NCBI GenBank assembly: GCA_021325515.1
Contig: JAJPHC010000032.1
Coordinates: forward strand, 1-64,000
Direction: 5' to 3'
DNA from: Acidobacteriota bacterium
Lineage (GTDB): Bacteria > Acidobacteriota > Thermoanaerobaculia > Gp7-AA8
DNA length: 64,000 nucleotides
In this document: piece by piece, positions 1 to 64,000 of the stretch
Numbering within the stretch: the first letter of the stretch is position 1
Layout: every line of letters begins with the position of its first letter
Made by a program: the position numbers and the translations under genes
Notes under the pieces: generated by a model
Database searches by the model: none
What the model saw: the letters and a program-made list of their open reading frames with translations, nothing else
What the model was told of the DNA's origin: nothing

Positions 1-9
1 CCCTCCGGG

Positions 10-109
10 CTGGTGGTGATTGCGAGGCAATCTCGGCGTCGCTCGTCGTCAACGATGTCCCGCATCGCCTCCTCCTCGCTCCTTGACCTTGCCTCGCAAG
101 CACCACCAG
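10..109. repeat. Long imperfect inverted repeat
   Basis: Two 21-base arms (10-30 and 89-109) are reverse complements with one mismatch; the left arm begins CTGGTGGTG and the right arm ends CACCACCAG. The loop is 58 bases. No gene is visible in 1-302 apart from this structure. It may be a palindromic element like others in this window, or the terminator of a gene left of the window. Confidence 0.7.
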
Positions 110-302
110 CGGTATTGCGCCGAATTCGAGGACAGAGCACTAGTCATGCAGCGAGCGCTGAGGTTCTGACTTCGTGCAGTACTCCCAGCCACCCGGCGCA
201 GCCGCACAGCGCGCAGGCACGCTCGAAGCGAGCTGAGACGGAGAATGCCGAAGTGAAGAACGATGGAAGGGATACACTCCGTACTTCACGAGGAGAATAT
301 CT

Positions 303-1502
303 ATGCGTTTCGCTCTTGCCAGCGTGGTAAGTGCTTTCATCACCGCTGGCATGCTCGCCCAGCCCGTCGTCGTCGGCCGGATTCCACCAGAGCTCGAGGG
401 AACCTTTCCGGGGCCGGGCCCGCAAACGTTCGTGGATCTTGCTCACCCGGCCAATCGCGAGGGCAACCTGACGACCGCCTCTCTGGTCTGGAGCTACGTG
501 CCAGCGCCTGAAAGCTGCACGGCAGGCTTCAAGATCAAGATCCTCCGCAAACAGACCGGCGTGTTTGCGGTCGTCGCCGAACGAGGTCCGTTTTCCGCGG
601 AGACCGGATTCAGAACCGTCGCGCTGAGCCCATCGATCCCGGTCGTCACCGGCGATCTTCTCGCCGTCGTACAACTCCAGGACAACACGCTGTGCGGCAG
701 TGTCGGCGCCACGTTCGGAAGTCCGCACGACGTGATCCTCCGATACACGGGAATCGACTTCCCCAGCGGAAGTTTCGCAACGGGTGGCACGTTCGCGAAC
801 GGCACCGCGATCATGGCCATCGCCAGTTCCGAACCCCAGGCCATCGCCGCGATCCTGCCCGTCGTCGGCTCGGCGCCCGGTGTCGGCACCTTCTTCCGCA
901 CGGACATTCAGATCGTCAATCCGATCAATGAGGACATCAAAGGAAGACTGGTCTTCCGTCCCGCGGGCAGCGTCTCGTCGCCCGGCGACCCGTCGATCGA
1001 ATACAGCAATTCCCCCTTGTCGACCAGGTCGATCACCGACGTGGTTGCATTCATGGGCCAGTCAGGTCTCGGTTCTCTCGACGTCATCCCCGTCTCGGGC
1101 CCCGCGCCTCGCCTGATTGCCCGCATCTACAGCGACAGCGGCGACGCGGGAACCGCGGGCTTCACGATGGACTCGTTCTCTCCCGATCAGGCGTTGAGAA
1201 AGTTCGGAATCTATCAACTGATCACTGCACCCAATCTGACCTCGTTCCGGATGAACGTCGGCGTGCGCGCACTCGATGACGGCGTCACCTTCCTCATCGT
1301 CCATGGCATCTCCTCGGTCAGCCGCACCTATGCTGCAAACCGATTCGAGCAGGTCCCGCTCGCGGCATTTCTGGGCGAGCAGCCGCTGACGGATGGCAAC
1401 TACCGGATCGTGATCCAGAGCGGAAGTGCGTTCATCTACACGACGACGACGGACAACCGCACGAACGACACGACGATCCGCTTCCTCAGCACGGGCCTGT
1501 AA
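303..1502 (+). CDS. Secreted beta-rich protein of unknown function
   Basis: A 399-residue protein with an N-terminal signal peptide (about residues 1-20, ending AGMLAQ), so it is probably exported. The rest is rich in short hydrophobic strands with no enzyme motif I can recognise. A segment around residues 190-290 (FFRTDIQIVNP, MGQSGLGSLDV, ARIYSDSGDAG) resembles a repeated module I associate with secreted proteins of Acidobacteria-like genomes; this is recollection, not a search result. The start is well supported: AGGAG at 291-295, seven bases before the ATG. It stands alone, with 88 bases before acr3. Function unknown. Confidence 0.85.
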   Translation: MRFALASVVSAFITAGMLAQPVVVGRIPPELEGTFPGPGPQTFVDLAHPANREGNLTTASLVWSYVPAPESCTAGFKIKILRKQTGVFAVVAERGPFSAETGFRTVALSPSIPVVTGDLLAVVQLQDNTLCGSVGATFGSPHDVILRYTGIDFPSGSFATGGTFANGTAIMAIASSEPQAIAAILPVVGSAPGVGTFFRTDIQIVNPINEDIKGRLVFRPAGSVSSPGDPSIEYSNSPLSTRSITDVVAFMGQSGLGSLDVIPVSGPAPRLIARIYSDSGDAGTAGFTMDSFSPDQALRKFGIYQLITAPNLTSFRMNVGVRALDDGVTFLIVHGISSVSRTYAANRFEQVPLAAFLGEQPLTDGNYRIVIQSGSAFIYTTTTDNRTNDTTIRFLSTGL

Positions 1503-1590
1503 AAGCAATCGCAAGTAGTAGCCGCCGCAGTCACCACGACGAAGGTCTGCGCCGTGCTACGCTAGTTCAGGTTCTCGATCCCGCCTGGCC

Positions 1591-2733
1591 ATGCCGGCTT
1601 CGGACCGCGATGTCGCTGCCGACTCCGTACTCGAGAGCACGAAGATGACCTCAGGCGATTCTGCTCCCGGCACCGCGAAACGCATGAACGTGTTCGAGCG
1701 CTACCTGTCGCTCTGGGTGGCACTCTGCATGATCGCCGGCATCATCGTCGGAAAGCTCGCACCGGGAGCCACGGCCTCGCTGCGAACACTGGAGTTCGGT
1801 ACCGGCAGCCAGATCAACATCCCCATCGCGATTCTCATCTGGCTGATGATCTATCCGATGATGCTGAAGATCGACTTCGGCTCCATCGTGCGCGCCGGGC
1901 AACGCCCGAAGGGATTGCTGATCACCGTGGCCGTGAACTGGCTCCTCAAACCGTTCTCGATGGCTTTCTTCGGCTGGCTCTTCTTCCGGCACATCTTCCT
2001 GCCTCTCATCGGAGCGGAACTCGCCAGCCAGTACATCGCGGGCGTCATCATCCTCGCCGCAGCTCCCTGCACGGCGATGGTGTTCGTCTGGTCCTATCTG
2101 TCGGACGGCGATCCCGCCTACACGCTGGTGCAGGTCTCGATCAACGACCTCATCATGCTGGTGGCGTTTGCGCCAATCGTGAAAGTCCTCGTGGCGGGAG
2201 CCGCCGGGCTCGAAGTTCCCTTCCGAGTGCTCGTCTACTCGGTCGTGATCTTCGTGGTCATCCCGCTCGCGCTGGGAATTCTGAGCCGCACCGTTCTCAC
2301 TCGCACGAGAGGCCGTGAGTGGTTTGACGAGCGATACGTGGCGCGCTTTGCGCCGGTTACGATTCTTGCCCTCCTGATGACGCTGGTCTTCATCTTCGCG
2401 TTTCAGTCGGACAACATCACGAGCCGCTGGTTCCACGTCATCCTGATCGCGGTACCGATCCTCCTTCAGGTGTATTTCAACTCGTCGATCACTTATGGGC
2501 TGATGAAACTGTTCCGTGTGCCCTACGCCGTCGCGGCACCCGGCGCACTGATCGGCGCGTCGAACTTCTTCGAACTGGCGGTGGCCACCGCCATCGCCCT
2601 CTACGGACCTGGCTCCGGAGCCGCGCTGGCAACGGTCGTCGGTGTGCTGGTGGAAGTGCCCGTCATGCTTTCGGTCTGCAGAGTATGCGTCGCCACCCGG
2701 CACTGGTTCGATCCGCTGGCAGCCACGAGATGA
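1591..2733 (+). CDS. acr3: Arsenite efflux permease, Acr3 family
   Basis: Exports As(III) (possibly antimonite) from the cytoplasm using the proton motive force. About ten hydrophobic segments follow a 30-40 residue polar N-terminus. The family signature APCTAMVFVWS, with its essential cysteine, is present near residues 155-165, as are the early segments FGTGSQINIP and WLMIYPMMLKID. Starting at 1645 or 1684 (MNVFERYLSLW) would give the more usual Acr3 N-terminus, so the true start is uncertain. It is about 20 kb from arsR and arsM, and its upstream gap lacks the ArsR palindrome seen there. No arsC lies nearby, so arsenate reduction must be encoded elsewhere. Confidence 0.93.
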   Translation: MPASDRDVAADSVLESTKMTSGDSAPGTAKRMNVFERYLSLWVALCMIAGIIVGKLAPGATASLRTLEFGTGSQINIPIAILIWLMIYPMMLKIDFGSIVRAGQRPKGLLITVAVNWLLKPFSMAFFGWLFFRHIFLPLIGAELASQYIAGVIILAAAPCTAMVFVWSYLSDGDPAYTLVQVSINDLIMLVAFAPIVKVLVAGAAGLEVPFRVLVYSVVIFVVIPLALGILSRTVLTRTRGREWFDERYVARFAPVTILALLMTLVFIFAFQSDNITSRWFHVILIAVPILLQVYFNSSITYGLMKLFRVPYAVAAPGALIGASNFFELAVATAIALYGPGSGAALATVVGVLVEVPVMLSVCRVCVATRHWFDPLAATR

Positions 2734-2816
2734 TCAGAGCCGCGCGGTGTTCAGGCGCAACTCGTCATGGATAGAATCAGAGCACGTTCGAGCTTCGAGC
2801 CACGCTCCTATCCGCC

Positions 2817-5381
2817 CTGATCTGCACCGCGGCGCTCGCACAGCAGCCGCGCATCGATGCGGTCTCGCCGGCGCAGGGCCCGGTCACCGGCAACACGGTT
2901 GTGGCCCTCAGCGGCGCCAACTTTTCGGGCGCGAACGTGATGCTCGACCGCAACGCCGTCACGCCGCTTTCGCAAACCGACAACGAGATCCGCATACGCA
3001 TGCCGGCGCACGAAAACGGCTATGTGGTCATCGCCGTGCGCAAAAACGCCGCGGCCGCGTTTCATGAGTTTCTCTACATCCCTCCCGACTTCCGCACGCT
3101 CGCGCCGGGCGGCATTACGACGATCGCAGGGGTTGGCCTTTACGACCACGCGTTCGGTCCGGCGAAGGAGGCGATGATCTACGCGAACTACGGCGCCGCG
3201 TTCGATTCGGCGGGGCGCGTGTACGTCTGCGATCCCGGCGCGAATCGGGTTTATGCCGTGAACGCGGATGGTTTCATCGAACGCTTCGCCGGGAGCGGAT
3301 CGAGCGATCCCAGCAGCGACGACGGGGAAGGAAGGCCGGCCGTCGATGTCGCGATCGGTTATCCGCGAAGCGTCGCATTGGACGGCGCGGGAAACGTCTA
3401 CATCCCTGATACGGGCTACCGGATCCGCAAGGTGACTCCGGACGGCCTGGTTCACAACCTCGCCGGAACGGGGACTCAGGGATTGGCCGGCGAGCACGTC
3501 CCCGCCCGCGGCACTGCGATCGGATCTCCGACGTTGATCGCGGCGGACAAGGACGATCTCTTCTTCATCGAAGACATGGCGCGCGTCCGCCGCGTTCATT
3601 TCGCCGACGGCACGATCTCGACCTTCGTAGCCGATGGAAATTTCAAGCTTCCCACGAATGATGACGGAGCGCTGCTGATCGACGCGGCGCGGAATCTCTG
3701 GCTGCTCGACAGGGGCAACGGCAGAATTCGCCGCGCAGACCGGAGCAGCGGTGCAATCGAAACCGTTCTCGAAGTGCGCGATGCCTCAGGAAATCCGCTG
3801 AGTCTCTCGGGGTTCACTGTCGATCGCGAAGGCAACATCTACTACACGCCGGGCATCTACATCGTCAAAACGACGCGGGATGGAAAACTGCTCAAGCAAT
3901 TCGGAGACGGCCTCGCACCGCCGGCGTTCAGCCCGGATGGCACTGCGGCCGATTCCGCGCGCTTCGGACAGATCAACTATCTCGGCATCGATCCGGCCGG
4001 CAATCTGGTCTTCTCCGATTCGTCCGTCGGACGGATGCGGCGCATCAATTTCGCGACCGGCAGGATCGAGACGATCGCCGGAATGCGGCCCGCGATGTAT
4101 GCGGAGAATGGTCCGGCAACGGCGGCAATCCTGAACTTCTCGAACGGCGGAGACGCCGACCTCAGTCCGAATGGCGAGCTGTTGATCGCCGATACAGGGA
4201 ACTCACGCATTCGCCGTCTCGACGCGAACGGCAATCTCACGACGATCGCCGGCAACGGGTTTCTGGATTTCACGAACGATAACGTTCCGGCCCTCTCGAC
4301 GGGACTCGTACCACTCGCGATTCACACCGACCGCAGCGGGATCGACGTTACGCATTTCGGGAAGCTGCTGCGTCTCGACGCGAATGGTGTGTTCCATTCG
4401 GTGACGACGTTCCTTCCCGGCGGGAGCGCCTGTCTCTACAGCGGCGATGGCGGACCGGCCATCGCCGCAGGACTCTGCCAGCCGTGGGATACCGCACGCG
4501 ACTCCAATGGAAATCTGTTCGTTGCCGACACCAACAACAATCGCATTCGCCGGATCGACTCTCTGACCGGCAGGATCACCACGTTTGCCGGCAACGGCGC
4601 GCCGCCGAATGGCGCCGAGCGTTACGGAGCGGGCAGGGAGTGCGGCGACGGAGGCCCTGCGCTCGCCGCATGCTTCAACACTCCCTACGGCCTGGTCTTC
4701 GACAACGAAGGCAATCTCCTCGTCGCCGACAACTGGAACACGATTCGAAAGATCGACACTGCGGGCATCGTATCGACGCTCGTTCGCGCTCCCGCAACCA
4801 AGCTGCGCACAGATCGCGCCGGCTCTCTCTTCGGCGTCGGTGCTGACTTCGTCTGGCGATTCGATCGACAGGGAAAGCTGACCACGCTCGCGGGCGGCAA
4901 CGGCTTTGGTTTCGACGGCGATGGAGGAGCGGCCCGCAGTGCGAAGCTCTCCGGTTTCGGTCAGAGTCAGGGACTGTCGATCGATGGCGAAGGCAATCTC
5001 TTCTTCGTCGATGCCGGGAATCAGCGCGTCCGCGCGATTCGCTACGGCGCGGTCCTCGCTCCGCCCGGCGCGTCAGTCACGGCAACGGCGAGCGGCACGA
5101 CGATTCGTGCGTTCGTGCGCCATTCCGACGGCACTCCAGCTCCTTCCGTACGAGTCGACTTCTCCGCTCCCACGACCGGTGCGTCCTGCGCATGGTCGTC
5201 GACATCCGCCGTCACCGACGCCAACGGCGTGGCCAGCGTCGTGTGCAACTCGAACTGCATCGCCGGTTCTTTTACGGCGACTGCACAGCCGCTGACCGCG
5301 AGCGCGACGGCCACCGTTTCGTTGACCAACGCCGGCGGACCATGCCGGCGGCGCGCCATCGCACACGGTCCCTTGCGTTGA
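2817..5381 (+). CDS. Secreted NHL-repeat beta-propeller protein with IPT and Ig-like domains
   Basis: The reading frame encodes a signal-peptide-like stretch (LLSALICTAALAQ), then an IPT/TIG-type domain, then about ten NHL blades such as NLFVADTNNNRIRRI and ELLIADTGNSRIRRL (roughly residues 110-750), and a C-terminal Ig/Big-1-like domain. Such proteins are usually extracellular scaffolds or binding proteins. The 5' end is unusual: the frame is open back to 2775 but has no ATG, GTG or TTG before the GTG at 2901, which would delete the signal peptide and half the IPT domain. The CTG at 2817 is used here. Alternatively, the ATG at 2767 in another frame plus a frameshift would restore a longer leader. 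Confidence 0.82.
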   Translation: MICTAALAQQPRIDAVSPAQGPVTGNTVVALSGANFSGANVMLDRNAVTPLSQTDNEIRIRMPAHENGYVVIAVRKNAAAAFHEFLYIPPDFRTLAPGGITTIAGVGLYDHAFGPAKEAMIYANYGAAFDSAGRVYVCDPGANRVYAVNADGFIERFAGSGSSDPSSDDGEGRPAVDVAIGYPRSVALDGAGNVYIPDTGYRIRKVTPDGLVHNLAGTGTQGLAGEHVPARGTAIGSPTLIAADKDDLFFIEDMARVRRVHFADGTISTFVADGNFKLPTNDDGALLIDAARNLWLLDRGNGRIRRADRSSGAIETVLEVRDASGNPLSLSGFTVDREGNIYYTPGIYIVKTTRDGKLLKQFGDGLAPPAFSPDGTAADSARFGQINYLGIDPAGNLVFSDSSVGRMRRINFATGRIETIAGMRPAMYAENGPATAAILNFSNGGDADLSPNGELLIADTGNSRIRRLDANGNLTTIAGNGFLDFTNDNVPALSTGLVPLAIHTDRSGIDVTHFGKLLRLDANGVFHSVTTFLPGGSACLYSGDGGPAIAAGLCQPWDTARDSNGNLFVADTNNNRIRRIDSLTGRITTFAGNGAPPNGAERYGAGRECGDGGPALAACFNTPYGLVFDNEGNLLVADNWNTIRKIDTAGIVSTLVRAPATKLRTDRAGSLFGVGADFVWRFDRQGKLTTLAGGNGFGFDGDGGAARSAKLSGFGQSQGLSIDGEGNLFFVDAGNQRVRAIRYGAVLAPPGASVTATASGTTIRAFVRHSDGTPAPSVRVDFSAPTTGASCAWSSTSAVTDANGVASVVCNSNCIAGSFTATAQPLTASATATVSLTNAGGPCRRRAIAHGPLR

Positions 5382-5405
5382 GCAGAGAGTGCAAACGTCG
5401 CGCGT

Positions 5406-6245
5406 CTATGCCCCGGGCAACGTCGCGCGCAGATGTTCGAGCACGGCAGTCCAGTACGGCGAGGCGTCATCGAGCCGCCAGTTCAGCTTGTACACGGGAG
5501 ACTCGCACGCAGCGATGTCCGCTGCGGCGACGCCGATGCCGTCGCCGCGCTGATCGTAGATCTGCAGGCGGTGCGGCGGGCCGGCGCTGAACGGCTTGAT
5601 CGCCGACCACGCTGCGCGGCAGCGCGCGTCGTTCAGAACGAGCCGGTTGAACGCATAGTGAAACTGGTAATACGGATGCACGCCGAGGAGCTTGCGAACG
5701 GGCCAGGAGAGCCAGAGACGCGAGCGCGACACGTCTTTGCTCAGAATGGGCTCGAGCTGGCGGAGGACGAAGGCACCTGCGCGCGTATTCTGATTCCAGT
5801 ACACCTCGTCCCGCCACAACGCCGCATACGCGCGGTGCAACTCCGCGAGGAGCACGTGGTCGCGCGCCGCTGCGAGGAACCAGCTCGACATCATGCGATC
5901 CGGACCGGGATTGGCGAACGCGAAGAACCCGCTCGCCCCATACTCCGGCAGCCATTCGTCGAGCGGCACGCGGCAGAACACTGTCGCGTCCGCCCACACA
6001 CCTCCCTCCTTCCGGAGGAGGCAGAGCCGGACGATGTCCGAGATCTTCTGGACCGTGAGATCAGGACGATCGGCGTTGCGGACGATCGGAGTGAGATCGA
6101 CCACATCCTCGAGCGACTGCTCGTCGAGCACGACCAGCCGCCACGCGGGATTGCAGCGGCGCCACGATTCGAAGCAGAGCCGGACGATCGGCGGCGCACG
6201 GATCTCGCCCTGTTGCCAGTAGCTCCAGATCGTCCGCGCGAACAT
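5406..6245 (-). CDS. Glycosyltransferase, capsular polysaccharide synthesis (Caps_synth) type
   Basis: A 279-residue protein that begins IPKTIW-style (ARTIWSYWQQG). It carries the nucleotide-sugar and metal region KISDIVRLCLLRKEGGVWAD, in which GGVWAD is the DXD-like motif of the Caps_synth/Gly_transf_sug family. It probably transfers a sugar in surface polysaccharide synthesis at the cytoplasmic membrane; donor and acceptor are unknown. No signal peptide or membrane helix is seen. It lies tail-to-tail with the NHL gene and ten bases downstream of the GGDEF gene on the same strand, so it could be the last gene of that operon. No other capsule genes are adjacent. Confidence 0.82.
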   Translation of the reverse strand: MFARTIWSYWQQGEIRAPPIVRLCFESWRRCNPAWRLVVLDEQSLEDVVDLTPIVRNADRPDLTVQKISDIVRLCLLRKEGGVWADATVFCRVPLDEWLPEYGASGFFAFANPGPDRMMSSWFLAAARDHVLLAELHRAYAALWRDEVYWNQNTRAGAFVLRQLEPILSKDVSRSRLWLSWPVRKLLGVHPYYQFHYAFNRLVLNDARCRAAWSAIKPFSAGPPHRLQIYDQRGDGIGVAAADIAACESPVYKLNWRLDDASPYWTAVLEHLRATLPGA

Positions 6246-6255
6246 CGAAGAGATG

Positions 6256-7884
6256 TTACGCGACCGCTGACACGAGCCGGCGAATGCTGTTCACCCGCGC
6301 GCGACCCTCACGCTTCGCGTCGTAGAGTGCGCGGTCGGCAGCTTCGATCCAGTCGTCCGGCTTCCGCGACGGCACGGCCTCCAGCATCGCGACGCCTGCA
6401 CTGAACGTGACGCGGAACTTCTCCGATGGCGCCTGATGCTCGACCGTCGAGAACTCCTGCAGCAGTCCGGTCACCAGCCGCACACTGTCCTCTTCGGTGA
6501 GATTCCGGAGCAGCAGCGCGAACTCCTCGCCGCCGTAGCGCGCGATGACATCCGACTGCCGCAGTCTGCGGCGGAGGAACGCACCGAGCGCGCCGAGGAC
6601 GCGGTCGCCTGTCCGGTGACCGAAGCGGTCATTGACGGACTTGAAGTGGTCGACGTCGATCATCACCAGCGCCGCGCGAGAATCGTCGCCGCTGCGCTGC
6701 GGCGACGCCGCATGGTCGAGCTGCTGGCGGAACGTGCTGTGCGTGAGGAGACCCGTCAGTCCATCGCGGTCGACGAGCGCGCGCAGAAGTTGTGCGCGCT
6801 GCAGCCGCGAGTTGATGACGGTGATCAGCACCGCCGGGTGCACCGGCTTCACGAGGTGATCATCGCCACCCGCTTTGATCGTGCCGATCATCGAGCTCAT
6901 GCCAGTCTCGGTCGTGACGAACACCACGGGCGTCGTTGCGTAGCGCTCGTCCTGCCGGAGCATCCGCGCGATCTCGTGTCCCGTCGTTTCGCCCGGAAGG
7001 TGAATGTCGAGCAGGATGAGGTCAGGGCGGAACGAAGCGATCACGCCGCTCACGTCCGATGAGCCATCGCACGACTTCGTCTCGTAGCCTGCCGCCTCGA
7101 GGATCGCTGTGAGAATCCCCACCTGCTCCGGCTCATCCTCTACGATCAGAATCCGGGCCGACGGACCGCATTGCGTCTGATACGCGATCGCCAGCCGGCG
7201 CAGCAACGCCTTGGTATCGACCGGCGCTTCGAAGACCGCGTCAACACCGCTGCGAATCGCTTCCACGCGATCGACCCTCTCGTTTCCAACCGTCACGAGC
7301 GCCGTCATCACCGCATCGCTCGCGGGAAAGTTGCGCAGAGCGCGCACGACATTGCAGCCCGACCCATCGGGAAGGTGTGCACTGACGATCAGCGCATTGG
7401 GCAGCTTCGCGCTCATGCAGGCTCGCGCTGCCGCCGCCGAGTGCGCGAGACGGACGGCGTAGCCTTCCGCGCGTAGCATCCGATCAAGATTTGCAGCGAG
7501 CTCCCCCTCGGGCACAGCCACGAGGACGTCGAACGACATCTGCGTGACGGATGGAGACGGCAGCTCTCCTTCTTTCATGACTGCCGGCGAATCGAGTGCA
7601 GAGGCGATTTCGTCCACGATCGTCTTCCACTGCCTGACCTCGTCCTCCGACACCACGCCGCCGCTCTGGCGATACGGTTGACTGATGCGCTCCCCAGCGG
7701 CGGCCAGTTCGGTGATCCGGGGATAGCCGAGCGTGGCACCGAGCCCTGCCAGTCCGTGAAAATGCCGCGACAGAGCTTTCATTGCACCCGCCTCACCGCG
7801 ATCCAGCGCACCGAGCTGTTCGCGCATCTCCGCCAGGCGTTTCCGGGTGTTCTGCTCGAAGCGTTTTCTCAGTTGTTCGTACAA
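6256..7884 (-). CDS. HPt-REC-REC-GGDEF diguanylate cyclase, phosphorelay output
   Basis: Predicted to make c-di-GMP under phosphorelay control. Order of domains: HPt (about residues 5-95, RHFHGLAGLGATLG with the phospho-His), a degenerate receiver (about 115-235, the Asp site reads NALIVSAHLPDG), an intact receiver (about 240-360, LILLDIHLPG), and GGDEF (about 370-535). The active site is GGEEF and an RxxD inhibitory site (RQSD) sits five residues upstream, so product feedback is expected. A TTG start at 7884 is preferred because GGAGA lies nine bases before it; the GTG at 7914 lacks one. It follows the receiver genes after 149 bases and probably belongs to the same signalling cluster. Confidence 0.9.
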   Translation of the reverse strand: MYEQLRKRFEQNTRKRLAEMREQLGALDRGEAGAMKALSRHFHGLAGLGATLGYPRITELAAAGERISQPYRQSGGVVSEDEVRQWKTIVDEIASALDSPAVMKEGELPSPSVTQMSFDVLVAVPEGELAANLDRMLRAEGYAVRLAHSAAAARACMSAKLPNALIVSAHLPDGSGCNVVRALRNFPASDAVMTALVTVGNERVDRVEAIRSGVDAVFEAPVDTKALLRRLAIAYQTQCGPSARILIVEDEPEQVGILTAILEAAGYETKSCDGSSDVSGVIASFRPDLILLDIHLPGETTGHEIARMLRQDERYATTPVVFVTTETGMSSMIGTIKAGGDDHLVKPVHPAVLITVINSRLQRAQLLRALVDRDGLTGLLTHSTFRQQLDHAASPQRSGDDSRAALVMIDVDHFKSVNDRFGHRTGDRVLGALGAFLRRRLRQSDVIARYGGEEFALLLRNLTEEDSVRLVTGLLQEFSTVEHQAPSEKFRVTFSAGVAMLEAVPSRKPDDWIEAADRALYDAKREGRARVNSIRRLVSAVA

Positions 7885-8033
7885 GGGTAGTCGTCTCCTG
7901 AGACACCCAGTCACTCAAGAGCGCTGCCACAGACGTCGGCCCCAGCAACCATCTCTCCTTCAACTGTTTAGCTGAATTTGCAAATCCGCAAGGGCGGTCG
8001 GATTTACGTGTGTCAGTCCAGAAGATGGACACT

Positions 8034-8399
8034 TCACACGGCGAGGATCCGCTCGACCTCACCCGCCAGCGTGAGCGGATCGAACGGCTTGTAGATGACG
8101 CCGCGGGCACCCCCATGACGCAGCCGTTCGGCTTCCTCCGCCATCCCCGATCCGGTGAGAAAGATGACAGGAATGCCGCGCGTCGCCGGGTCCTCCTGCA
8201 ACGCGCGCAGTGCCGCCTCGCCGTCTGCCTCCGGCATCACGAGATCGAGCAGGATCACATCCGGCTTCTCGGTCCGCGCACGATTCACTCCGTCAGCCGC
8301 GCTCGACGCTTCGAGGACTTCCATCCCGCCGAGCTCGCCGAGGCTCATCGCGGCGACCATCCGCATGTCTTCTTCGTCATCGATGACGAGGACCTTCAT
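8034..8399 (-). CDS. Single-domain response regulator (CheY-like)
   Basis: A 121-residue receiver and nothing else. It has the acidic pair VIDDEED, the phospho-acceptor in VILLDLVMPEADG, the Thr in IFLTGSG and the Lys in YKPFDP. It probably accepts phosphate from the neighbouring hybrid kinase (directly or via its HPt) and acts by protein contact, since there is no output domain. It lies 20 bases after the double-receiver gene on the same strand. A 24-base hairpin (7982-8005, arms AAATCCG/CGGATTT) follows it and may partly terminate transcription before the GGDEF gene. Confidence 0.92.
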   Translation of the reverse strand: MKVLVIDDEEDMRMVAAMSLGELGGMEVLEASSAADGVNRARTEKPDVILLDLVMPEADGEAALRALQEDPATRGIPVIFLTGSGMAEEAERLRHGGARGVIYKPFDPLTLAGEVERILAV

Positions 8400-8419
8400 T
8401 CGTGCCTCTCCCGGATCAG

Positions 8420-9163
8420 CTACCGGCCGCCAGCAGGAAGAAGCGCGAGGACGCGCTTCTCCAGCTCGTCAAACGAAACGCGGCTCTTCATGTAGATCTC
8501 CGTCCGTCCGGTCGCAAGCCGTTCGCGGTCGGCGCGATCGAGATCGCGTGCGGAGTAGACGACCACCGGCAGCGCGTCGAACGCCGGATCCTTTCGGATG
8601 CGCTCGAAAAGCGTGAAGCCATCGCCATCCTCCATCGCGGGATCGAGCAGAACGAGATCGGGAACGACCACGCGCAGCACCGCTTCCGCGATTTCCTGCG
8701 ACGTCGCCAGAATGACCTCGACGCCATCGCCCTCGAACAGTCCGACGAGCGTGCGTGCCGCAACCGGATCGGCTTCGACGACGACGATGCGCGGACTCCG
8801 CCGTCCCTTGATCGCGCGCTCGAGCATCATCACCAGCTCTCGCGGATTGATCGGCTTCTGAACCCATCCGGCAAACGACTGGCTCATGACCTCGCCCTGC
8901 CAGGGAGCGAGAACGCTCAGGATCACAACCGGGATTTTCCTCGTCGCCGGATCGTCCTTGAGCTCGATGAGCGTTTCCCATCCGTTCTTGTCCGACATCA
9001 GGATGTCGAGCAGGATGGCGTCAGGGCTTTCGCTTCGCGCGACGCGCAGCGCTTCATCGCCTGACGCAACGGCCAACGGCTCGAACCCGTTGGCCTCGAG
9101 GATCGCAGTGGTCACCTCGAGCGTCTCTTCATCGTCATCGCAGATGAGAATGCGCTGCTTCAT
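8420..9163 (-). CDS. Double-receiver response regulator (REC-REC)
   Basis: 247 residues with two CheY-like domains. The first (1-120) has DDDEE, the acceptor in AILLDILMSDKNG and the Lys in QKPINP. The second (about 124-245) is less canonical: VVEADPV, the acceptor in LVLLDPAMEDGDG and a Lys in YMKSRV. There is no DNA-binding or enzymatic domain, so it is a phosphate shuttle, sink or protein-binding switch. Its ATG overlaps the stop of the hybrid kinase gene (ATGA at 9160-9163), suggesting translational coupling. Confidence 0.92.
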   Translation of the reverse strand: MKQRILICDDDEETLEVTTAILEANGFEPLAVASGDEALRVARSESPDAILLDILMSDKNGWETLIELKDDPATRKIPVVILSVLAPWQGEVMSQSFAGWVQKPINPRELVMMLERAIKGRRSPRIVVVEADPVAARTLVGLFEGDGVEVILATSQEIAEAVLRVVVPDLVLLDPAMEDGDGFTLFERIRKDPAFDALPVVVYSARDLDRADRERLATGRTEIYMKSRVSFDELEKRVLALLPAGGR

Positions 9164-12100
9164 GGCGCACCGACCTCTCTCTCGCGCATCGCGGCGAGCA
9201 TGACGAGAAGGCGTGACACTTCGGCTTCGAGACGGCCGAGGAGCTCGTTCGCCTGCCCGAGCTCGCGGTTGCGGCCGGCCTGCTCGAGCCGCGCCGCAAG
9301 ATCGGTCGCATCCTTCGCGCCGAACGTACCGACCGATCCCTTGATCGAGTGCGCCGTTCGATAGAGCGATTCCATGTCTCCCTTCTCCACAGCTTCGCGC
9401 AACTTCTCGATGTGCTTCGGAATCGAGCGCTCGAACACACGCACGATCTTGTCGAGCAGCGCGGGCTGCGTCGCATATCGTTGCCGCATCGCTGCCACAT
9501 CGAATGGCTCATCGCGGCGGGACACCGGCGAGTTGCCGTCGAGAAGATTGGCGATCGTCCCCAGAAGCTCGTCCTCGTCGAGCGGCTTCGGCACGTAACC
9601 GTCCGCACCGGCGGCAAAACAACGCTCGCGATCCTCGCGCAGCGCGTGTGCGGTGAGGGCGATGATCGGCACACGCATCTCTGTTCCGCGCTCCTTCTCG
9701 CGGATCATGCGAATCGCTTCGAGCCCGCCGAGCTCCGGCATCTGCAAATCCATCAGGATCAGGTCGATTCGCTCGCGCTCCCGCTCGAAGAGGTGGATCG
9801 CCTCGCGGCCGTCGTTCGCGACGACGACGTCGTAACCCGCCTGCTCGAGCACGCCGACGGCGACCAGCTGGTTCACCTCGTTGTCTTCCGCGAGAAGAAT
9901 CCGCTTCCCGCGCCGGATCGGCGAGCGCACATTCTTCGGAATGATCTCGGCGCTTCGCTCACGAGTGCGCGCCCGCATGATGGAGTCGAGTAGATCCGAC
10001 TGCGTGACCGGCTTCGTCAGATAGACGTCGATGCCCAGCGCGCGGATGCGATCCGCATCGGCCGGCTGCGACGCCGACGTCAGCATCATGATCGTCGTCG
10101 CGCGGTCTCCGCTCTCGCGCAGCTTCTCCGCCACCGCAAAGCCGTCGACGTCCGGCATGTGTGCATCGAGCAACACGATATCGAACGCATCGCTCGCAAG
10201 GATCGAGAGCGCTTCGCGCCCGCCTGCTGCCGCCGCGACCCTCGTCCGCCAGCTCTCGAGCATCGCCTGGAGGATCATCCGGTTCGTCGCGTTGTCATCG
10301 ACGATCAGGACTCGCAGCCCGGCGAGTTGCGCAGCGCTGCCGGCTGTCTTCGCGGGAGCTTCCTGGCGAACGAGATTCGCCGTGAAGTGGAACGTGCTCC
10401 CTTTCCCTTCTTCGCTCTCAACCAGGATTCGTCCACCCATCATCTCGACGAGGCGCTCGCTGATGGCGAGGCCGAGACCCGTTCCGCCGAAGCGGCGCGT
10501 CGTCGAAACATCCGCCTGCTCGAACGCGCTGAAGATCGACGCCAGACGGTCGCGCGGGATTCCGATGCCGGTGTCGGAAACGCTGAAGCGCATGACGAGC
10601 TCGCGGCCGCGCTCTTCTTCCACCGCGGCCGAGACGACGATCTCTCCCGCGGAGGTGAACTTCACCGCGTTGCCGGCGAGGTTGACGAGCACCTGGCGGA
10701 GGCGCATGGCATCTCCGCGCAGGGCGTCAGGGACTTCGGGCGCGACCTTCACGATGAGCTCGACTCCGGCATCGTCGGCGCGCATCACGAGAGGCCTGAC
10801 GGCCTCGATCATCAGATCGCGAAGGCCGAAGTCAACATCGTCGAGCGTCAGTTTTCCCGCTTCGATCTTCGAGAAATCGAGAATGTCGTTGATGACCGAA
10901 AGAAGCAGGTTCGCCGAGGAGCGCGCGGTGCGGACGAACTCCTGCTGCTCGCGCGTGAGCGCCGTGCGCGACAGCAGCGACGTCATCCCGATGACGCCAT
11001 TGAGCGGCGTACGGATCTCATGACTCATCCGAGCGAGAAAATCGCTCTTCGCCCGGCTCGCTTCGTCGGCCGCCGCTTTCGCACGCCGCAGCTCCTCCTC
11101 GGTATGTGCCCGAATGAGGTATTGACCGACTTGCGTTCCGATTTCCTGCAGGAATGAGAGAAGACCATCGTCGCAGGGCCGCTCCTGCACATCGAGCAGC
11201 TCGATGACACCGAGGACGTCGGTTCCGACGGCGATCGGAACGGCAATCGCGCTGTGCAGGCCGGCCTCGAGAGCCTCCGCGGCGCGGTTATAGGTGTCTT
11301 GATCGATGCGCTCGACGCAGCGAGGCATTCCCTCGCCCCACGCAAAACCGACGATCCCCTCTCCTCGCACGACCTGCGCCGCAGCACTCGCCTGCATGAA
11401 TGATGAGAAGGAATCGCCGCCCGGGCTTTTCCCGGCAAGGGAGAGAACATCGCCCTCATTGCGCGGGCGCCACACCAGACCGGCGGACCATCCGAGGGTT
11501 TCGCGGATCATGTCGATGACGGCTGAGGTGACGGCACCGGCGGCGGCGGTCTCAGCGAGGATGTGCGCAACGGCAAGGCGGAGTTGGCGCCGGCGCTCCT
11601 CCTCGTATTGCGAAGTAATGTCCTCGGTGATTCCGAGGAGATATTTCGGCTGCCCGTCGCCTCCGCGAATGACCACTTCGCGCGTGCGCGTGCGCTTCGG
11701 CCCCAGCGGAGTGGAGAAGGTACCCTCGACTTCGAGGCGGCCAGCCACGACGGCCCGTTCCTCATAATCGCGAATCCTCTTCGCATCGTCCGGAGGAAAA
11801 AAGTCAGACGTGGTCCTGCCAATGAACTCGTCGGGTTCGCGTCCCATCATCCGGGCCGTGGCGAGGTTCACGCGGACGGCGCGGAAATCGCGAACATCTC
11901 TCACAGAGATCGCCATCGGAATGCTGTCGAGTACCGATTCGAGGAATGCTTCCGACTCTCTCCGCTGGTGAATCTGTCCGTCGATCGTCGAGACCATCTC
12001 ATTGATGGTGCTGGCCAGTTCACCGACTTCGTCGTTCGTCGAAACGGCGGCGCGCGCCGAGAGATCGCCACCACGCACCGCGCTCGCGGTTTCGTTCAAC

Positions 12101-13053
12101 ACGCGGATCGGCCGGGTCATGCGCCGCGAGATGATCGCGAAGAGCGCCGCAGCGAACGCGGTGAAGATCAGCACGACCGCAACCGATCGCCGCGCGAGTC
12201 GCGCGATGGGGCGGTAGACCGCATCATGGCTGGATTCGAGAAGCAGGCGCCAGCCATTGCCGCGATAGGTCAGATGGCCGCGCTCACTCACCAGCGTGCC
12301 GACGACTTCCCGCCCCGCCGTCGAGTACTCCGCAAGCGACACATCCTGCTTCCGTCTCACCAGCGGATGGGCGGCCACACTTCTGAACGCCTCATCGTGA
12401 AACTCGGCAATCGGAGTACCGATGATCTCTCCCCGCGCGTTGAGGAGATGAACGTGCGTGCCGTCGTATTCGTCGAGGAGCTGCAGCACCGCCGGCCACG
12501 AGAAGCGTCCGACTACACAACCGATCGTCTGCCCCTTCCGCGCTCCTTCGACGGCGACGGCTCGGCGAACGATGAGGATGATCGGCCGCGGAGCATCAGG
12601 CAGTGTGATCAGGTCGGACCAGGCGACGCCCTCAGCCAGAGCGCGGCGGAATACTTCCTGTTCCCGGCCCGTGAGCGGCCGCCCCATTCGGCGCGCCTCG
12701 GTGGAGAGCCGCACGATGCCATCGCGATCGGCGATCGAGAGCAAATCCCATGGCCCTGTGGTTTGCGAATCACGGATGAGCTGATCTCGCCACGGCCGCA
12801 GATCCGACCCATCTGGAGCGAGCAGAGCTTCCGTGACACTGCGGTTGACGGCGATGTTCGCCGCGCCGACCATCGCCTCATAGATTTGGCGATCGACTGC
12901 GTTCAGGATCGCCTGCGCCTCAATCCTCCGTTCGCGGGCAATCGCACTGGTCATCGCATCGCGAGCCGAGAAAAACACGAGCAGTCCGAGCAGAGGCGCC
13001 AAGAGAAGCGCAAAGAGAAGGAACACGAGCAGAAGCTTCGTGCTCAGTTTCAT
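9160..13053 (-). CDS. Hybrid sensor histidine kinase: sensor-HAMP-PAS-GAF-HisKA-HATPase-REC-REC-HPt
   Basis: A giant (about 1297 residues) inner-membrane sensor kinase. TM1 lies at about 5-28, a periplasmic sensor of about 250 residues follows, then TM2 and HAMP (TRPIRVLNETASAVRGGD), PAS, GAF and HisKA with the phospho-His in FLARMSHEIRTPLNG. HATPase_c has G boxes GIGIPRD and GTGLGLAIS. There are two receivers (LLDAHMPDVDG, LMDLQMPELGG) and a C-terminal HPt (RTAHSIKGSVGTFG). The start at 13053 is supported by AAGGAGG ten bases upstream and by ATGA overlap with the preceding binding-protein gene, implying the two are made together. A full intramolecular phosphorelay is present, feeding the downstream receivers. 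Confidence 0.94.
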   Translation of the reverse strand: MKLSTKLLLVFLLFALLLAPLLGLLVFFSARDAMTSAIARERRIEAQAILNAVDRQIYEAMVGAANIAVNRSVTEALLAPDGSDLRPWRDQLIRDSQTTGPWDLLSIADRDGIVRLSTEARRMGRPLTGREQEVFRRALAEGVAWSDLITLPDAPRPIILIVRRAVAVEGARKGQTIGCVVGRFSWPAVLQLLDEYDGTHVHLLNARGEIIGTPIAEFHDEAFRSVAAHPLVRRKQDVSLAEYSTAGREVVGTLVSERGHLTYRGNGWRLLLESSHDAVYRPIARLARRSVAVVLIFTAFAAALFAIISRRMTRPIRVLNETASAVRGGDLSARAAVSTNDEVGELASTINEMVSTIDGQIHQRRESEAFLESVLDSIPMAISVRDVRDFRAVRVNLATARMMGREPDEFIGRTTSDFFPPDDAKRIRDYEERAVVAGRLEVEGTFSTPLGPKRTRTREVVIRGGDGQPKYLLGITEDITSQYEEERRRQLRLAVAHILAETAAAGAVTSAVIDMIRETLGWSAGLVWRPRNEGDVLSLAGKSPGGDSFSSFMQASAAAQVVRGEGIVGFAWGEGMPRCVERIDQDTYNRAAEALEAGLHSAIAVPIAVGTDVLGVIELLDVQERPCDDGLLSFLQEIGTQVGQYLIRAHTEEELRRAKAAADEASRAKSDFLARMSHEIRTPLNGVIGMTSLLSRTALTREQQEFVRTARSSANLLLSVINDILDFSKIEAGKLTLDDVDFGLRDLMIEAVRPLVMRADDAGVELIVKVAPEVPDALRGDAMRLRQVLVNLAGNAVKFTSAGEIVVSAAVEEERGRELVMRFSVSDTGIGIPRDRLASIFSAFEQADVSTTRRFGGTGLGLAISERLVEMMGGRILVESEEGKGSTFHFTANLVRQEAPAKTAGSAAQLAGLRVLIVDDNATNRMILQAMLESWRTRVAAAAGGREALSILASDAFDIVLLDAHMPDVDGFAVAEKLRESGDRATTIMMLTSASQPADADRIRALGIDVYLTKPVTQSDLLDSIMRARTRERSAEIIPKNVRSPIRRGKRILLAEDNEVNQLVAVGVLEQAGYDVVVANDGREAIHLFERERERIDLILMDLQMPELGGLEAIRMIREKERGTEMRVPIIALTAHALREDRERCFAAGADGYVPKPLDEDELLGTIANLLDGNSPVSRRDEPFDVAAMRQRYATQPALLDKIVRVFERSIPKHIEKLREAVEKGDMESLYRTAHSIKGSVGTFGAKDATDLAARLEQAGRNRELGQANELLGRLEAEVSRLLVMLAAMREREVGAP

Positions 13054-14075
13054 TGCGAAGGAGCCTCCTTCTGAAGCTGACGAATCCAACGGTCGTCGAA
13101 TAATGTAGCGGTGTCGAGCGGTTTCTCCAGCATCCCGGCATCGACGAAGTAACGATTGACGCTTTCGGCCGCGCCGTAAAGCGATTCGAAACCCGGGCCA
13201 TAGGTGAATGCGGCCGCGTTGTCGGCGAGCTTGCGGATCCTGTCACGCCGCGCGAATTCCGCGACCTCCTGAGGAGTCTTGCCATAGATCCGCGCGACGA
13301 TCGCGAACGCTGCCTGCGGATCGCGCGAGATGAAGTTCGTCGTCTTCAGCCACACGCGGCAGAGTGCACGCACATCACCGGCGCGCGAACGGAGCACCTC
13401 GCGGCGCGTCGCGTAGACCATCGGCGCAACGCCCAGAAGACCCGCCGTATCGAAAGCGCGGACATGTCCCTGCTTCACAGCTTTGCTCAGCAGCGGCTCC
13501 CACGTGACCACACCCTTAATCTCCGGCTTCGCGAGGCTGGCCAACGCTTCTTCTCCCCGAGCATCGACGACCTCGACGTCACCAAGCGTCAGACCCTGCG
13601 GTTCGAGTGCGGCGTTGAGCAGGTACTCGTAAAACGTCCGCCGCGGCACCGCGATCTTCAACCCGCGTAAACCGCGGAGATCGCCAACCTCGCGTTTCAC
13701 GACGATGCCGCTCGCGCCGGCGTCGACGTCCGGCGTGAGAAACGCAACGAGATCGCTCCCCTGCGCGCGGAACCATGCGAGGTCGAACACATAGAAGACG
13801 TTGACGTCGATGCTCCCCGTCGTGACCGCCTTCAGGCCTCCGTAGTAGTCGGAATTCGTATCGATCAACTCGACCTGCAGGCCCTCTTCGGCAAACCAGC
13901 CGCGGGCCGCAGCGATGTCCACCCAGTACTCTCCGGGCCAGTAGTAGCGCGCGATCCGCAGCGGCTTCGCTGCCGTCTTCGACTCCCGGGCACGCTCCGG
14001 TGCGCAGGTAAGGAATGCCAGCGCGATCAGGAGCGGCATCGCCGCGCGGCGCATCACCATGATCGGGAGCGCCAT
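13050..14075 (-). CDS. ABC-type substrate-binding lipoprotein (NMT1/THI5-SsuA type), likely sensor partner
   Basis: About 341 residues with a lipoprotein-type leader (PLLIALAFLTCAPE, Cys as acylation site) and a periplasmic binding fold of the NMT1/SsuA kind (ARYYWPGEYWVDIAAARGWF near the start; NVFYVFDLAWF). Ligands in the family are pyrimidine precursors, sulfonates or similar; the ligand here is unknown. No permease or ATPase gene is present, and the gene is coupled by ATGA to the hybrid kinase, so I infer it presents ligand to the kinase. The frame is open to an ATG at 14153. The start at 14075 gives a proper signal peptide and directly follows a 9-residue leader ORF. Confidence 0.85.
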   Translation of the reverse strand: MALPIMVMRRAAMPLLIALAFLTCAPERARESKTAAKPLRIARYYWPGEYWVDIAAARGWFAEEGLQVELIDTNSDYYGGLKAVTTGSIDVNVFYVFDLAWFRAQGSDLVAFLTPDVDAGASGIVVKREVGDLRGLRGLKIAVPRRTFYEYLLNAALEPQGLTLGDVEVVDARGEEALASLAKPEIKGVVTWEPLLSKAVKQGHVRAFDTAGLLGVAPMVYATRREVLRSRAGDVRALCRVWLKTTNFISRDPQAAFAIVARIYGKTPQEVAEFARRDRIRKLADNAAAFTYGPGFESLYGAAESVNRYFVDAGMLEKPLDTATLFDDRWIRQLQKEAPSQ

Positions 14076-14076
14076 C

Positions 14077-14106
14077 TCACGCTCGGGTGCCAGCGAGGAC
14101 GGGCAT
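14077..14106 (-). other. Possible 9-codon leader ORF upstream of the binding-protein gene
   Basis: GGAGG lies five bases before an ATG at 14106, out of frame with the binding-protein gene. It encodes nine residues (MPVLAGTRA) and its TGA ends one base before the ATG at 14075. This could load ribosomes for the main gene by coupling. It could also be chance. Confidence 0.3.
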
Positions 14107-14218
14107 AGGAGCCTCCATCGTTCTTTTTTACTTGCGATCCTGAATGACAGCATTCATGACCGCGAAACATCATGACGTATCATCCGTCTCCTCGTTGCGA
14201 TTTTCGTGCGGAGACGAA

Positions 14219-14635
14219 ATGTGCAAGACGATCAAGCAGCGCGTGAAGTTCAAGGCCGCCCCTGCCGTGATCTACGACCTGCTCGCTGACTCGCGCAAGC
14301 ATGCCGAGCTCACAGGCAGAGACGCGGTGATCAGCGACAGAATCGGCGGTACGTTCTCACTCGGCGGCGACGAAGTGACCGGGATCAACGTCGATCTCGT
14401 TCCCGGGCGGCGCATCGTCCGGGCCTGGCGCCACCGCAAATTTCCCGAGGGCATCTTCTCGATGGCGGCGCTGACGATGGCCGCGACGGCGGATGGCGGA
14501 ACCGAACTGGTGCTCGTCCATCGCGGCGTGCCGAAGGACCTCATCCCTGAGACCGAACAGACCTGGCGCGATCAATACTGGACGAAAATCAGAAGCTATC
14601 TGAGCGCTGTCGGCGGATCGCCCAAAGAGATCTGA
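14219..14635 (+). CDS. SRPBCC/AHSA1-family (START-like) small protein
   Basis: 138 residues with the pattern of the AHSA1-like SRPBCC fold: KAAPAVIYDLLADSRKHAEL near the N-terminus, GGTFSLGGDEVTG, RIVRAWRH and WRDQYW near the end. Members bind hydrophobic ligands in a deep pocket; some are stress-related. The ligand is unknown. The start at 14219 is chosen because GGAG lies six bases upstream; an in-frame ATG at 14144 would add an unlikely N-terminus. It is divergent from the binding-protein gene and convergent with the next gene, so it is monocistronic. Confidence 0.85.
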   Translation: MCKTIKQRVKFKAAPAVIYDLLADSRKHAELTGRDAVISDRIGGTFSLGGDEVTGINVDLVPGRRIVRAWRHRKFPEGIFSMAALTMAATADGGTELVLVHRGVPKDLIPETEQTWRDQYWTKIRSYLSAVGGSPKEI

Positions 14636-14637
14636 AT

Positions 14638-15084
14638 TTAGTGCTTCTCGATCTTCCTGTGCGTCTCGGGAACGATCATCATCGCGGCACTTCCGTACCA
14701 CGGCGTGAGCTCGGCGACGAATACTCCGGCCTTGACCGAAGGATCGAGCTCCACGAGTTTCTCGGCTTCTTCGATCGTCGCAACGTTGAAGATGAAGAGA
14801 CCGCGATAGGACTTGTCGTTCTTTCCGAATGGCCCCGCCACCAGGAGCTTTCCTTCATCTCCGAGACGGCGGATGTTGGCGAAGTGACCGTTGAAGATTT
14901 CCTTCCGCTGATCGCCCGTGATCTCCGCATCCTTCGGTCCGGTCTTCAGGATGCAGAGCACGTAGTTCTTCATGCCGCGCTCGTCGGCGCCGAGTCTTTT
15001 GGCGAGCGCTTCGTCGTATGTACTGCTGTTCGGCGCAGCGAAGAGGAACCCGATGGAGAGCGCGACGATGAAGAGGCGTTTCAT
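14638..15084 (-). CDS. Secreted YciI-like protein
   Basis: 148 residues: a signal peptide (MKRLFIVALSIGFLFAAP) followed by a YCII-type ferredoxin-like domain (YVLCILKTGP, LVAGPFGKNDKSYRGLFIFN, AEKLVELDPSVKAGVF). Cytoplasmic YciI proteins are small, poorly understood enzymes or binders; an exported one is less common. The conserved family His region is represented by HFANIRRL. It is convergent with the SRPBCC gene with only two bases between their stops. Molecular role unknown. Confidence 0.8.
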   Translation of the reverse strand: MKRLFIVALSIGFLFAAPNSSTYDEALAKRLGADERGMKNYVLCILKTGPKDAEITGDQRKEIFNGHFANIRRLGDEGKLLVAGPFGKNDKSYRGLFIFNVATIEEAEKLVELDPSVKAGVFVAELTPWYGSAAMMIVPETHRKIEKH

Positions 15085-15143
15085 GAATCCTACTATGCCG
15101 CTTCATGGATTACCGCGCCAGTGCGATACCATCGCCCGCTCCG

Positions 15144-15875
15144 ATGACAACGAAAACGATTGGCCGTATCTGTGACGTCGTGCGTTATCCCGTCAAGTCG
15201 ATGGCGGGAACGGCGCTCGAGTCGGCGCATCTCGGACTCCACGGAATCGCCGGCGATCGCCGCTTCGCATTCCGCCGCGTGGACGACAAAGGCGGATTCC
15301 CGTTTCTCACTGCCGGAAAATTTCCGGCGATGCTGGCGTATCAGCCGCTCGTGAAAAGCGAGACGAATGGCGAGCCGCTGCCGACGCATGTGCGCACTCC
15401 GTCCGGTGCCGAGGTCGAGCTGCGCAGCGAAGCCCTGCGCGACGAGATCGCCAGCCGCTCCGGCCACAATGTCGAACTGATGATGCTGCGACATGGGATC
15501 TTCGACGATGGCCAGGTCTCGCTCATCAGTCTCGCCACGATCGCCGGAATCGGACGCGAGGCAGGGATGGAGCTCGATCGCCGGCGCATGCGCGCGAACA
15601 TCATCCTGGAGACGGAAGAGACGGCGACGTTTCACGAAGATGCGTGGGTCGGCGCGACGCTGGTGTTCGGCGATGGCCCTGATGCGCCGGCCGTCGGCGT
15701 CACTGCGCGTGACGAGCGCTGCGCGATGGTCAACTTCGATCCCGACACCGGCGAGCAGGACGCGCGCGTGATGAAAGCAGTCGTGCGGATGAACGACAAC
15801 TACGCCGGCGTCTATGCGAGCGTCATCCGCCCCGGCACGATCCACGCCGGACAGTCCGTCCATCTCGTGCGGTAA
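15144..15875 (+). CDS. MOSC-domain protein with N-terminal beta barrel
   Basis: 243 residues. The N-terminal MOSC_N barrel shows the hallmark VVRYPVKSMAGT, and the C-terminal MOSC domain contains RRMRANIILE, GATLVFG and the family Cys in DERCAMVNFDPDTGEQD. MOSC domains bind molybdenum cofactor or sulfur and occur in Mo-sulfurases and N-hydroxylated-compound reducing systems (MARC, YcbX). A YcbX-like role is plausible, but no ferredoxin domain is present here. An upstream in-frame ATG at 15105 is possible. Its TAA shares a base with the ATG of the following methyltransferase gene (TAATG), so the two are likely co-translated. Confidence 0.88.
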   Translation: MTTKTIGRICDVVRYPVKSMAGTALESAHLGLHGIAGDRRFAFRRVDDKGGFPFLTAGKFPAMLAYQPLVKSETNGEPLPTHVRTPSGAEVELRSEALRDEIASRSGHNVELMMLRHGIFDDGQVSLISLATIAGIGREAGMELDRRRMRANIILETEETATFHEDAWVGATLVFGDGPDAPAVGVTARDERCAMVNFDPDTGEQDARVMKAVVRMNDNYAGVYASVIRPGTIHAGQSVHLVR

Positions 15876-16543
15876 TGCAGAAGCCGAATTACGGAATCGA
15901 CGCACCCACCGTGCTGCGCAACCTCGCGATCGGCGCGATCGGCTGCTATCTGCTCGCACTGTTCGTGGCACGCGGTTTTCTCGGCCCCGCGATCGGCTTC
16001 TCGTTCGCCGCCGGGATGATGCTCTGGAGCAGCCTTGCGGGAAAGTTTCGCGCGCGCGACGCGCTGCTCGATGCGATTCCGTGGCGAGGCGATGAACGCG
16101 TGCTCGACGTTGGATGCGGTCACGGCCTCCTGCTGATCGGCGCGGCGAAACGGCTGACGACGGGACGCGCGACCGGCATCGACATCTGGCAGGACGTCGA
16201 TCAGGCAGGAAACTCCGCCGGCGCGACGCGGCACAACGCGGAGCTCGAAGGAGTCTCGGTCGAGATCCGCGATGGCGATGCACGGGCGATCCCCTTCGAC
16301 GACGCAGCGTTTGACGTCGTCGTCTCCAGTCTCGCGTTGCACAACATCTACGATGCGGCGGAGCGCGAGCAGGCGCTTCGCGAAATCGCGCGCGTGACGA
16401 AGCCCGGCGGCCACATCGCGATCATCGACATCCGTCATGCGTACGCGCCTGTCTTCGAGCGTCTCGGCTTCACGGTCGCGAAGAAGTGGACCACGCTTCT
16501 TTTCGCCACACCGACACGGACGATCGTGATGCGAAAGGCGTAA
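15875..16543 (+). CDS. Membrane-anchored class I SAM-dependent methyltransferase
   Basis: 222 residues. Two hydrophobic segments (about 14-33 and 37-53) precede a Methyltransf_11 domain with SAM motif I VLDVGCGHGLLL, motif II region DGDARAIPFDDAAFDVVVSS and motif III RVTKPGGHIAIIDI. It is probably held on the inner membrane and methylates an unknown, perhaps lipid, substrate. It overlaps the MOSC gene by one base. Confidence 0.85.
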   Translation: MQKPNYGIDAPTVLRNLAIGAIGCYLLALFVARGFLGPAIGFSFAAGMMLWSSLAGKFRARDALLDAIPWRGDERVLDVGCGHGLLLIGAAKRLTTGRATGIDIWQDVDQAGNSAGATRHNAELEGVSVEIRDGDARAIPFDDAAFDVVVSSLALHNIYDAAEREQALREIARVTKPGGHIAIIDIRHAYAPVFERLGFTVAKKWTTLLFATPTRTIVMRKA

Positions 16544-16620
16544 CGCGCACGCGTCGATGCAATGCGGCGGAGCTCCGCGCTGTTCGGCTGAAGAACAATT
16601 CAGATTTCCGAGGACCCCTG

Positions 16621-17436
16621 ATGCGCATTGCAACCGTGATCGGCCTGACGCTGTTGACGCTCCCACTCTTCGCGGCGAACCCCGCGACCGGCAAGCAGAC
16701 TCTGAAGATCGGCCTCGCCGAAGGAAAGGGAAAGCAGACGGCTGCCGAGACCTTCGCCCCGTTTCTGAAGCAGATGAGCTCATCTCCGAAGTACGCGTTC
16801 GAAGCGGTCGTGTTCGAAGACGGCGAGAAGCAGTACGACGCGCTGCGCGCAGGCAAGGTCGATCTCGCGTTTCTCGGCCCCGCGCCGTACGTCAAGGCGC
16901 GCTACGAATTCAAGGCTGAGCCTGTCGTCGCCGAAGCGGGAGAGCTGAGGAGCATGCTCGTCGTGGCGAAGGGCTCGCCGATCACGACCGTCGAGCAACT
17001 CCGCGGCAAGTCGCTCGCGCTCGGCTACGAAGGATCGACGACCACCCATCTCCTCCCGCTGCTGCTCCTCTCCAAGCATCATCTGAAGAAGGAAGACATG
17101 GGACAGGTGACCTTCGTCGGAGATCAGACGAAGAAGATCGTCGATCTCGTTCTCGACGGCAGTGCAGCCGCGGGCGGGATCTCAGAGACTCTCTACGCCG
17201 CGCACAAGAACGAATTGCGCGTGCTCGAGACGTCGGAGCCGCTGCCGGGTGCGCTCATCGTTGCGCATCCGAAGATCGGCGCCGGTGTCGTCAAGGAGCT
17301 GCGCTCTCTCTTCGTGACCTACGCGCCGGTCGCGACGTCGCCGCGTTTCGCAAAGGGCGCGGTGGCGGCCACGGACGACATGTACAACCGCGTCCGTTTT
17401 CTCTGCAAGGTCGTGCTGGGGCGGATGTACTTGTAG
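16621..17436 (+). CDS. PhnD-like phosphate/phosphonate-type binding protein
   Basis: 271 residues with a signal peptide (IGLTLLTLPLFAANP) and a type II periplasmic binding fold of the PhnD/transferrin group (LKIGLAEGKGKQTAAETFAP, ALRAGKVDLAFLGPAPYVKA, GKSLALGYEGSTTTHLLPLL). PhnD binds phosphonates, but many relatives bind other oxyanions or act in signalling. No permease or ATPase gene accompanies it, so it is an orphan binding protein. The start at 16621 has GAGGA eight bases upstream. A strong bidirectional hairpin follows its stop. Confidence 0.85.
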   Translation: MRIATVIGLTLLTLPLFAANPATGKQTLKIGLAEGKGKQTAAETFAPFLKQMSSSPKYAFEAVVFEDGEKQYDALRAGKVDLAFLGPAPYVKARYEFKAEPVVAEAGELRSMLVVAKGSPITTVEQLRGKSLALGYEGSTTTHLLPLLLLSKHHLKKEDMGQVTFVGDQTKKIVDLVLDGSAAAGGISETLYAAHKNELRVLETSEPLPGALIVAHPKIGAGVVKELRSLFVTYAPVATSPRFAKGAVAATDDMYNRVRFLCKVVLGRMYL

Positions 17437-17442
17437 AACAAA

Positions 17443-17469
17443 GAGGAGCGGACGAGGCGTCCGCTCCTC
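17443..17469. terminator. Bidirectional hairpin terminator between convergent genes
   Basis: Perfect 12-bp arms (GAGGAGCGGACG / CGTCCGCTCCTC) with a 3-base loop between the convergent phnD-like and hsp20 genes. There is no clear U-run. The core GCGGACGAGGCGTCCGC is identical to a part of the repeat unit at 24.9-25.4 kb. Confidence 0.75.
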
Positions 17470-17479
17470 CCTTGCGTGG

Positions 17480-18025
17480 CTACTTCTCTTTCGTCCGCTT
17501 CTGCCGCGGCTCCGCCGTCTTGCGGGGCTTCGTCTTGCGCGCCGGCTTCGGCTCTTCGATCTCGGCTGCCTGCGTGACCATGCGGTTGATCACCGGCACG
17601 GAGACGCGGAGCAAACCATCGCGATACTCCGCGACGGCGTTCTCGACATCCGCCGGCTCCGGGAGATGAATCGGACGAAACAGCTGTCCGCGGCTGAACT
17701 CACAATGACGAACGACTCCCTCTGACGTGCACTCATCGTGTCCGCGCCCTTTGATCAGCAGCGCGCCGGGCGCGACCTGAACGTCCAGATGCTCCGGCCT
17801 GGCGCCTGCGACCGCCGCGATGACCTCGAAGCGATCGTCCATCTGGCGAATCTCGACGGGCGGCTCCCAGATCAGCTCGCGCCGGGCGTTGAACCAGTTC
17901 TCCTCCGGCGTATTGCGCGGCGAGTGATTCATGCGCGAGAGCTCATACGCGCGCTGGCTAACCTGATGATGCATCTCGTCCAGCTCCGCGCTGATCGAAG
18001 CAGTTTTCCTGACCTTGACTGACAA
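17480..18025 (-). CDS. Small heat-shock protein, DUF2934-Hsp20 fusion
   Basis: 181 residues. The N-terminal part (about 15-55: HHQVSQRAYELSRMNHSPRN, then NWFNARREL) resembles DUF2934, a short helical domain. The alpha-crystallin domain spans about 55-145 (WEPPVEIRQMDDRFEVIAAV; HCEFSRGQLFRPIHLP; YRDGLLRVSVP). A Lys/Arg-rich tail follows. Hsp20 proteins hold unfolding proteins without ATP; the role of the DUF2934 part is unknown. The start codon is TTG, supported by GGAGG six bases upstream. Confidence 0.87.
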   Translation of the reverse strand: MSVKVRKTASISAELDEMHHQVSQRAYELSRMNHSPRNTPEENWFNARRELIWEPPVEIRQMDDRFEVIAAVAGARPEHLDVQVAPGALLIKGRGHDECTSEGVVRHCEFSRGQLFRPIHLPEPADVENAVAEYRDGLLRVSVPVINRMVTQAAEIEEPKPARKTKPRKTAEPRQKRTKEK

Positions 18026-18124
18026 ACCTGACCTCCAAATTCGTTATGCGCGTCATGCGCGGCGCGCATCGTACGGTGAATGGCGCGCCAATGGAACGCC
18101 GCGTTGCGCTAGACTGCACAAATC

Positions 18125-20629
18125 GTGTTCAGTCCTGCGGTCCGGTCCGGCCTGGTTGCCGCGACGCTTGCCCTGGCACTCGATGGCACCGCACTGCGTG
18201 CCGATCCCGTCATCTCTGCGCACCCCCGCCTTCTTCTGAGCGCGAGCGAGAAGAGCCGCCTGATTTCGAAAAAGAATTCCGGCGATCCGGCATGGCAGGC
18301 TCTCAAGGCGCGCGCCGACACACTCGCCACTTATTCGATCCACCAGTTCAAGTACGCCGCCCGCAACGATGCACCCGCCGGCACGATCTACTACACCTAT
18401 CAGGGTGAAGGGTGGTACGACGCGACGCTCCCTCTCGCCTTCGCGTATCAACTGACAGCCGACACGCGCTACTCCAACAAGCTGATCGAGCTCGCACAGG
18501 AGATGATTCGCGCGCAGAGCGATCCGGACAACAAGCCGCCTGCCGGTCTCAGTCCGATCCGCCCCGACAACTATTACCCGTCGCGCAATCTGATGGCGGT
18601 GCTCGCCTTCATCTACGACTACTGCTATGACCAGCTCAGCGCGTCATTGAAATCGCAAATGGTCGCGCTGATGAACGACTACTACGACGACGTCAGCGTC
18701 AGCGGATATCAGGCGCAGGACTACAGCTACGCATGTGACGGCAACTTCTTCGGAGGCCATCTCTACGGCGTCGCGCTGATGGGATACGCCTCCTTCGGCG
18801 ACAATCCGCGCGCCGAGGAGATGATCGAGTGGGCGCGGGTTCGATTCGACGGGAGTGCGGCGCCCGCGGTACCGCAGGCAAAAATCCCTCGCGCCTGGCG
18901 GACGCAATCCTTCGAAGGCGGACAACGCCCCGCCGTTTCTCTCGACTTCAACGGACCCGACATCACCGGCAATCCGTTCAAGGGCGGCTTCGATTTTCAG
19001 GCGTGGTCCTACGGCACCGAAGAGTACAGCCGCATGATCGACTACATGCTGATCGTGAAGAGCGCGACCGGCGAGGACATCCTCACGCCGCGCCTCGGCT
19101 GGTTCTCGCAGATTCTCCGCGCCGAGAAACATGCACTCTTCCCGAATCGCTTCATGATCGATCCGACGGGCGACTGGGGAGGATTCCAGGGCGCCGTGAT
19201 TCTGCGCGCCTTGCCGATCCGCCTCGCCTACGTGCTCGCGGGAACGGCCGACGGCCCGGCAGCACAGCATTTCGCCTATTCGGAAATCGCGGAGTCGTCG
19301 ATTCCCGATGTCGAAGTCTTCAAAGCGCCCGAATGGGCGGACCTCTACTTCACTTCGACGACGCGCCCGTCCACCGAGCTCGCACTCCCGCCGTACTACA
19401 CCGGCTTCGGGCCCGCATATCCTCAGGGCGCACACAGTCCCGCCGGAACGAACGGCGCGATTCCCTACTTCATCATGCGCAGCGACTGGAGCGCGTCGGC
19501 CACCTGGGCTTCGATCAAGATGGCCAACGAGTGGTTCGATGATCATCAGCATTACGACGCCGGCCACCTCCTGATCGCACGCGCCAGCGATTACCTGCTC
19601 GTCAGCGCAACCGACTGGAAGACGGAAACCGACGGCAACGGCAATCCTCTCTACGGCCGCTCCGGAATCCTCGGGACGTCGCTGCAGGCGCTCGAAGCTT
19701 CGCTGAACAACACCCTCTACTTCGACGACTTCGGCGATTTCCAGAGCACCTCCGAAGCGGGCAGCGGAGGGCAGGCCGGAGTCGGCATCGACGAAGTCAT
19801 CGCCGATGAGCTGAACGACAGCTACAGCTACGTGCGCAGCGATCTCTCATCCGCGTACAACCGCGCAGGCGAGCAGAGCGACGCACCGAACCGGCGTCTC
19901 GATTTCTTCTATCGCAATTTTCTCTACCTGCGCGCGCCGAACGTGTTCGTCGTTTATGACCAGGTGCAGGCGAAGCCGTCGAGCAACGCGCGAGGCGCCT
20001 ATCGCAAACACCTTCGCTGGCATCTGCCGGAACGGCCGGTGATCACCGGCAGGACGGCGCGTCTCGATCATGGGCAGTCGCGTCTCTTCATCAAGACGCT
20101 GCTCCCGGCGAATGCGGATCTGAAGGTCGTCGACGAGTGGACGAATCCCGATCCGTGCGATGGTTCGAATCCGGCGTGCGTCCCCTTCGGCGCGAACGTC
20201 GCCACGTTCCGCATCGAAGTCAGCGATCCGCAGAATCCGCTGTTCATCCCCTTCCTGACGGTGCTGCAGCCGGGGCCCGCCGGTCTCGCGGAACCGTCCG
20301 CGAATCCGATCACGACGCTCGACAACCGGATGACCGGCGTCGATCTAACGCAGAGCGGCACCCGTAGCATCGCGCTCTTCAACAGCCAGACGGGACAGGT
20401 GCCGCCGCCGGTCACGTCGGTGTCGTACCGCGTCTCCGGCTCGGGAACGATCACGCACACGCTGATGGGCGTGGTGCCGGGAGCGCAATATGCGGTTACC
20501 GTGGCCGACGGCGTGGTGCGTGTGGAGCAGAGCGCGGGTGGAACGCGAACCGCGTCGGCGGCAGGTGTGCTGCAGTTCACGACGGGCTCTCCGGATGCCC
20601 CGGCGCGGCGCCGCACCGTGAGGCATTGA
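18125..20629 (+). CDS. Secreted heparinase II/III-like polysaccharide lyase candidate
   Basis: 834 residues with an N-terminal export signal. An all-alpha toroid-like region (about 40-330; HPRLLLSASEKSRL, YPSRNLMAVLAFIYDYCYD) precedes a beta-sandwich region with DHQHYDAGHLLIARASDYLL (about 470-495), the typical heparinase II/III His/Tyr stretch. The family cleaves uronic-acid polysaccharides (heparin, alginate and others); the substrate is unknown. A GTG start at 18125 has no obvious ribosome site, so the N-terminus is uncertain. There are no sulfatase or transporter genes nearby, so no utilisation locus is evident. Confidence 0.75.
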   Translation: MFSPAVRSGLVAATLALALDGTALRADPVISAHPRLLLSASEKSRLISKKNSGDPAWQALKARADTLATYSIHQFKYAARNDAPAGTIYYTYQGEGWYDATLPLAFAYQLTADTRYSNKLIELAQEMIRAQSDPDNKPPAGLSPIRPDNYYPSRNLMAVLAFIYDYCYDQLSASLKSQMVALMNDYYDDVSVSGYQAQDYSYACDGNFFGGHLYGVALMGYASFGDNPRAEEMIEWARVRFDGSAAPAVPQAKIPRAWRTQSFEGGQRPAVSLDFNGPDITGNPFKGGFDFQAWSYGTEEYSRMIDYMLIVKSATGEDILTPRLGWFSQILRAEKHALFPNRFMIDPTGDWGGFQGAVILRALPIRLAYVLAGTADGPAAQHFAYSEIAESSIPDVEVFKAPEWADLYFTSTTRPSTELALPPYYTGFGPAYPQGAHSPAGTNGAIPYFIMRSDWSASATWASIKMANEWFDDHQHYDAGHLLIARASDYLLVSATDWKTETDGNGNPLYGRSGILGTSLQALEASLNNTLYFDDFGDFQSTSEAGSGGQAGVGIDEVIADELNDSYSYVRSDLSSAYNRAGEQSDAPNRRLDFFYRNFLYLRAPNVFVVYDQVQAKPSSNARGAYRKHLRWHLPERPVITGRTARLDHGQSRLFIKTLLPANADLKVVDEWTNPDPCDGSNPACVPFGANVATFRIEVSDPQNPLFIPFLTVLQPGPAGLAEPSANPITTLDNRMTGVDLTQSGTRSIALFNSQTGQVPPPVTSVSYRVSGSGTITHTLMGVVPGAQYAVTVADGVVRVEQSAGGTRTASAAGVLQFTTGSPDAPARRRTVRH

Positions 20630-20635
20630 TCGCGC

Positions 20636-21193
20636 TCAATCGTGATCGCTGCGCAGTCTCGTCGCCGCACTCGCCGACCATCGGTAAGGAATCTCCGGCG
20701 AGTCCCACGGCAGGCGATAGTGATCGGGATCCTCGTAGTCGTACGCGCGCGATGGATAGTTGAGCATCATCGCGTCGGCCGTGCCGACGTTCTGCACGCC
20801 GTGCCAGACGCCGACCGGAATGTGAAGAAACGCGGGACGCGCATCGCCGGCGTGCAGCTCCATGATCCGCTTGAAGGTCGTGCTTTCCTCACGGCCGTCG
20901 TACAGCACGATCTTCAGATGGCCCTGATTGACAAAGAGGCGGTCGACCGTTTTCGCATGGCAGCTCCATGCGCCGATCGCACCGGGATAGAGTCGCGACT
21001 GATACACGTGCACGACCGGCAGGCCGCTCGGATCCCACTCCGGCCGGTAGGTCTCGGTGATCACACCATGATCGCGCGGCACATGCAGCACTTCGCGGAT
21101 TGCAACTCCATCGATCGGCTGCTGAACGAACTGCCACTCGGCGTTCACGAGTTGTCCGTCTTTGCGCGCTGCAGGCAGCATCAGTCCTCCCAA
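20636..21193 (-). CDS. RmlC-like cupin (dTDP-4-dehydrorhamnose 3,5-epimerase related)
   Basis: 185 residues with the RmlC-type double-stranded beta helix: REVLHVPRDHGVITETYRPE, HVYQSRLYPGAIGAWSCH, LHIPVGVWHGVQNVG and NYPSRAYDYEDPDHYRLPWD. The family epimerises dTDP-sugars on the way to rhamnose; this divergent member may act on a different nucleotide sugar. Two bases separate it from the upstream GT2 gene on the same strand, which suggests a joint role in surface glycan assembly. Confidence 0.82.
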   Translation of the reverse strand: MGGLMLPAARKDGQLVNAEWQFVQQPIDGVAIREVLHVPRDHGVITETYRPEWDPSGLPVVHVYQSRLYPGAIGAWSCHAKTVDRLFVNQGHLKIVLYDGREESTTFKRIMELHAGDARPAFLHIPVGVWHGVQNVGTADAMMLNYPSRAYDYEDPDHYRLPWDSPEIPYRWSASAATRLRSDHD

Positions 21194-21195
21194 GG

Positions 21196-22047
21196 CTACA
21201 GACCCTTATAGCGCCGAATCACCTCGATCGATTCTCTTCCGACACGGACGCGCCGCAGCGCACGGCGAATACTCTGGCGGACGAAGCCGCGCGACAGCTC
21301 GCGATAGGCCCAGCTCTCCATCAAATTGCTCCGCGAGGTGAGCGCCTCTGCGAGCAGATGAATCTCCAGTGCGGGATCGGATTGGATGCGCGCCGCCCAT
21401 GCCTGCTGCTCGTCGTGCGGACGCTCGCGATAGACGTTGCGCCGCACACTCGCCGGAAACTTGATGCCGGTGAGCCGCGGCACGAACGTGAACGGAGCAC
21501 CGGATGCGGCCGCGCGTCTCCAGAGCTCGACGTCGGGCGGTGTGCCTCTCAGCTCGCGATAGTCGCGCCATCCGCCGATTCTCTCCGTCAGCGTTCTGCG
21601 ATGCATGATGCAAAGCGGCGGCGCGTAGGAGCCGAGCTCCTGCTGCGGGATGAGCACCCAGCCGGCCGCGCCCTGCGCGGGAATCATCATGCAGAGCGAA
21701 TGCGCGAGGTCGGCGCGCGCCGACTCCAGCGCGCCGGCCATGACCGCGAGATGATGCGGCAGCCAGAGGTCGTCGTGCCCGTGATGCGCGATGAAATCGC
21801 CGCGCGCCTGGCGCAGACCTTCATTGTTCGGCACACTCTGATGTCCGGAGTTCTGCGGCAGCCCGATCCAGCGCACACGCGGGTCGGCGGCTTCGGCGAC
21901 GACCTGCTCCGAATCATCGGTGCAGCCGTCGCCGATCACCAGCAGCTCGAAATCCGTGAAGGTCTGCGCCAGCACGCTGGCGATGGCGTGCCGCAGGACA
22001 CTGCTCCAGTTATAGGTCGGCAGGAGGACCGTGACCTGCGGCTTCAC
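21196..22047 (-). CDS. Family 2 glycosyltransferase
   Basis: 283 residues of GT-A fold: TVLLPTYNWSSVLRHAIASV at the N-terminus, VIGDGCTDDSEQVV (nucleotide-binding Asp), and HHGHDDLWLPHHL carrying the DXD-like metal site. It has no membrane segment. It probably adds a sugar to a lipid-linked or surface glycan. It precedes the cupin epimerase gene by two bases and starts nine bases after arsM, so it may be transcribed from the arsenite-controlled promoter or from an internal one. Confidence 0.88.
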   Translation of the reverse strand: MKPQVTVLLPTYNWSSVLRHAIASVLAQTFTDFELLVIGDGCTDDSEQVVAEAADPRVRWIGLPQNSGHQSVPNNEGLRQARGDFIAHHGHDDLWLPHHLAVMAGALESARADLAHSLCMMIPAQGAAGWVLIPQQELGSYAPPLCIMHRRTLTERIGGWRDYRELRGTPPDVELWRRAAASGAPFTFVPRLTGIKFPASVRRNVYRERPHDEQQAWAARIQSDPALEIHLLAEALTSRSNLMESWAYRELSRGFVRQSIRRALRRVRVGRESIEVIRRYKGL

Positions 22048-22056
22048 CCGAACAGC

Positions 22057-22851
22057 TTACGACGGGCGCACCGCGCGCACGAATGCGCTCATGAATTTTT
22101 CGTCGACGAGCGGCGCGATGGCCGCAACATCGATCCCCGCATCCTCGAGAAACACCCTCGCATCCTCGGCGCGATAGATGCGCGTCGGCTCGATGGAAAC
22201 ATCCGTGAATCCGGCGGCGCGCAGCAGCTCGCGATACTCGTTCTCCTCGAGCGCACCGGCGATGCAGCCGATCCACAGCTCGACACTCCGGCGGATCTCC
22301 GCAGGAACGTCGCCGCGCACGACGACGTCGGATACCGCGAAGCGCCCTCCCGGCTTCAGGACGCGGAAGGCTTCGCGAAGAACGCGGCCCTTGTCGGCGG
22401 AGAGATTGATCACGCAGTTCGAGATGATGACGTCGACGGACTGATCAGGAAGGGGAATCGCTTCGATCTCGCCCTCGAGGAACTCGACGTTCGCCGCGCC
22501 TGCTTCGGCCGCGTTCCGCCGCGCGAGCTCCAGCATGTCGCCGGTCATGTCGAGTCCGTAGGCCTTCCCCTCCGGACCGACGCGGCGCGCCGACAACAGC
22601 ACGTCGATGCCTCCGCCCGATCCGAGATCGAGCACCGTCTCGCCCGGCTTCAGCTCGGCGAGCGCAGTCGGATTGCCGCAGCCGAGAGAGGCGAGCACCG
22701 CCGCTTCCGGCACGACGCTCTGCTCCGCGTCGCCATAGAGATTGGAGGTCACCGGATCGCCGTCGCAACTGCCGCCACAGCATCCGATCTTGCCCGCGGA
22801 GACGCGCCGCGCCGCTTCACCGTACTTCTCTTTCACCACGTCCTTGATCAT
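22057..22851 (-). CDS. arsM: Arsenite S-adenosylmethionine methyltransferase
   Basis: 264 residues. Methylates As(III) to volatile or less bound methylarsenicals in the cytoplasm. Arsenic-binding Cys residues are present: the N-terminal pair region [11 protein letters not shown], a Cys in SNCVINLS, and one in [14 protein letters not shown]. The SAM site is [20 protein letters not shown] lies seven bases before the ATG. It is divergent from arsR, and a TTGACG-N17-CATATT promoter overlaps both operators, so arsenite induction is expected. Confidence 0.95.
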
Positions 22852-22863
22852 TTCGCCGCTCCT

Positions 22864-22889
22864 TACATATTCGTTAACGCGAATATGTA
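22864..22889. promoter_or_regulatory. ArsR operator palindrome 1
   Basis: Perfect 10-bp arms TACATATTCG / CGAATATGTA around a 6-base spacer, in the arsM-arsR divergent gap. It covers the inferred arsM -10 (minus strand, 22882-22887). Confidence 0.8.
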
Positions 22890-22897
22890 CTCTTCCG

Positions 22898-22921
22898 ACA
22901 CATTCGTCAAGCCGAATGTGT
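22898..22921. promoter_or_regulatory. ArsR operator palindrome 2
   Basis: 9-bp arms ACACATTCG / CGAATGTGT around a 6-base spacer. Its centre is 33 bp, about three helical turns, from the first palindrome. It covers the inferred arsM -35 (TTGACG on the minus strand, 22905-22910). Confidence 0.78.
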
Positions 22922-22934
22922 TACAAATCGAAGA

Positions 22935-23309
22935 ATGGAACAGCTCTTCGAAGCTCTGGCCGACCGTACGCGCCTGCGCCTGCTGAACCTCATCGGCCAG
23001 GGAGAGATCTGCGTCTGCTTCTTCACGGCCATTCTTCGCGCCCCTCAGCCGACGATCTCGCGCCATCTCGCCTACCTCCGCAAGTCCGGCCTGGTCGAAG
23101 CGCGGCGCGACGGAAAGTGGATGCACTATTCGCTGCGCCCGCCGGCCGGCGAGGGCGCGGCCAGGGTGTTGAGCGCTGTTCTGAAGGAACTGCGCGAAGA
23201 CCCCGAGATGCAGAAGGACCTCGCGCTGCTGCAGAAGGCGTGCTGCGCCGCGCGCCTTCCACGCGCGCTGGCCGGCGCTCCACGGCCGGCGTTGAAGGAG
23301 ACACGATGA
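22935..23309 (+). CDS. arsR: ArsR-family metalloregulator
   Basis: 124 residues, winged helix. EICVCFF at about 26-32 holds the CxC As(III)-binding pair typical of ArsR, and QPTISRHLAYLRKSGLVEAR is the recognition region. It should repress arsM and its own operon until As(III) binds; two palindromes lie in the divergent promoter. The C-terminal tail after KACCAARLP is unusually basic and proline-rich, and its last codons overlap the next gene (ATGA at 23306-23309), coupling arsR to a peptidoglycan peptidase. Confidence 0.93.
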   Translation: MEQLFEALADRTRLRLLNLIGQGEICVCFFTAILRAPQPTISRHLAYLRKSGLVEARRDGKWMHYSLRPPAGEGAARVLSAVLKELREDPEMQKDLALLQKACCAARLPRALAGAPRPALKETR

Positions 23310-24025
23310 ACCAGCGTCTGATCGAACGGCGCGACCGCGGCATCATCCGGCATCCCGGCGCGACATATGGGACGTCGCTCGAAGGGTTGCCGCTGCATGT
23401 CTATCTTCCCGCGTCGCAGCGCGCCGGCCTGCTGATCCTTGCGGCGATTCATGGGGACGAAGCGGAGACGACCGTCGTAGTGTCCGAGGCGCTGCGGTGT
23501 GTGCCGCACGAGGAATTGCAGGCGGCGGTCATTCTCTGCGGCAATCCCGACGGCCTGATCCGCGGCACGAGAGGCAACGCCCGCGGCGTCGATCTCAATC
23601 GCAACTTCCCGACGTCGAACTGGAATCCCGATCCCGTCTGCTACAAGACACGCGCGCACGACGCGCGCGATATCGCGCTCAGCCCCGGCGCAAGTCCGGC
23701 TTCGGAACCGGAGACCGCGGCGCTGCTCTCGCTGCTGGGCCGGCTCGCGCCGCGCGCGGTCATCAGCATCCACGCCGCACTCGCCTGCGTCGATGATGCC
23801 GGCGACTCCCATCTCGGCCGCCAGCTCGCCAGGCGCTGCGAACTGCCGCTGCTGACGGAGATCGGCTATCCCACACCGGGATCGATGGGCACGTGGGCGG
23901 GCGAACAGAAGCTCACGCTCGTCACGTGGGAGCTCGAAGACGCATCGCTCTATGACCTCAAGGACCGGAATGTGCCGATCCTCATCGATCTCATGACCGG
24001 CCGCTTCGAGCTCGAGGAGCCCTGA
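23306..24025 (+). CDS. mpaA: Murein peptide amidase MpaA-like M14 carboxypeptidase
   Basis: 239 residues. M14-type zinc site: AAIHGDEAETT (His, Glu ligands), NARGVDLNRNFPTSNW (substrate Arg/Asn) and ISIHAALAC (third ligand His), with catalytic Glu in LVTWELED. MpaA removes diaminopimelate from murein tripeptide during cell-wall recycling. GAAGGAG lies six bases before the ATG. It overlaps arsR by four bases and the racemase gene by one, so the three are probably one operon. The longer frame back to 22742 covers arsR and is not real. Confidence 0.88.
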   Translation: MNQRLIERRDRGIIRHPGATYGTSLEGLPLHVYLPASQRAGLLILAAIHGDEAETTVVVSEALRCVPHEELQAAVILCGNPDGLIRGTRGNARGVDLNRNFPTSNWNPDPVCYKTRAHDARDIALSPGASPASEPETAALLSLLGRLAPRAVISIHAALACVDDAGDSHLGRQLARRCELPLLTEIGYPTPGSMGTWAGEQKLTLVTWELEDASLYDLKDRNVPILIDLMTGRFELEEP

Positions 24026-24879
24026 TGCACTTCATCATCACCGACTCCGGCGTCGGCGGGCTCTCCGTCTGTGCCTATGCCGAGCGCTACGTGCGCACGT
24101 ATGGCTTCACCGAGCCGGTGCGCCTGACGTTCGCCAACGCGGCGCCGGAAAACGACTACGGCTACAACGCGATGCCATCGCGCGAAGCGAAGCTGCAGAC
24201 GTTCGATCGCTTTCTCGAGAACGTGACGCGGCGCTTTCATCCCGATTCGATCTACGTCGCCTGCAACACGCTGTCGGTACTTCTGCCGGACACGCCGTAT
24301 TTCCAGCGCGCCGCGATTCCGGTCCGGGGAATCGTCGAAACGGCAGCGTCGCTGCTCATCGGCGAGCTCGATGCGGATGAAGAGCGCGTCGCGCTGATCT
24401 TCGGCACGCAGACGACGATCGACGCCGGCGAATATCCGCGGCGGCTTCTCGCGCACGGCATCGACGCGGCGCGCATCGTCAGCCAGGCATGTCCCGGACT
24501 CGCCGACACGATCTCCGAAGATCGCGAGGGAACGAAGACGCGGATGGAGATCGAGCACTGGACGCGCGAGGCGCGCGCGAAGATGCGCGACGGCGGGAAG
24601 CCCATCGCCGCCTGTCTCGCCTGCACGCACTACGGCTATCGGAAGGACGTATTCGCGAAGGCGCTGGGCGGCGCAACGGTGATCAATCCCAATGAGCACG
24701 CCGTCGACGATCTCTTCGGAGGCCGGCGCGGTGGGCATCATGAGGTCGAAGTCGAGTTCGTCACGCGCTACGCGATTCCCGAGGCCGCGATCGAAGCGCT
24801 CACGTGGTTCCTCGAGGGGATCTCACCACCCACCGTCGCCGCGCTGAAGAATTTCAAGCACGTGCCGGATCTCTTCTGA
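24025..24879 (+). CDS. Asp/Glu racemase family protein (glutamate racemase-like)
   Basis: 284 residues with the two-Cys racemase layout: DSGVGGLSV at the N-terminus, first catalytic Cys in VACNTLS (about 76) and second in CLACTHYGYR (about 195). Glutamate racemase interconverts L- and D-glutamate for the peptidoglycan stem; this protein diverges from standard MurI in the middle. Placed after mpaA, it may handle D-Glu recovered from recycled murein. Its start shares a base with the mpaA stop (TGATG). Confidence 0.87.
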   Translation: MHFIITDSGVGGLSVCAYAERYVRTYGFTEPVRLTFANAAPENDYGYNAMPSREAKLQTFDRFLENVTRRFHPDSIYVACNTLSVLLPDTPYFQRAAIPVRGIVETAASLLIGELDADEERVALIFGTQTTIDAGEYPRRLLAHGIDAARIVSQACPGLADTISEDREGTKTRMEIEHWTREARAKMRDGGKPIAACLACTHYGYRKDVFAKALGGATVINPNEHAVDDLFGGRRGGHHEVEVEFVTRYAIPEAAIEALTWFLEGISPPTVAALKNFKHVPDLF

Positions 24880-24890
24880 GCGCAGCCTCC

Positions 24891-25432
24891 AAGTGGAGTG
24901 CGGACGCCTCGTCCGCACATCGTCGCAACAGAGCACTGCTGCCTCGACGAGTTCCAAAGTGGGGTGCGGACGTCTCGTCCGCACATCGTCACCACAGAGC
25001 ACTGCTGCCTCGACGGCAGCAGCTCGCGGACGAGGACGTCCGCGCTCCACCAGTTCCAAAGTGGAGTGCGGACGCCTCGTCCGCACATCGTCGCAACAGA
25101 GCACTGCTGCCTCGACGGCAGCAGCTCGCGGACGAGGCGTCCGCGCTCCACCAGATCCAACGTCGAGTGCGGACGTCTCGTCCGCACATCGTCGCAACAG
25201 AGCACTGCTGCCTCGACGGCAGCAGCTCGCGGACGAGGACGTCCGCGCTCCACCAGTTCCAAAGTGGAGTGCGGACGCCTCGTCCGCACATCGTCACCAC
25301 AGAGCACTGCTGCCTCGACGGCAGCAGCTCGCGGACGAGGACGTCCGCGCCCCACCAGTTCCAACGTGGAGTGCGGACGCCTCGTCCGCACATCGTCGCA
25401 ACAGAGCACTGCTGCCTCGACGCGCTGCACCG
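24891..25432. repeat. Six tandem copies of a 102-bp palindromic unit
   Basis: The 14-mer GTCCGCACATCGTC recurs at 24911, 24977, 25079, 25180, 25282 and 25384: periods 66 (a copy with an internal deletion), 102, 101, 102 and 102. Each full unit has about 24-bp terminal inverted repeats starting GTGGAG and ending CTCCAC, each arm itself palindromic (GCGGACG...CGTCCGC), around an inner hairpin CTGCTGCC-TCGAC-GGCAGCAG. No gene is seen in 24880-25440. Copies differ by a few bases only, so amplification is recent. Confidence 0.9.
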
Positions 25433-25440
25433 TCCATGCG

Positions 25441-26661
25441 TCAGCCGCGCGACTTGTACGGCCCGAAGACCGCGACGACGTTCGGCGTCTCGCTCATGTC
25501 GTCGAGCACGTACACGCGATACTGATCGCCTCCCGGCTCGACGCGCACGACGATGTGGCCGTGCGTCGCTTTCATCTGCTCGACGCGGGAACCGATGCTC
25601 GCCTTCGCCGGCTCGCGCATCGTGACCGCGAAGACGTCGTGCGGGCCCGGATAAAGCCGCTGCGCCAGCATGCGCTTCAGCGAGTCCTGCGATGGATGCG
25701 TCGACGACCACGCCGGCAGAATCATCACGGGCGAGCGAAGCGTCGAGAGAAAGAACGCGCTGGCGGGATCGATCGAGCCGTGATGATTGACGACGTGCAC
25801 GTCGGTCGGTCCGATGGCCTTCGCCACCGCGGTCTCGACCGAATGCCACTCCGGCGCGCCTGCGTCCGGAATGCCCGGCATGTCACCGCCCGTGAAGTAG
25901 CTGAATTTTCCGTAGCGAATGCGAAGGCCGATGCTGCACATGTTCTCGCTCGGCCTGTCCTCGGCGATCGCGATCGAATCGAGCGGCGGAAAGATCGTCT
26001 TCGTCCCGTCTCCCGTCCCGCTCCACACCAGCCCGTTCGCAGCGACGTTGCGGACTTCGAAGGAGGGATAGGCCTGCGGATCACGGCGCAGCACGATCTG
26101 ATCGCTGCGGCCAACGGCGATCGTCTCGTGCTTCATCGACGTGTGCTCCGCGATGAACGCGCGGTAGTTCTTCATCGTCGCGTCGTCGGGCGGCGGGAGA
26201 TACGCGGTGCCGCGATCGATCAGAGTTGCGATGGGAATGCTGCCGCCGGTTTCCGTGATGCCGGTGAGCTTGTACGCGCCGCCCGCCGCCGGCGCCGAGG
26301 CCTTCGTCACGTCTCCCATGTGATCGGCATGGAAGTGTGTGATCAGCGCGTAGTCGAGCTTCGCCGGCTCGGGCGCCATCGCGTTCGCAACGTAACGCGC
26401 GATCCACGCGCCGGGCGTGCGCGTCGCGTTCGGCCGCGGTTCGTTGAACGCCATCGCCTCACCATTCGCTGCAGCACCTGCATCGACGAGCATCGCCGTT
26501 CCATCGGGAAAACGAAGGAAGGCGGAATTGCCGCGTCCGGTGCTGATCTGATGGATGTCCAGCGTGCCGCGCGTCCATGGCAAAAGCGGCTTCCCGATTT
26601 CGGACGGCGTCTGTGCGGAAAGCGTGAGGGCACATGCAAGAACGCTGAGGAAACGAATCAT
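25441..26661 (-). CDS. Secreted metallo-beta-lactamase-fold hydrolase
   Basis: 406 residues with a signal peptide (FLSVLACALTLSAQT). MBL fold: strand AMLVDAG, zinc motif THFHADHMGD (about 113-122), TGGDMPG, and VNHHGS near 295. The pattern is that of the ComEC-C/exported MBL group rather than true beta-lactamases. The substrate is unknown; phosphodiester or lactone hydrolysis is possible. It is monocistronic, with the tandem repeat array directly downstream of its stop. Confidence 0.85.
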   Translation of the reverse strand: MIRFLSVLACALTLSAQTPSEIGKPLLPWTRGTLDIHQISTGRGNSAFLRFPDGTAMLVDAGAAANGEAMAFNEPRPNATRTPGAWIARYVANAMAPEPAKLDYALITHFHADHMGDVTKASAPAAGGAYKLTGITETGGSIPIATLIDRGTAYLPPPDDATMKNYRAFIAEHTSMKHETIAVGRSDQIVLRRDPQAYPSFEVRNVAANGLVWSGTGDGTKTIFPPLDSIAIAEDRPSENMCSIGLRIRYGKFSYFTGGDMPGIPDAGAPEWHSVETAVAKAIGPTDVHVVNHHGSIDPASAFFLSTLRSPVMILPAWSSTHPSQDSLKRMLAQRLYPGPHDVFAVTMREPAKASIGSRVEQMKATHGHIVVRVEPGGDQYRVYVLDDMSETPNVVAVFGPYKSRG

Positions 26662-26688
26662 CACGACAGTGTACGGCGGGAACTTTGC

Positions 26689-26994
26689 ATGCGTCTGCTA
26701 CGAATGCTTTACAGCGTCGAGCGCACCTTCATCACCGATGCGGAGGGCCACAGCAGCCGCGAATACGACGCGGCACCGCATCGGATCGAGGCCGAAGATG
26801 CGCCAGCCGCGATTCTCGAGTTTCTTTTCGTGAATGGCGGAACTCCCGTGGAATCGCCCAGCCGCCTCCCGGGCGACAAGGCCATCGCCACCGTCGTACT
26901 CGGCAAACGCTGCTTCGTTCTCTTCGCGCAGCGCTCCGCCGAGGTAACGCAACGCGGAGAGATCGCACTTCCGGAGATCCAACATGCAGACTGA
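26689..26994 (+). CDS. Unknown small protein, first of three overlapping genes
   Basis: 101 residues, not recognised. Mixed alpha/beta composition (FITDAEGHSSREYDA; ILEFLFVNGG; ATVVLGKRCFVLFAQRS), no signal peptide, no membrane segment. A much longer open frame upstream crosses the repeat array and the MBL gene and is not coding; this ATG is the first plausible start outside them. It overlaps the next gene by 11 bases, which supports both being real. Confidence 0.6.
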   Translation: MRLLRMLYSVERTFITDAEGHSSREYDAAPHRIEAEDAPAAILEFLFVNGGTPVESPSRLPGDKAIATVVLGKRCFVLFAQRSAEVTQRGEIALPEIQHAD

Positions 26995-27211
26995 TTCGAT
27001 CGAAGTTCGCTGCCGGCATTGCTCCTCCTGGTTCGAGTCGCCCGTCCGCTTCCGCAGCATCGAAGCATTTCTCGACGGGCTGGATGCCGTACGGAACGCG
27101 GGCGGCACGGTGCAGTGCGCGCACTGCCGGCACCTGACGCCGTTCACCGATACGAACATCCGGATCCCCGGCGGAGTCGAAGACATTCGCGATACAGTTC
27201 GCGTCGCATGA
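26984..27211 (+). CDS. Small zinc-ribbon-like protein
   Basis: 75 residues with two CxxC pairs, VRCRHCSSWFESP and VQCAHCRHLTPF, about 35 residues apart, the layout of a treble-clef or zinc-ribbon metal site. The family is not recognised; RNA or protein contact is possible. The next gene starts inside its stop codon (ATGA), so the three small genes form a tightly coupled unit. Confidence 0.72.
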   Translation: MQTDSIEVRCRHCSSWFESPVRFRSIEAFLDGLDAVRNAGGTVQCAHCRHLTPFTDTNIRIPGGVEDIRDTVRVA

Positions 27212-27657
27212 AGAATCAGGCTACGTACGACGACGCGAATCTCATTCTGAAGCTCTACGACATGCGCCGCGAGCCGCGGCTGCGCGAGGCGCGCAAGTGG
27301 TTCGGCGGTGCGCCGCAATTTCAGTCCCGTGACGAGTGGCTGAAGCTCTGCCCTCCCGGCAGCGAAGAAAATGCCTCCTACCGCATGGTGGTGACGTATT
27401 GGGAGATGGTGGCCTCCTTCGTCGCCGGCGGCGTGCTGAACGCAGAGCTCTTCTTCCAGTCCAATCTCGAGATGCTCTTCGTCTGGGAGAAGATCAGGCT
27501 GCTGCTGCCCGAGGTGCGGACCGCGCAGAAAAATCCAGGCATGTATCGCAATCTGGAACAGGTCGCGACCGAGTACCTCGAGCATATGAAGGCGAGCGCG
27601 CCGGAGTGGTACGACGGCTTCTTCGCTCCGATGATCGCGAAGGCGGGAAGGAACTAA
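27208..27657 (+). CDS. Unknown helical protein, last of three overlapping genes
   Basis: 149 residues, mostly helical (NLILKLYDMRREPRLREARK; MVVTYWEMVASFVAGGVLNA; LEMLFVWEKIRLLLPEVR). It has similarity in style to uncharacterised proteins I have seen in Acidobacteria, but I cannot name a family. No signal peptide. It is coupled to the zinc-ribbon gene by ATGA, and ends 39 bases before the LigD polymerase gene, which may be co-transcribed. Confidence 0.7.
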   Translation: MKNQATYDDANLILKLYDMRREPRLREARKWFGGAPQFQSRDEWLKLCPPGSEENASYRMVVTYWEMVASFVAGGVLNAELFFQSNLEMLFVWEKIRLLLPEVRTAQKNPGMYRNLEQVATEYLEHMKASAPEWYDGFFAPMIAKAGRN

Positions 27658-27696
27658 GAGCAGGCAACAGGCAGCCGTGAACTTGCCGCGTCAACG

Positions 27697-28713
27697 ATGG
27701 CCAAGTCACAAGAGGCAGTTCTCGAGGCGGCGGGCCGCGAAGTCGTCATCACCAATCCGCAGAAGATTTTCTTTCCGCGCGCCGGTCATACGAAGCTCGA
27801 TCTCGCGAACTACTACCTCGCGGTCGCCGAAGGCGCGCTGCGCGGCACTCGTGCGCGGCCGTTCGTGCTCAAGCGTTACGTGAACGGCGCAGATCAGGAG
27901 CCGTTCTTTCAGAAGCGCGCGCCGGAGAAGCATCCCGACTGGATCGAGACGGTGGAGCTGAAGTTTCCGTCGGGCCGCACCGCTCGCGAGGTCGTCATCC
28001 GCGATGCCGCCCAACTCCTCTGGGTCATCAACCTCGGCTGCATCGACCTGAATCCGCATCCGGTGCGCGCCGATGATCTCGATCATCCCGACGAGTTGCG
28101 CGTCGATCTCGATCCCGGACCGGGAGTGAGCTTCGCCGACGTGCGCCGCGTGGCGCTCGTCGTGCGCGACGTGCTCTCGGATCACGCGCTCGCCGGCTGG
28201 CCGAAGACGTCCGGCTCGCGAGGCATGCACATTAACGTCCGCATCGTCCGCCGCTGGACGTTCGGCGAAGTCCGCCGCGCGGCCCTCGCGCTCGCACGCG
28301 AGGTCGAGAGGCGAGTGCCGGAGCTCGCAACGAGCAAGTGGTGGAAGAAGGAGCGTCACGGCGTCTTCATCGATTACAACCAGAACGCAAAGGACCGAAC
28401 GGTCGCATCGGCGTGGTCGGTGAGGCCGACGGACGATGCGCGCGTCTCGATGCCGCTTACGTGGGAGGAAGTGCCGGACTGCGATCCGTCGGCGTTCACG
28501 CTGGCAACAGCGCCTGCGCGATTCGCCCAAGTGGGCGATGCATCCGCGGGAATCGACGAAGACGCGGGCTCGCTGGAAAAACTGCTGGAGCTTTCCGCGG
28601 AGCAGGAACGGAGCGGGCTCGGCGATGCGCCGTGGCCTCCGTTTTATCGGAATGGGAGGAATGGGAGGAATGGGACGGATGGGACGGATGGGACGGATGG
28701 GACCGATGGGTAG
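27697..28713 (+). CDS. Stand-alone LigD polymerase domain (AEP primase-like, NHEJ)
   Basis: 338 residues. LigD_Pol fold: VVITNPQKIFFP, LKRYVNGADQEPFFQKRAP, WVINLGCIDLNPHPVRADD, metal-binding Asp pair in LRVDLDPGPGVSF, and TSGSRGMHINVRI. It adds nucleotides at broken DNA ends in Ku/LigD end joining. It lacks the ligase and phosphoesterase modules; a separate ligase gene faces it. The last roughly 15 residues (NGRNGRNGTDGTDGTDG) are encoded by a 9-base minisatellite that is also part of the intergenic hairpin. No ku gene is in the window. Confidence 0.92.
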   Translation: MAKSQEAVLEAAGREVVITNPQKIFFPRAGHTKLDLANYYLAVAEGALRGTRARPFVLKRYVNGADQEPFFQKRAPEKHPDWIETVELKFPSGRTAREVVIRDAAQLLWVINLGCIDLNPHPVRADDLDHPDELRVDLDPGPGVSFADVRRVALVVRDVLSDHALAGWPKTSGSRGMHINVRIVRRWTFGEVRRAALALAREVERRVPELATSKWWKKERHGVFIDYNQNAKDRTVASAWSVRPTDDARVSMPLTWEEVPDCDPSAFTLATAPARFAQVGDASAGIDEDAGSLEKLLELSAEQERSGLGDAPWPPFYRNGRNGRNGTDGTDGTDGTDG

Positions 28714-28767
28714 AACGCCCGTTCCCATCCGTCCCATCCGTCCTATCCGTCCCATTCCTCCCATCCA
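28649..28767. repeat. Inverted 9-bp minisatellite between convergent NHEJ genes
   Basis: Left arm: repeats of ATGGGAGGA then ATGGGACGG (about 28649-28711). Right arm: the inverse (CCGTCCCAT, CCTCCCAT, about 28724-28767). The two arms can pair as a long hairpin. It spans the 3' ends of both convergent genes: the left arm encodes the polymerase C-terminus and the right arm encodes the ligase end (GWEEWDG). Confidence 0.85.
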
Positions 28768-29825
28768 AACACGCGCGCCAGCTCGAACGCTGGCGTCACC
28801 TCGAGCTGATCGTACTTACACTCCTCCGCTCTCTTGTCGAACCGCCAGCGCAGAAACCTCGCGCCGTGGCGGAAGCGCGTCCCCTGCATGTGGTCGTAGG
28901 CGACTTCGACGACGCGCTCCGGCCGCAGCGGCTCCCAGCTCAAATCCTTGCCCCGGTTCCACCGGCTGCTCGCCCCCGGCATCCGCTGCTCCATCTGCGC
29001 CTCGGCCCATCCCCGCCACGGATGATCCCGCAGCACATCGACGCGCAACGGCGCGAGCTCTTCGACGAGCTGCTTCCGCACGGCATTCGTGAATGTCGAG
29101 GTCACGCCGACGTGGTGCAGCGTTCCGTTAGAGTCGTAGAGCCCGAGGAGCAGGGAGCCGATCATGGTGCCGGGCCCGTTCTTGTGCCAGCGAAATCCGG
29201 CGACGACGCAATCGGCCGTGCGGGTGTGCTTGATCTTGACCATCGTCCGCTCGCCCGGACGGTACGGTGAGTCGAGCCTCTTGGCCATCACGCCATCGAG
29301 TCCCGCGCCTTCGAAGCGCTGGAACCAGTCGGCGGCGAGCGCGCGGTCGAGCGTCGACGGAGAGAGATGCAGCGGCGGCCGGATGCCGCCGAGCTCGTTT
29401 TCGAGGCGAGCGCGCCGTTCCGCGAGCGGCGTCTCGCGCAGATCCTCGCCGCCGAGCGCCAGCAGATCCCAGGCGACGAATGACGCGGGCGACTGCTCCG
29501 CGAGCAGCTTCACGCGCGACGCAGCGGGATGAATCCGCAGCAGGAGCGCTTCGAAATCTAGTCCCGCCGGACCGGCGATGACGATCTCGCCATCGAGGAC
29601 ACAACGCGAGGGGAGCATCGCCTTCAGCGGCTCGAGCAACTCGGGAAAGTAGCGATTCAGCGGCTTCTCGTCGCGGCTCTGCAGAAATACTTCGTCCCCG
29701 TCGCGGAAGACGATCGTGCGGAAGCCGTCCCATTTCGGCTCGAAGAGCCAGCCTTCGCCGCCCGGCAGGTCATCGGCGGCCGTCGACAGCATCGGGGCGA
29801 GCGGAGGATCGAAGGGCAGGTGCAT
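28743..29825 (-). CDS. ATP-dependent DNA ligase (LigD/LigC type)
   Basis: 360 residues. Adenylation motif I EPKWDGFR with the catalytic Lys (about 30), motif III DGEIVI region, motif IV DGVMAKRLDSPYRPGER, motif V MVKIKHTRTADCVV, then an OB-fold domain with WRGWAEAQMEQRMPG and RWRFDKRAEECKYDQL. It joins DNA ends, probably with the facing LigD polymerase. The last residues (GWEEWDG) come from the shared minisatellite, so both enzymes have repeat-derived tails. Confidence 0.93.
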   Translation of the reverse strand: MHLPFDPPLAPMLSTAADDLPGGEGWLFEPKWDGFRTIVFRDGDEVFLQSRDEKPLNRYFPELLEPLKAMLPSRCVLDGEIVIAGPAGLDFEALLLRIHPAASRVKLLAEQSPASFVAWDLLALGGEDLRETPLAERRARLENELGGIRPPLHLSPSTLDRALAADWFQRFEGAGLDGVMAKRLDSPYRPGERTMVKIKHTRTADCVVAGFRWHKNGPGTMIGSLLLGLYDSNGTLHHVGVTSTFTNAVRKQLVEELAPLRVDVLRDHPWRGWAEAQMEQRMPGASSRWNRGKDLSWEPLRPERVVEVAYDHMQGTRFRHGARFLRWRFDKRAEECKYDQLEVTPAFELARVFGWEEWDG

Positions 29826-29832
29826 CGTCTGG

Positions 29833-30648
29833 TTAGAGGGCGTCTACCACGGCACGGACGCGAGCCGGATCGAGTGTACCGGACCAGACTCCGCCGCTCT
29901 TCACGCTGGAGCCGACGATGAACGCATCGGCGCCGCGATACTGCGCAATGTTTTCCGGCGTGATGCCGGAGCCGATCAGCACCGGCACTCCCACGGCCCT
30001 GCTGACCGCGTCCACTTCCGCAGGATCCGCAGGGCTGCCCGTCGCGGTGCCGCTGACGATCACTCCGTCGACATTGAAGAACTCCGCCGCTTTCGCAGTT
30101 TCCGCGATGTCGACATCGGCGGTGATGGCGTGCGCTGAGTGCTTCTTCTTCACGTCTGCGAAGACGAGCACGTCGCCCGCACCGATCGCGCGACGATAGC
30201 GCAGCAGGCTGCCGGCGCTCGACTCGATGAGCCCCTCGTCCGCGACATGTGCGAAGACGAATCCCTCCACGCGCACGAAGCGCGCGCCGCACGCGTGCGC
30301 CACCGCGAGCGCCGCATGATTCGCGCCGGCCAGCACCTGGATCCCGAGCGGAAGCGCGCAGGCGCGGCGGATCTCCGCGCCGATCACGCTCATCGCACTG
30401 ACGATCTCAGGACCGACGGCCGCACCCTTCAGATACGGACGATCATGCGTGTTCTCGAGGATGAGCCCGTGAAATCCAGCCTGCGCGTAAACCGCGGCCT
30501 CGTTCGCCGCCATGGCCGCGAGCTCGCGCACCGTGTGCCGGCTTCCGGGAGTGCCGGGGAGCGCTTCGGCGTGGATCGCGCCGATGAGCGCGCGGGGAGC
30601 ATTGAAGAGGCTGGCGATGACGCGCTGTGAGTCCACCCGGTGGAACAT
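29833..30648 (-). CDS. BtpA/SgcQ-family TIM-barrel protein
   Basis: About 271 residues. Family landmarks: LIGAIHAEALPGTPG, HGLILENTHDRPYLK, FVRVEGFVFAHVADEGLIES, VFADVKKKHSAH, VIVSGTATGSPADPAEVDA and VLIGSGITPENIAQY. BtpA is needed for stable photosystem I in cyanobacteria and SgcQ sits in a sugar operon of E. coli; the reaction is unproven. Neither context exists here. The ATG at 30648 is preferred over 30702, since the family begins near FNAPRALIGAIH. It ends eight bases before the ligase start and may share its transcript. Confidence 0.85.
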   Translation of the reverse strand: MFHRVDSQRVIASLFNAPRALIGAIHAEALPGTPGSRHTVRELAAMAANEAAVYAQAGFHGLILENTHDRPYLKGAAVGPEIVSAMSVIGAEIRRACALPLGIQVLAGANHAALAVAHACGARFVRVEGFVFAHVADEGLIESSAGSLLRYRRAIGAGDVLVFADVKKKHSAHAITADVDIAETAKAAEFFNVDGVIVSGTATGSPADPAEVDAVSRAVGVPVLIGSGITPENIAQYRGADAFIVGSSVKSGGVWSGTLDPARVRAVVDAL

Positions 30649-30724
30649 AGCACGGTCCCCCGAACGCGGCTCCTCATGAAACCATGGGCGCGGAAACGGC
30701 ATCGAATCGCGTCAGGAGGACACA

Positions 30725-31306
30725 TTGTCTCGGTTCCGCATCGCGCTCCTCGCAGCGCTCACGCTTCTGGGATCTTTACAATCAACGGCTATGACTTCAC
30801 CTGAGAATGGACACGGCACGGCAGGACTCGAAAAGGCGACACTCGCAGGGGGATGTTTCTGGGGCGTGCAGGATTTGATTCGCAAGCTGCCCGGCGTCGT
30901 TTCGACGCGCGTCGGCTACACCGGCGGCAGCGTCAAGAACGCGACCTACGAGCACCACGAAGGTCACGCCGAGGCCGTGGAGATCACGTTCGATCCGAAG
31001 AAGACGTCGTTCGAACAGATCCTGCTCTTCTTCTTCAAGATGCATGATCCGACGACGTTGAACCGGCAGGGCAACGACATCGGCGCGTCGTATCGCTCGG
31101 CGATCTTCTATCACGATGAGAATCAGAAGAAGATCGCGGAGGAGGTCAAGGCGCGCGTCGACAAGTCAGGCGCATGGAAGCGCCCCGTCGTGACGGAGAT
31201 CGTTCCGGCGAAGGAGTTCTGGCTGGCCGAGGAGGAGCACCAGGACTATCTGGTGAAGCATCCGCACGGATACACGTGTCACTACGTGCGGAACATCAAC
31301 TTCTGA
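30725..31306 (+). CDS. msrA: Peptide methionine-S-sulfoxide reductase, exported
   Basis: 193 residues. MsrA signature GGCFWG (catalytic Cys about residue 42) and the following [26 protein letters not shown] and HPHGYTCHY. It repairs oxidised methionine. The first roughly 22 residues ([17 protein letters not shown]) form a signal peptide, so it acts in the periplasm or outer membrane. The TTG start is supported by AGGAGG five to six bases upstream. A cytoplasmic form could begin at 30791. No thioredoxin-like partner is adjacent. Confidence 0.92.
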
Positions 31307-31330
31307 AAAACGACGGCCGTCGTACACTCG

Positions 31331-31347
31331 ATTACCTGCGACGTAAT
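31331..31347. promoter_or_regulatory. Candidate operator of the XRE regulator (site 1)
   Basis: ATTACCTGCGACGTAAT: a palindrome with 7-bp arms, one mismatch and 3-base centre, 35 bases upstream of the secreted-protein gene at 31382. The same 20-mer, with one substitution, occurs upstream of the regulator itself (32871-32890). Confidence 0.6.
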
Positions 31348-31381
31348 TGAAGTCGCGCTCCGGCGGACGCATTCTCCAGTA

Positions 31382-32053
31382 ATGAAACGTTCATTGCTGG
31401 GGGTGCTGCTCATGAGTGCAATCTCGATCGCCGCGCAAACCGAACAGGGACGCTACGCGCGCATCTCGACTCTTCGTCCGCACGATGGCGACACGGTCGA
31501 TTTCGAAGCGGGCTACATCCGCCACCTCGAATGGCATCGGCAGGCAAAGGACTCGTGGAGGTGGTACGGCTGGACGATCTGGGCGGGCGACCGGCAGCGG
31601 TCGTTCGTCTACGCAACGTTCAACCGCACCACCGCGGAGCTCAACGCGCCGGTTTCTCCGGTGGACGATGAACGCGACAACATCATCAACGTCACGCCGC
31701 ACGCGCAATTCACAGGCAGCGCGCTCTACGAATTTCTGCCGGAGCTCTCGCGCGGCAGCGGCGAGCCAACCCCATCAGCGCGCGTCGAGATGCTGACGGT
31801 CGAGCTGACACCCGGCAACGCGAAGTCCTTTGAAGCGGCATTGCGCGGCGAACCGCAAGGAGAGACGCTCTGGTATCGAATGATCGCCGGCGGCTCGGCG
31901 CCGCGCTATGTACGGCTGCGTCCGCGCGCATCGCTCGGCGCATTGCTCGATGAGCGTGCGGAGCTGCCTGAGGCCGCCGCGCGTCTCGTTGCGAAAGAGA
32001 CGATCGAGATTCTCAGCTTTCGCCCGGCGATGTCGTACGGGCTTGCGCCGTGA
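31382..32053 (+). CDS. Secreted protein of unknown function
   Basis: 223 residues with a signal peptide (LLGVLLMSAISIAAQ). No family recognised. It is rich in Trp/Tyr in the first half (WHRQAKDSWRWYGWTIWAGD), a pattern that could suggest carbohydrate or lipid contact, but this is weak. It carries an operator-like palindrome upstream and converges with, and overlaps by 41 bases, the XRE regulator gene. The shared palindrome suggests it is a target of that regulator. Confidence 0.72.
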   Translation: MKRSLLGVLLMSAISIAAQTEQGRYARISTLRPHDGDTVDFEAGYIRHLEWHRQAKDSWRWYGWTIWAGDRQRSFVYATFNRTTAELNAPVSPVDDERDNIINVTPHAQFTGSALYEFLPELSRGSGEPTPSARVEMLTVELTPGNAKSFEAALRGEPQGETLWYRMIAGGSAPRYVRLRPRASLGALLDERAELPEAAARLVAKETIEILSFRPAMSYGLAP

Positions 32054-32834
32054 GCGTTTCGTCGTCCGCCGGAAAGAACGCTTCGACGCGCAGCTCCTGC
32101 AGCGTGATGTCATGCGGCGTGCCGAGCGTCGTCAGAGTGGAGAAGTAACTCCGATGCAAGTCCCCCTTGCGGAATTCGATCGCGAGGAACGGCGCCGTGG
32201 AGACGTCGAGATCGAGCGAACGCCACTTCGCGGGGACGCCGGGATACGAAAGCAATTCCGTGAGCAATGCGCGTGTCTCTTCGCCGCCGAGGCCACTGAG
32301 CACGTCGCGATGGAGCCATTGAATCAGTGCGGCGGCCATCGCGTCCCAGTTCACGATCCACGGCCTGAAGCCGCGCGGATGAAACATCAGCCGCATCGCG
32401 TTGCCGCCCCACGCGTCCGCAGCTTCCGGATCCGTGAACTGCTCGACGAGACGTACCGCACCGTCGTTGGCTTTGAGAATCGCCCACTTGCGATCGACGA
32501 CGATCGCGGGATACGGCTCCTGCTGACGCAGCATGAACTCCAGCGCGCGGCGCGCTTGCGCGAGATGCGGTGCATCGAGATCCGTCGCGCGATACATCGC
32601 CGCGAATCCCGCTGCCATCAGCAGCTCGTTCTGATCGCGCAGCGGAATGTCGAGCACGCGTCCGAGCGTGAGAATCATGTCGCGGCTCGGCTGCGACCGC
32701 CCGGTCTCGATGAAGCTGACGTGCCGCGACGACACGCCGGCTTCGATCGCAAGATCGAGCTGGCTCACGCGGCGCCGCGTCCGCCACTCGCGCAGCAACA
32801 CACCAAACGGGCTTTCGGATTCGATCGTGCTCAT
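32013..32834 (-). CDS. XRE-family regulator with MmyB-like ligand-binding domain
   Basis: About 273 residues. Helix-turn-helix at about 10-65 (LREWRTRRRVSQLDLAIEAG; SSRHVSFIETGRSQPSRDMI). The C-terminal domain matches the MmyB-like PAS-type domain (ALEFMLRQQEPYPAIVVDR; NAMRLMFHPRGFRPWIVNWD; DLDVSTAPFLAIEF). Members bind small, often fatty-acid-like, ligands; the ligand here is unknown. A perfect palindrome (ATTACCTGCGAGGTAAT) lies 37 bases before its start and serves the divergent dipeptidase too. Its start could be the TTG at 32843. Confidence 0.9.
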   Translation of the reverse strand: MSTIESESPFGVLLREWRTRRRVSQLDLAIEAGVSSRHVSFIETGRSQPSRDMILTLGRVLDIPLRDQNELLMAAGFAAMYRATDLDAPHLAQARRALEFMLRQQEPYPAIVVDRKWAILKANDGAVRLVEQFTDPEAADAWGGNAMRLMFHPRGFRPWIVNWDAMAAALIQWLHRDVLSGLGGEETRALLTELLSYPGVPAKWRSLDLDVSTAPFLAIEFRKGDLHRSYFSTLTTLGTPHDITLQELRVEAFFPADDETLTAQARTTSPGES

Positions 32835-32870
32835 GACGAGCAACTGTACGCCTCAGCGGATCGCAGAACG

Positions 32871-32887
32871 ATTACCTGCGAGGTAAT
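32871..32887. promoter_or_regulatory. Candidate operator of the XRE regulator (site 2)
   Basis: ATTACCTGCGAGGTAAT: perfect 7-bp arms with a 3-base centre, in the divergent gap between the regulator gene and the membrane dipeptidase gene. It is followed by TGA, as at site 1. Confidence 0.68.
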
Positions 32888-32922
32888 TGATCCACTGCGG
32901 GAATCAGCGGATCATCGGCGCC

Positions 32923-34164
32923 ATGAACCGCATGATCACTCTCGTCCTCCTTCTTGCGTCATTGGGACAAACGGAGAGTCCGTCCGCGCACGCGCGCGTC
33001 GAGCGCATCCTGCATGACGTACCGCTGATCGACGGCCACAACGATCTTCCGTGGCAATACCACGAGCGTGCGAAGGATCATCTTGCGCAGGTCGACATCA
33101 GCAAGGATCAGAGCGGCCTCACTCCGCCGCTGCACACTGACATCCCGCGGCTTCGCAAAGGAATGGCCGGCGCGGAGTTCTGGTCCGTCTATGTTCCGAC
33201 CACTCTGAAGGGCGCTGACGCGGTGCAGGCCGTGTTCGAACAGATCGATGTCGTCTATCGTCTCGACGAGCGTTACTCCGATACGTTCGAGCTGGCGCGC
33301 ACCGCGGACGACGTGATGCGCATTCATCGCGCGGGCAAGATCGCGTCGCTGATCGGCGTCGAGGGCGGCCACTCGATCAACAACTCCCTCGGTGTCCTGC
33401 GCCAGCTCTATGCTGCCGGAGCGCGCTACATGACGATCACGCACAGCGACAACAACGACTTCGCCGACTCCGCCACCGCGGATCCTGTACACAACGGACT
33501 CACTCCCTTCGGCAAGCAGGTCATCGCCGAGATGAACCGCCTCGGCATGCTCGTCGATCTCTCGCATGTCGCACCCAAGACGATGAACGACGTGCTCGAC
33601 ATCGCTTCCGCGCCGGTGATCTTCACCCACTCCTCCGCGCGCGCCGTCACCGATCATGCCCGCAACGTTCCCGACGATGTCCTGCGACGCCTGAAACAGA
33701 ACGACGGCGTCGTGATGGCGAGCTGGGTCCCGGCATTCGTTTCCGACAAAGTGCGCGAGCAGACCGCGGCACACGATGCGGAGGAGACACGGCTCAAGGC
33801 GCTGTATCGCGGACAACCGGAGCGCGTCAAGGAGCTCCTCGCGCAATGGGACGCCTCGCATCCGGTACCGCATGCGACGCTGAAGGATGTCGCGGATCAC
33901 ATCGATCATCTCGTGCAGATCGCGGGCGCAGAGCATGTCGGCATCGGCACGGATCTCGACGGCATCACGAGCACCGTGGAAGGACTCGACAGCGCGGCCG
34001 CGTATCCCAGGCTCTTCGAAGAGCTGGCCGCGCGCGGTTACACCGACGACCAATTGCGCGGCATCGCGGGGTCGAACATCCTGCGCGTGATGCGGAAGGC
34101 GGAAGCGGTTGCGGCGCGGTTACAGAAAGAAAAATCCCCGTCGGATGTGCGGATCGACGACTGA
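32923..34164 (+). CDS. Membrane (renal-type) dipeptidase, M19 family
   Basis: 413 residues with a signal peptide (MITLVLLLASLGQTES). Zinc-site motifs of M19: LIDGHNDLPW (His-x-Asp), GVEGGHSINN (bridging Glu), MTITHSDNN, LVDLSHV and IFTHSSARAV. C-terminal GIGTDLDG matches the family. It hydrolyses dipeptides, including D-residue or dehydropeptides, in the periplasm. The palindrome at 32871-32887 in its promoter suggests control by the divergent XRE protein. Confidence 0.93.
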   Translation: MNRMITLVLLLASLGQTESPSAHARVERILHDVPLIDGHNDLPWQYHERAKDHLAQVDISKDQSGLTPPLHTDIPRLRKGMAGAEFWSVYVPTTLKGADAVQAVFEQIDVVYRLDERYSDTFELARTADDVMRIHRAGKIASLIGVEGGHSINNSLGVLRQLYAAGARYMTITHSDNNDFADSATADPVHNGLTPFGKQVIAEMNRLGMLVDLSHVAPKTMNDVLDIASAPVIFTHSSARAVTDHARNVPDDVLRRLKQNDGVVMASWVPAFVSDKVREQTAAHDAEETRLKALYRGQPERVKELLAQWDASHPVPHATLKDVADHIDHLVQIAGAEHVGIGTDLDGITSTVEGLDSAAAYPRLFEELAARGYTDDQLRGIAGSNILRVMRKAEAVAARLQKEKSPSDVRIDD

Positions 34165-34187
34165 TGATGCGCTGATATGCTCACGTC

Positions 34188-34712
34188 ATGAACGACTTCA
34201 GCACACGCCCGGCGGCCGATGAAGCCGCCGAGTACTACTTCAAGTACATCAACGCCGTTGCCGACGGCGACATCCTCGCGACGCTCGACCAGCAGCGGCA
34301 TGACACCGTGGCTCTGCTGCAGTCGGTCTCCGAATCGCGCGCCGGATATCGCTACGAGCCGGAGAAGTGGAGCATCAAGGAGCTCGTCGGACACATCAAC
34401 GATTCCGAGCGCCTCTTCGCGTCGCGGGCGCTCTGGTTCGCACGCAGCCTGCCGGGTGCGCTTCCCTCCTTCGATCAGGAGATCGCGGTGAAGGCTGCCG
34501 GTTCCGACGAGCTCACACTCGCTGCACTCACCCACGAGTTCGACGCGGTCCGCGGAGCGACCCTCGATCTCTTCCGAAACCTCGGCAGCGAGGCATGGTC
34601 GCGCGACGGAATCGCGAGCGACTATCGCTTCACCGTACGCGCTCTGGCGTGGATCATCGCGGGACATGTGATCCATCACTCGCGCGTTCTCCGCGAGCGA
34701 TACCTCGGCTGA
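34188..34712 (+). CDS. DinB-family four-helix protein
   Basis: 174 residues of DinB_2 type: SRAGYRYEPEKWSIKELVGH with the first metal His, HINDSERLFASRALWFAR, and AWIIAGHVIHHSRVLRERY with the His cluster. DinB proteins are metal-binding and include mycothiol- or bacillithiol-dependent transferases; many have no known substrate. It lies 23 bases after the dipeptidase gene and may be co-transcribed with it. Stops of this and the next gene abut. Confidence 0.88.
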   Translation: MNDFSTRPAADEAAEYYFKYINAVADGDILATLDQQRHDTVALLQSVSESRAGYRYEPEKWSIKELVGHINDSERLFASRALWFARSLPGALPSFDQEIAVKAAGSDELTLAALTHEFDAVRGATLDLFRNLGSEAWSRDGIASDYRFTVRALAWIIAGHVIHHSRVLRERYLG

Positions 34713-35882
34713 TTACCAGTACGCGAGCAACTGATCGATCGACAGCATCCGTTCCTCTCCCTCAGCGCCGCGAAACACGGCGTGATACCAGCCGCGCACG
34801 CTGACGGGAATGAGCGTTTCGCCGTCGATCGTCAGCGGCCGGCGCTGCGCGAGATTTCGAAAGACGCGCTCGTAGGCGGAGCGGCTGAGGCGGGGCGCGG
34901 CGTACTCGCCGCGGCCGACGTCGTCGTACGACGGAGGACGATCGTCGAGATCGAACAGTGACGGCGACTCGCCGCGCAGCACGGCGAAGAGTTGCGCATG
35001 GCTCGCGGCGTCCGACAACCGGCGGATGAGCGGCTCGCACGCCCGCGCCGTCTCCAGCGCGATCGTCCGCAGCGAGGCCACACGTCCGTCGCGCAGCGCC
35101 CATCGCGCGTCATCGCTGCCGGCGCTGAATGGATCTTCCGGAAAGTGCTCGCGCCGCGCGACCCAGCCTTTGCGCGTCGGATGCTTTCCCGGCGCGAGGC
35201 CGGCAATGACCGGCACTCGCCGCCGTCCGGTTTCCTCGAGCAGATACGAATCCCAGCTCATCACGGTGCGCACCACGCCGACGAGCAGCGCCAGAAGTGC
35301 AGCGCTTAGTTGGGGATCAGGATTGAAGTCGAGCGTGATCTCGATGCGGTCGCGCCGGGGACGCACGCCGATGCCGCTCGAGCGCCGGTTGAGTCCCACC
35401 AGCATGGCCGCCGGCGGCAGGATGTGCATCAGCAACACCGCGAGCTTCTGAACGGTCCGATTGCGCCTCCGCTCCTCACGCGACAGTTCGAACGAGACGT
35501 TTACATGACAACTGAACGCCTGCAGTCGCACGCGCGTGCCGTGTTTCCGCTCCCACTCGTCGAGCTTGCCGCGCGCGTAGCGGATCTGCTCCCACAGGCT
35601 GCGCGCGGCCCGTGTGCTGCAGCCCGGCGCAATCTCGATCACCGGAGTCACGAACTCGACGACGCCGCCATCGAAATAGACCGCTCCTCCCGGCGGAAGA
35701 TGAAAGGAGCGCGCACCGCGCCGGAGCAGATCGCCGCCGAGGAAGGCGGACGGAGTTCGCCAGTACGTCTCGGGGAGTACTTCCTCATCATCGACGAATA
35801 CTTTGAACTCCGCCTCGACTCCGATCGAAGGCATACCGAGCTCGCTGTGATAGGGGAATCGGGGGTCGATGAGGAGAGACAT
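34713..35882 (-). CDS. Amidoligase / glutamate-cysteine-ligase-like protein (tentative)
   Basis: 389 residues. The start resembles carboxylate-amine ligases: SIGVEAEFKVFVDDEE, then VYFDGGVVEFVTPVIEIAPG, QAFSCHVNVSFELS and a metal/substrate region RIEITLDFNPD. These correspond in order to the EAEF, E-x-T/S-P and HVN motifs of GCS2/amidoligase enzymes, which join an amino group to a glutamyl carboxylate using ATP. The substrate is unknown. It is tail-to-tail with the DinB gene and divergent from the cytosine deaminase gene. Identification rests on motifs only. Confidence 0.6.
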   Translation of the reverse strand: MSLLIDPRFPYHSELGMPSIGVEAEFKVFVDDEEVLPETYWRTPSAFLGGDLLRRGARSFHLPPGGAVYFDGGVVEFVTPVIEIAPGCSTRAARSLWEQIRYARGKLDEWERKHGTRVRLQAFSCHVNVSFELSREERRRNRTVQKLAVLLMHILPPAAMLVGLNRRSSGIGVRPRRDRIEITLDFNPDPQLSAALLALLVGVVRTVMSWDSYLLEETGRRRVPVIAGLAPGKHPTRKGWVARREHFPEDPFSAGSDDARWALRDGRVASLRTIALETARACEPLIRRLSDAASHAQLFAVLRGESPSLFDLDDRPPSYDDVGRGEYAAPRLSRSAYERVFRNLAQRRPLTIDGETLIPVSVRGWYHAVFRGAEGEERMLSIDQLLAYW

Positions 35883-35935
35883 GCCGGAGCGTTCGCCTTC
35901 TCATTCAGCAAGGTTCGCGCCCGTGAGAAAATCGC

Positions 35936-36385
35936 ATGACGATGCATCACGATGAATTCATGCAGGCCGCCATCGACGAAGCCCGCCTCGGGCGACAGGA
36001 AGGCGGCATTCCCATCGGCTCCGTGATCGTGCACCACGGGCGCATCATCGGACGCGGCCACAACCGTCGCGTGCAGCGAGGCAGTGCGGTCCTGCACGGC
36101 GAGATGGATGCACTCGAAAACGCAGGGCGGCAGCCGGCGTCCGTCTACCGCGAATGCGTTCTCTACACGACGCTCTCGCCCTGCTCGATGTGCAGCGGCG
36201 CAATCCTGCTCTACGGAATCCCGCATGTATTCGTCGGCGAGAATCAGACGTTTCTGGGAGAAGAAGAACTGCTGCGCTCGCGCGGGGTTCGCGTCGAGGT
36301 CGCACAGGACCCGGTGTGCATCGAACTGATGCGGCGCTTCATCGCCGAGGAGCCGCGGCTGTGGAATGAGGATATTGGGGAGTGA
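35936..36385 (+). CDS. Cytosine deaminase, Fcy1-like CDA-fold enzyme
   Basis: 149 residues. Zinc site HGE (about 54-56) and SPCSMCSGAI (about 85-94). The C-terminal half, IPHVFVGENQTF through FIAEEPRLWNEDIGE, closely follows what I recall of yeast cytosine deaminase Fcy1, including the terminal EDIGE helix. It therefore more likely deaminates cytosine (or a related base) than tRNA adenosine. It is monocistronic, with a long inverted repeat directly after the stop. Confidence 0.88.
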   Translation: MTMHHDEFMQAAIDEARLGRQEGGIPIGSVIVHHGRIIGRGHNRRVQRGSAVLHGEMDALENAGRQPASVYRECVLYTTLSPCSMCSGAILLYGIPHVFVGENQTFLGEEELLRSRGVRVEVAQDPVCIELMRRFIAEEPRLWNEDIGE

Positions 36386-36545
36386 TGGAGTGGCGCGAGG
36401 CGCTAGGCGCGGGCGCGGGGCGCGAGGCGCTAGGCGCGGGGCGCGGGGCGCGAGGCGCGGGGCGAAAAGCAGGGTCCCATGCGCCTCGCGCCCAGCGCCT
36501 CGCGCCCACACTCAGCGCCTCGCGCCCAGCGCCCAGCGCCCTAGC
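36386..36545. repeat. Inverted GC-rich word repeat between convergent genes
   Basis: Left half is made of tandem GCGCGAGGCGCTAGGCGCGG-like words, right half of their reverse complements (GCGCCTCGCGCCCAGCGCC). The two halves can fold on each other. It fills the gap between the cytosine deaminase and the adenylate cyclase genes and touches the cyclase stop (encoding its RRRR end). No other feature seen here. Confidence 0.85.
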
Positions 36546-37743
36546 GCCTCCTCCTCAACAAGTAGCACGTCATCTCCCCCTTCCCCTTCACATGGATCGG
36601 CGGCCGCTGTTCGAGGTCGAATGGATCGCGCAGCAGTGACGCGACGCGCTCGGTGACCTGCACCTCGCCCGGCACACCGTGCGATTCCATCCGGCTCGCC
36701 GTGTTCACCGTATCGCCCCATAGGTCGTAGATGAATTTCTCGCGCCCGATGACCCCGGCGACGACCGGGCCGGTGTGCATGCCGATGCGCAGTTGCCGCC
36801 CCGGCGCACATTGCGCAAATGCGTCGAGCATGTCGAGCGCCATCCGCGCGGCGGCCTGCACATGATCCGCTTTCGGCAGCGGCACACCACCCGCAACCAT
36901 GTAGGCATCGCCGATGGTCTTGATCTTCTCGAGGCCATGCTTGCGCGCGAGCCCATCGAACTCTGCGAACACCCGATCGAGCATCTGCACGATCTCACCC
37001 GCATCCATCTCCGACGACAGAGTCGTGAAGCCGGCAATGTCCGCGAAGAGCACCGTCGTTTCTTCGAATCGCTCTGCGATCACTCCCGGCTCGCGCTTGA
37101 GTCTTTCCGCGATTGACGCCGGCAGAACGTTCAGCAGCAACGCCTCGGAGCGGGCATGTTCGCGCTCGAGATCTGCAGCGAGCTCCTTACGTCCGCGCGC
37201 GAGGCCGAAGATCATCAGCACGACAACGACCATTCCTGTGATCGCGATCGTCGGCCCGATCGAAGCCGCGAGCGCGGCCGGAATCGCAGGCGGAGGAGCC
37301 GGCCACAGCCAGTCGCCAACTGCGAATGCCGCCATCAGCAGTCCGTAAATCGTGCACCACAAGTACGTCGCGCGCCGGTTGCCGGTGAGCGCGGCGGATC
37401 CGGGCACGACGAGACCGCCGATCAACATGCCGTCGGCGCCGGGGTACCCGCGCATCACATATCGAACGGCGATCGTGAACCCCAGAGCGATCACCGTGCT
37501 CGCACGGAGATACCTCGGATATCGCTGCGTGAAGCCGAGAATGGCGAAGTTCACCGCATGCGCGCTCGCCGCCGTGAAGAGCACGATCGCGAGAAGCCGG
37601 GCGCCGGCGATGGCGATCACGATGCCGTACACCAACGCGATCGCGCCGATCGAAAGATTCAGCACGATGAGGTTCGACTTCGAGAGCCGCGTCGCAGGCG
37701 TGTCGCGCTCGCGTTGACCCCAGGTGAGAAAGTTCACTGCCAT
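36541..37743 (-). CDS. Membrane adenylate cyclase, class III
   Basis: 400 residues. Six hydrophobic segments (about 25-190) precede a class III cyclase domain (about 215-395): TVLFADIAGFTTLSSEM (first metal Asp), EKIKTIGDAYMVAGG (second metal Asp; Lys of adenine recognition), and YDLWGDTVNTASRM (Asp of adenine recognition and Asn/Arg of transition-state binding). Lys and Asp at the two specificity positions indicate ATP rather than GTP. It follows a small membrane protein gene with which it overlaps by ten bases. A CRP-like site lies about 2 kb away. Confidence 0.92.
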   Translation of the reverse strand: MAVNFLTWGQRERDTPATRLSKSNLIVLNLSIGAIALVYGIVIAIAGARLLAIVLFTAASAHAVNFAILGFTQRYPRYLRASTVIALGFTIAVRYVMRGYPGADGMLIGGLVVPGSAALTGNRRATYLWCTIYGLLMAAFAVGDWLWPAPPPAIPAALAASIGPTIAITGMVVVVLMIFGLARGRKELAADLEREHARSEALLLNVLPASIAERLKREPGVIAERFEETTVLFADIAGFTTLSSEMDAGEIVQMLDRVFAEFDGLARKHGLEKIKTIGDAYMVAGGVPLPKADHVQAAARMALDMLDAFAQCAPGRQLRIGMHTGPVVAGVIGREKFIYDLWGDTVNTASRMESHGVPGEVQVTERVASLLRDPFDLEQRPPIHVKGKGEMTCYLLRRRR

Positions 37744-37934
37744 TGCCGCATCACGAATGGCGCGGCGCCGATCAGCGCGCCGACGATGATCGTCGCCAGG
37801 ACACTCGAAACAAAATAGGGAAACACCATCAGCAGAATGCCGGCCACCGCGAACGGTCCGTCGTACTGGCGCTTTCCATACATCAGATATCCCGTACCGA
37901 TCGCGCCGAACAGAATGCCGAGAGCGAATGTCAT
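37734..37934 (-). CDS. Small two-helix membrane protein
   Basis: 66 residues with two hydrophobic segments (about 3-18 and 27-57; FALGILFGAIGTGYLMYGKR, FAVAGILLMVFPYFVSSVLA). No family recognised. It is embedded between the histidine phosphatase gene (ATGA overlap at 37931-37934) and the adenylate cyclase gene (10-base overlap), so it is very likely translated and could modulate the cyclase membrane domain; that role is inference. Confidence 0.78.
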   Translation of the reverse strand: MTFALGILFGAIGTGYLMYGKRQYDGPFAVAGILLMVFPYFVSSVLATIIVGALIGAAPFVMRQWQ

Positions 37935-38455
37935 GGCGCGCCGTAGCGAGCCGCGATCAACGCAGGAGGCTGTCCGCGGCGAACGATGATGATGTAAAGG
38001 CGCGAGAACTCATTGTCGGGAATGTCCGGCACTTTCACATGCGCGAGCTCCTGCACCAGCGCAGGAACGATGTTGCTGTGACTCACGACGAGCACTGTGC
38101 GGCCGCGATCCGCCGAGAGAATCGTGCTCGCCAGCTCTTTCGGATAATTCTTCACGCCCGAGATGTTGACCGGCACGGCGCGCACCGCGATGTCGGAATG
38201 CGCGGCGAGAAACGGCGCCGCGGTCTCTTTCGTCCGTTGATACTGCGTCACGTAGACGGATCGGATGTGCGCATTCTCGGCGACCTTCGCCAGTTCCTGC
38301 GCGCGCGCGTTGCCCGCATCGCTGAGGTGCGGATCATCGCCGGCGTTCAGGATCTTCTCGGCGTGGCGAACAACGAGAATCGTCGTGGTCTCTGTAGCGC
38401 AACCGGAAGCGGAGAGGAGAAGAGCGGCGAGAAAGACTGGCGCGACGCGATGCAT
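37931..38455 (-). CDS. Exported histidine phosphatase (phosphoglycerate mutase-like) lipoprotein
   Basis: 174 residues with a lipoprotein leader (FLAALLLSASGCATE, Cys about 21). Phosphatase motif VVRHAEK (catalytic His), YVTQYQRTKETAAPF (Arg pocket), and VVSHSNIVPALV (second His). It cleaves phosphate esters outside the cytoplasm; the substrate is unknown. It heads a three-gene set with the small membrane protein and adenylate cyclase. An ATG at 38473 would lengthen the N-terminus without benefit. Confidence 0.9.
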   Translation of the reverse strand: MHRVAPVFLAALLLSASGCATETTTILVVRHAEKILNAGDDPHLSDAGNARAQELAKVAENAHIRSVYVTQYQRTKETAAPFLAAHSDIAVRAVPVNISGVKNYPKELASTILSADRGRTVLVVSHSNIVPALVQELAHVKVPDIPDNEFSRLYIIIVRRGQPPALIAARYGAP

Positions 38456-38518
38456 CGCGCCAGTGTAGGACAACCTCTCAGGTTGTCGCCTGCGGAAGCT
38501 GGAGAGTTTCTCCTGCGA

Positions 38519-39694
38519 CTACAACGACCGCAGGAACGCGAGCAACTTCGCCCGGCGATTCGCATCGAGCGCCGCGAATCGATCGCGCGCCGCCCGCGCC
38601 TCGCCATCGTGCGCGAGAATCGCCTCCTCGAGCGTCGCCGCACGTCCGTCATGAAGGTAGGCCGTCACGAACCGCAGGCCCCACAGCGGCGTGGTTCGCA
38701 TCTCGCTCCCCTTCGCATCGCCCATCTCCAGACCATCGCCGAGTGCGCCCATGTCGTGGATGAGGAAGTCGGAGTAGGGGTGATACGTCTTGCGATCGAG
38801 TGCGGCGATCGGATTGTGTCCGGTGCGCAGCGTCGCGACGTGGCACTCCGCACAACCGACGCGCTCGAAGAGCGCTTCGCCGGCGTTGACCTCGCCGCCC
38901 TCTGGTCCGCGCGGAGGAGGCGCGAGCATCGTCATGAATGCGTGCAGCGCTTCGATCCCGGGGCCGTCTTCGTTGATGCCGGGCGCGGGATTGAACGCGA
39001 GCTCCGCGCAATCGCCCTGCGGACAGTTCTCGTTCGGAAAATCCGCGCTCGTGATTCCCATCTCGTTGAGATACGCATCGCCGGCGAACTGCAGAAGCGA
39101 AGGCACCTGCGCCTTCCATCCGAACTTGCCGGCGGTCTTCATTCCCGCGCGGATGTTGTCGACGAAGTTCACGCGCCCGCGAATCCCATCGGCGCGCGCG
39201 GCCTGCGCCTGCGCCAGAGCAACGAAGCCGGCATCGGGCGTCGCGTCGACGAGCCCGAGGCCGAAGAGCGGCGTCGTGCGGCGCTTGACGATGAGGTTGG
39301 CGGCGGGCGGCACCGACTCCGCCACGAACGCATGCGGCGATCCGTCCGCGAGTCCGATCGCATGATCCTGAATCAGCGTCCCTCCGAGCGACACGAGCGG
39401 ATCGAAGCCGGACGCCGTCACGCGCGCGAATCGCGTCACGAATCGCGTGCTGCCTCCGCCTGTGGCCGGAGTCGTATGGCACGCAGCGCAGGAGCGCTCG
39501 TTGAAGACGGGACCGAGTCCGTCGCTGACCGTTTCGACTTCGCTGAAGTCGGCACGGCCTTCGTTGAACGCGTCGCGTTGTTCCGCGGTGAGCCCCGCAA
39601 AAGGATCTCCGGGAGCAGGAGCGGAGTCGCGTTTCTGTGCAATCGCAACCGGGGCCAGGAGCAGACAGACCAGGGACACGAGGAACGTTCGCAT
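38519..39694 (-). CDS. Di-haem c-type oxidoreductase (DHOR/DUF1111 family)
   Basis: 391 residues with a signal peptide (FLVSLVCLLLAPVAIAQ). Two CxxCH haem c sites: RSCAACHTTP (about 67-76) and VGCAECHVATL (about 285-295), as in the di-haem oxidoreductase family once called thiol oxidoreductase. It acts in the periplasm in electron transfer; the partner is unknown. The start at 39694 is supported by AAGGAGAA seven bases upstream. A CRP-type palindrome lies 136 bases upstream. Confidence 0.9.
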   Translation of the reverse strand: MRTFLVSLVCLLLAPVAIAQKRDSAPAPGDPFAGLTAEQRDAFNEGRADFSEVETVSDGLGPVFNERSCAACHTTPATGGGSTRFVTRFARVTASGFDPLVSLGGTLIQDHAIGLADGSPHAFVAESVPPAANLIVKRRTTPLFGLGLVDATPDAGFVALAQAQAARADGIRGRVNFVDNIRAGMKTAGKFGWKAQVPSLLQFAGDAYLNEMGITSADFPNENCPQGDCAELAFNPAPGINEDGPGIEALHAFMTMLAPPPRGPEGGEVNAGEALFERVGCAECHVATLRTGHNPIAALDRKTYHPYSDFLIHDMGALGDGLEMGDAKGSEMRTTPLWGLRFVTAYLHDGRAATLEEAILAHDGEARAARDRFAALDANRRAKLLAFLRSL

Positions 39695-39829
39695 TGGCAG
39701 TTCTCCTTTTTGTTGTGGATGGATGGACCGGAGGGAGGAAGGAAGAGACACGTCCGGCGGGGGTACGCCGTCCTACAGCCGGGGAAATGATGAGGGTGCC
39801 TTCTTATGGCACAGCCCGGTGGATTGTTT

Positions 39830-39845
39830 TGTGAGGTGGATCACG
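39830..39845. promoter_or_regulatory. CRP-like binding site
   Basis: TGTGAGGTGGATCACG matches the TGTGA-N6-TCACA consensus at nine of ten defined bases. It is upstream of the di-haem oxidoreductase gene (minus strand) and near an adenylate cyclase gene. 39695-39878 holds no gene; nothing else is clear in it. Confidence 0.45.
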
Positions 39846-39878
39846 CGACAAGCAGCAGACAGCACCTGCCGCCTGTCG

Positions 39879-41255
39879 TCACACCACCATCGTCATCCCG
39901 AGGCGGGGCTCGGCGATCAGATTCGCGATCGTGCGCAGGGCGTTCTCGAGGCGCGGCGCATCGGTCGTCGGTCCGATCGAAATGCGGAGCGCATTGCGCG
40001 GCGTCACGCCATCGGGCGCAAACGACGATGCAGGACCGATCTCGATGCCGCGCTGGCGCGCGCGATCGGTGACGCGTTGCGCGTCGACCCCAACCGGGAG
40101 CTGCACCCAGAGGTGGGGACTCATCGGATGCACGTTGCGGATCGCCTCGCCGAACACGCGCGTGGCAATGCGCCGGTTGCGCTCGATGAGCGCGCGCTTG
40201 TTCTCGATCGCGCGCCGCGCCATCCCGCTCTCCTGGAAAAAGGCGAACAGCTCTGCGTTCGTCGTGGAGGTGAAGGCGTTGATCGCTCCGAAGGCCGAGG
40301 CGACGCGGTCGGCCAGCCCGTCGGGCACGACGGCAAAACCGAAGCGCAGCGACGGCGACAGACTCTTGGAGATGCTCGTCACGTAGCAGCAGGTTTCCGG
40401 CGCGAAGTGCGTGAGCGGTGCCGGCGGCCTCTCGAGCAGAAATCCGTACACGTCATCTTCGATGACGAGGAGCGCGTGCTTGCGCGCGATCGCCGCGATC
40501 TCGCGGCGGCGCTTCTCCGGCATCACGGTCGCGGTCGGGTTCTGAAAATTCGGAATGCAGTAGAGCGCGCGCGCTTTCGTCGCGCGCAGCGCCTTCTCGA
40601 GCGACGCCGGCACGAGACCATGCTCGTCGACTTCGACTTTGCGCACGTTGAGGTGCAGCAGCGCGGCGATCGCGCCGAAGCGGGGATAGCTGAGCTCTTC
40701 CGCGAGCACGGTGTCGCCGGCGCCGCACACCGCGGCGAGAATCGAGACGATGCCCTGCTGCGCGCCCGGCGTGATGATCACGCGCTCCGGCGCCGCGTCG
40801 AGACCCGTCTCGCGCGCCCACGCACATGCAGCGAGACGATGGCGCAGCGAGCCGGCCGCCGGCTGATAGTCGGCCTCGCGCACCAGCGGGCGCAGCGCGG
40901 AGAGTGCGCGTCCGTCGAGATCGAGCGCCTCGCTCGCGGCGATCACGTTCTTCGACAGATCGAGTCCGCCACCCAGAGAGAGCGCCGGATCGGGGGGCAT
41001 CACGCCGCCGCCGCGGATGAACGTTCCGCGGCCGACGGACGACTCGATGAGGCCGCGGCGCGCCGCCTCGCGGTAGGCGCGCGTGATCGTGAGGGGCGTG
41101 ACCTTCAACCTTTCGGCAAGCTCGCGGTGCGTCGGAAGGCGGGAGCCTTCGCGCAGCACGCCGCTGGCCAGATCGCGTTCCAGCGCGTTGGCGATCGCGC
41201 GGTAGATGGGACGGTCCTTAAGGGAGAGCCTCGGCTGCCAGATTGTGTTACTCAT
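39879..41255 (-). CDS. MocR-type GntR regulator with aminotransferase domain
   Basis: 458 residues. N-terminal GntR winged helix (DRPIYRAIANALERDLASGV; LPTHRELAERLKVTPLTITR), then a fold type I aminotransferase domain with PLP Lys in SYVTSISKSLSPSLRFGF-like context (TSISKSLSPSLRFGF) and YCIPNFQNPTATVMP. Such regulators sense amino acids or pyridoxal phosphate. It is divergent from an EamA exporter and class IV aminotransferase, the likely targets. The ATG at 41255 begins at the GntR domain; the longer frame to 41390 runs into the divergent gene. Confidence 0.92.
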   Translation of the reverse strand: MSNTIWQPRLSLKDRPIYRAIANALERDLASGVLREGSRLPTHRELAERLKVTPLTITRAYREAARRGLIESSVGRGTFIRGGGVMPPDPALSLGGGLDLSKNVIAASEALDLDGRALSALRPLVREADYQPAAGSLRHRLAACAWARETGLDAAPERVIITPGAQQGIVSILAAVCGAGDTVLAEELSYPRFGAIAALLHLNVRKVEVDEHGLVPASLEKALRATKARALYCIPNFQNPTATVMPEKRRREIAAIARKHALLVIEDDVYGFLLERPPAPLTHFAPETCCYVTSISKSLSPSLRFGFAVVPDGLADRVASAFGAINAFTSTTNAELFAFFQESGMARRAIENKRALIERNRRIATRVFGEAIRNVHPMSPHLWVQLPVGVDAQRVTDRARQRGIEIGPASSFAPDGVTPRNALRISIGPTTDAPRLENALRTIANLIAEPRLGMTMVV

Positions 41256-41256
41256 A

Positions 41257-41294
41257 TTGACATACTTGACTGTATCACAATACAAACCTAGATT
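41257..41294. promoter_or_regulatory. Divergent promoter and possible MocR operator
   Basis: On the plus strand TTGACT (41266) is followed by 17 bases and TAGATT (41289-41294), only ten bases before the EamA ATG at 41305, implying a very short or absent leader. TTGACA at 41257 overlaps it. TATTG ... CAATA inverted ends and ATAC/TGTAT words suggest a MocR site. All assignments are by eye. Confidence 0.4.
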
Positions 41295-41304
41295 CACACT
41301 TGTC

Positions 41305-42270
41305 ATGAGCTCCGCACTCCAGCCGGCCGGCCACGATTCACCCCGCCTCGTCGCCCTGCCGGCGCCGCCGCCGCGCAAAGCCGCGCCCACTCTGGCCTAC
41401 GCGGCCTTTGCCACGATCTGCGTCCTGTGGGGCACGACCTTCGTCGCCATCCGCGTGGCCATCGAGACGATTCCGACCATGCTCGTCACCGGCATCCGCT
41501 TCACCGCGGCCGGCGTCCTGCTGCTGGCGATCGCGCGGATGCGCGGCGTGACGTTTCCTCGTCCATGGCGGCGGCAAATCATCAGCGGCATCCTGATGGC
41601 GGCCTGCGGCAACACGCTCGTCGTCTACGCCGAGCACGCGCTCACCAGCGGTCTCGCCGCGCTGCTCGCGGCCACGATTCCCATCTGGATGGCGGTGATG
41701 GAGAGCATGCTCGGCACGGCGCGGCTCACGCCGCGCAAGGTCGCCGGTCTCGCCCTCGGCTTCGGCGGCGTTGGACTGCTCGTCGCTCCGGCGATCGGCC
41801 ACTTCGACGCATCGATCGGCTTCTTCCTCGCTGTCGGCGCGATGCAGCTCAGCTCCATCTGCTGGAACGCGGGGACGCTCTACTCCCGCGGCGGCACGAA
41901 GGGCGATCCGCTCGCCAATTCGGTGATCCAGATGCTCAGCGGCGGGATTCTGATCACGCTGCTCGCCTTCGCCTTCGGCAACCGTCCGGCGCCGGCCATG
42001 TTCTCTCTCCGCTCCACGGCGGCGCTGCTCTATCTCGCGGTCTTCGGCTCCGTCGTCGCCTACTCCGCCTACAACTATGCGATGTCGAAGCTGAACGCGG
42101 GGAAGGTCTCGTCGTACGCGTACGTCAACCCTCTCGTCGCGGTCATCACAGGCGTGGCGCTGCTCGGCGAGCCGGTCACCGCGCGCATGATCGCGGCCAT
42201 GGTGATCATCCTCGGCGGTGTCGCGCTGATTCAGCTCGACCGCCGGCTCGCCGTCGTGAAGGAGAAGTGA
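41305..42270 (+). CDS. EamA-family (drug/metabolite) transporter
   Basis: 321 residues with ten hydrophobic segments in two EamA halves: YAAFATICVLWGTTFVAIRV begins the first and MQLSSICWNAGTLYSRG the second; NYAMSKLNAGKVSSYAYVNP is typical of the last third. It likely exports an amino acid or related metabolite across the inner membrane. The stop shares a base with the next gene (TGATG). Divergent from a MocR regulator that probably controls it. Confidence 0.9.
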   Translation: MSSALQPAGHDSPRLVALPAPPPRKAAPTLAYAAFATICVLWGTTFVAIRVAIETIPTMLVTGIRFTAAGVLLLAIARMRGVTFPRPWRRQIISGILMAACGNTLVVYAEHALTSGLAALLAATIPIWMAVMESMLGTARLTPRKVAGLALGFGGVGLLVAPAIGHFDASIGFFLAVGAMQLSSICWNAGTLYSRGGTKGDPLANSVIQMLSGGILITLLAFAFGNRPAPAMFSLRSTAALLYLAVFGSVVAYSAYNYAMSKLNAGKVSSYAYVNPLVAVITGVALLGEPVTARMIAAMVIILGGVALIQLDRRLAVVKEK

Positions 42271-43241
42271 TGTCGATCTTCCCGGTCAGCAGCGATGTTC
42301 CGTTCAAGCCGCGGTTCCTCTGGCGCAACGGCCATCTCGTTCCCTGGAACGAGGCGACGGTGCACGTCAGCAGCATCGGGCACGCCTCGATCTCCTCGGT
42401 ATTCGAAGGAATCAAGGCTTACTGGAACGCGGACGACGAACAGTTGTACGTCTTCCGGCTGGAAGAGCACATCGACCGCCTGATGGAATCGATCCGCCTC
42501 GTGCGTCTAACCACGCGCTACACCCGCGACGAGATCCTGCAGGGCGTGCTCGATCTCCTCAGCGCGAACGAGACGCGGGCCGATGTCTATATCCGTCCCT
42601 GGATCTACGCGACCGCGCACGTGCGCGAGATGATGGTTCCGGCCGGAACCGACTGCGATGTCGTCATCGACACCTGGTGGTTTCAGAGCCGCATGCTGGA
42701 GGAGCGCGGCGTCCGCACGATCGTATCGAGCTGGTCCCGCATCGACGAGTCGAGCATGCCGCCGCGCATCAAGGCGTTCTCCAACTATCACAACAGCCGT
42801 CTCGGCGTGCTCGAGGCGCGGTCGCGTGGATCGGAGTGGCCGATCTTCCTCGATCGCCGCGGCAAGGTGACCGAAGGGCCGGCGTCGTGCATCGCGATGA
42901 TCCGCCGCGGCATGCTGATCACGCCGCCGCTCAGCAGCGGCATTCTCGACAGCATCACGCGCCGCACCGTTCTCACACTGGCGCCGGAAATTCTCGGCAT
43001 CCCCGTCGTCGAGCGCGAGATCGACCGCACCGAGCTCTATCTCGCCGACGAGCTGTTCTACATGGGCACCGGCTGGGAGATCCTGCCGATCATCGAGGTC
43101 GATGATCTGCAGATCGCCGGCGGCGCGATGGGCCCGATGACACGCCGGCTCGATCGCGCGTATCACGACATCGTGCGCGGACTCACACACGCGCACGACG
43201 AGTGGCGCTCGATCACTCCCCGGCTCCGCGTCTCGGCCTGA
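42270..43241 (+). CDS. Class IV aminotransferase (branched-chain type, IlvE-like)
   Basis: 323 residues. Fold type IV PLP enzyme: VPWNEATVHVSSIGHASISS and FEGIKAYW near the start, PLP Lys in PPRIKAFSNYHNSRLG (about 170), Glu in GKVTEGPASCIAM, and LADELFYMGTGWEILPI. It moves amino groups between branched-chain (or other) amino acids and 2-oxoglutarate. It overlaps the EamA gene by one base, so conversion and export of one compound is a reasonable guess. The longer in-frame ORF from 41427 overlaps the EamA gene and is not used. Confidence 0.9.
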   Translation: MSIFPVSSDVPFKPRFLWRNGHLVPWNEATVHVSSIGHASISSVFEGIKAYWNADDEQLYVFRLEEHIDRLMESIRLVRLTTRYTRDEILQGVLDLLSANETRADVYIRPWIYATAHVREMMVPAGTDCDVVIDTWWFQSRMLEERGVRTIVSSWSRIDESSMPPRIKAFSNYHNSRLGVLEARSRGSEWPIFLDRRGKVTEGPASCIAMIRRGMLITPPLSSGILDSITRRTVLTLAPEILGIPVVEREIDRTELYLADELFYMGTGWEILPIIEVDDLQIAGGAMGPMTRRLDRAYHDIVRGLTHAHDEWRSITPRLRVSA

Positions 43242-43276
43242 GACGGTTTTTTCCAGTGGGCGCATAATTGCTCACG

Positions 43277-43708
43277 ATGATGCGTGCGAGAACTGCCGCT
43301 CTGCTGCTCCTTTGCCTCATCGCGGTGAGAATGACCGCCGCGCCGAAGGTGTTCGACATCCGCCTCGAGCAACTGCCCGATACCGGATTCGAGATGCACA
43401 AGCGCGGCGCGATCTCCATCGCCTATCAGATGACGGTCAGAAACCTGTCCGACGCTCCGCTCAAGCTGAAGGGGATCCGCATGCGCACAGTCGGCCGAAG
43501 CCCGTATCAACTTCTGAACGAGCCGGCAGAGTTGACCGACTCCGTGGAAGCGGGAAAAGAGGCGACGGTCGTGTTCACACTCTGGCGCGCGGAGAGCGAT
43601 TCGAAACAGACGCGCCATGCCACGGTGTGGGTGGAGGGAACGCTGTCGTACGAGACGTCGTCGGGCGCCGCGACGCAGAAGTTCTCGACCTCATTCAAGG
43701 AGCCCTGA
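43277..43708 (+). CDS. Small exported protein of unknown function
   Basis: 143 residues with a signal peptide (ARTAALLLLCLIAVRMTAAP) and a single Ig-like beta-rich domain (AISIAYQMTVRNLSDAPLKL; VEAGKEATVVFTLWR). No family recognised. It lies 33 bases before the MBOAT-like gene on the same strand. A TTG start at 43268 is also possible. Confidence 0.72.
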   Translation: MMRARTAALLLLCLIAVRMTAAPKVFDIRLEQLPDTGFEMHKRGAISIAYQMTVRNLSDAPLKLKGIRMRTVGRSPYQLLNEPAELTDSVEAGKEATVVFTLWRAESDSKQTRHATVWVEGTLSYETSSGAATQKFSTSFKEP

Positions 43709-43741
43709 GGTCGTCCCGGACTCCGAACGAAGCATCCGCTC

Positions 43742-44635
43742 ATGTCCATCCAGACAGCAACTGCACTCTGGATCGCAGTGTGGATTCTCACCTCGGCGCT
43801 CGCACGGACGCAGGCGGGAGCACGCACCTGCCTGGTCCTGGTCACACTGGCCCTTCCGCTCCCGTGGCTGGTGCACGCGCCCTATCAGCTTCGCGTGGTT
43901 CTCTCATTCGCGCTCGGATTTCTATTCATCGCCGCGGTTGATTTCGCAGCAGACCGAAAAGCGCCTACGGTTTCCGGGCGGCTGCTATCCATCCTCGCCC
44001 TGTTTGCGCTGATCGACGCCATGAGTGCGGTTGCCGTGCGCAAGCGATTGGATCGCAGGGCCGCGGCACACATCGCGATCGCAATCATCTGTGGCCTCGG
44101 CGCGCGGCAGCTTTGGATCACGAGCACGAACATGCCGGCGTGGCTTCAAACGCCGGTTCGCATCGGGGCCGCCGCCGCGCTGATCATCACGGTCGCCGAA
44201 ATCTCGAGCGAGATCGTCCGGCTGATCTCCGCCGGATGTGGCGTGCAATTCACAGATGTGCACGATCACCCTCATCTCTCACGCAGCGTGACGGAATTCT
44301 GGAGCCGGCGCTGGAACCTGTTCGGTGCACGATGGTTCCGGCAGCACATCTACCTGCGGGCTCGCCGGAAGAGCGTGGCGCTGGCGGTATTCGCGCTGTT
44401 CGCCGTCAGCGCGTTCATGCACATCTATCTGATCGCGGCCGTGGTTCCGTGGAAGTGGATGCTGTGGTGCGGAGCGTTCTTCATGGCGCAACCGCCGCTG
44501 ATCCTTGCCGAACGTGCGCTGAACATACGGCGCTGGCACCCGCTCGCGGCGCGCGCATGGACGATCGCCGTCCTGAGCGCGCTCCTGCCGCTAGTGCTGA
44601 GCCCTCTACTCGCTGCACTGCGGCTCTCGCTCTAG
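43742..44635 (+). CDS. Wax-synthase-like membrane-bound O-acyltransferase
   Basis: 297 residues with about seven hydrophobic segments. The stretch SRSVTEFWSRRWN (about 180-192), GARWFRQHIYLRAR and the later FAVSAFMHIYL match the wax-synthase/MBOAT_2 layout (S-x-FW-x-RRWN, then a membrane His). Such enzymes esterify alcohols with acyl-CoA in the membrane. The substrate is unknown. Ends at a strong hairpin facing nrdJ. Confidence 0.68.
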   Translation: MSIQTATALWIAVWILTSALARTQAGARTCLVLVTLALPLPWLVHAPYQLRVVLSFALGFLFIAAVDFAADRKAPTVSGRLLSILALFALIDAMSAVAVRKRLDRRAAAHIAIAIICGLGARQLWITSTNMPAWLQTPVRIGAAAALIITVAEISSEIVRLISAGCGVQFTDVHDHPHLSRSVTEFWSRRWNLFGARWFRQHIYLRARRKSVALAVFALFAVSAFMHIYLIAAVVPWKWMLWCGAFFMAQPPLILAERALNIRRWHPLAARAWTIAVLSALLPLVLSPLLAALRLSL

Positions 44636-44656
44636 AGGAGATCTGCAGAAACAACA

Positions 44657-44678
44657 AGGGCGGCCTCGCGGCCGCCCT
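44657..44678. terminator. Bidirectional hairpin terminator
   Basis: 8-bp arms AGGGCGGC / GCCGCCCT around CTCGCG, between the convergent MBOAT-like gene and nrdJ. Flanks are A-rich on the left (AACAACA), which gives a U-run for the minus-strand transcript. Confidence 0.8.
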
Positions 44679-44701
44679 AACCATTCATTGCAACAAGGGT
44701 C

Positions 44702-47572
<2,871 letters not shown>

Positions 47573-47647
47573 GACCCCTGCTCTCCTTCTTTCGAGAGAA
47601 AAAAATAGAGGAGGGAAGCTCGCGAGTTCTCCGAAGGACCTTGTGGT

Positions 47648-47713
47648 GTGTAGGACAGGCGCCCCCGCCTGTCCCGCGTCTTTGAGCGACAGGCGAGGGC
47701 GCCTGTCCTACAC
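47648..47713. repeat. Palindromic repeat, CAGGCG family (copy 1)
   Basis: 26-bp arms (47648-47673 and 47688-47713) with one mismatch and a 14-base loop; core GGACAGGCGCC ... GGCGCCTGTCC. It lies between the 50-residue ORF and nrdJ. Closely related copies are at 54733 and 60139. Confidence 0.88.
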
Positions 47714-47820
47714 CGCGATGTCCCTCACACCCGACCTTCCGTCCCCTACCTCCCCTCCCATCACAGGCGATCGCCGCTGCGGACGATGCCCTGTCAACCT
47801 AAAAACGTGAACAAACGACT

Positions 47821-47973
47821 CTAGCGAAGCGTCCAGCGGACAAGTGGAGACTTGACGGGCGGAACCGGCGACTTGACCTTCATGGTGACCTGGTAATCCC
47901 GAATCTGGAGAGAGACGGAGCGGTTGGGGCCACGAGAAACATCGAGACGCGACGATTGCTTCAAATCCTTCAT
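47821..47973 (-). CDS. 50-residue ORF upstream of nrdJ
   Basis: ATG AAG GAT TTG ... TAG encodes 50 residues, basic (KDLKQSSRLDVSRGPNRS; QIRDYQVTMKVKS; KSPLVRWTLR), with no Cys, signal peptide or membrane segment. GGGAGGACA puts a strong GGAGG four to five bases before the ATG, and a TTGACA-N17-TAGGTT promoter with NrdR-like boxes stands just upstream. It is therefore likely translated, ahead of nrdJ in the same transcript. Not recognised; it may be a small RNR-associated protein or a leader peptide. Confidence 0.6.
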   Translation of the reverse strand: MKDLKQSSRLDVSRGPNRSVSLQIRDYQVTMKVKSPVPPVKSPLVRWTLR

Positions 47974-48014
47974 TGTCCTCCCTCACATCACCCGAGTTGT
48001 CTGTAATGCGCTAC

Positions 48015-48043
48015 AACCTACGCCTGCCCTCGGGGGATGTCAA
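48015..48043 (-). promoter_or_regulatory. Sigma-70-like promoter for the nrdJ transcript
   Basis: Minus-strand TTGACA (48043-48038), 17-base spacer, TAGGTT (48020-48015). Predicted start near 48008, giving a leader of about 35 bases to the small ORF. The -10 is weak. Confidence 0.55.
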
Positions 48044-48050
48044 GGGGAGA

Positions 48051-48066
48051 CCACAAGATGTTGTGG
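48051..48066. promoter_or_regulatory. NrdR box 1 (candidate)
   Basis: CCACAAGATGTTGTGG matches the published NrdR consensus acaCwAtATaTwGtgt at about 12 of 16 positions and is a near-perfect palindrome. It sits eight bases upstream of the -35. Confidence 0.65.
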
Positions 48067-48082
48067 TCCTCTTGAATGAGGA

Positions 48083-48098
48083 ACACAAAATCGAGTGT
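48083..48098. promoter_or_regulatory. NrdR box 2 (candidate)
   Basis: ACACAAAATCGAGTGT matches the NrdR consensus at about 13 of 16 positions and starts exactly 32 bp from box 1, the usual three-turn spacing of paired NrdR boxes. Confidence 0.65.
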
Positions 48099-48154
48099 AA
48101 GTATTCAATTTGAAGCTACTTAGGAGTTTGGAGCGGCTGAGGCTGCCCGGAACG

Positions 48155-48335
48155 TTTTCCGCCTCTTCTCCACTCCTTCTCCGCATGTTTTCCACAGGCT
48201 TTTCAACACCGGAATCCGCCGCAATTCCGCATGTTTTCCGGGGTTTTTCGACAGGTTTTGCACATGTTTTTCATCAACGATTCGGCTATGCATTCCGTAT
48301 GAGTTTTCCGCAGGGTTTTCCACAACCATTCCGAA
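48155..48335 (+). other. Helically phased array of DnaA-box-like 9-mers
   Basis: About 16 versions of TTTTCCRCA start at 48155, 48166, 48177, 48188, 48200, 48212, 48223, 48234, 48245, 48256, 48268, 48279, 48291, 48304, 48316 and 48327: steps of 11-13, mean about 11.5. TTTTCCACA (48188, 48316) is one base from the DnaA box TTATCCACA. Some units (48212, 48279) are poor. Inverted copies TGCGGAAA occur at 48372 and 48381, and GTTTCCGCA at 48392. A short AT stretch (TTAAATAT, 48435) follows. 48099-48521 holds no credible gene; a 7-base tandem repeat (GAACGAT) is at 48478-48502. Confidence 0.7.
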
Positions 48336-48521
48336 AAGAAAATGGGCGAAAACGGGGCGAAGGTTCGAATCTGCGGAAAGTGCGGAAATCAGTTTCCGCA
48401 AGGCAGGCCGGGGCGGAATGGGAGGGGATCGCTGTTAAATATGCACAGAAATTGTGGCACGTGGAACATTGGAGTGCGAACGATGAACGATGAACGATGA
48501 ACTGGGGGCTTGTCCTTGTCC

Positions 48522-49583
48522 TCAGTAGTCGCCGGTCGAGCCGGCTCCTCCGAAGGAGCCGGCTCCCTGCGCGGTTCCGGAGACGCCTGCCGGGGCTTCG
48601 GCGGGGCGCTCGTGCAGCATCGAGCCGGCGGCCAGCGAACCGGCGGTCTTGAGCAGCTCGTCGTAGCGCGTGAGCCGCTGGGGCGTCGAGACGAATCCTG
48701 CCTCGCGCCCGCGCAGCAGCCGCGCCACGATTCCTGCGATCGCCAGGAGCACGACACCGCCGGCGATCAGTTGCCATTCGATCGCGATCTGCACCAGGTC
48801 CTGCGCCTCGAACGCTGCGACTCCGAAGCAGACCGCCGCGCTGATGAAGATCGCATGGTCGCGCAGGATGATGCCCCACCCGATCAGCGCGATGCCGAGC
48901 AGGCCGTACGCGATCACCATCTCGATCTGACCGCGCGACGACCACGACGCGATGCGCCCGCAGATCTCCGCGACGAGCGGCATCACGATCACGAGGTACG
49001 ACAGCAGTGCCTCGAGCCACGGCCGCCGGATGACCAGCCGCTTCGCGATCGCAGCGGCCAGCAACATCGCCAGCGGGACGGCGGCCACCTGCCAGTACTG
49101 ATGCGAGCCATGCCAGACATCGGCGAAGTACGCCGCGACGAAGACGGCGCCGATCGTTCCGAAGATCGCACTCTGCATGCGCCATGCGGCAATCGCAAAC
49201 GCCGCGGCGATGACGAGCAGCGCCTCCGGCGCTCCGCTGTGCGGCAGGCCGAAAATCAATGACAGCAAGCCGCCGATCCATAAGGCTGTCTCAATTCCGC
49301 TCCCGTACATCCTTCTCCGCCGGATCAGCAGTTCCGCGGCCGTGATGCAGACGGCGGCCGCGAAAAACGTCGTGAGACTGATCAATTCGCAGAAGGCTGC
49401 GAACGCCGAGACCGCGAGCGCGGTGAGCACGAAGAAGGCGAGCGCCGCGAGTGCACCATGGCGCTTCCAGTGCGTCGCGAAGCGCGCCTTCATCGCCGCT
49501 CGCTCCTCATCGCTCAGCGGCCATTGATCGAGTTGATCCGTGATCGCGTGCGCGCGCTCTTCGGCGATCGACGGCCGCATCAT
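48522..49583 (-). CDS. DUF2157-like multi-pass membrane protein
   Basis: 353 residues. A polar helical N-terminus (about 1-40; ITDQLDQWPLSDEERAAMKA) is followed by about nine hydrophobic helices and a Gly/Ala-rich soluble tail ending GSFGGAGSTGDY. The layout suggests the DUF2157 or related group, function unknown. The downstream partner on the same strand starts... its upstream neighbour overlaps it by four bases (ATGA at 49580-49583), so the two membrane proteins are made together. Confidence 0.7.
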   Translation of the reverse strand: MMRPSIAEERAHAITDQLDQWPLSDEERAAMKARFATHWKRHGALAALAFFVLTALAVSAFAAFCELISLTTFFAAAVCITAAELLIRRRRMYGSGIETALWIGGLLSLIFGLPHSGAPEALLVIAAAFAIAAWRMQSAIFGTIGAVFVAAYFADVWHGSHQYWQVAAVPLAMLLAAAIAKRLVIRRPWLEALLSYLVIVMPLVAEICGRIASWSSRGQIEMVIAYGLLGIALIGWGIILRDHAIFISAAVCFGVAAFEAQDLVQIAIEWQLIAGGVVLLAIAGIVARLLRGREAGFVSTPQRLTRYDELLKTAGSLAAGSMLHERPAEAPAGVSGTAQGAGSFGGAGSTGDY

Positions 49584-50467
49584 GCATTCCTCCGGAAGCG
49601 GACGTGGATGACGAGCAGCGCGATGACCGCCGCAATCGCGGAGAGCATCACGATGAACGTCCTCGCGATCCCGTCATGGATCAGGTCGAAGCTCGCCGCG
49701 TCGACGGCGATCGTCGCGTAGATGGCCGCATAAAAGAGGAACGGCTCGGCGTTTTTCCGGAACGCGTAAACGACCGCGATCGCTGCCAGCGCGAGCGTGA
49801 GCGCGAGCCCGAGGAGATGCGTACCGCTGTTGAAGGTGAGAATCAGGGAGCCCCAGAACGCGAGCGTGATCGCCGTGTGATCGAAGACCGCGGTGAAGGT
49901 CGTCTGCCTGCGGATGCGGCGATCCGACTCGCGCCACACCATGAGAATCGCCGCGCAAAGGAGGAAGCGATTCGCGATCTCGACATCGGTCTCGAAGAAC
50001 AGATCGAGCTTGCGATCGATCCCCAGCCAGGCGGCGATCGCGCTGATCGCGAGCGAGAGCAGCGCGCGCGACTCGTACGCGTACGCGCCCGCCGCATGGA
50101 TGCACGCGACGATGAGCAGCATGCGCGGACCGGCGAGATGCCACTGGCTCTCGATCCATCCGGCGTCGGCCGAGACGAGCATCGCGCCGAGCATGAGAAT
50201 CGAGTCGTCGACGAGCGACGGCGATCCCCTCCGCATCCACGCTCTCGCGTAGCAGCCGGCGGCGATCGCTGCGATCGCAATCGCAATCGTCAGCGGCCCG
50301 ATTTCCCTGACGTGATGCGCGATGAAAACGCTCACGCCGCTCGCGATCAGCATCGCCCCGAGCCAGGCGAGGATGCGGATCTCAGGATAGAGCGAGAAGA
50401 TCTCGCGCCGCTGGATCCTGATCAGCGCCGGCGGTGCGTTTTCGAGTTCCGGTTCGAAGCTCAACAT
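49580..50467 (-). CDS. DUF2157/DUF4401-like multi-pass membrane protein
   Basis: 295 residues with about nine hydrophobic helices after a cytoplasmic N-terminus (FEPELENAPPALIRIQRREI; LYPEIRILAWLGAMLIASGV). Similar in design to the following gene product and probably a complex partner. Function unknown. It lies nine bases after the UbiA gene on the same strand and overlaps the next gene by ATGA. Confidence 0.72.
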   Translation of the reverse strand: MLSFEPELENAPPALIRIQRREIFSLYPEIRILAWLGAMLIASGVSVFIAHHVREIGPLTIAIAIAAIAAGCYARAWMRRGSPSLVDDSILMLGAMLVSADAGWIESQWHLAGPRMLLIVACIHAAGAYAYESRALLSLAISAIAAWLGIDRKLDLFFETDVEIANRFLLCAAILMVWRESDRRIRRQTTFTAVFDHTAITLAFWGSLILTFNSGTHLLGLALTLALAAIAVVYAFRKNAEPFLFYAAIYATIAVDAASFDLIHDGIARTFIVMLSAIAAVIALLVIHVRFRRNA

Positions 50468-50476
50468 CTCTGGTAC

Positions 50477-51430
50477 TCAGATCACATACGCGACCGCGAA
50501 GCCGATCTGCGCGGCCATCATCATCAGATACATGTGACGCCACGACGGATGATTCTCCGTCGCGGTCAGCTCGTCGGGATTCCGCACGATCAGCCACAGC
50601 GTGTACGTGCCCCACACGGCGAGCACGAGGCCGAGAACATCGAGCGCGATGCGGTTGCCGGTGAGGATGCCGAGGTGGGCGCCGAGGGGCATGAGCAGCC
50701 AGGGGATCACGAAGGACGGCGCGATCATCCATGCAGCCTTGCGCACTCCGAACGCAATCGGCAGCGTGCGGCAGCCGCCGGCGCGATCGCCTTCGATGTC
50801 GCTGAAGTCCTTCGTCGACGCGGCGCCGAGGAGGAAGAGCATGAAGATCGACCCGATGTACCACGGCTCGGCGACCGTCGCGTGCGCGACCATCGTCCAG
50901 CCGGCCACCTTCAGCAGGCAGCCGCGCGGGATCGCGATCGTGACGTTTGCGCCGATGGGATGCTTCTTCGTCCGCCCCAGCGCGGGGGCCGAGTACATGA
51001 ACGTGGCGATCATGCCGAGGATGTAGATGTAGAAGCACTCGTGCTCACTCAGCGGCGCAAAGAACTTTGCGGACCATGTGGTGCGCGGATAGACCACGAC
51101 CCACCAGGTCGGAATGATCGCCAGCGCGTACAACACCCAGGTGAACCGCCACGCCTGCGCAATCGACAGCTCGCCGGTGACCAGCGGCCGCGACGGCTTG
51201 TTGATGCGGTCGATCTCGAGATCGTAGATCTGGTTGATGGCGTTCGACGCGGCGTTCAGAAACGACGCGCAGAGCGAGCCGAGCGCGACGGTGAGAACGA
51301 CGGACATCGTCACGGCACGCGAGGCATCCGGATTGTGCGCAGAGCCCCAGGCGCACACCGCGCCGGAGATGATTCCGAAGAGCGGAGGGAGCAGCGTGAA
51401 GGGTCTGGCGAGCTTTATGTAAGCGTTCAT
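50477..51430 (-). CDS. UbiA-family prenyltransferase
   Basis: 317 residues with nine hydrophobic helices. Both Asp-rich motifs are present: NAINQIYDLEIDRINKPSRP (about 63-82) and KDFSDIEGDRAGG (about 187-199), which bind Mg-diphosphate of the prenyl donor. It attaches a prenyl chain to an aromatic or sugar acceptor for quinone, haem or lipid synthesis; the acceptor cannot be told from sequence. It heads a three-gene membrane set and is divergent from the NYN gene. Confidence 0.9.
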   Translation of the reverse strand: MNAYIKLARPFTLLPPLFGIISGAVCAWGSAHNPDASRAVTMSVVLTVALGSLCASFLNAASNAINQIYDLEIDRINKPSRPLVTGELSIAQAWRFTWVLYALAIIPTWWVVVYPRTTWSAKFFAPLSEHECFYIYILGMIATFMYSAPALGRTKKHPIGANVTIAIPRGCLLKVAGWTMVAHATVAEPWYIGSIFMLFLLGAASTKDFSDIEGDRAGGCRTLPIAFGVRKAAWMIAPSFVIPWLLMPLGAHLGILTGNRIALDVLGLVLAVWGTYTLWLIVRNPDELTATENHPSWRHMYLMMMAAQIGFAVAYVI

Positions 51431-51477
51431 GGACCTGAGTTCGCCGCCATCCTGCTACACTCCGCCTGAAATACTCA

Positions 51478-52308
51478 ATGGCACGAAAGCCCGTCTTCGA
51501 GGAAGCCGACGATGACTCGCAGTCTTCATCGGCACCCACCAGTATGAATAGTGATCGTGAGCGGAAGATCGCGTTGTTCATCGATTTCGAGAACATCGCC
51601 ATCGGCGTCACCGACGCCAAGTACAAGAAATTCGAAATCAGTCTGCTGCTCGAGCGCCTGCTCGAGAAGGGGAAGATCGTCGCCAAGCGCGCCTACTGCG
51701 ACTGGGACAAGTTCCCCGACTACAAACGTGAGCTGCACGAGGCGGCGATCGAGCTGATCGAGATCCCGGCCCGCGCGTACTCCGGCAAGAACTCCGCGGA
51801 CATCCGCATGGCCGTCGACGCGATGGACATGTGCTGGTCCAAGGAGCACATCGACCTCTTCGTCATCGCCTCGGGCGACTCCGACTTCTCGCCGCTCGTC
51901 TCCAAACTGAAGGAGAACGACAAGTTCGTGATTGGCGTCGGAGTGAAGAACTCCTCGAGCGATCTGCTGATCGACAACTGCGACGAGTTCATCTTCTACG
52001 AGGATCTCGTGCGCGGCGTGCAGAAGGCGCCCAGCGTCGCCTTCAAGGACAAGAAGCAGGGCGAGGTCTTCAAGCTGCTGATCGATTCGATCAAGGCGCT
52101 CATGCGCGAGAACAAAGAGATCCTCTGGGGCTCGATGGTGAAGCAGACCATGCAGCGCAAGAAGCCGACCTTCAACGAGGAGTACTACGGCTACAACACC
52201 TTCAGCGATCTGCTGGAAGATGCACAGGCGAACAACATCATCAAGATCAAGAAGGATCTGAAGTCGGGGTCGTATGTGATCACCGGCTTCGCGCAGCCGG
52301 CGGCGTGA
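51478..52308 (+). CDS. NYN-domain RNase-like protein with OST-HTH/LOTUS domain
   Basis: 276 residues. The NYN (LabA/DUF88) domain spans about 30-180 with the acidic catalytic residues in ALFIDFENIA, NSADIRMAVDAMD and IASGDSDFSPLV. The C-terminal OST-HTH (about 195-270; EILWGSMVKQTMQRKKPTFN, FSDLLEDAQANNIIKIKK) binds RNA. Together they suggest an RNA-cleaving or RNA-regulating enzyme. An internal ATG at 51544 gives a compact start (MNSDRERKIAL) and is equally plausible. It lies 34 bases before nadB. Confidence 0.92.
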   Translation: MARKPVFEEADDDSQSSSAPTSMNSDRERKIALFIDFENIAIGVTDAKYKKFEISLLLERLLEKGKIVAKRAYCDWDKFPDYKRELHEAAIELIEIPARAYSGKNSADIRMAVDAMDMCWSKEHIDLFVIASGDSDFSPLVSKLKENDKFVIGVGVKNSSSDLLIDNCDEFIFYEDLVRGVQKAPSVAFKDKKQGEVFKLLIDSIKALMRENKEILWGSMVKQTMQRKKPTFNEEYYGYNTFSDLLEDAQANNIIKIKKDLKSGSYVITGFAQPAA

Positions 52309-52342
52309 TTTTGAGCCTGCGGTGTGACAGCATTCGCTCTGC

Positions 52343-54043
52343 GTGCAAAAACTGAAGAATCGCGAGCACTACCCGGCGCTCGTCATCGGTACCGGCATCG
52401 CAGGATTGACCACCGCGTTCCGGCTCGCACAGGCCGGCATCCAGGTTCTCCTCGTGACGAAGGCCGCCGACCCGAAGGACTGCAACACGTTCTGGGCGCA
52501 GGGCGGCATCATCTACGAAGGCGAGAACGACTCGCCGGCGAAGCTGGTCGAGGACATCATCCATGCCGGCGCGGGGCTGTCGAACGAAGAGGCGGTGCAG
52601 TTCCTCGCAACGGAAGGGCCGCGCGTCGTTCGCGAACTGCTGCTGGAAGAGATCCACGTTCCCTTCTCCACCACCGACGAAGGTGAGCTGGACCTGACGC
52701 AGGAAGGTGCGCACTCGGTCTCGCGCATCATCCACGCGGGAGACGCGACGGGCCGCGCGATCGAGAACTCGCTTCTCAATCGGGTGCGCAACGAGCCGAA
52801 CATCAGCCTGGTCACGGAGATGACGGCGATCGATCTCCTGACCACTCATCATCATCCGACCGACATCCAGGTCCGGTACCGGCTGACGAACGAGTGCGTG
52901 GGTGCGTACCTGCTCGACAATCGCACGAACGACGTCTACACGGTTTTCGCCGACTACACGATTCTCGCCACGGGCGGCATCGGCCAGATCTACCTGCACA
53001 CGACGAACACGCGGCACGCGATCGGCGACGGTGTCGTCATGGCGCAGCGCGCCGGTGCGCGCATCATGAACGCGGAGTACGTGCAGTTCCATCCGACTGC
53101 ACTCGCGGACAAGAACGCCAATCACTACCTCATCTCCGAAGCGCTGCGCGGCGAGGGGGCGCGGCTGAAGAATCGGAAGGGGGAGTACTTCATGGAGCGC
53201 TATTCACCGGCGCTGAAGGATCTCGCCCCGCGCGACGTCGTCGCGCGCGCGATCGTCGAGGAGATGACCACAAACAAAGACGAGCACGTCTTCCTCGATC
53301 TGGCGAACTTCTACAACGGGCACCAGCCGATTCACGAGCGTTTCCCGAACATCTCGAAGGCCTGCGCCGATATCGGCATCGACATCGCGCGCGACCCGAT
53401 TCCGGTCGTCCCTGCGGCGCACTACTTCTGCGGCGGCGTTCTCGCCAACACGTCCGGCGAGTCGACGCTCGCACGTCTGTACGCGATCGGGGAGACCTCG
53501 TGCACGGGGCTGCACGGCGGCAACCGTCTCGCATCGACGTCACTGCTCGAAGGACTGACGTGGGGCTACTACGCCGCGGCCTCGATTCTCTCGAAACTGC
53601 AGGCCGGTACGACGCCGGTGGAATCGGCGACGAGCAGCGTTCGACGCGCCGCACGAGCAACCGATTCTCCATCCGTGCGCCGCGCGAGCTCGTCGCGGGC
53701 GGCGGGCACCGGCATCATCGACGATGCGCTTCTCGAATCGATCCCCGATTGGAAGCCACCCGGTCATCAGAACATGGAGGATCCCGCGTTGATCCTGCAG
53801 GACTGGACGACGATTCAGAACACGATGTGGAACTACGTCGGGATCGTGCGGACGTACGAGCGTTTGAAGCGAGCCGTCGCCGACATGCGCGAGCTCGGCA
53901 GCCGGCTCACGAAGTACTATCACGAGTCGACGATCAGCAAGTCGATCGTCGAACTGTTTCACGGACAGCAGGTGGCGGCGATCGTCGCCACATCCGCCAT
54001 CCGCAATCCCGTATCGAAGGGCGCGCATTTCAGAAGGGACTGA
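52343..54043 (+). CDS. nadB: L-aspartate oxidase, NAD biosynthesis
   Basis: 566 residues. Oxidises L-aspartate to iminoaspartate, the first step to quinolinate and NAD. FAD site VIGTGIAGLTTAFRLA at the N-terminus, FWAQGGI, active-site region GARIMNAEYVQFHPTAL, and PVVPAAHYFCGGV. It has the C-terminal helical domain of the fumarate reductase/NadB family. A GTG start at 52343 lacks a clear ribosome site. nadA and nadC are not adjacent. Confidence 0.94.
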   Translation: MQKLKNREHYPALVIGTGIAGLTTAFRLAQAGIQVLLVTKAADPKDCNTFWAQGGIIYEGENDSPAKLVEDIIHAGAGLSNEEAVQFLATEGPRVVRELLLEEIHVPFSTTDEGELDLTQEGAHSVSRIIHAGDATGRAIENSLLNRVRNEPNISLVTEMTAIDLLTTHHHPTDIQVRYRLTNECVGAYLLDNRTNDVYTVFADYTILATGGIGQIYLHTTNTRHAIGDGVVMAQRAGARIMNAEYVQFHPTALADKNANHYLISEALRGEGARLKNRKGEYFMERYSPALKDLAPRDVVARAIVEEMTTNKDEHVFLDLANFYNGHQPIHERFPNISKACADIGIDIARDPIPVVPAAHYFCGGVLANTSGESTLARLYAIGETSCTGLHGGNRLASTSLLEGLTWGYYAAASILSKLQAGTTPVESATSSVRRAARATDSPSVRRASSSRAAGTGIIDDALLESIPDWKPPGHQNMEDPALILQDWTTIQNTMWNYVGIVRTYERLKRAVADMRELGSRLTKYYHESTISKSIVELFHGQQVAAIVATSAIRNPVSKGAHFRRD

Positions 54044-54134
54044 GAAGCGGGGCGCGGACGCGCTGGCGCACTGGGGCGCTGGGTCACACCCATCCACCAG
54101 AGCCCAGTACCCCAGCGCCCCAGCACCCACACCT
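54041..54134. repeat. Inverted GGGGCGCTGGG word repeat
   Basis: Left words CTGGGGCGCTGGG and right words CCCCAGCGCCCCAG can pair as a stem. It fills the gap between nadB and the methyltransferase gene. A related word (GGGTGCTGGGGTGCTG) occurs near 63515-63547. Confidence 0.72.
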
Positions 54135-54731
54135 ATGACCAAACTCCACCTCGGCTGCGGCCCACAGATTCTTCCCGGATGGGTGAACATCGACAACCAG
54201 AAGTATCCCGGTGTCGATCGCGTACTCGATGTCACGAAGAAGCTGCCGTACGACAACGTGCAGTACATCTTCGCCGAGCATTTCATCGAGCACATCGCCT
54301 ATCCCTCTGCGATCAACCTTCTGAAGCAATGCAGGAAGGCGCTGCGCGATGACGGTGTGCTTCGCCTGTCGACACCGAATCTCGACTGGGTATGGGTGAC
54401 GCACTATCGCCTCGACGCGACGGAACCCGACGCGGCTGCGGCCTGTTTCTATTTGAATCGCGCATTCCGCGGATGGGGACATCAGTTCCTCTACAACGAG
54501 ACGACGCTCAAGGCGACGCTGGCGGAAGCTGGATTCTCGACGTTCAAGCGCGTGGAGTACGGCGAGAGCGAGCATGCGGAACTGCGCGGGCTCGAGCGGC
54601 ATGAGAAGTCACCCGATTACGGGCCGCTCTCGCACATTCTCATCATCGAAGCGAGCGGCCGCGGAGGGCGCTCGCCGGAGTACGCCGCCACGCCGAAGTC
54701 GGAGTTTCTGCGCGATATCGGCGTGGTGTAA
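54135..54731 (+). CDS. SAM-dependent methyltransferase (type 11)
   Basis: 198 residues. The start KLHLGCGPQILPGWVNIDNQ is the SAM motif of the small 'HLGCG' methyltransferases often found in glycan clusters; the later FAEHFIEHIAYP and LRKALRDDGVLRLSTPN-type motif (RKALRDDGVLRLSTPN) complete it. The substrate is unknown. No adjacent glycan genes, so the role is open. It ends just before a palindromic repeat. Confidence 0.87.
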   Translation: MTKLHLGCGPQILPGWVNIDNQKYPGVDRVLDVTKKLPYDNVQYIFAEHFIEHIAYPSAINLLKQCRKALRDDGVLRLSTPNLDWVWVTHYRLDATEPDAAAACFYLNRAFRGWGHQFLYNETTLKATLAEAGFSTFKRVEYGESEHAELRGLERHEKSPDYGPLSHILIIEASGRGGRSPEYAATPKSEFLRDIGVV

Positions 54732-54732
54732 C

Positions 54733-54799
54733 GATGTGGAGCGACAGGCGCCTCGCCTGCCGGCTCGGTGGACAGGCGAGGCGCCTGTCCCTCCACATC
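54733..54799. repeat. Palindromic repeat, CAGGCG family (copy 2)
   Basis: 29-base arms (54733-54761 and 54771-54799) with two mismatches and a 9-base loop; core GACAGGCGCCTCGCCTG. It lies between the convergent methyltransferase and ruvB genes and reaches the ruvB stop codon. Confidence 0.87.
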
Positions 54800-55823
54800 A
54801 GGAAAACAAATCGCTCTGTCTGCGCGTTGCACCCGGCTTGTAGCCGAGGTGCTCGTAGGCGATCGAACTGACGACGCGGCCGCGCGGAGTGCGCTGCAGA
54901 AAGCCGATCTGGATCAGGTAGGGCTCGTAGAGATCCTCGATCGTCCCGCGGTCTTCGGCGATCGACGACGCGAGCGCGTTGACGCCGACCGGGCCGCCGT
55001 GAAAGCGCTCGATGATCGTCGTCAGAATCTTGCGGTCGATCTCGTCGAGACCGTAATCATCGACCTCGAGCATCTGCAGAGCCTCGCGCGCGATGCTCAC
55101 ATCGACCGTTCCCTCGTGCTTCACCTCGGCGTAGTCCCGCACGCGGCGCAGCAGGCGGTTCGCGATGCGCGGCGTGCCGCGCGAGCGGCGCGCGATCTCC
55201 GTCGCGCCATCCGGATTGATCGGAATGTTGAGGATCTCCGCACTGCGCCGAACGATGATCGTCAGCGCTTCGACATCATAGAAGTCGAGGCGATGCACGA
55301 TGCCGAAGCGCGCGCGCAGCGGAGCGGTGAGCAGGCCGGCACGCGTCGTCGCACCCACCAGCGTGAAGCGCGGCAGCTCGACTTTCATCGTCCGCGCCGC
55401 GGGCCCCTGCCCGATCACGATGTCGACGTGAAAGTCTTCCATCGCGGAGTAGAGGACTTCTTCCACCTGTGCGGGAAGGCGGTGGATCTCGTCGATGAAC
55501 AGCGCTTCGCCTTCTTCGAGATTGGTGACGATCGCGACGAGATCGCCCGGGCGCTCGAGCGCCGGCCCGCTCGTCGTGCGGATGCGAGCATCCATCTCGT
55601 TGGCGATGATGTTGGCCAGCGTCGTCTTGCCGAGGCCGGGCGGGCCGAAGAGCAGCACATGATCGAGAACTTCGCCGCGCTTCCGCGCAGCCATGATCGA
55701 GATCTCGAGATTCGCCTTGATCTTCGCCTGGCCGATGTACTCGCGTAGAAATTTCGGCCGGAGCGAGAGCTCGGCTTGGGTGTCATCGAGCTCGGCGGTG
55801 GCGTCGAGGAGGCGGGAGTCCAT
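54798..55823 (-). CDS. ruvB: Holliday junction branch-migration ATPase RuvB
   Basis: 341 residues. AAA+ motor that drives RuvA-bound Holliday junctions. [11 protein letters not shown] near the start, Walker [14 protein letters not shown], Walker [11 protein letters not shown], sensor [19 protein letters not shown], and a C-terminal winged helix ([15 protein letters not shown]). The ATG at 55823 matches the family N-terminus; 55883 would add a poor leader. ruvA and ruvC are not adjacent. Confidence 0.96.
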
Positions 55824-55830
55824 TGGGTGA

Positions 55831-55858
55831 AGTTTATCCTGAGCGCAGCGAGGGATCA
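55831..55858. repeat. 28-base dispersed repeat (copy 1)
   Basis: AGTTTATCCTGAGCGCAGCG plus AGGGATCA; 25 of 28 bases match a copy at 61996-62023. The inner ATCC ... GGAT can form a hairpin. It lies in the ruvB leader. Confidence 0.7.
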
Positions 55859-55902
55859 TGCAAGGCGCCGGGAGGCAGCTCAATCGCAGCGGGATAGCGC
55901 CG

Positions 55903-57582
55903 CTATACAGCCGCCACGTGCGATTCTCGCGGCGTCTTGGTTGACTCTCCGCTTCGCTCAGAGTGCTTTGCCGCAGGCAGCGTCACCGTGATCGTCGTCC
56001 CCACCCCTTCCTTCGACTCCACGTCGATGCGCCCGCCGTGATCCTGCACGATGCGATAGGAGATCGCCATCCCCAGTCCCGTTCCCGAGGGGAAGTTCGT
56101 GCGGAAGGGGGTGAAGAGGGCGCGGAGACCGGCGTCACTCATTCCATGCCCGCTGTCGGTGAACAGGATGTGGTACTGCCGCTCGTCCACGACCGTGCGG
56201 ACGGTGAGCGTTCCGCCGTGCGGCATCGCCTGGATCGCGTTGCGGGCGAGGTTCCAGAACACCTGGCGGATCTGGTCGGGATCGCCGTTGATGATGAACG
56301 ACGGCGGCACGATGTCGCGCTGCAGCGTATGGTTAGCCTGCACCTCGCTGGAGTTGGCGAGAAGATCGATCGTCTCGGCCAGCGTCCCGGCGATGTCGAA
56401 TTCCGCCGGCACGCGCTCCTGCGGCCTCACGAAGCGGAGGAACTCGGCGATGGACTTGTTGAGCCGCTCCGACTCCTTGAGAACGATCGACATCAGCCGC
56501 TGTTCCTGCGGAGAAAGCGACGCCGAGCTCTTGAGGACCTGCACCGAGCCGGCGATCGCCGCCAGCGGATTGCGGATCTCGTGCGCGATGCCGGCCGAGA
56601 GCTCGCCCACTGCCGCCATGCGGTCCTTGAGGCGCAGCTCCGACTCCAGTTTCTTCATCTCGGTGAGATCCTGAAAGATCAACGTGTAGCCGTAGGAGCC
56701 CCCTTCGATCGTCCTCAACGGCGTGAGCGCGTAGCCGATGCAGCGCACGCCCGCATTGACCGGGAAGTCTCCCTTCTCCCGCCGCACCACCGCGCCGCGC
56801 TTCAGTTCATCGCGCACCTGACTCCACTCCGCGGGATCGAAGAACGGCAGCTCGGTGATGTGATGCCCCACGACCGTGAGCGGCACCACCTGCAGAATCT
56901 GACACCCTGCGGGATTGACGAACGACACGGTGCCGTACTGCGTCAGCGTCATCAATCCGGACGGAATCGACTCGACGACATTCTGATTGACCGCCTGCAG
57001 CTCGAGCAGGTTTTGCCGGTTCGCATCCAGCTCCTCCGTCGTCTTCTGCAGTTTCTCGGCGATGTAGGAGGTGAGCAGCGCGGTCGCGTAGAAGCCGGCG
57101 AAGTTCGTCGCCATGTTCAGGTAGAGGCGCGAGGAGGTCCACGGCGTCGGGACGAACCACGACTGCTCGGGCAGCGGCAGCAGGTTGTAGTACATCAGAT
57201 CGCCGAGGACGCCGTAGAGAATCACCGCACCCGAGGCGGCGAGAATGCCGCCGCGCCGCTGCAGGAGCATCGACGCGGTGATGATCGACACGAGGTAGAG
57301 AAACGAGAACGGCGAGTCGAGGCCGCCGGTGAAATAGACCAGGAACGTTTCGACGACGAGATCGCCGCCGATCTGAATCATCAGAATCGTCCGCCGCGAG
57401 TGGATGACCTGCGCCAGCCCGATGTAGATCAGAGTCAGCGCGTAGGTCAGCCCCGCCGTGACGTAGACGTAGTTGATCGGCAGGAACTGCGCGACCGTGT
57501 ACTGGATGATGAGCGAACCGATCAGCAGCGTCGTGACGACGACGACACGAACTGCGATCAGGTTGCGGGCATCAGGGTGCAT
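55903..57582 (-). CDS. pilS: PilS-like sensor histidine kinase
   Basis: 559 residues. Six hydrophobic helices (about 10-175), a PAS domain (about 215-325), HisKA with the phospho-His in [16 protein letters not shown], and HATPase_c ([32 protein letters not shown]). This is the PilS/NtrB layout; PilS controls pilin expression through PilR and sigma-54. Its position after pilB-pilT-pilC supports the name. pilR is not in the window: the next gene is ruvB. Confidence 0.87.
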
Positions 57583-57589
57583 GGCGGCT

Positions 57590-57716
57590 GTGATGAGTGA
57601 CGAGTGACAAGTGACGAGTGATGAGTGACCACGGAATCACCCGTTACTCATCACTCATCACTCGTCACTCATCACTCGTCACTCATCACTCGTCACTCAT
57701 CACTCGTCACTCACCC
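57590..57716. repeat. Inverted 14-bp minisatellite GTGATGAGTGACGA
   Basis: Right side: TCACTCATCACTCG repeated about four times with period 14. Left side (about 57590-57628): inverse words GAGTGACGAGTGA. Together they fold as a stem-loop between pilC and pilS. Confidence 0.88.
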
Positions 57717-57718
57717 GA

Positions 57719-58921
57719 CTATCCAACCTGTCCGATGAGGGCGAACATCGGCATGTACATCGCGATGACGATGCCGCCGATGGCGACGCCGAGGAACGCG
57801 ATCAGGACCGGCTCGAGGAGTTTCATCAGGCCGGCGACCGCGGTGTCGACTTCATCTTCGTAGAAGTCGGCGATCTTCGACAGCATCGTATCGAGCGCAC
57901 CGGTCTGCTCGCCGACCGCGATCATCTGGATGACCATGGAGGGGAACACATCCGTGTCGCCCAGCGGCTCGCTGATCGTCTTACCTTCTTCGACCGACTT
58001 GCGCGTCGCCATGATGGCGTCTTCGACGATCGCATTGCCCGCCGTCTTCGCCGTGATCGTGAGACCGTCGAGGATGGGAACGCCCGACGCCGTCAGCGTC
58101 GACAGCGTGCGGCAGAAGCGCGCGACCGCGATCTTGCGCATCAGCATGCCGACGATCGGCGCCTTCAGAATGAGTCCGTCGAGAACGCGGCGGCCCTTCT
58201 CCGTCTCGTGATAGCGCCGCAACGCGTAGATCACCGTGGCGATCGTGCCGCCGATCAGCCACCAGAAATCTCCGATGAAGTGCGAGAGCTTGATGACGAT
58301 GACGGTCGGCATCGGCAGTTCGGCGCCGAGGCCGGCGAACAGCGATGCGAAGACGGGGATGACCTTCCAGAGAATGACGGTGACGACGATGCAGGCGATG
58401 GAGATGACGGCGACCGGATAGATCATCGCCGACTTGACCTGCGAGTTCAGCTTGACGGCCTTTTCGATGTACTGCGCGAGACGCTGCAGAATCGTATCGA
58501 GAATACCGCCCGCCTCACCTGCGGCGACCATGTTCGTGAAGAGATCGCTGAAGATCTTCGGATGCTTGCGCATCGAGTCGGCGAGATTCGAGCCCGACTC
58601 GACATCCTGCCGGATCTGGATGAGCGCGCGCTTGAAGGTCTTGTTCTCCTGCTGCGTCGCGAGAATCTCGAGGCACTGCACGAGCGGCAGACCGGCGTCG
58701 ATCATGACGGAGAACTGACGCGTGAAGATCGCGATCAGCTGCGGAGGAACGCTGCCGCCGAATTTCGGGATGGCGAGCTCTTTGCCCTTCTCCTTGACCG
58801 CCGTGACGACGACCTGCTGACGCCGCATCATCGCGATGACGGCATCTTTGGACTCAGCGACCAGCACACCCTGCTGGACCTGTCCGTTCCGTGCGGTTCC
58901 CTTCCATTCGAATGTCGGCAT
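57719..58921 (-). CDS. pilC: Type IV pilus inner-membrane platform protein PilC
   Basis: 400 residues of the GspF/PilC family: two T2SSF domains with conserved QFSVMIDAGLPLVQCLEIL and FCRTLSTLTASGVPILDGL, and three membrane helices ending in IGGIVIAMYMPMFALIGQVG. It forms the cytoplasmic-membrane base that the PilB and PilT motors act on. Confidence 0.95.
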   Translation of the reverse strand: MPTFEWKGTARNGQVQQGVLVAESKDAVIAMMRRQQVVVTAVKEKGKELAIPKFGGSVPPQLIAIFTRQFSVMIDAGLPLVQCLEILATQQENKTFKRALIQIRQDVESGSNLADSMRKHPKIFSDLFTNMVAAGEAGGILDTILQRLAQYIEKAVKLNSQVKSAMIYPVAVISIACIVVTVILWKVIPVFASLFAGLGAELPMPTVIVIKLSHFIGDFWWLIGGTIATVIYALRRYHETEKGRRVLDGLILKAPIVGMLMRKIAVARFCRTLSTLTASGVPILDGLTITAKTAGNAIVEDAIMATRKSVEEGKTISEPLGDTDVFPSMVIQMIAVGEQTGALDTMLSKIADFYEDEVDTAVAGLMKLLEPVLIAFLGVAIGGIVIAMYMPMFALIGQVG

Positions 58922-58936
58922 GTTCCCTCCCTAAAG

Positions 58937-58985
58937 TTTACGCCGGGCACCGCGACTCGTCAGATGCGGCTTCGCCCGGCATAAA
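58937..58985. repeat. Inverted repeat between pilT and pilC
   Basis: 12-bp arms TTTACGCCGGGC / GCCCGGCATAAA with one mismatch and a 25-base loop in the pilT-pilC gap. It could weaken transcription from pilT into pilC. Confidence 0.65.
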
Positions 58986-58996
58986 TTTCAAAACCC

Positions 58997-60127
58997 CTAC
59001 GCCGGCCGCGGCCGTGCGGCCTGAGCCTGTGCCGGTGTCCCCTGCGGGAAAATCGCACCAGCACCACGTGAAATCATCTCCTGCAGCTCGTCCGGATTCG
59101 ACGACCGCGACAGCGCGATCTGCAGCGTGATCAGTTTCTTGAAGTAGAGCGTCGCCAGCGACTGATTGAACGTCTGCATCCCGTACTTCGACTGGCCCGT
59201 CTGCATCATCGAGTAGATCTGATGCACCTTGTCCTCGCGGATCAGGTTGCGGATTGCAGCATTCGGAACGAGGATCTCCATCGCCATCACACGCCCCTTG
59301 CCGTTGGCTTTGGGCAGCAGCGTCTGGCAGAGGATACCTTCGAGCACGAACGACAATTGCGCGCGGATCTGCGGCTGCTGGTGCGACGGGAAGACGTCGA
59401 CGATACGGTTGATCGTCTGGGCCGCGGAGTTCGTGTGCAGCGTGCCGAACGTCAAGTGGCCCGTCTCCGCGATGCGCAGAGCCGACTCGATCGTCTCCAG
59501 GTCGCGCATCTCACCGATGAGCACGACGTCAGGATCCTGGCGCAGCGCGCTCTTGAGCGAGTTCGCAAAGGAGTGCGTGTCGGCATGCAGCTCGCGCTGA
59601 TTGACGATGCAGTTCTTGTGTTGATGGAGGAACTCGACCGGATCCTCGATCGTGATGATGTGCTCATGCCGCTCACGGTTGATCTTGTCGATCATCGCGG
59701 CGAGCGTCGTCGATTTGCCCGAGCCGGTCGGGCCGGTGACGAGCACGAGTCCGCGCGGCTTGTTGCAGATCTCTTCCACGACCTGCGGCAGACCGAGCTC
59801 CTTGAAACCGAGGATCTCGTAAGGGATCTGGCGGTAGACGGCAGCCGTCGCACCGCGCTGATTGAAGATGTTCGCGCGGAAGCGCGCGAGCCCCTTGATG
59901 CCGAACGAGATGTCGAGCTCGAGGTTTTCTTCGAAGCGGTGCTTCTGGGCGTCGGTCAGCACGGAGTAGGCGAGCTGCTTGGTCTCCGGTGCCGCGAGCG
60001 GCGGCATGTCGAGCGGAACCAGCTTGCCGTCGATGCGAATCTGAGGAGGTGAGTTCGTCGTGACGTGAAGGTCGGAGCCACCACGCTCAACCATCGTCTT
60101 GAGAAGCTGATGAAGTGTGACGGCCAT
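58997..60127 (-). CDS. pilT: Type IV pilus retraction ATPase PilT
   Basis: 376 residues. Walker A TGPTGSGKSTTLAAMID, Asp box and Walker B VLIGEMRDLETIESAL, His box TFGTLHTNSAAQTINR. PilT disassembles pilin for twitching. The ATG at 60127 (AVTLHQLLKTMVERGGSD) follows GGAGAAAGAAC; the C-terminal Pro/Ala/Gln-rich tail is not conserved. Confidence 0.96.
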   Translation of the reverse strand: MAVTLHQLLKTMVERGGSDLHVTTNSPPQIRIDGKLVPLDMPPLAAPETKQLAYSVLTDAQKHRFEENLELDISFGIKGLARFRANIFNQRGATAAVYRQIPYEILGFKELGLPQVVEEICNKPRGLVLVTGPTGSGKSTTLAAMIDKINRERHEHIITIEDPVEFLHQHKNCIVNQRELHADTHSFANSLKSALRQDPDVVLIGEMRDLETIESALRIAETGHLTFGTLHTNSAAQTINRIVDVFPSHQQPQIRAQLSFVLEGILCQTLLPKANGKGRVMAMEILVPNAAIRNLIREDKVHQIYSMMQTGQSKYGMQTFNQSLATLYFKKLITLQIALSRSSNPDELQEMISRGAGAIFPQGTPAQAQAARPRPA

Positions 60128-60138
60128 GTTCTTTCTCC

Positions 60139-60205
60139 GTGTACGACAGGCGCCCTCGCCTGTCACTCCTGCTCGACCGGACAGGCGAGGGCGCCTGTCC
60201 TACAC
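60139..60205. repeat. Palindromic repeat, CAGGCG family (copy 3)
   Basis: 26-bp arms (60139-60164 and 60180-60205) with one mismatch and a 15-base loop between pilB and pilT. Core identical to copies at 47648 and 54733. Confidence 0.88.
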
Positions 60206-60206
60206 C

Positions 60207-61922
60207 CTACAACACCGTTTCGCGAACGACTTCTTCGATGGTGGTAATACCGTCTTTGATTTTAATCAATCCGCTGCGGCGGAGGCTGATCATCCCGATC
60301 TCCGCCGCTTTCTTCTTGATGTCGATGGCCGTGCCGCCGGAGAGGATGAGCTCGCGAATCTCGTCGTCGATGCCCATCACTTCGATCAGGCCCACGCGCC
60401 CCTTGTAGCCGGTGTTGTTGCACTTCTCACAACCTCGGCCCTTGAAGACCTGAAAGGTACCGACTTCTTCTTTCTTGTAGCCGATGTTCATCAGCGCCTG
60501 CGGCTGGACGTCGACAGGCTCCTTGCAGTTCGAACAGATGCGGCGTGCGAGCCGCTGCGCGGCGATGAGCTGCACCGACGTGGCGACCAGAAACGGCTCG
60601 ATTCCCATGTTCATCAGACGATTGATCGTCGACGGCGCGTCGTTCGTGTGCAGCGTCGAGAGGACGAGATGTCCGGTGAGCGCCGCCTTGATCGCGATCT
60701 CCGCCGTTTCGAAGTCGCGGATCTCGCCGACGAGGATGATGTTCGGATCCTGCCGGAGAAAGGAGCGCAGCGTCGCCGCGAAGTTCAGGCCGATCGACTC
60801 CTTCATCTGCACCTGATTGATGCCCGGCAGGTTGAACTCGACCGGATCCTCCGCGGTCATGATGTTCACTTCCGGCGAGTTCACCTTCGCGAGTGCGGAG
60901 TAGAGCGTGTTCGTCTTCCCCGATCCCGTCGGACCGGTGACGAGCACCATGCCCCACGGCTTGAAGATCGCCTCCTCGAACTTCGCGAGCGACTCCGGCT
61001 CGAAGCCGAGCTTCGTCATGTCGAGGCGGAGGTTGTCCTTGTCGAGCAGACGAAGGACGATCTTCTCTCCGAACAGCGTCGGCAGAATCGAGACGCGGAA
61101 GTCGAGCTCTTTGTTCTTGTCCTCGAGCTTCATCTTCAGCTTGATGCGTCCGTCCTGCGGGAGGCGCTTCTCGGAGATGTCGAGCTTCGACAGAATCTTC
61201 ATGCGCGAGGTGATCGCGTCCCTCAGTTTGAAGGGAGGATTCATGATCTCGTACAGGATGCCGTCGATGCGGAACCGTACGCGATACTCCTTCTCGTACG
61301 GCTCGATGTGAATGTCGGATGCGCCGCGCTTGATCGCGTCGGTGAGAATGAGGTTGCACAGTTTGACGACGGGCGCTTCTTCCGCCGAATCGGCGAGCGC
61401 GTTGACGTCGAGCTCTTCCTCTTCCTCGAGGACCTCCAGGTCCGCATTCTCCTGCGTCTGAAGATCTTCCATGACCTTCTTCAGCTCGAGCGAGGAGGTC
61501 GTTCCGTAGTAGTTGTCGATCGCGGCCTTGATGCCGAGCTCGGAGGCGACGACAGGCTCGACGTTGTAGCCCGTCATGAACTTGATGTCGTCCATGGCGA
61601 ACACGTTCGTCGGATCCGCCATCGCGATCGTGATCGTCGCGCCGGTCTTGTTGACGGGAAGGATGTTGTACTTCCGCGCGACGTCACCGGAGATCAGCTT
61701 GATGACGCTGGCGTCGATCTCGAAGTGCTGGAGATTGATGGAAGGCACTCCGAACTGCTGCGACAAGCACTCGGTAATGTCCTCCTCGGACACGAACCCG
61801 AGCTTGATGAGCGTCTCACCGAGCTTTCCGCCCGTCTCTTTCTGGACGCGCAGGGCCTCTTTGAGCTGATCCTGCGAGATCAGATTCGCCTTCGTCAGCA
61901 ACTCACCCAGCCGAACGCTCAT
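60207..61922 (-). CDS. pilB: Type IV pilus extension ATPase PilB
   Basis: 571 residues. N-terminal T2SSE_N domain (LGELLTKANLISQDQLKEAL), Walker A VTGPTGSGKTNTLYSAL, Walker B ILVGEIRDFETAEIA, and the tetra-Cys zinc motif CSNCKEP ... CEKCNNTGY. PilB powers pilin assembly. First gene of the pil cluster on this strand; 178 bases before it hold a 28-base repeat and an inverted repeat (ATCCCGAG / CTCGGGAT, 62001 and 62042). Confidence 0.96.
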   Translation of the reverse strand: MSVRLGELLTKANLISQDQLKEALRVQKETGGKLGETLIKLGFVSEEDITECLSQQFGVPSINLQHFEIDASVIKLISGDVARKYNILPVNKTGATITIAMADPTNVFAMDDIKFMTGYNVEPVVASELGIKAAIDNYYGTTSSLELKKVMEDLQTQENADLEVLEEEEELDVNALADSAEEAPVVKLCNLILTDAIKRGASDIHIEPYEKEYRVRFRIDGILYEIMNPPFKLRDAITSRMKILSKLDISEKRLPQDGRIKLKMKLEDKNKELDFRVSILPTLFGEKIVLRLLDKDNLRLDMTKLGFEPESLAKFEEAIFKPWGMVLVTGPTGSGKTNTLYSALAKVNSPEVNIMTAEDPVEFNLPGINQVQMKESIGLNFAATLRSFLRQDPNIILVGEIRDFETAEIAIKAALTGHLVLSTLHTNDAPSTINRLMNMGIEPFLVATSVQLIAAQRLARRICSNCKEPVDVQPQALMNIGYKKEEVGTFQVFKGRGCEKCNNTGYKGRVGLIEVMGIDDEIRELILSGGTAIDIKKKAAEIGMISLRRSGLIKIKDGITTIEEVVRETVL

Positions 61923-61995
61923 AGACCGCCGTGACTCTCCCCTGCCATCAGTGCTCGACCGGCCGCAACCGCTCCGAAGTATCTGAACACGTCAC

Positions 61996-62023
61996 AGTTT
62001 ATCCCGAGCAGAGCGAGGGATCA
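61996..62023. repeat. 28-base dispersed repeat (copy 2)
   Basis: AGTTTATCCCGAGCAGAGCG plus AGGGATCA, matching 25 of 28 bases of the copy at 55831-55858. It lies in the pilB-waaC gap. Confidence 0.7.
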
Positions 62024-62100
62024 GCGGCGCAGCCAGACCGTCTCGGGATGAACTGAGATTCTACCGATCGGGCGAGTTTACTCTCCGCGTGAAACAGCCG

Positions 62101-63039
62101 TCAAACCAGGTTTATTTTGACTGTCTGCGCAACTTCGTCGACGGTCATCGTCTCCATGGAGGAGGCGGTGACGCAACGATCGAGCTGCCCGTACGGACCG
62201 TTCCGGCGAAGACTCGTCGGGCCGTAAAGTCCGACGACCGGGGTGCCGAGCGCTGCCGCAAGGTGCAACGGGCCGGTGTCGCCGCCGATCACGAGCCGCG
62301 CATCGCGAAGAATCGCGGCGAGCTCGCGCAGAGTCGTCGGCGGTGCGAGCTCCAGCCCGGTGCGCTCGGCGAGCTCGCGCTCGTTCGGACCCCACACCGC
62401 GACCGCCGTCTCCCCGATCCGGCGCATCAACTCGCCGTATCGCTCCGGCGGCCAGATCTTGTTCGCCTTCCCCGCGCCGGGCAGCACGACGATGCGACGC
62501 CCGCATCCGCTGCCTTTCGCGAATTTCGAGAAGTCGGCTCGCGGCATCGCCAGCTCGCGCCCCGCGACCACCGACGCAAGCTGCATGTTCCACTCGACGA
62601 CGTGGCGCGTCTGATCGACGCCGGCGTGGCGATTGAGCAGCATCGCCGCAGGCTTCTCGCGAATCGCATCGCGATCGAAGCCGAATCGCGCCGGCGCTCC
62701 CGACATCCGCGCAACCAGCGCCGATTTGATCAGTCCCTGAAAATCGACCGCGATGTCATGGCCGCGAAGATTCCTGATGAAGATGCGGATGTCGTTGCGC
62801 GACGAGAAGAGTGAACGTCCCCACTTGCGCATCGAGGCGCGGATCGCGCGAACGCCCGTGACGATCTCGACCAGCTCTGCGTAAGGACGCTCGACGGCCC
62901 ACGAGATCTCCGCGCCGAGCGCGTCGCGCAGCGCGACGACCGCGGGAATCGTGTGCACGACGTCGCCGAGGGCGGAGAGACGAACGACGAGAATGGTTTT
63001 GGGGTCACGCGGGCTCGCGGGTACGCGGGTTCGCGTCAT
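62101..63039 (-). CDS. Heptosyltransferase (WaaC/RfaF-type, GT9)
   Basis: 312 residues. GT9 fold: [59 protein letters not shown] and [26 protein letters not shown]. It adds heptose to Kdo2-lipid A or heptosyl LPS. The N-terminal [11 protein letters not shown] is encoded by a 9-base CGCGGG word repeat (about 63002-63035) and is probably not part of the fold. ATGA overlap with rfaE2 at 63036-63039. Confidence 0.92.
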
Positions 63040-63512
63040 CCCTCGTCCTTCATCCGTTTCAGCATCTCCGTCGTCGAGTGGTCTTTCGGATCACCGACGA
63101 TGATGACGCGGCCTCCGTACGATTTCACGATCTCCGCTTCGGGGACGGAGTCGCTGGTGTAGTCGGTTCCCTTCGCCTGGAAATCAGGCTTGAGCACGCC
63201 GAGAAGGCGCGCCGGCGAGCGCTCATTGAAGATGATCACGTAGTCGACGGCGCGAATCGCGGCGATGAGCTCCGCGCGCTCACCGGCAGGCATCACGGGG
63301 CGCCCTTCCCCCTTCAGCTCGCGCACCGACGCATCGCCATTCACTCCCACCACCAGCACGTCGCCGGCGTCCTTCGCACCCTGCAGATAGCGAACGTGAC
63401 CGACGTGCAGCACGTCGAAGCAGCCATTGGCAAAGACGATCCTGCGTCCGGCCTTGCGCTCGTCGTCGAGTGCAGCGCTGAGTTGGGGTTCGGTGAGAAT
63501 CCTGGCGTTCAT
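63036..63512 (-). CDS. rfaE2: D-glycero-beta-D-manno-heptose 1-phosphate adenylyltransferase
   Basis: 158 residues. Nucleotidyltransferase motif [18 protein letters not shown] (HxGH), [15 protein letters not shown] and [19 protein letters not shown] (GTDY-type). Makes ADP-D-glycero-heptose from the kinase product of the next gene. It is separate from the kinase gene here, as in many non-enteric bacteria. Between them is a short GGGTGCTG repeat (63513-63547). Confidence 0.92.
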
Positions 63513-63547
63513 ATTGATGGGTGCTGGGGTGCTGAGGTGCCAGCGCC

Positions 63548-64000
63548 TTACTCTTTCAATTCTTCATCTCGTTCGATCGCATGCCGCAGCTCGTCGTTCG
63601 ACACGGTCGCGGTCCCCATCTTCATCACCACGATGCCCCCCGCGTAATTCGCGAGCTTGGCCGCCTCGGCGAACGACCCTCCGGCCGCGAGTGCGAGTGT
63701 GAAGGTCGCGATCACCGTGTCGCCCGCGCCGGTGACATCGGCGACCTGATCGGTGCCATACACCGAAATGAAGAGCGGCTCGTCGCGGCCGCGCTCGAAG
63801 AGGGCCATGCCGCGGCTGCCGCGCGTGATCAGCAGCGCTTCGCTCGACAGCGCCTGCCGCAGCTTCGCGCCGGCTTCGCGGACCTGATCGCCGTTGCTGT
63901 CGTCGAGCGAGATGCCGGCGGCATTCGCAGCCTCTTCTTCGTTCGGCGTCGCGGCGGTGACGTTCCTGTAGCGCAGCAGGTCGTAACGCGAATCGAGCGT
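63548..64000 (-). CDS. rfaE1: D-glycero-beta-D-manno-heptose-7-phosphate kinase (partial)
   Basis: The last roughly 150 residues are in the window; the 5' end lies beyond 64000. PfkB/ribokinase fold: a [12 protein letters not shown] segment, [13 protein letters not shown], and the ATP-site signature [13 protein letters not shown]. It phosphorylates heptose-7-phosphate; RfaE2 then adenylylates it and WaaC uses the product, so the three genes form one LPS-core pathway. Confidence 0.92.

Follow-up and report, generated by a model that had tools for sequence, protein, structure and literature searches.

A shared palindrome very probably forms the operator of an XRE/MmyB-type regulator with a small predicted regulon in an Acidobacteriota genome

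Two nearly identical palindromes, one before a gene for a secreted-type protein and the other in the divergent gap between an XRE/MmyB-type regulator gene and a dipeptidase gene, raise the question of whether a single ligand-sensing regulator controls all three genes and, if so, whether it activates or represses them. We addressed this question in a window of 64,000 nt (contig JAJPHC010000032.1 of assembly GCA_021325515.1, forward positions 1-64,000), which belongs to the genome of a soil bacterium (5.38 Mb in 63 contigs, with a completeness of 99.84%). The features of the locus are collected in Table 1.

Table 1. Operators, genes and putative promoter elements of the locus, in window coordinates.
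Feature	Position	Strand	Remarks
Operator 1	31331..31347	.	17-bp palindrome ATTACCT-NNN-AGGTAAT with one change; precedes the secreted-protein gene
Putative -35 TTGAAG, secreted protein	31347..31352	+	first base common to operator 1
Putative -10 CATTCT, secreted protein	31370..31375	+	weak match; 22 bp from operator edge, 6 bp before ATG
Secreted-type protein	31382..32053	+	ATG 34 bp from operator 1
Regulator, XRE HTH + MmyB-like ligand-binding domain	32013..32834	-	ATG at 32834, 36 bp from operator 2
Putative -10 TACAGT, regulator	32843..32848	-	22 bp from operator edge, 8 bp before ATG
Operator 2	32871..32887	.	perfect 17-bp palindrome ATTACCT-GCG-AGGTAAT; regulator/dipeptidase divergent gap
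Putative -35 TTGATC, dipeptidase	32887..32892	+	first base common to operator 2
Putative -10 GATCAT, dipeptidase	32910..32915	+	22 bp from operator edge, 7 bp before ATG; 4/6 to TATAAT
M19 (renal-type) dipeptidase	32923..34164	+	ATG 35 bp from operator 2; Peptidase_M19 375.8 bits

Pfam searches matched the N-terminal part of the regulator to XRE-type HTH domains (HTH_31, 40.3 bits, cut-off 27; HTH_3, 32.4 bits, cut-off 23) and residues 98-264 of its C-terminal part to the ligand-binding domain MLTR_LBD (PF17765, 100.4 bits, cut-off 26.3), and it is the only MLTR_LBD gene in its own genome. A profile built from 20 relatives matched the fatty-acid-bound MltR structure 3pxp across both domains (E 2.9e-7), a structure that the search with the single sequence did not reach. 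An alternative upstream TTG start of the regulator at 32843 is present in the ORF listing. The dipeptidase carries a full-length PF01244 catalytic domain (profile 2-319 of 319), the secreted-type protein has no Pfam match, and both are probably exported, judging by eye from their hydrophobic, signal-peptide-like N-termini. The contents of the three genes are those given in the original prediction, made from the DNA letters. The secreted-protein and regulator genes are convergent, and their 3′ ends overlap tail-to-tail by 41 bp (32013-32053). On the other side of operator 1, and 24 bp away from it, lies the end of a gene for MsrA (peptide methionine sulfoxide reductase, 30725-31306), whose product begins like a signal peptide; this gene was considered as a member of the regulon, but because it reads towards operator 1, it is not an evident target. 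Short GGMGRMG / NGTDGTDG-type repeats were also seen at 28500-28770, at the end of the ORF 27697-28713 and beside the ORF 28743-29825.

The secreted protein had been put forward as one of unknown function, a description that still stands as far as Pfam is concerned but has become too bare now that a predicted fold is available. A first model from 4 sequences (pLDDT 48) was discarded, and a model from 19 relatives reached a pLDDT of 89.9 with two beta-alpha-beta-beta-alpha-beta repeats, which predicts for this protein a tandem dimeric alpha/beta-barrel of the ferredoxin-like beta-alpha-beta kind. Its best fold matches in the PDB were 2pgc (a marine metagenome protein, E 1.7e-8), 3f44 and 3mcs (putative monooxygenases) and PenE (9kdp), followed lower down by sulfur oxygenase reductases and chlorite dismutases, all of them matches at the level of fold only with about 10-14% identity. 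Against the ABM monooxygenase family (PF03992) the window protein gave no match, and its best-scoring relative reached 17.4 bits, below the cut-off of 23.1. Weak matches of a 4-row profile to oxalate decarboxylase (E 0.004-0.01) were dropped, as the fold gives them no support, and no relative of the secreted protein was found in the viral contigs searched.

Concerning the operators, the original prediction had correctly placed the same 20-mer, with one change, at both sites; the stretch they have in common is 22 bp long and differs at one base (31329-31350 versus 32869-32890). The window contains 3 matches to the palindrome at ≤3 mismatches versus 0.19 expected, a number reached in 0 of 100 shuffles, and a version of the palindrome with a six-base spacer gave no match. 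The genome scan proposed along with that prediction singled out the same two places: operators 1 and 2 are the only sites with ≤1 mismatch in the whole own genome (5,377,942 bases), the base-composition estimate at window GC being 0.0014 such sites per 64 kb. Two further sites with 2 mismatches turned up in the genome scan and were rejected as extra targets, since each either falls within an ORF or is without a suitably placed start codon.

Whether the palindrome belongs to the regulator was judged from homologous regulator loci, for which the best 80 of 171 from one scan for relatives were used. This set is weighted to Mycobacterium and Caballeronia and also includes Acidobacteriota, Rokubacteria, Alphaproteobacteria, Lysobacter, Bradyrhizobium, Actinomadura and others. 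The palindrome lies within 200 bp upstream of the regulator at ≤2 mismatches in 70 of these best 80 loci and was found at ≤3 mismatches in 77, and the site-bearing loci among them span Acidobacteriota, Rokubacteria, Pseudomonadota and Actinomycetota. Two of the three exceptions, L010 and L015, have no site near the gene at ≤3 mismatches, L010 having a perfect one about 0.5 kb upstream, and the third, L082, begins at a contig edge. At ≤2 mismatches there were 78 forward matches versus 1 for a reversed control pattern in 818,501 bases, which comprise the 80 loci and one stretch each of two related genomes, G016 and G017 (the stretch of G016 coincides with locus L006). When 396 genomes of the phylum were drawn separately, a relative of the regulator at E ≤ 1e-20 was found in 29; leaving out the window genome and G016, a site was present within 300 bp upstream in 17 of the 27 others at ≤2 mismatches and in 19 at ≤3, and 8 had none there at ≤3 mismatches. 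Sites with ≤1 mismatch were confined, within the family, to 3 of the 18 genomes compared, and a regulator relative of full length is encoded in these 3 and in no other; the remaining 15 have neither, some of them showing short HTH matches only, and the reversed control pattern occurs in none of the 18. As 70 of the 80 relatives carry it upstream, the palindrome is very probably the operator of the regulator clade itself, and the tie between operator and XRE/MmyB regulator that had been proposed for this locus is borne out by these loci and by the exact match with regulator presence in the family. In mycobacterial loci (among L017-L085) the operator is often accompanied on its divergent side by a further half-site resembling AGGTAA, some 10 bp beyond it.

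The position of the operator, on which the original prediction is silent, is regular. It was measured in 79 loci where a site was found at ≤3 mismatches, namely 77 of the best 80 of 171 together with G017 and the window; in 73 of them an in-frame ATG or GTG of the regulator lies 33-37 bp from the operator edge, mostly at 34-36 bp. Of 98 loci, 91 have a -10-like hexamer (xAxxxT, with A at position 2 and T at position 6) at offset 21-23, as do 56 of the 63 that are non-redundant, and seven control windows of equal width gave 2-13 of 98. The same hexamer recurs on the divergent side, at offset 22 in 53 and at offset 23 in 18 of the 98 loci, for which reason the operator appears usually to lie between two mirror-placed -10 elements. 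Gapless alignment of 50 non-redundant loci on the operator revealed conserved bases at offsets 23 (A), 25 (A) and 27 (T); GG adjoins the operator on the regulator side, where TGG(C) stands in place of a good -35, and next to the operator on the target side the opposite strand reads TTG(A/C). The position of the putative -10 of the dipeptidase is likewise conserved among the relatives' loci, and 31 of 97 loci have a divergent ORF of ≥70 codons that starts 32-37 bp from the operator, such ORFs starting later or not being found in the rest. The geometry is not universal, since in three distant Acidobacteriota relatives (L152, L155 and L158) the palindrome lies only 2-6 bp before the in-frame start instead of about 35 bp. 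A promoter scan of 31250-33000 found no strong stand-alone sigma-70 promoter.

We favour, with a probability of roughly 0.6, the reading that an autoregulating, ligand-sensing XRE/MmyB-type dimer controls the regulator, the dipeptidase and the secreted protein through the two palindromes by class-II-type activation. We infer that the dimer binds both 17-bp palindromes and thereby would control its own gene, the divergent dipeptidase gene and the convergent secreted-protein gene. Each palindrome would touch the -35 position, just upstream of it, with the -10 element 22 bp and the start codon 34-36 bp from its edge; with this spacing the transcripts would probably be leaderless and the dyad would lie near -43. 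Class-II-type activation, including autoactivation, through contact with RNA polymerase is preferred because this is about where lambda CI at OR2 activates PRM, and also because the strict spacing suggests polymerase contact and the regulator side has no good -35; the scan result given above fits the need for an activator. The fixed spacing from operator to -10 to start thus suggests leaderless transcripts and a position like that of OR2 and PRM, and favours activation short of proving it, so that the sign of regulation is held with only a moderate preference. The dimer would be switched by a small ligand, probably an amphipathic one, occupying its PAS-like domain at the C-terminus.

Repression through the same operators and at the same targets is the chief alternative: bound beside the -35s, the regulator would keep both divergent promoters off until a ligand releases the protein. 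Autorepression is common among XRE proteins, the operator at the start codon in L152, L155 and L158 is a geometry that would suit it, and the conserved target-side TTG(A/C) hexamers by the operator are fair -35s that could give basal transcription; such promoters might be active without help and be under repression. However, a repressor has no need of the fixed operator-to--10 spacing seen in 91 of 98 loci, nor does it explain a regulator side that offers TGG(C) and no good -35, and the operator stands where OR2 stands relative to PRM to within a few bp. MmyB, moreover, is described as an activator (PMC3406030). On balance we regard repression as rather unlikely, while according it a substantial share of the probability.

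The membership of the predicted regulon was compared across the three regulator genomes. In the window genome the operator-adjacent genes are those of the regulator, the dipeptidase and the secreted protein. In G016 an MFS transporter gene diverges from that of the regulator, the secreted-protein gene, again convergent, has an operator of its own, an EamA exporter stands behind a third site (C44), and an ortholog of the dipeptidase, on a different contig from the regulator, stands behind a fourth (C30, 2 mismatches, 37 bp before the ATG). In G017 there is, besides the operator of the regulator, a second one with an MFS transporter gene on one side and the secreted-protein gene, present as two copies in tandem, on the other, and the dipeptidase ortholog has no operator site. 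An operator thus precedes the secreted-protein gene in each of the 3 regulator genomes and the dipeptidase gene in 2 of them, an MFS transporter joins the predicted regulon in two relatives' genomes and an EamA exporter in one, and all 11 operator-adjacent genes of the three genomes, a count that leaves out the second tandem copy of G017, start 34-37 bp from the operator edge. The tandem copies (L117:7127-8463) share one operator, and the first appears without a signal-peptide-like N-terminus and the second with one.

Outside these genomes, the counterparts of the two target genes that were scored lack such sites. Dipeptidase orthologs in regulator-less genomes (L125, L127, L129, L130 and L131) have nothing better than 6 mismatches (0 of 5), L129 lying near a contig end and L132 and L133 being unscored for want of the anchor motif. 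For the secreted protein, 0 of 20 homologous loci beyond the three regulator genomes have a site (≤3 mismatches, within about 1.5 kb), and its place in the regulon therefore looks like a recruitment within this lineage.

Could the dipeptidase lie on the other side of the operator by coincidence, with only autoregulation and the secreted protein being real? Its gene does not adjoin the regulator in G016 or G017, and the G017 ortholog is the one without a site; but the unlinked G016 ortholog carries its own 2-mismatch site at 37 bp, and in the window the ATG is at the canonical 35 bp with -35- and -10-like hexamers in register, and we consider such a coincidence improbable. That both palindromes are chance matches, or the site of an unrelated regulator, is least credible of all in view of the low base-composition expectation and of the co-occurrence of site and regulator across the 18 family genomes and in 70 of the best 80 of 171 loci. 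The secreted protein and the dipeptidase, both named as targets in the original prediction, have gained support from the relatives, as has its reading of regulator, dipeptidase and secreted protein as a mini-regulon, and the small gene circuit predicted from these sequences is very probably real.

The genes divergent from the regulator elsewhere are varied, comprising MFS transporters (L006, L084), 4HBT thioesterases (L007, L021), a DUF2834 protein (L014), SnoaL-like proteins (L056 and, further off, L078) and, in mycobacteria, small proteins without Pfam match; several divergent partners are small ORFs without Pfam match, for which the choice of the real ORF is uncertain. A wider interpretation, which we advance tentatively and at somewhat less than even odds, is that of a phylum-spanning, nearly mirror-symmetric bidirectional promoter module, in which one 17-bp operator of a ligand-sensing MmyB-type dimer would lie between two -10 elements about 22 bp from its edges, starts would be leaderless and the dimer would contact RNA polymerase on either side in a PRM-like geometry, with the switch kept constant while evolution replaces the cargo, be it a dipeptidase, a transporter, a thioesterase, a SnoaL-like protein, a small membrane-type protein or another gene product. 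As to function, a link to antibiotic synthesis as for MmyB was considered, and the neighbouring genes give it no support. Our guess is that the regulon removes an amphipathic or peptide-like compound, which would suit the transporters, the dipeptidase and the monooxygenase-like secreted protein.

XRE regulators with autoregulatory palindromes are well known, and what may be new here is the conserved geometry. Wang et al. 2025 (PMC12565409) describe palindromic XRE motifs in 223 motif clusters, take the palindromes before XRE regulator genes as autoregulatory sites, and report binding in EMSA for 9 of 10 tested pairs; the present palindrome may be among the 223 clusters and hence already in print. 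A search of the full-text literature by motif letters and by MmyB regulon, binding site or B-box did not find the operator sequence, the cluster sequences of that paper lying outside its coverage. MmyB-type regulators are widespread, and their operator and sign are hardly known in the literature found. If the proposal is true, a single palindrome at fixed spacing, from Acidobacteriota to Mycobacterium and Caballeronia, would allow targets to be predicted from sequence for many sensors and would provide a ready-made test for ligands of MmyB-type sensors, and in the genome studied here it would tie a predicted exported dipeptidase, a predicted secreted barrel protein and the relatives' two transporters to one signal.

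Among known systems, the regulator most resembles MltR (Caur_2278, PDB 3pxp) and MmyB of the methylenomycin cluster, which likewise combine an XRE HTH with a PAS-like MLTR ligand-binding domain. MmyB has been suggested to recognise pseudo-palindromes called B-boxes, and the crystals of MltR held a fatty acid whose relevance the authors left open (PMC3406030). In contrast to these systems, the regulator studied here is predicted to act on genes for a dipeptidase and a secreted barrel protein, joined by transporters in relatives, and not on antibiotic genes. The arrangement also resembles that of lambda CI at OR2 and PRM, where a 17-bp operator of an HTH dimer lies upstream of the regulator's own gene; by annotated coordinates, the leftward gene has its start codon 33 nt from the edge of OR2, versus 34-36 in the window. 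PRM is leaderless and is activated from OR2. Unlike lambda, the present locus has one operator that would serve two divergent promoters and no co-operative operator array, and its regulator has a small-molecule domain.

Follow-up and report, generated by a model that had tools for sequence, protein, structure and literature searches.

DnaA control of ribonucleotide reductase (RNR) genes has been described in detail for nrdAB of Escherichia coli and proposed for B. subtilis and Caulobacter (PMC8203912). At nrdAB, DnaA acts via a few boxes, low DnaA-ATP or DnaA-ADP activating and high DnaA-ATP repressing (PMC8203912). E. coli DnaA prefers gaps of 2–3 bp between boxes (11–12 bp from start to start), and a wider gap weakens its binding (PMC11317965). 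NrdR boxes spaced 15–16 bp apart are also a documented arrangement (PMC12176259). Intergenic clusters of DnaA boxes occur away from oriC as well, as datA, DARS1 and DARS2 in E. coli and as the DnaA-box clusters of Bacillus. The datA and DARS loci are defined biochemically: they promote hydrolysis of DnaA-ATP or exchange of DnaA-ADP, together with IHF (and, at DARS2, Fis).

The window analyzed here, a stretch of 64,000 nucleotides within a 5.38-Mb genome (G000:C38), contains an array of nine-mers resembling DnaA boxes upstream of nrdJ, whose hosts are one family of uncultured soil Acidobacteriota. Like the E. coli nrdAB promoter, the locus has boxes 2–3 bp apart upstream of an RNR promoter with NrdR boxes approximately 15–16 bp apart. 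It differs in having approximately 12–15 tandem boxes vs. approximately three (PMC8203912), in the class of the enzyme (class II, encoded by nrdJ), in its box (TTTTCCRCA), in the small ORF that precedes nrdJ and in the presence, on the far side of the array, of an inverted outer box and a parS-like site. With the low-affinity arrays of E. coli oriC it shares directional, closely spaced, imperfect nine-mers with a 2–3 bp gap (PMC11317965), whereas it has no DnaA-trios, does not lie at dnaA-dnaN and adjoins a metabolic promoter. As an intergenic DnaA-box cluster away from oriC it resembles datA, DARS1, DARS2 and the Bacillus clusters; unlike them, it has more boxes, one strict register and a tie to nrdJ. 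Two 16-bp palindromes lie 16 bp apart by the promoter, as in promoters of the NrdR regulon, and nrdR is present in the genome (G000:C42), but here there is an additional DnaA array and the NrdR boxes are just upstream of the −35 hexamer rather than over the polymerase site. The literature we searched contained no DnaA array at class II RNR genes or in Acidobacteriota, although such a search is not proof of absence. If the array acts through DnaA, the same link between DnaA and RNR would extend to another phylum and to another class of RNR, with an array that is several times larger, single-copy and conserved across the family.

The array and the nrdJ promoter

The features of the locus are as follows, listed in the direction of nrdJ transcription.

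48453..48468, plus strand: parS-like site TGTGGCACGTGGAACA, two mismatches to TGTTCCACGTGGAACA
48392–48400, plus strand: outer box GTTTCCGCA (box scan)
48381–48389, minus strand: outer box ATTTCCGCA (box scan)
48372–48380, minus strand: outer box CTTTCCGCA (box scan)
48155..48324, plus strand: tandem DnaA-box array (box scan, shuffles, conservation in relatives)
48083..48098, minus strand: NrdR-box-like site 2, ACACAAAATCGAGTGT (sequence, alignment of 16 loci)
48051..48066, minus strand: NrdR box 1, CCACAAGATGTTGTGG (alignment)
48038..48043, minus strand: −35 hexamer TTGACA of the presumed nrdJ-operon promoter (family conservation)
48015..48020, minus strand: −10 hexamer TAGGTT (relatives have TAGCTT or TATAAC), 17 bp from the −35
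47821..47973, minus strand: small ORF of 50 aa (MKDLKQSSRLDV...) with Shine-Dalgarno GGGAGG, between promoter and nrdJ
44702..47572, minus strand: nrdJ, B12-dependent (class II) ribonucleotide reductase, 956 aa

A box scan identified 12 nine-mers matching TTTTCCRCA at 7/9 or more positions, all in register on the plus strand, with starts at 48155, 48166, 48177, 48188, 48200, 48223, 48234, 48245, 48256, 48268, 48304, and 48316. The steps are 11 or 12 bp, with a few units weak or missing, and most of the boxes are imperfect. The original prediction had counted about 16 units; this number is approached only when 2–3 weaker in-register units (such as those at 48291 and 48327, 6/9 each) are included, giving 14–16 register positions. 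Its description of a phased array with three outer copies at 48372–48400, two of them inverted, was borne out by the scan and by shuffling, as was its observation that two units (48188 and 48316, TTTTCCACA) are one base away from TTATCCACA. Box density reaches 16 matches per 250 bp (at least 7/9, both strands), compared with four or fewer elsewhere in the window. The interval 48100–48440 was shuffled 2000 times with dinucleotides preserved; the 13 plus-strand matches observed compared with a shuffle mean of 2.7 (maximum 9), the nine pairs at 11 or 12 bp with a mean of 0.04 (maximum 1), and the three perfect boxes with 0.03. The claim that the boxes recur about once per turn on the same face of the helix holds only approximately, because the mean period of approximately 11.5 bp exceeds one DNA turn by approximately 1 bp, so that successive boxes rotate by approximately 34 degrees and describe a slow spiral.

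On the minus strand, the order toward nrdJ is the outer inverted box, the array, approximately 57 bp, NrdR-like box 2, 16 bp, NrdR box 1, the −35 hexamer, 17 bp, the −10 hexamer, the Shine-Dalgarno sequence, the small ORF and nrdJ, with the array starting approximately 110 bp upstream of the −35. NrdR box 1 is recognizable in approximately 15 of 16 family loci and its palindrome is also found upstream of nrdJ in other phyla; box 2 is a weaker match. A generic sigma-70 scan found no promoter and did not list the TTGACA −35, and the −10 is weak by consensus; the promoter was recognized by its conservation instead. Only one RNR large-subunit gene, nrdJ, was found in the genome.

The small ORF is conserved in the family (43–50 aa, MKDLKxxxRLATRSPLRSVSLQIREYQVTVKVKTPVPQ-like) and co-directional with nrdJ, and, bar one marginal match, its product was found solely with the nrdJ promoter, in the family and in an order relative (G018). 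It had no Pfam match, and it may serve the RNR operon as a leader or a small regulatory protein. No riboswitch or other known RNA was identified in the nrdJ leader, there being no Rfam match in 44000–52000. A palindromic repeat (TAGGACAGGCGCCCNCGCCTGTC and its inverse) is present in two copies, at 47651–47710, between the small ORF and nrdJ, and at 60142–60202.

Conservation of the array with nrdJ

The nine-mer also occurs in family genomes near the start of dnaA, as an inverted pair with starts 11–12 bp apart, and in further copies in the dnaA-dnaN gap. On the basis of these positions we take TTTTCCRCA to be the DnaA box of the family lineage.

We sought nrdJ in 60 relatives. Family members whose upstream sequence was on the contig, together with G018, have 9–16 boxes per 250 bp upstream of nrdJ, while the other families of the class have 2–4, which is background. 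Among named nrdJ loci from many phyla, those of the family have 5–8 boxes of at least 8/9 in the 250 bp upstream and all others 0–2. Exact double- or triple-box patterns were too strict to recover so degenerate an array, and genome searches used a sequence-only model of it, R1. With R1, 17 of the 18 family genomes were found to have the array at nrdJ (54–94 bits, some on a contig broken next to nrdJ), the exception being G014, which has an nrdJ fragment only. Each of the 17 has one strong array, with a second-best match of 23 bits or less; in the genome of the window the array scores 80.8 bits, the next match 17.4, and the dnaA-dnaN region 15.1. The array is present at nrdJ in G018 too (47 bits), apart from which there was no match above 36 bits in 149 genomes of the class and nothing further above 33 bits in a sample of 297 genomes of the phylum. 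Approximately 60 other nrdJ loci lack it. Of the weak matches in genomes outside the family (up to 36 bits), those inspected lie at dnaN-upstream or dnaA regions, which are likely origins, at insertion-sequence ends, or in short clusters beside unrelated genes, and none lies at nrdJ. The original prediction had proposed a search upstream of nrdJ in relatives, with absence of the array in close relatives among the outcomes that would count against it; the array is present there, and it stays with nrdJ in 17 genomes while the genes on its far side vary.

In an alignment of 16 arrays, 47 same-strand box pairs are separated by 11 bp and 17 by 12 bp; below 21 bp, hardly any pair has a different spacing. 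Conservation is higher in the boxes (1.06 bits per column) than in the spacers (0.73), and within the boxes the T run is no better conserved than the CCRCA half. The units of an array vary in sequence, while their register and boxes are maintained across species. An inverted outer box faces the array in all 17 loci examined.

Possible roles of the array

We consider it probable that DnaA binds the array to regulate the nrdJ operon, the filament formed there tuning nrdJ expression and the boxes additionally titrating DnaA. As in RNR promoters regulated by DnaA in the manner of E. coli nrdAB, boxes of the organism's own consensus lie upstream of an RNR gene and the 11/12-bp spacing leaves gaps of 2–3 bp; these features and the conserved position at the promoter lend good support, by inference, to DnaA control of nrdJ, which had been among the options of the original prediction. 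DnaA, most likely ATP-DnaA, would bind cooperatively to the tandem low-affinity sites, used as overlapping double boxes with gaps of 2–3 bp, and the resulting filament would lie approximately 110–290 bp upstream of the nrdJ promoter. Filling of the array during the pre-initiation rise in DnaA-ATP would change nrdJ transcription over a graded range, such that occupancy would track the DnaA-ATP level and adjust dNTP supply to replication initiation, with NrdR, at the two boxes just upstream of the −35, providing dATP feedback. The inverted outer box could close the filament or support a loop. The sign of regulation may be as in E. coli nrdAB, with activation at low occupancy and repression at high. 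We infer DnaA binding to the array, the regulation of nrdJ and its sign, and titration from sequence comparisons. As the array outnumbers the dnaA-dnaN region in boxes it must, if bound, also titrate DnaA. Its location in the nrdJ promoter suggests a built-in link between the start of replication and the supply of DNA precursors, and the locus would be a clean system for studying why DnaA couples replication initiation to dNTP synthesis and whether a long low-affinity array can, by its occupancy, sense DnaA-ATP in a graded manner.

Against this reading, most of the boxes are imperfect, the −10 hexamer is weak, and direct contact with RNA polymerase from approximately 110 bp upstream of the −35 would need looping or a long filament. 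Moreover, two to three boxes would be enough for simple regulation, as in E. coli, and the size of the array suggests an added function. One possibility, which we hold tentatively, is a composite control locus in which the DnaA filament array, the opposed closing box and the parS-like site together both set free DnaA-ATP, as a sink or nucleotide-cycling site, and switch the sole RNR by their own occupancy; if so, initiation timing and dNTP supply would be two outputs of one DNA element. That the array is mainly a locus for DnaA titration or DnaA-nucleotide cycling, of the datA, DARS or DnaA-box-cluster type, with control of nrdJ secondary, seems rather unlikely to us. It is the largest box cluster of the genome by R1, and neither the inverted outer box nor the parS-like site (12 of 17 loci) is obviously needed for transcription of nrdJ; however, the array is never parted from nrdJ in 17 genomes although the far neighbors change, it is directly upstream of a promoter with NrdR boxes, and E. 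coli datA has five boxes and DARS1 three (PMC4585315).

The many boxes, the opposed outer box and the parS-like site might be expected of a chromosomal origin or second origin, a reading that we regard as very improbable; the chromosomal origin, an option of the original prediction, is contradicted by what is found at dnaA-dnaN. In most of 16 aligned genomes the dnaA-dnaN gap has a DnaA box followed after approximately 4–5 bp by a run of DnaA-trios (e.g., CTACTACTACCACTACTA), the unwinding module defined in PMC8287927, while the array has no comparable run (best 8–11/18 vs. 13–17 in most dnaA-dnaN gaps); perfect or one-mismatch parS sites lie approximately 5–9 kb from dnaA. The dnaA gene is on another contig, and in G008, where the two share a contig, the array is approximately 490 kb from dnaA. 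No skew switch was observed at the array on three contigs, including at strand-corrected third codon positions, the skew being weak throughout and also at dnaA. The array is not the main origin. It serves as a caution when origins are predicted from box density, in that a genome may have its densest cluster of DnaA boxes somewhere other than at the origin. It is equally hard to credit that the TTTT runs every 11–12 bp are phased T-tracts that curve the DNA upstream of the promoter, with no part for DnaA: this is disfavored by the conservation of the CCRCA half, the T run is interrupted in several conserved units (TTATCC, TTCTCC, ATTTCC) and the boxes repeat every 11.5 bp instead of every 10.5 bp. 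Least credible of all is a remnant of coding sequence or of replication slippage. Open frames do exist across the array, but a coding frame was rejected since none is open throughout in all 16 relatives and the 11 and 12 bp steps break any frame; the mutual differences among units whose register and boxes persist between species also argue against a remnant.

The parS-like site and other DnaA-box sites

Twelve of 17 loci have the parS-like element next to the array, often with TGCACA in front of it; across loci it takes the form TGTG(G/A/T)CACGTGGAACA or CGTTGCACGTGGAACA. The element, TGTGRCACGTGGAACA (at 48453–48468 and in relatives), lies outside the dnaA region. It has two conserved mismatches, both in one half-site, and may thus represent a parS in weakened form or a target of some other factor.

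The searches with exact double- and triple-box patterns brought to light another conserved site of two or three DnaA boxes (TTTTTCACAGGGTTTTCCGCAGCGTTTTCCACA-like). Six or more family genomes have it, either next to recN or where a YrdC/Sua5-like gene has its 3′ end (L241 3187–3207, corresponding to G000:C9:23687–23707, with equivalents in G011, G009, G015, G016, and G010). The site at the YrdC/Sua5-like gene is a candidate for a second DnaA target or a DARS-like site. In addition, insertion-sequence-like ends by an integrase-like frame have 4–5 DnaA boxes at 11–12 bp spacing (L217, L219 in G067, and L222 in G078). At L226 (G004:C103), four DnaA boxes lie approximately 70 bp from overlapping parS-like palindromes (TGTTTCACGTGTAACACGTGGAACA) beside a terminase-like gene, and this locus is possibly a prophage or an integrated replicon. 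Elsewhere in the window there are heptanucleotide tandem repeats (GTGACGA, ACTCATC) at 57590–57713 and a 102-bp tandem repeat of approximately five copies at 24891–25422.
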